The notes under the pieces are model-generated. The model was not told where the DNA came from, did not search any database, and saw only the letters and a program-made list of their open reading frames with translations. 8,185 nucleotides of DNA, taken from a bacterium. Lineage in GTDB: Bacteria > BMS3Abin14. The stretch spans positions 1 to 8,185 of the forward strand of contig JARGFV010000107.1 of NCBI GenBank assembly GCA_029210545.1, given 5' to 3'. This document shows positions 1-8,185 of this stretch, in pieces; the first letter of the stretch is position 1; every line of letters begins with the position of its first letter. The translations under genes were made by a program, and so were the position numbers.

Positions 1-102
1 TGAGGGGGGAGGATCCGCCGTCGCTCAAGCTATGGCGGGACAAGTCAGAGGTGGGGGTGAAAGTGATTTTTGAGGGGAGAGGGGGAGTAATGAAAGCAGC
101 TG

Positions 103-139
103 CTAGGAGCCTGCATGGGGTTCTCCGACAGGCTCCTAG
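103..139. repeat. Inverted repeat (11-bp arms) downstream of the HAD gene
   Basis: CTAGGAGCCTG (103-113) and CAGGCTCCTAG (129-139) are perfect reverse complements around a 15-nt loop. A few more pairs are possible outside (100-102 with 143-145) after a 3-nt bulge. The right arm is part of the repeat shared with 678-694. In RNA it would form a hairpin just past the HAD stop codon, but no U-tract follows. Confidence 0.6.
121..137 (+). repeat. 17-bp dispersed repeat, copy 1
   Basis: TTCTCCGACAGGCTCCT here matches TTCTTCGACAGGCTCCT at 678-694 at 16 of 17 positions, in the same orientation. The two copies bracket the HAD gene. A related core in inverted orientation lies in the iorB-paaK gap (about 2391-2402). 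Motifs of the type TTCGACAAGCTCAGG are common dispersed repeats in many bacterial genomes. Confidence 0.65.
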
Positions 140-171
140 GGGCAGTAGATGACCCCTTGCAGGAAGCCGCG

Positions 172-639
172 TCAACTCCTTAAAGTGGCCTTCAGCCGGT
201 CCGGATAGATCAACAGATCCAGCCCGTCATTGATATCCAGCACCACCACATCGGCCGCGCTCACCGCCTCCGGGGAGGCTCCCTCGGGGCCGATGACGGC
301 GATCCCGAGGGCGGCATCCGCCAGCATGGCGGCGTCGTTGCGTCCGTTCCCCATGGCCACAGCCCTGAGTGGCAGCCCCCGAATATATTTTCTTTTGGCC
401 TCCACCTGGTCCTGGGCGGCGATCGTATGCAGGGTCACAGGGAGATCGTGACACAGTTCTGCCGCCTTCCCGAGAGTGTCAGCGGTGAGCACGTGGATGT
501 CCAGTTTCCCGGCCAGATGGACGATCCGTTCCCTGACGCCCGCCATAAGGCCTCCATCCAGGGTCAAGGTCCCGTTAAGGTCAAGAACCAGATGCCTGAT
601 GGGAAAGCTGCCCCAGCCAGGGACCTCGATCGTCAGCAT
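172..639 (-). CDS. Small HAD-superfamily protein, soluble P-type-ATPase-like
   Basis: This 155-aa cytosolic protein has the HAD core of the 'soluble P-type ATPase' group. Motif I is DLNGTLT (D20, N22), motif II is LTADT (T52), the motif III Lys is around 82-84, and motif IV is GNGRNDA (N101, D102). The tail LDINDGLDLL resembles the end of P-type ATPase P domains. There is no cap domain and no membrane segment. D20 is the expected phospho-acceptor. Asn replaces the second Asp of DxD, so phosphatase turnover may be weak; this is inference. The ATG at 639 is chosen because GGAGAGGAGG (648-657) lies 8 nt upstream. The frame is open further, to about 723, but that extension runs through repeat DNA. 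The substrate is unknown. It is the last gene of the cluster, 385 bases after paaK, and may be transcribed separately. Confidence 0.85.
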   Translation of the reverse strand: MLTIEVPGWGSFPIRHLVLDLNGTLTLDGGLMAGVRERIVHLAGKLDIHVLTADTLGKAAELCHDLPVTLHTIAAQDQVEAKRKYIRGLPLRAVAMGNGRNDAAMLADAALGIAVIGPEGASPEAVSAADVVVLDINDGLDLLIYPDRLKATLRS

Positions 640-677
640 AACCGGAACCTCCTCTCCAACCGGCAGTCTGTGCGATG

Positions 678-694
678 TTCTTCGACAGGCTCCT
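678..694 (+). repeat. 17-bp dispersed repeat, copy 2
   Basis: This copy differs from the one at 121-137 by a single base (T for C at 682). It lies 39 bp upstream of the HAD start codon. Confidence 0.65.
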
Positions 695-718
695 CGCCCC
701 GGATCAAACAGATCAAAC

Positions 719-739
719 CACAAAGCACGAAGTACGAAG
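719..739. repeat. Heptamer array A (3 x YACRAAG)
   Basis: Three consecutive 7-bp units are visible: CACAAAG, CACGAAG and TACGAAG. It is short, but it shares the exact period of the other arrays in this window. It lies 80 bp upstream of the HAD start. Confidence 0.55.
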
Positions 740-777
740 ACACCTCTTTTACCGACTCACCTTCGCTCTCGATCAAA

Positions 778-804
778 CGGGCGGCCAGAAATCCGGACCG
801 CCCG
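778..804 (-). terminator. GC-rich hairpin, weak terminator candidate
   Basis: CGGGCGGCC (778-786) pairs with 795-804 apart from one bulged A at 797, leaving an 8-nt loop. Read on the minus strand the hairpin is followed by TTTGAT, a poor U-tract. It lies about 220 bases beyond the paaK stop and could end that transcript. It may equally be just a structured repeat. Confidence 0.3.
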
Positions 805-901
805 GCAGCGCCTTGCCCGCAGATCCCTACAATTTAGTTTCTCTGGTCGGTTAGACAGTGTCTGGGGCAACCGCTACAAGGTAATTATAACAGGTTCATC
901 A

Positions 902-929
902 TCTCAAATCTCAAATCTCAGATCTCAAA
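902..929. repeat. Heptamer array B (4 x TCTCAAA)
   Basis: Four units, TCTCAAA, TCTCAAA, TCTCAGA and TCTCAAA, run head to tail. The array is the left arm of a large inverted repeat with 989-1016. Confidence 0.8.
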
Positions 930-988
930 AAGATCGACCAGAACCCAAAAGCCGGAACAAATAGACACAAATCCGGATTGTTCTCTTC

Positions 989-1016
989 TGAGATATGAGA
1001 TTTGAGATCTGAGATT
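989..1016. repeat. Heptamer array B' (4 x TGAGATN), inverted partner of B
   Basis: The units are TGAGATA, TGAGATT, TGAGATC and TGAGATT, the reverse complement of the array B unit. Segments 901-926 and 990-1015 match as an inverted repeat at 24 of 26 positions around a 63-nt spacer. It starts 9 bases past the last base of the paaK stop codon on the minus strand. A second small hairpin (1021-1028 with 1038-1045, CGCGTCAT arms) straddles that stop codon. Confidence 0.8.
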
Positions 1017-1024
1017 TTTTCGCG

Positions 1025-2290
1025 TCATCTCTTGTCAATGACGCGAACTGCCTTCCCCGGAGGCCTTTCGATACTGCCAATGGCGACCAGCTTCAGGTCG
1101 GACCCGAAAGCGAGGAAATCCTTCAGGATCCGTCCCAGCCTGTCAGCGAGAGCCGTGTCCCCGGGGTTCCGGACCTCGACCGTAATCTCCAGGTGGTCGG
1201 CGCCGGCGACCCGGTCGATAACCAGCAGGTAGTCGTTTCCCACCCCGGGCTCCTTCAAAAGGAGGGACTCGATCTGCTGGGGATAGAAGTTCACCCCCTT
1301 GACCTTGATCATGTCGTCGTTTCGCCCAGTGATGCGGGCGATGCGCAGGTGGGTCCTTCCGCAATCGCACCTGTCCCGGGACACGACGGAGGTGATGTCA
1401 CGCGTCCGGAACCGGATAAGCGGCAGGCCTTCCCGGGTCAGGGTGGTCACCACCATCTCACCTGTTTCCCCGTCAGGCAGGACCGTCCCGGTGTCCGGAT
1501 CGGTGATCTCGACCAGATAGTGATCCTCCCACACGTGAACCCCGGCTCTGGCGGCGCAGTCGATCCCCATCCCGACACCGCCGGTCTCGGTCATGCCGAT
1601 GATGTCGTAGGTGACGATCCCCATCTCTTCCTCGATACGCTCTCTCATCTCGTCACTCCACACCTCTGCGCCGAAGATCCCCACCTTGAGGCTGTTGTCC
1701 CGCCAGTCGAACCCCTGCTCCCTTGCCACCTCCATGAGCCGCAGCGGATAGGAGGCGATGGCCGTGAGACAGGTTGTCCCGAGATCCGCGATAAACTGGA
1801 GCTGCAGGGCGGTCCTGCCGGCCCCGATGGGAACGATGAACGAACCTAAACGGCTGGCCCCGTAATGGAACCCGAACCCGCCGTTGAAAAGCCCGAAGGA
1901 GGGGGTGATCTGGACGACGTCCTCAGACCCGACACCGGCCGCGGCAAAGCACCTGGCCATGATCTCCCCCCACTGATCGACATCCTGCCGCGTATAAGGG
2001 TTGAGGATGGGGGTTCCGGTAGTCCCCGAACTCATGTGAAAGCGCGCAAACTCCCTTTTCGGGGCGCAGGTCAGGGCAAAGGGGTAGGCGTCGCGCAGGT
2101 CGTCCTTGGTCATGAAGGGCAGCTTCGCCACATCATCCACAGAACCGATCTCCTCCGGGTCCACCCTCCCGATCATCCCGTGATAGCCAGGGTTGTGATC
2201 ACGTATCCGTGTCAGGGTCAACCGGAGTTTTTCCAGTTGAAGGTGGACAAGCTGCTCCCGGTCCATGCTCTCTTTTTCAGGCTGATACAT
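1025..2290 (-). CDS. paaK: Phenylacetate-CoA ligase (AMP-forming)
   Basis: This 421-aa adenylate-forming enzyme would make arylacetyl-CoA from an arylacetate, ATP and CoA in the cytosol. The ATP-binding loop SSGTTGTP is at residues 87-94. Later come GAEVWSDEM, the YDIIGMTETGG adenine-site motif, PLIRFRTRD, and the PaaK-type hinge and C-terminal domain with ITGRNDDMIKVKGVNFYP. Length is normal for the family. The ATG at 2290 is preferred because AGGAG (2296-2300) lies 5 nt upstream and the N-terminus (YQPE...MDREQL) fits the family pattern. The frame is open to 2338, but the extra 16 residues are encoded by a heptamer repeat. It lies 176 bases behind iorB in the same direction. IorAB yields arylacetyl-CoA directly, so PaaK probably handles free phenylacetate or (hydroxy)phenyl- or indole-acetate; the exact substrate is not readable. 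Confidence 0.93.
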   Translation of the reverse strand: MYQPEKESMDREQLVHLQLEKLRLTLTRIRDHNPGYHGMIGRVDPEEIGSVDDVAKLPFMTKDDLRDAYPFALTCAPKREFARFHMSSGTTGTPILNPYTRQDVDQWGEIMARCFAAAGVGSEDVVQITPSFGLFNGGFGFHYGASRLGSFIVPIGAGRTALQLQFIADLGTTCLTAIASYPLRLMEVAREQGFDWRDNSLKVGIFGAEVWSDEMRERIEEEMGIVTYDIIGMTETGGVGMGIDCAARAGVHVWEDHYLVEITDPDTGTVLPDGETGEMVVTTLTREGLPLIRFRTRDITSVVSRDRCDCGRTHLRIARITGRNDDMIKVKGVNFYPQQIESLLLKEPGVGNDYLLVIDRVAGADHLEITVEVRNPGDTALADRLGRILKDFLAFGSDLKLVAIGSIERPPGKAVRVIDKR

Positions 2291-2312
2291 CCCGGCTCCT
2301 AATTGGTAATAA

Positions 2313-2333
2313 TTTGGGTTTTGGGTCTTGGGT
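2313..2333. repeat. Heptamer array C (3 x YTTGGGT)
   Basis: The units are TTTGGGT, TTTGGGT and CTTGGGT. On the minus strand they read ACCCAAA-type and produce the spurious N-terminal extension of the paaK frame. Confidence 0.7.
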
Positions 2334-2386
2334 TTCAAGGCACATGCCTGCGTTTATCCCCCGGACTATTTGCCTTTCTCCGTCTA

Positions 2387-2405
2387 CCCTGAGCTTGTCG
2401 AAGGG
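2387..2405. repeat. Dispersed repeat with GAGCTTGTCGAAGGG core
   Basis: This 19-bp segment is flanked by short complementary ends (CCCT and AGGG). Its reverse complement contains TTCGACAAGCTC, which differs by one base from TTCGACAGGCTC at 681-692. This motif type is scattered in many bacterial genomes, and its role is unclear. Confidence 0.5.
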
Positions 2406-2466
2406 TGAACTCTGTGGTGAACGCTCTTCAGGGTTTATTTGGCAGACGCCTGCGGTTCCCCCAAGT

Positions 2467-3033
2467 TCAGATCTTCTCCAGGTCATCTGCGGTTCCCAGG
2501 CCTTTCCGGAAGACCTCAAGGTTTTTTTCCACCGCCTTCGGGGGGCCGCTTTTCACGATGGCCTCCTCGATGGATGCCGCCTTGAGGGGAAAACCTTTCA
2601 CCAACGCCACGGCCCCCCCAAGGAGAGCCAGGTTGACCGATCTCGCATTTCCGCAGTCACGGGCGATACCGTCGGCATCCACAAGGAACACTTTTTGTCC
2701 CTTCCCGGCGGGCAGCGGCGTTTCGGTACCGGCATCGTTGACGAGGATCGAGCCCTCTGCCGACAACAGGGGCCGTGCCAGGGATGTTTCGGCAGGGTGC
2801 AGGACCATGAGCAGATCGCCCGAGCCCATGCGAAACAGGGGGCCGTATACGTCTCCGATGCGCACGAAGCACTGGACCGACCCCCCGCGCATGGCCATTC
2901 CGTGGGTCTCGGTGGTCCTCACCCCCAGCCCCTGCCCAAGAGCGGCAAGCCCCATGACGCGGGAGAGGAAGATAACTCCCTGGCCTCCTCTGCCGGCCAG
3001 CACGATATCATAGGTCGTCAGCCGCCGGCTCAC
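2467..3033 (-). CDS. iorB: Indolepyruvate:ferredoxin oxidoreductase, beta subunit
   Basis: This 188-aa protein is the small (gamma-type 2-oxoacid oxidoreductase) subunit that pairs with IorA to oxidise arylpyruvates to arylacetyl-CoA, CO2 and reduced ferredoxin. The N-terminal glycine-rich motif GRGGQG lies at about residues 14-19. THGMAMRGG at about 43-51 is the family signature that follows it. Length fits IorB (about 190 aa). The start is GTG at 3033, overlapping the iorA stop as GTGA (3030-3033), with GGGGGAGG (3040-3047) 6 nt upstream. This arrangement points to translational coupling and equal dosage of the two subunits. No cofactor-binding cysteine cluster is present, as expected for this subunit. 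Confidence 0.93.
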   Translation of the reverse strand: MSRRLTTYDIVLAGRGGQGVIFLSRVMGLAALGQGLGVRTTETHGMAMRGGSVQCFVRIGDVYGPLFRMGSGDLLMVLHPAETSLARPLLSAEGSILVNDAGTETPLPAGKGQKVFLVDADGIARDCGNARSVNLALLGGAVALVKGFPLKAASIEEAIVKSGPPKAVEKNLEVFRKGLGTADDLEKI

Positions 3034-4976
3034 CTTTCGCCTCCCCCTTCACGTTCACCTTCCTTTACGACGATCGCCCCCCGGGGACACACGTGAACGC
3101 AGACCCCGCATCCCGGGCACAGTTCCTCCACGATGGTGAACTCCCCGTCGTCGGCCCTGATGGCCCGGCATCCGAAACGGTCCGTACAGATGCCGCAGGC
3201 GTTGCATACCTGCCGGTCGATGACGGGCACGGGCCCCTGGCGCTCCCTCAGGTTAAGGACGCAGGGGGAACGGCTGATGACCACGGCCATCTGGCCCTTC
3301 GAAGCAGCCAAAGCCGCCTCTTTGAGGGACCCCGTTAACGCTTCATAATCCAGGGAATCGGTGATCCACAGCTTCGTGACCCCGCACCCCCTCACCACAT
3401 CTTCCAGGGGCACCTTGTTGCCGGGTGTTCCTGACAGGAGGACACCCGACCCTGGAGTAGGCTGACACCCGGTCATGGCGGTCGTACCGTTGTCCACGAT
3501 CAGGAGCACGAAGGCCGCCCCCTGCTGAACGGCATTGACGAGGGCAGGGATACCGGCGTGGTAAAAGGTGGAATCGCCGATGACGGCCGCGATGGGCTGC
3601 CGGCTGCCGGGCGACTGCCGGTAAGCCCAGTAGAAACCGGCAGCCTGGGAGATCGAGGCCCCCATGCACAGGACCGTATCCACCACCCCGAGTTCGATGC
3701 CCAGGGTGTAGCAGCCGATGTCACCGGTATAGATGGCCCCTGGCATCGCCTTCTTCAGGGCCCAGAAAGAGGACCGGTGGGGGCACCCGGCGCATAGCGT
3801 GGGCGGGCTGGGTGACGTCGTCTCCCCTTCTCCTTCAGGAAACGGTTCCGCTTCCCGCACCTCTGCACTGTGAACCGTGCACTGTGAACCGTGAACCGTG
3901 AGAAAGCTGTTCAAAGCTTTCTCAACCACATCCGGTGTGATCTCCCCCTCCGAGGGGACCAGGCCGTCCAGCCTCCCGGAGACATCCAGGCGTTGCCGGA
4001 CCAGCATCTCCATGAAAGGGGACGTTTCCTCGAGAACGAGGATCCGCCCGTACCTGCCAAGGGACTCGATGATCTGTCCTTCGGAAAGAGGCCACGGGCA
4101 TCCGGCCACGAAAAGGGGCACCTCGTCAGCCATCCCCCTGTCGGTCAGAGCGTCCATGGCGTAGGCGGCGGCGACGCCCGAAGCGAGGATGGCAAAGTCG
4201 GCCGGGCCGTTCTCCCCGCGCCAGAAACCGTTCATTTTCGTGACAAGGGGGTCGGATCGCATCTGCCCGAGCTTGCGGTTGAGCTCCCTGTGGAGCGTAA
4301 AGCGGTGTTTTGGCGTCGCCGCCCACCGGTCCGTGTCCTTGATAAACAAGGGCTCCGGACCCTCGAACCGGCGTGTGACCGGCCCGACCGGGCCGCGGGA
4401 GTGACAGATCCTGAGTACCGGCCTCAGGATCACGGGAACCTGGTATTTTTCCGAGATATCGTAGGCCTGGTGGACCATCTCCCTCGCCTGCTCCCCGGTG
4501 GCGGGGTCCAGAACCGGCACACCCGCAGCCATGGCGATGAGGCGCGTGTCCTGTTCGGTCTGGGAGCTGTGGGGGCCGGGATCGTCGGCGACGATGACGA
4601 CCATCCCTCCGGCGACACCGGTGTAGGCGAGGCTCATGAGGGGATCGAGGGCCACGTTGAGACCCACCTGTTTCATGACCGCGGCGCTTCGAAGGCCCGC
4701 ATAGGAAGCGGCCGCGGCCACCTCCAGCGCTATCTTCTCGTTGACCGACCACTCGGTGTGAAGGTTGCCCGCTTCATAAGCCGCCAGGGATTCAAGGATC
4801 TCGGTGGAGGGAGTGCCGGGGTAGGCCGCCGCCACCCGGCAGCCGGCCTCGTAAAGCCCCTGGGCCATGGCCTCGTTACCCAGGAGGAGGCGGGTACCGC
4901 CTCCCCCCGGGGTCCCTGTTGAATTATCGGCAGGGATATCGGCCGGGATGTCAGGGGACAATCTCCCAGCCTCCAT
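3030..4976 (-). CDS. iorA: Indolepyruvate:ferredoxin oxidoreductase, alpha subunit
   Basis: This 648-aa fused subunit carries the thiamine diphosphate (TPP) active site and two Fe-S clusters. The N-terminal pyrimidine-binding domain includes GNEAMAQGLYEAG and AAYPGTPSTEI, followed by a transketolase C-like middle domain. The TPP domain has CAGCPH (395-400), GDS (467-469) and DN (495-496). The C-terminal ferredoxin domain has Cys 591, 594, 597 and 603 (last spacing five residues, then Arg rather than Pro) and Cys 620, 623, 626 and 630 (classic CxxCxxCxxxCP). A 7-bp tandem array encodes residues about 360-371 in the linker before the TPP domain. The ATG at 4976 overlaps the upstream gene by 26 bp but has no well-placed Shine-Dalgarno. 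A TTG at 4961 (643 aa) has GGAGG (4970-4974) 8 nt upstream and may be the real start. The protein is cytosolic and oxygen-sensitive. Its role is fermentation or degradation of aromatic amino acids. Confidence 0.95.
   Translation of the reverse strand: MEAGRLSPDIPADIPADNSTGTPGGGGTRLLLGNEAMAQGLYEAGCRVAAAYPGTPSTEILESLAAYEAGNLHTEWSVNEKIALEVAAAASYAGLRSAAVMKQVGLNVALDPLMSLAYTGVAGGMVVIVADDPGPHSSQTEQDTRLIAMAAGVPVLDPATGEQAREMVHQAYDISEKYQVPVILRPVLRICHSRGPVGPVTRRFEGPEPLFIKDTDRWAATPKHRFTLHRELNRKLGQMRSDPLVTKMNGFWRGENGPADFAILASGVAAAYAMDALTDRGMADEVPLFVAGCPWPLSEGQIIESLGRYGRILVLEETSPFMEMLVRQRLDVSGRLDGLVPSEGEITPDVVEKALNSFLTVHGSQCTVHSAEVREAEPFPEGEGETTSPSPPTLCAGCPHRSSFWALKKAMPGAIYTGDIGCYTLGIELGVVDTVLCMGASISQAAGFYWAYRQSPGSRQPIAAVIGDSTFYHAGIPALVNAVQQGAAFVLLIVDNGTTAMTGCQPTPGSGVLLSGTPGNKVPLEDVVRGCGVTKLWITDSLDYEALTGSLKEAALAASKGQMAVVISRSPCVLNLRERQGPVPVIDRQVCNACGICTDRFGCRAIRADDGEFTIVEELCPGCGVCVHVCPRGAIVVKEGEREGGGER
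3864..3898. repeat. Heptamer array D (5 units) inside iorA
   Basis: The units TGCACTG, TGAACCG, TGCACTG, TGAACCG and TGAACCG make 35 bp without interruption. On the coding strand the array gives the sequence around TVHGSQCTVHS. It lies in the linker between the middle and TPP domains of IorA. Gain or loss of one or two units would shift the iorA frame; three units (21 bp) would keep it. Confidence 0.85.
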
Positions 4977-6096
4977 CCTTGACCCTGACCATTACGAGGG
5001 AATCCTTGGTCAGGCCGTTGTGATCTTCAGGGGACATGTTGAAGGTCCCGTTGATCCCCACGTACCCTTGTGTCTTCTCGATGGCGTCACGGATGCCGGC
5101 CCGGTCGGCGCCGGCGGCGGCGAGAGCCATTTCAATGAGTTTCAGGGCATCGTAGGCATAACCGGTGTGGGTGCTCACGGGCCCGTACTTTTTCTCGTAC
5201 CTCGTTTTCACATCCATGAGGAACGCTTTCGCTGCATCGGAGTCGGCGAGTTTGTCCGCCACGATGAAGCTGCTGGCGGGCATCATGACCCCCTCGGCGG
5301 CCTCGCCGGCCTGCTCGATGAACTTGGGATCGGCCACCCCGTGGCTCATGAAGATGGGGATCTTGACGTCAAGCTGTTTCGCGTTCTTGGTGATGATGGC
5401 GGGAGCCGGTCCGATGCCCCACACAACGATGGCCTGTGCGTCCTTGCCCTTGAGGACGGTGAGCTGGGAGGACATGTCCGTGTCCCTGTCGCCGTAGCGC
5501 TCGTCGGCGACGATCTCGAAGCCGAGGGCTTCCGCCTGGCCCTGGAGGCCCTTGCGCCCGCTGTCCCCGAATCCGCTTGAAGAGGACAGGATGGCGACCT
5601 TTTTAATCCCCTCCCTGGTGAAATAGTCGTAGAGCCGCTCGACGGCCATCGTGTCTGTCTGAGGAGTCTTGAAAACCCATTTTTTAACCGGGACGACCAC
5701 CGGGGACCCGCCCACGCACGCCACCATGGGGACCTCGCTGTCCTGGATGAACTTGATGGACGCCATGGCCGTACCTGTGCTGGTGGGCCCTATGATGGCC
5801 AGGACCTTGTCCTTCTCGATGAGCCGCCGGATGACGGTGACCGCCTGGGTAGGATCCGACTGGGTGTCGTAGGTGATCATTTCGATCTTTTTCCCGTTAA
5901 CGCCACCAGCGGAGTTGATCTCCTCGAGGAGCATCTCGGCGATCTTGGCTGACGGGTCCCCGATGACGGCCGCGGGCCCCGTGAGGGCGAAGGCCGCCCC
6001 GATCTTGTAGGTGTCCGCAGCGTGGGCAGTCAGCTGACCGGCAAGCAGGAAAGCCGCCGCGACAAACAGTACCGCAAACCTCTTTTTCCCCTTCAT
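4951..6096 (-). CDS. ABC-type amino-acid substrate-binding protein (LivJ-like)
   Basis: This 381-aa periplasmic binding protein of the leucine/branched-chain family (type 1 fold) would capture an amino acid or related acid outside the inner membrane. A Sec signal peptide is clear: basic KGKKR, a hydrophobic stretch from about residue 7 to 20, and likely cleavage after AHA (residues 24-26). The mature part begins DTYKIGAAFALTGP, typical of the family, and continues with FVMSHG- and GYAYDALK-like segments. The ATG at 6096 is preferred, with AAGGAG (6103-6108) 6 nt upstream; an in-frame GTG at 6114 lies upstream of that site. It is the first gene of the cluster and overlaps iorA. No permease or ATPase genes follow, so it must use a transporter encoded elsewhere or act as a sensor. 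The neighbours suggest an aromatic amino acid or arylacid ligand, which is inference. Confidence 0.9.
   Translation of the reverse strand: MKGKKRFAVLFVAAAFLLAGQLTAHAADTYKIGAAFALTGPAAVIGDPSAKIAEMLLEEINSAGGVNGKKIEMITYDTQSDPTQAVTVIRRLIEKDKVLAIIGPTSTGTAMASIKFIQDSEVPMVACVGGSPVVVPVKKWVFKTPQTDTMAVERLYDYFTREGIKKVAILSSSSGFGDSGRKGLQGQAEALGFEIVADERYGDRDTDMSSQLTVLKGKDAQAIVVWGIGPAPAIITKNAKQLDVKIPIFMSHGVADPKFIEQAGEAAEGVMMPASSFIVADKLADSDAAKAFLMDVKTRYEKKYGPVSTHTGYAYDALKLIEMALAAAGADRAGIRDAIEKTQGYVGINGTFNMSPEDHNGLTKDSLVMVRVKDGGWEIVP
4970..4974 (-). promoter_or_regulatory. Ribosome-binding site favouring a TTG start for iorA
   Basis: GGAGG lies 8 nt before the in-frame TTG at 4959-4961. It is formed by the end of the annotated ATG plus the next codons, so it cannot serve that ATG. 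Using TTG would shorten the overlap with the binding-protein gene from 26 to 11 bp. Confidence 0.45.
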
Positions 6097-6155
6097 CCTG
6101 TTCTCCTTTCCCACCCTCGTTTGGTTAAGTCCGGTTATCAGATTTTCCGTATTAC

Positions 6156-6171
6156 ATCAAATCCGGTGCCA
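6156..6171 (-). promoter_or_regulatory. Candidate sigma-54 promoter for the binding protein-ior cluster
   Basis: The minus strand reads TGGCACCGGATTTGAT. Against the sigma-54 consensus TGGCAC-N5-TTGCW it has a perfect -24 element, correct spacing, and a -12 element TTGAT with one mismatch (A for C). Transcription would start near 6145, leaving a leader of about 50 nt before the ATG at 6096. This is a motif match by eye only; no enhancer-binding regulator is encoded in the window. Confidence 0.4.
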
Positions 6172-6182
6172 CTTGTTCTTTT

Positions 6183-6196
6183 ACTTTCCACTTTCC
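6183..6196. repeat. Heptamer array E (2 x ACTTTCC plus a degenerate copy)
   Basis: Two perfect units are followed by a degenerate third (ACTATTTCC, to about 6205). The array lies just upstream of the sigma-54-like site. Confidence 0.45.
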
Positions 6197-6256
6197 ACTA
6201 TTTCCTGGTTTCCCTTGCCCTCCGTAGCCAGTCAGGAGGCGTTAGCGAAGGCGGTT

Positions 6257-6291
6257 TCTCCCTTCTCCCTTCTCCCTTCTCCCTTCTCCCT
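6257..6291. repeat. Heptamer array F (5 x TCTCCCT)
   Basis: Five perfect units make 35 bp, a pure pyrimidine tract on the plus strand. It lies about 160 bp upstream of the start codon of the binding-protein gene. A homopurine-homopyrimidine tract of this length can adopt unusual DNA structure, which is inference. Confidence 0.85.
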
Positions 6292-6324
6292 GTTTCCACC
6301 TCCCCCTGTCCTCCGAAGCCTCCG

Positions 6325-6339
6325 GCGACGGCGGATCCT
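6325..6339 (-). repeat. 15-bp dispersed element, inverted copy
   Basis: GCGACGGCGGATCCT is the exact reverse complement of positions 10-24. Similar GC-rich text with GAAGGCGG and CCTCCGAAGCC surrounds it (6225-6250 and 6311-6324), suggesting a family of small degenerate repeats. Confidence 0.55.
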
Positions 6340-6365
6340 TTCTCCCAGTGCGCACAATAAAGAAA

Positions 6366-6386
6366 GCCCCGCCGGTTGGGCGGGGC
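6366..6386. terminator. Strong bidirectional intrinsic terminator
   Basis: GCCCCGCC (6366-6373) and GGCGGGGC (6379-6386) form a perfect 8-bp GC stem with a 5-nt loop. On the minus strand it is followed at once by TTTCTTTATT; on the plus strand CTGGTTTTCT follows. The minus orientation has the better U-tract. It lies 270 bp upstream of the binding-protein start and about 200 bp upstream of the sigma-54-like site, so it would insulate the cluster from upstream transcription. No clear gene ends here. Confidence 0.7.
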
Positions 6387-6544
6387 CTGGTTTTCTATCT
6401 CAGGTTGTTCCTTTTCTAACCCTGGCCTCCCGGCGCACACGGAATTCTATTGCCCGGCCACCAGCACCAGTTGAAGTGAGTAAAAGTATTTTTGGCAAAG
6501 CAAGCGTTCATCGGTTTGTCCTGACTTGGTACCGACTATTGATC

Positions 6545-6579
6545 ACTGTTTACTGTTTACTGTTTACTGACTACTGAAT
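6545..6579. repeat. Heptamer array G (3 perfect plus 2 degenerate ACTGTTT units)
   Basis: Three ACTGTTT units (6545-6565) are followed by ACTGACT and ACTGAAT in the same register. The array interrupts the end of the doubtful minus-strand ORF and marks the rightmost heptamer array in the window. Confidence 0.75.
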
Positions 6580-6902
6580 CTACTTCTTACCATAGCCGTG
6601 CGAACCGCGTCAACAGAAGCGTTAATTCCCGAAATCCGCCATCGGTTTTTGTCAACCTCCGGCCGGGGCATCGGAGAGGCCTTTTCCCCGGTCCGGGTCC
6701 GGAGAACGTATCCGGGCAGCGTCAGGAACTGTTGACCGACGCAGGAGAGTGCGTCGACCTGGCGCAAAACAGTCTCCGCCCTCGACTTGCCCCGCAACCT
6801 GTTGATGTGAATCGAGAAATAATGCCCGCCGACATCCGGCGGCGGTTCATGACACAGGAAGGGATTTTCTCCCCTGATTTGCGCGCCGCTGCGCGGTCGC
6901 AT
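6564..6902 (-). other. Doubtful 112-codon ORF, possibly decayed coding sequence
   Basis: The frame from ATG at 6902 has fairly coding-like codon choice with GC-rich third positions in its middle (about 6610-6860). Its product has no motif I recognise, and there is no hydrophobic segment or cysteine cluster. The start lies inside a hairpin-rich patch and the last codons run into heptamer array G. It may be chance, or a remnant of a gene whose terminator survives at 6366-6386. I do not claim it as a gene. Confidence 0.2.
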
Positions 6903-6968
6903 CCCTTCGGGACGACTCGCCTGCGTCTCGCGCTCCGTTTGCTACGCAAGCCGTAGTCCCGGCAGCGG
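6886..6968. other. Hairpin-rich patch, possible structured element
   Basis: An outer stem (CCGCTGC 6886-6892 with GCAGCGG 6962-6968) encloses at least two hairpins. One is 6896-6916, with GTCG/CGAC and TCCC/GGGA stems and a 2-nt bulge. The other is 6942-6956, with CTACG/CGTAG. Together they would fold as a multi-branched junction. I do not recognise a known RNA family. GC-rich DNA makes such pairings easier by chance. Confidence 0.3.
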
Positions 6969-7081
6969 ACGATGGTAACGGGTTTGCAATTCAGCCGGAC
7001 ACCGAAAATCGCGCTCCAACTTTCCCGTCTTATTGCCTCCCTCCGACATCGTTTCGTTGTATTATTCCTGACGCGCCCCTT

Positions 7082-7507
7082 TCACGCTGACCAGACCAAT
7101 GACAGCAACAGGATGGAAGCAACCGCCATGGACACGGCGGCCAGTCTGTTCAGGGTCAATCGTTCCATCCCCAACACGATGGCCAACAACAGAGCGACAG
7201 CAAAACTCATGTTGGCAATGGGAATGACAACGCTGGCCTGCCCCTTCTCGATTGCCAGCAGCAGGAAATTGGAACCGGTCAGCAGCACCCCGGCGGCAAG
7301 GCCGTACAACAGCGAGACATCGGACAGGGTAAATTCAATCCCCCGGATGGCGGCATAGGCAACCTGGAGGATCGATCAGATTAAGCCGATGCCGAAGACA
7401 TAGACCCCACGCGAACGGTCTTTACCCGCATAGCGTTTGAACACAACGTCGTTGACTCCGGCGCATGTCAGACTGAGCAGTGCGCAAAGCACTGACGTGG
7501 AGATCAC
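7082..7507 (-). pseudogene. EamA/DMT-family five-helix transporter with in-frame TGA
   Basis: Read from GTG at 7507, the frame encodes a 141-residue inner-membrane protein, broken only by TGA at 7376-7378. Before the stop come VISTSVLCALLSLTCAGVND (helix 1), FKRYAGKDRSRG and GVYVFGIGLI. After it, SILQVAYAAI continues helix 2. Helices 3 to 5 follow, including YGLAAGVLLTGSNFLLLAIE, VVIPIANMSFAVALLLAIVL and LAAVSMAVASILLL. This is one EamA (drug/metabolite transporter) repeat, half the usual ten-helix protein. The interrupted codon sits where aliphatic/aromatic residues are usual, and TGG to TGA is one base. It may be a recent pseudogene, a sequencing error or, less likely, recoding. A GTG start is inferred from an AGGTAGGAG-like site just upstream. 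It follows the DksA-like gene by 38 bp. Substrate unknown. Confidence 0.75.
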
Positions 7508-7545
7508 GCGCTCCTACCTTTCGACATCCTCGCGATTGCCACCAC

Positions 7546-7896
7546 TCAGCTCCGATCCCGCCGCGAAGCACAGGCGATACAGAGGGTCGCGGCGGGATCG
7601 GTTTCCAATCGGCGGATAGCGATCTCCTCCTCGCAGGCAGTGCACAGGCCGTAATCGTCGCCTTGAATATGGGCGAGTGCTGCCTGAATGCGCTGTAACT
7701 GTATTCCCCGACGGCGCTGGACCTCGATGGCCATGGCCTGCCCCTGCATGGCGTCCATGCGCGAGAGGCGGCCGACGCTGGTCTGATCGAGCGTCACCGG
7801 CTTGGTGGAGTCTTTGGCGGCATCCCTGCTCGCCAGCAGCTCCTGCCGCTGAGCTTCCAGCAGTTGGCGAAAGTGTTCGAGTTGGTCGGGTGTCAT
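7546..7896 (-). CDS. DksA/TraR-type C4 zinc-finger protein
   Basis: This 116-aa protein belongs to the DksA/TraR family, which binds the RNA polymerase secondary channel and adjusts transcription, often with ppGpp. An N-terminal helix (residues about 3-25) and a second long helix (about 48-78) form the expected coiled coil. The zinc finger is C85-x2-C88-x17-C106-x2-C109, with the family signature IAIRRLE between the pairs. Length lies between TraR (about 70) and DksA (about 150). In a hand alignment the coiled-coil tip reads LSRMDA where DksA has DxxDxA, so the two key Asp positions appear replaced and only the Ala is kept. ATG at 7896 is chosen because the longer frame (TTG at 7956) overlaps the upstream gene. 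The Shine-Dalgarno is poor (AGGG 14 nt away), so translation may depend on the upstream gene, 16 bp before it. Confidence 0.88.
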   Translation of the reverse strand: MTPDQLEHFRQLLEAQRQELLASRDAAKDSTKPVTLDQTSVGRLSRMDAMQGQAMAIEVQRRRGIQLQRIQAALAHIQGDDYGLCTACEEEIAIRRLETDPAATLCIACASRRDRS

Positions 7897-7912
7897 GGCT
7901 GTTCGTTTTTCC

Positions 7913-8158
7913 CTATGCGGTTTTGGCGGGGCAGATTTCCCCGAGATATTTTTCAAACCTGCGGCACATACGCTCGAAGGAATTCAGTTCGGCCTGGGTC
8001 ATCTGGTCACCTCCCGGCAGCTTCATGCGTTCGTTGCCCTTGTTTGCAACCGCCTCGAATCCGACGCGGTTAAACCGGCCGAATTCGACCAGTTTTGCCA
8101 AGGGGGTTCTTATCCCGTCGAATTCGACGGGTTTACGGCTGTGGTCAAGGTTACGCAT
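7913..8158 (-). CDS. Conserved-looking hypothetical protein, 81 aa
   Basis: I do not recognise this protein. The ATG at 8158 has a strong GGGAGG (8164-8169) 5 nt upstream, which argues for a real gene; the GTG at 8164 overlaps that site. The product is basic and soluble, with no membrane segment or signal peptide. Its first half repeats a short pattern (PVEFDGI, LVEFGRF, RVGFEA). Its second half (MTQAELNSFERMCRRFEKYL) looks like an amphipathic helix and carries one of the two cysteines (the other is near the C-terminus). It is the first gene of a trio with the DksA-like and DMT genes, so it may be part of a stress or regulatory unit, but that is only context. Confidence 0.65.
   Translation of the reverse strand: MRNLDHSRKPVEFDGIRTPLAKLVEFGRFNRVGFEAVANKGNERMKLPGGDQMTQAELNSFERMCRRFEKYLGEICPAKTA
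8114..8131. repeat. Perfect 18-bp palindrome inside the 81-aa gene
   Basis: CCCGTCGAATTCGACGGG is its own reverse complement. It encodes PVEFDG near the protein start, 27 bp inside the gene. GAATTCGAC occurs again nearby (from about 8082). It could be an operator, but coding constraint plus the repeated VEF pattern may explain it. Confidence 0.6.
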
Positions 8159-8185
8159 GGGCACCTCCCAGAATGGCAGTCACCC

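Follow-up and report, generated by a model that had tools for sequence, protein, structure and literature searches.

Eight heptamer arrays in one window

Why should eight tandem arrays with different units, all within one bacterial locus, keep a period of exactly 7 bp? The earlier note that reported these arrays had read them from the letters of the window (the whole 8,185-nucleotide stretch of DNA analysed here), and all eight proved real, with lag-7 similarity at every interval (12/14 to 28/28). TRF assigned period 7 to all but one of them. The arrays, together with the gene that hosts one of them, are as follows:

719..739, no strand: degenerate array of three copies (CACAAAG/CACGAAG/TACGAAG) between paaK and the HAD-like gene; lag-7 identity 12/14; imperfect, missed by TRF
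901..929, plus strand: heptamer array (TCTCAAA)4 lying 3' of paaK, where it forms the left arm of an inverted pair; TRF score 51; lag-7 identity 19/21 over 902-929
989..1017, minus strand: array (TGAGATN)4, right arm of the inverted pair and inverse of TCTCAAA; TRF score 51 as a 14-mer; lag-7 identity 18/21 over 989-1016
2313..2335, plus strand: array (TTTGGGT)3.3 in the iorB-paaK gap; TRF score 39; lag-7 identity 13/14 over 2313-2333
3030..4976, minus strand: iorA, indolepyruvate:ferredoxin oxidoreductase, alpha type, host of one array; Pfam POR_N, TPP_enzyme_C, Fer4
3864..3901, minus strand: heptamer array TGCACTG/TGAACCG inside iorA; TRF scores 62 (14-mer) and 50 (7-mer); lag-7 identity 22/28 over 3864-3898
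6183..6199, plus strand: array (ACTTTCC)2.4 upstream of livJ; TRF score 34; lag-7 identity 7/7 over 6183-6196
6256..6291, plus strand: perfect array (TTCTCCC)5.1 upstream of livJ; TRF score 72; lag-7 identity 28/28 over 6257-6291
6545..6579, plus strand: array (ACTGTTT)3.6 decaying into ACTGACT/ACTGAAT; TRF score 50; lag-7 identity 25/28

The remaining genes of the window encode a HAD-like protein (172-642, a weak match), a paaK-type AMP ligase, an iorB-type POR and a livJ-type binding protein. As had been claimed, the arrays lie between genes, with one exception, 3864-3901, found in a hypervariable linker of iorA. This array is better described as alternating 7-mers, that is, 2.7 copies of the 14-mer TGCACTGTGAACCG, and it encodes the stretch TVHGSQCTVHSA that links the N-terminal and TPP domains of IorA. 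The array at 6545-6579 lies beyond a terminator-like hairpin near 6361-6400. TRF also reported a period-7 row at 3595-3610 (unit GGCTGCC) within the iorA coding sequence, which is probably due to chance. For the window as a whole, chance was ruled out as the origin of period 7: lag 7 had six exact runs of at least 9 matches, lags 4-6 and 8-12 had none, and 200 dinucleotide shuffles averaged 0.06 such lag-7 runs and never exceeded 1.

Period 7 dominates genome-wide

We then examined about 30% of the source genome (G000), an 800-kb sample made up of the leading 20 kb from each of contigs 1-40. The relatives were sampled at 400 kb each for the single-contig genomes G008 and G001 and at smaller sizes for others. 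Counting TRF rows at a score of at least 36, periods 5/6/7/8/9/10 yielded 0/4/124/68/37/9 rows in G000, 0/6/140/29/20/4 in G008 and 2/4/165/32/15/11 in G001. A run statistic, for which counts should be similar at every lag other than (in coding DNA) multiples of three, matched the spectrum. A genome-wide excess of period 7 over its neighbors had been predicted, and the 124 rows in G000 against 0, 4 and 37 at periods 5, 6 and 9, with which G008 and G001 agree, bear this out. The further idea of a step of exactly 7 holds only in part: period 7 is the commonest, but period 8 forms a clear second class in G000 (68 rows). Since the same spectrum appears in relatives that were assembled independently (two as single contigs), an assembly artefact of the source MAG was ruled out. 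Among loci from 54 other records (622 kb), nine lag-7 runs of at least 10 were found, and the six of at least 11 come from three genomes (a Chloroflexi, a planctomycete and a Clostridiales), at one locus in each.

As in the class of heptanucleotide LSSRs, unit length 7 stood above other lengths genome-wide in all three genomes and arrays were enriched outside coding regions. Using crude gene calls (longest ORFs), 54/83 arrays in G000, 49/67 in G008 and 36/59 in G001 fell outside the called ORFs, in DNA that makes up 13-14% of the total, and few long genes held internal arrays (2/163 in G008; 7/326 in G000). Arrays per kb were lowest between divergent genes (0.26-0.46 vs 0.69-0.78 between tandem genes). 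Exact runs covered just 2-3% of intergenic bases, and arrays therefore do not form the bulk of the gaps. Counts of arrays by replication strand were 29/33 and 19/17 and gave no sign of a bias, in a weak test with replichores guessed from noisy local skew.

The units form a restricted vocabulary

The eight arrays had been taken to share a period without sharing a sequence. This does not hold: the same units turn up at unlinked sites and in different genera, far more often than either of two null models predicts. With any rotation or strand counted as the same unit and neighboring arrays collapsed, we found 42 same-unit pairs among 57 independent arrays of G000, vs 1.8 expected from intergenic heptamers or 7.1 from letter-shuffled units, which rules out wholly unrelated units. 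Between genera, 13 pairs linked G000 to G008 (1.9 expected) and 12 linked G000 to G001 (2.3 expected). The units are therefore drawn from a restricted vocabulary, with common words TTGGAYN, ACTGNYT, GTTCACN, TCTCAAA/ATCTCAG, AGTCCAG, TAGACAC and the polypyrimidine CTTTCCN. The steps GC (0.36 of expectation) and CG (0.46) are avoided in units, and TA (0.67) and AT (0.84) less so; the same steps in other intergenic heptamers stand at 0.87, 0.95, 0.70 and 1.09, respectively.

One word was followed more widely with the probe TTGGANNTTGGANNTTGGA, i.e. (TTGGANN)n, over 290 whole genomes. It matched 11/12 genomes of the family (4 to 141 matches; 54 in the source genome), with no match in G006, and 19/278 genomes outside it. 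Spaced at 8, the probe matched 0/12 family genomes and 9/278 others. A reversed-core control of equal composition also occurred at period 7, more rarely in most of the family, with G004 the exception (12 vs 6). In the sample of G002, arrays were rare or absent. The closest named records by sequence were CP070698.1 (bin582), JALHUC010000564 (PFL40), CP070682.1 (bin676), CSMAG_1715 and SZUA-178. Among the viral contigs of IMG/VR, only 18 stretches carry (TTGGATN)4.

Identical units at unlinked sites could also arise if recombination, gene conversion or small mobile repeats spread units within a genome, the period being inherited from a few founders. REP-like dispersed elements do share these gaps, and one such element has a hairpin arm of period 7, CTTTTCCCTTTCC. 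However, the flanks of same-unit arrays appear different in listings, and copying within a genome cannot explain why the words TTGGACA and TTGGATT occur in unrelated families too; we regard this account as improbable.

Same places, other words at an orthologous locus

The orthologous locus of G008 (CP070698.1, L055) carries arrays at the same places with different units:

iorA linker: TGCACTG/TGAACCG in the window; TCTCAAA plus GATCCGG in G008
iorB-paaK gap: TTTGGGT in the window; (ACCAGAC)3.3 in G008
3' of paaK: TCTCAAA pair in the window; CCAGACA/CTAGAAC with an inverted portion in G008
5' of livJ: ACTTTCC and TTCTCCC in the window; AGGGAAA in G008
Beyond the terminator: ACTGTTT in the window; GGAATCT in G008

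The iorA linker of three other relatives held no array. At the baseline of G008, arrays occur in 18-50% of gaps (by length) but in 1.2% of long genes, so the coincidence in iorA is the surprising part. The positional match with different units concerns one locus and was noticed after the fact, and the samples contained only 7 and 8 shared gaps. A tentative reading, which we would not expect to hold, is that array positions are long-lived while their units are rewritten at a step of 7 (or 8) nt from a restricted vocabulary also present in unrelated families. If true, some enzyme of replication or repair would have to realign intrinsically by 7-8 nt and prefer certain sequences.

Inverted copies, hairpins and possible selection

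The intervals 902-929 and 989-1016 had been counted as two arrays. They are in fact the two arms of one inverted repeat (901-929 and 989-1017), which folds into a single stem of about 30 bp. RNA of the region 895-1024 folds at -51.5 kcal/mol (z -5.89) on the minus strand and at -41.4 kcal/mol (z -5.26) on the plus strand, and the right arm starts 8 bases past the paaK stop (minus strand). In G008, a hairpin-forming array also follows paaK (z -3.7). Inverted copies are a local feature elsewhere too, making up 33% (G008) and 11% (G000) of near pairs (<300 bp) vs 3.5% and 2.3% of far pairs. Close pairs often share a unit in direct orientation (24% in G001, with 2-6% for far pairs).

Selection might keep such arrays as binding sites or structured RNA, with a regulator, RNA chaperone or nucleoid protein reading the heptamer or with hairpins after stop codons protecting mRNA ends. 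The stems after paaK, a vocabulary common to several genera and the positions kept at one locus while sequence changes would all suit this account, and TAACTGA repeats had a proposed role in translational regulation (PMC4679880). Against it, 54 unit classes among 83 arrays of one genome are unlike a single recognition site, the gaps between divergent genes, which are where regulators act, are poor in arrays, and one array lies inside a coding linker. We consider selection an unlikely main explanation. An Rfam search of the window and of loci L055, L195 and L040 gave no known structured RNA. Hairpin formation by the units themselves was rejected as a cause, since arrays of five real units (-5.49 kcal/mol) did not surpass those of shuffled units (-5.85 kcal/mol) in stability.

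Probable strand slippage with a preferred step

The account that we favor, and consider probable, treats the arrays as heptanucleotide simple-sequence repeats whose birth, growth and loss are all due to strand slippage, which strongly prefers a step of 7 nt and, second to it, one of 8. A 7-8 nt duplication would first arise by chance, after which the nascent strand could realign by one unit, such that units are gained or lost and arrays of 2-6 copies form. Point mutations would then cause the units to drift, giving related words and finally a faint lag-7 similarity. Template switching within a gap may produce an occasional inverted copy, and with it hairpins such as 901-1017, and units that slip easily (few self-complementary steps, GC/CG-poor) would be favored, bringing the same words to unlinked sites and other genera. 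The arrays lie in weakly constrained DNA: intergenic gaps, gene ends and the tolerant iorA linker.

With the visible arrays plus 40 bases on each side removed, intergenic lag-7 identity in G001 was still 0.289, vs about 0.26 at neighboring lags, and lags 14 and 21 were also raised, a residue that decayed arrays would be expected to leave. Slippage alone fails to predict the strong recurrence of particular words, and an added preference, selection or copying must be assumed; since unrelated families also contain some of the words, we put the recurrence down to slippage that depends on sequence. Counting against pure slippage, the gaps of G004 and G009 (about 85% identical) differ by larger insertions and deletions too.

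Loops of 7-8 nt generally exceed the size that MutS can repair. This size limit may account for the missing excess of shorter units, and the presence of MutS in G000 and G001 is consistent with repair of short loops and with the lack of an excess at periods 3-6. The MutS_I domain was not detected in G003 and G008. Loss of mismatch repair was ruled out as a cause, since arrays occur both with MutS (G000, G001) and without detected MutS_I (G003, G008).

Another way to obtain many units in a narrow band of periods 7-8, with two step sizes within the same genomes, would be an enzyme with a 7-8 nt step that writes the arrays, by templated or non-templated addition or as a gap-filling polymerase in end joining. 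In the ten family genomes searched, RVT_1 (PF00078) was found only in G003 and G009 and was absent from G000, G001, G008, G005 and G007. Its absence from the array-rich G000, G001 and G008 speaks against templated addition by a reverse transcriptase. Arrays of 2-6 copies with gradual unit drift also resemble slippage rather than writing, and among long SSRs, heptamers are described as the most frequent across many unrelated bacteria, which points to a general cause (Mrazek 2007, as cited in PMC4679880). We consider a writing enzyme very improbable.

What the arrays offer

In bacteria, the predominance of 7 nt in long tandem repeats has been known since 2007; it is still without an explanation in the passages of the literature cited here. 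The family provides a strong natural case, with many independent arrays, many units, steps of both 7 and 8, and relatives near and far, with and without arrays; strains or reads of the family could directly test a polymerase-contact step and which sequences slip. Where a heptamer array lies inside a gene, as in iorA, a new linker peptide can result; motif finders, in turn, could take heptamer words for regulatory sites.

Comparison with known heptamer repeats

The slippage mechanism is plausible but not new, since, as described in PMC4679880 and PMC4692102, heptanucleotide LSSRs were reported by Mrazek, Guo and Shah (2007 PNAS 104:8472) with a proposal of slippage set by a 7-nt polymerase contact. 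Our arrays resemble those LSSRs in that 7 nt is the commonest class of long repeat, the distribution is patchy across phyla and the proposed cause is the same. They differ from LSSRs, as described in those two papers, in belonging to an uncultured family, in having many units per genome that are common to genera, and in their second class of 8.

The heptamers of Xanthomonas (GGGAATC) and Nostoc (GGGGA(C/T)T) are likewise dispersed, intergenic, of few copies and rare between divergent genes; their repeat length and sequence vary between species, as in the family, and in Xanthomonas inverted pairs are common, as here (PMC4692102). However, each of those genomes has one G-quadruplex-forming unit type (PMC4692102), whereas the family has dozens of units, mostly not G4-forming. 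The TAACTGA repeats of Beggiatoaceae, cyanobacteria and Bacteroidetes are also short direct heptamer repeats of 2-6 copies in intergenic DNA, but that system has a single unit, its one-base variants are rarely repeated and it lies mostly just upstream of start codons (PMC4679880), in contrast to the many variant units that form arrays here. Among the units listed for G000, G008 and G001, we found neither GGGAATC, GGGGA(C/T)T nor the TAACTGA class, whose nearest unit was the one-base neighbor ACTGATT.

The earlier note had named the heptameric STRRs of cyanobacteria as the nearest class. The host here does not group with cyanobacteria, as, in IorA comparisons, the named relatives that come closest are uncultured MAGs with the label bacterium or Proteobacteria, followed by Desulfuromonadales and other deltaproteobacteria. 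Cyanobacterial genomes do carry several types of heptameric STRR in one genome, a likeness to the arrays of the family. STRRs have served for fingerprinting in cyanobacteria (PMC5088731). The comparison is apt as an analogy, but the phylum is another and the units differ, with GGGGA(C/T)T as the one unit compared. The heptamer arrays belong to a known bacterial repeat type, and what sets the family apart is its dozens of recurring words and, at one locus, the same places filled with different words.

Tandem words with other steps and in other families

Alongside the heptamer arrays, G000 (the genome of the window) and G008 (a single-contig relative in the same family) carry a second tandem class that has a step of 8 nt and uses words of its own (GACACGGR, GACGCGGA and ACCTAGAT).

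8-nt tandem arrays in sampled stretches
L041:6989-7060, G000
L048:6704-6790, G000
L051:7463, G000
L122:15017, G000
L150:14067, G008

Outside the family, the TTGGA probe at period 7 matched 46 times in G040 and 54 times in G287, and at period 8 it matched 36 times in G075. The reversed core (the equal-composition control) gave 320 matches at period 8 in G256. These are strong tandem-word genomes of other families, and the favoured repeat step may differ between lineages.

Among the 10 family genomes tested for a MutS_I domain, the domain was present in 8 and was not found in G003 and G008 (99% and 81% complete, respectively), both of genus g4, in which a loss of MutS is possible.

Motifs and dispersed elements

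The TTCGACARGCTCM motif, of the CCCTTCGACAAGCTCAGGG type, occurs twice in the window.

TTCGACARGCTCM motif, CCCTTCGACAAGCTCAGGG type
Window 681-693
Window 2390-2402

Matches in the samples numbered 8 in G000, 3 in G008 and 12 in G001 (a second single-contig relative), versus 1 in 1.2 Mb of outgroups, and a heptamer array of family member G004, CTCTGGACCCTTCGACAGGCTCAGGGCAGGCTCTGGAC, contains the motif.

Separately, we observed a dispersed two-hairpin element of ~80-110 bp, GATTTGTRAGGAAAGNGAAAACGACNCTTTTCNCTTTCCGTGGAGCRAAAAGTCCNNNNNGGACTTTTTGCGACCCTGTCA.

Two-hairpin element GATTTGTRAGGAAAGNGAAAACGACNCTTTTCNCTTTCCGTGGAGCRAAAAGTCCNNNNNGGACTTTTTGCGACCCTGTCA
L195:11765-11875
L132:1556-1638, example among G000 sample matches
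L040:3901-3976, example among G000 sample matches
L055:4693-4764, G008 locus orthologous to the window

No copy turned up in the window, in any outgroup or in the sample from G001, and Rfam gave no match. The 800 kb G000 sample holds ~50 matches, with 10 of the 40 sampled contigs starting within the element; BLAST placed it at ~40 sites in G009, another family genome, and it is scarce in G008. The element looks like a family-specific repeat of the REP/MITE kind.
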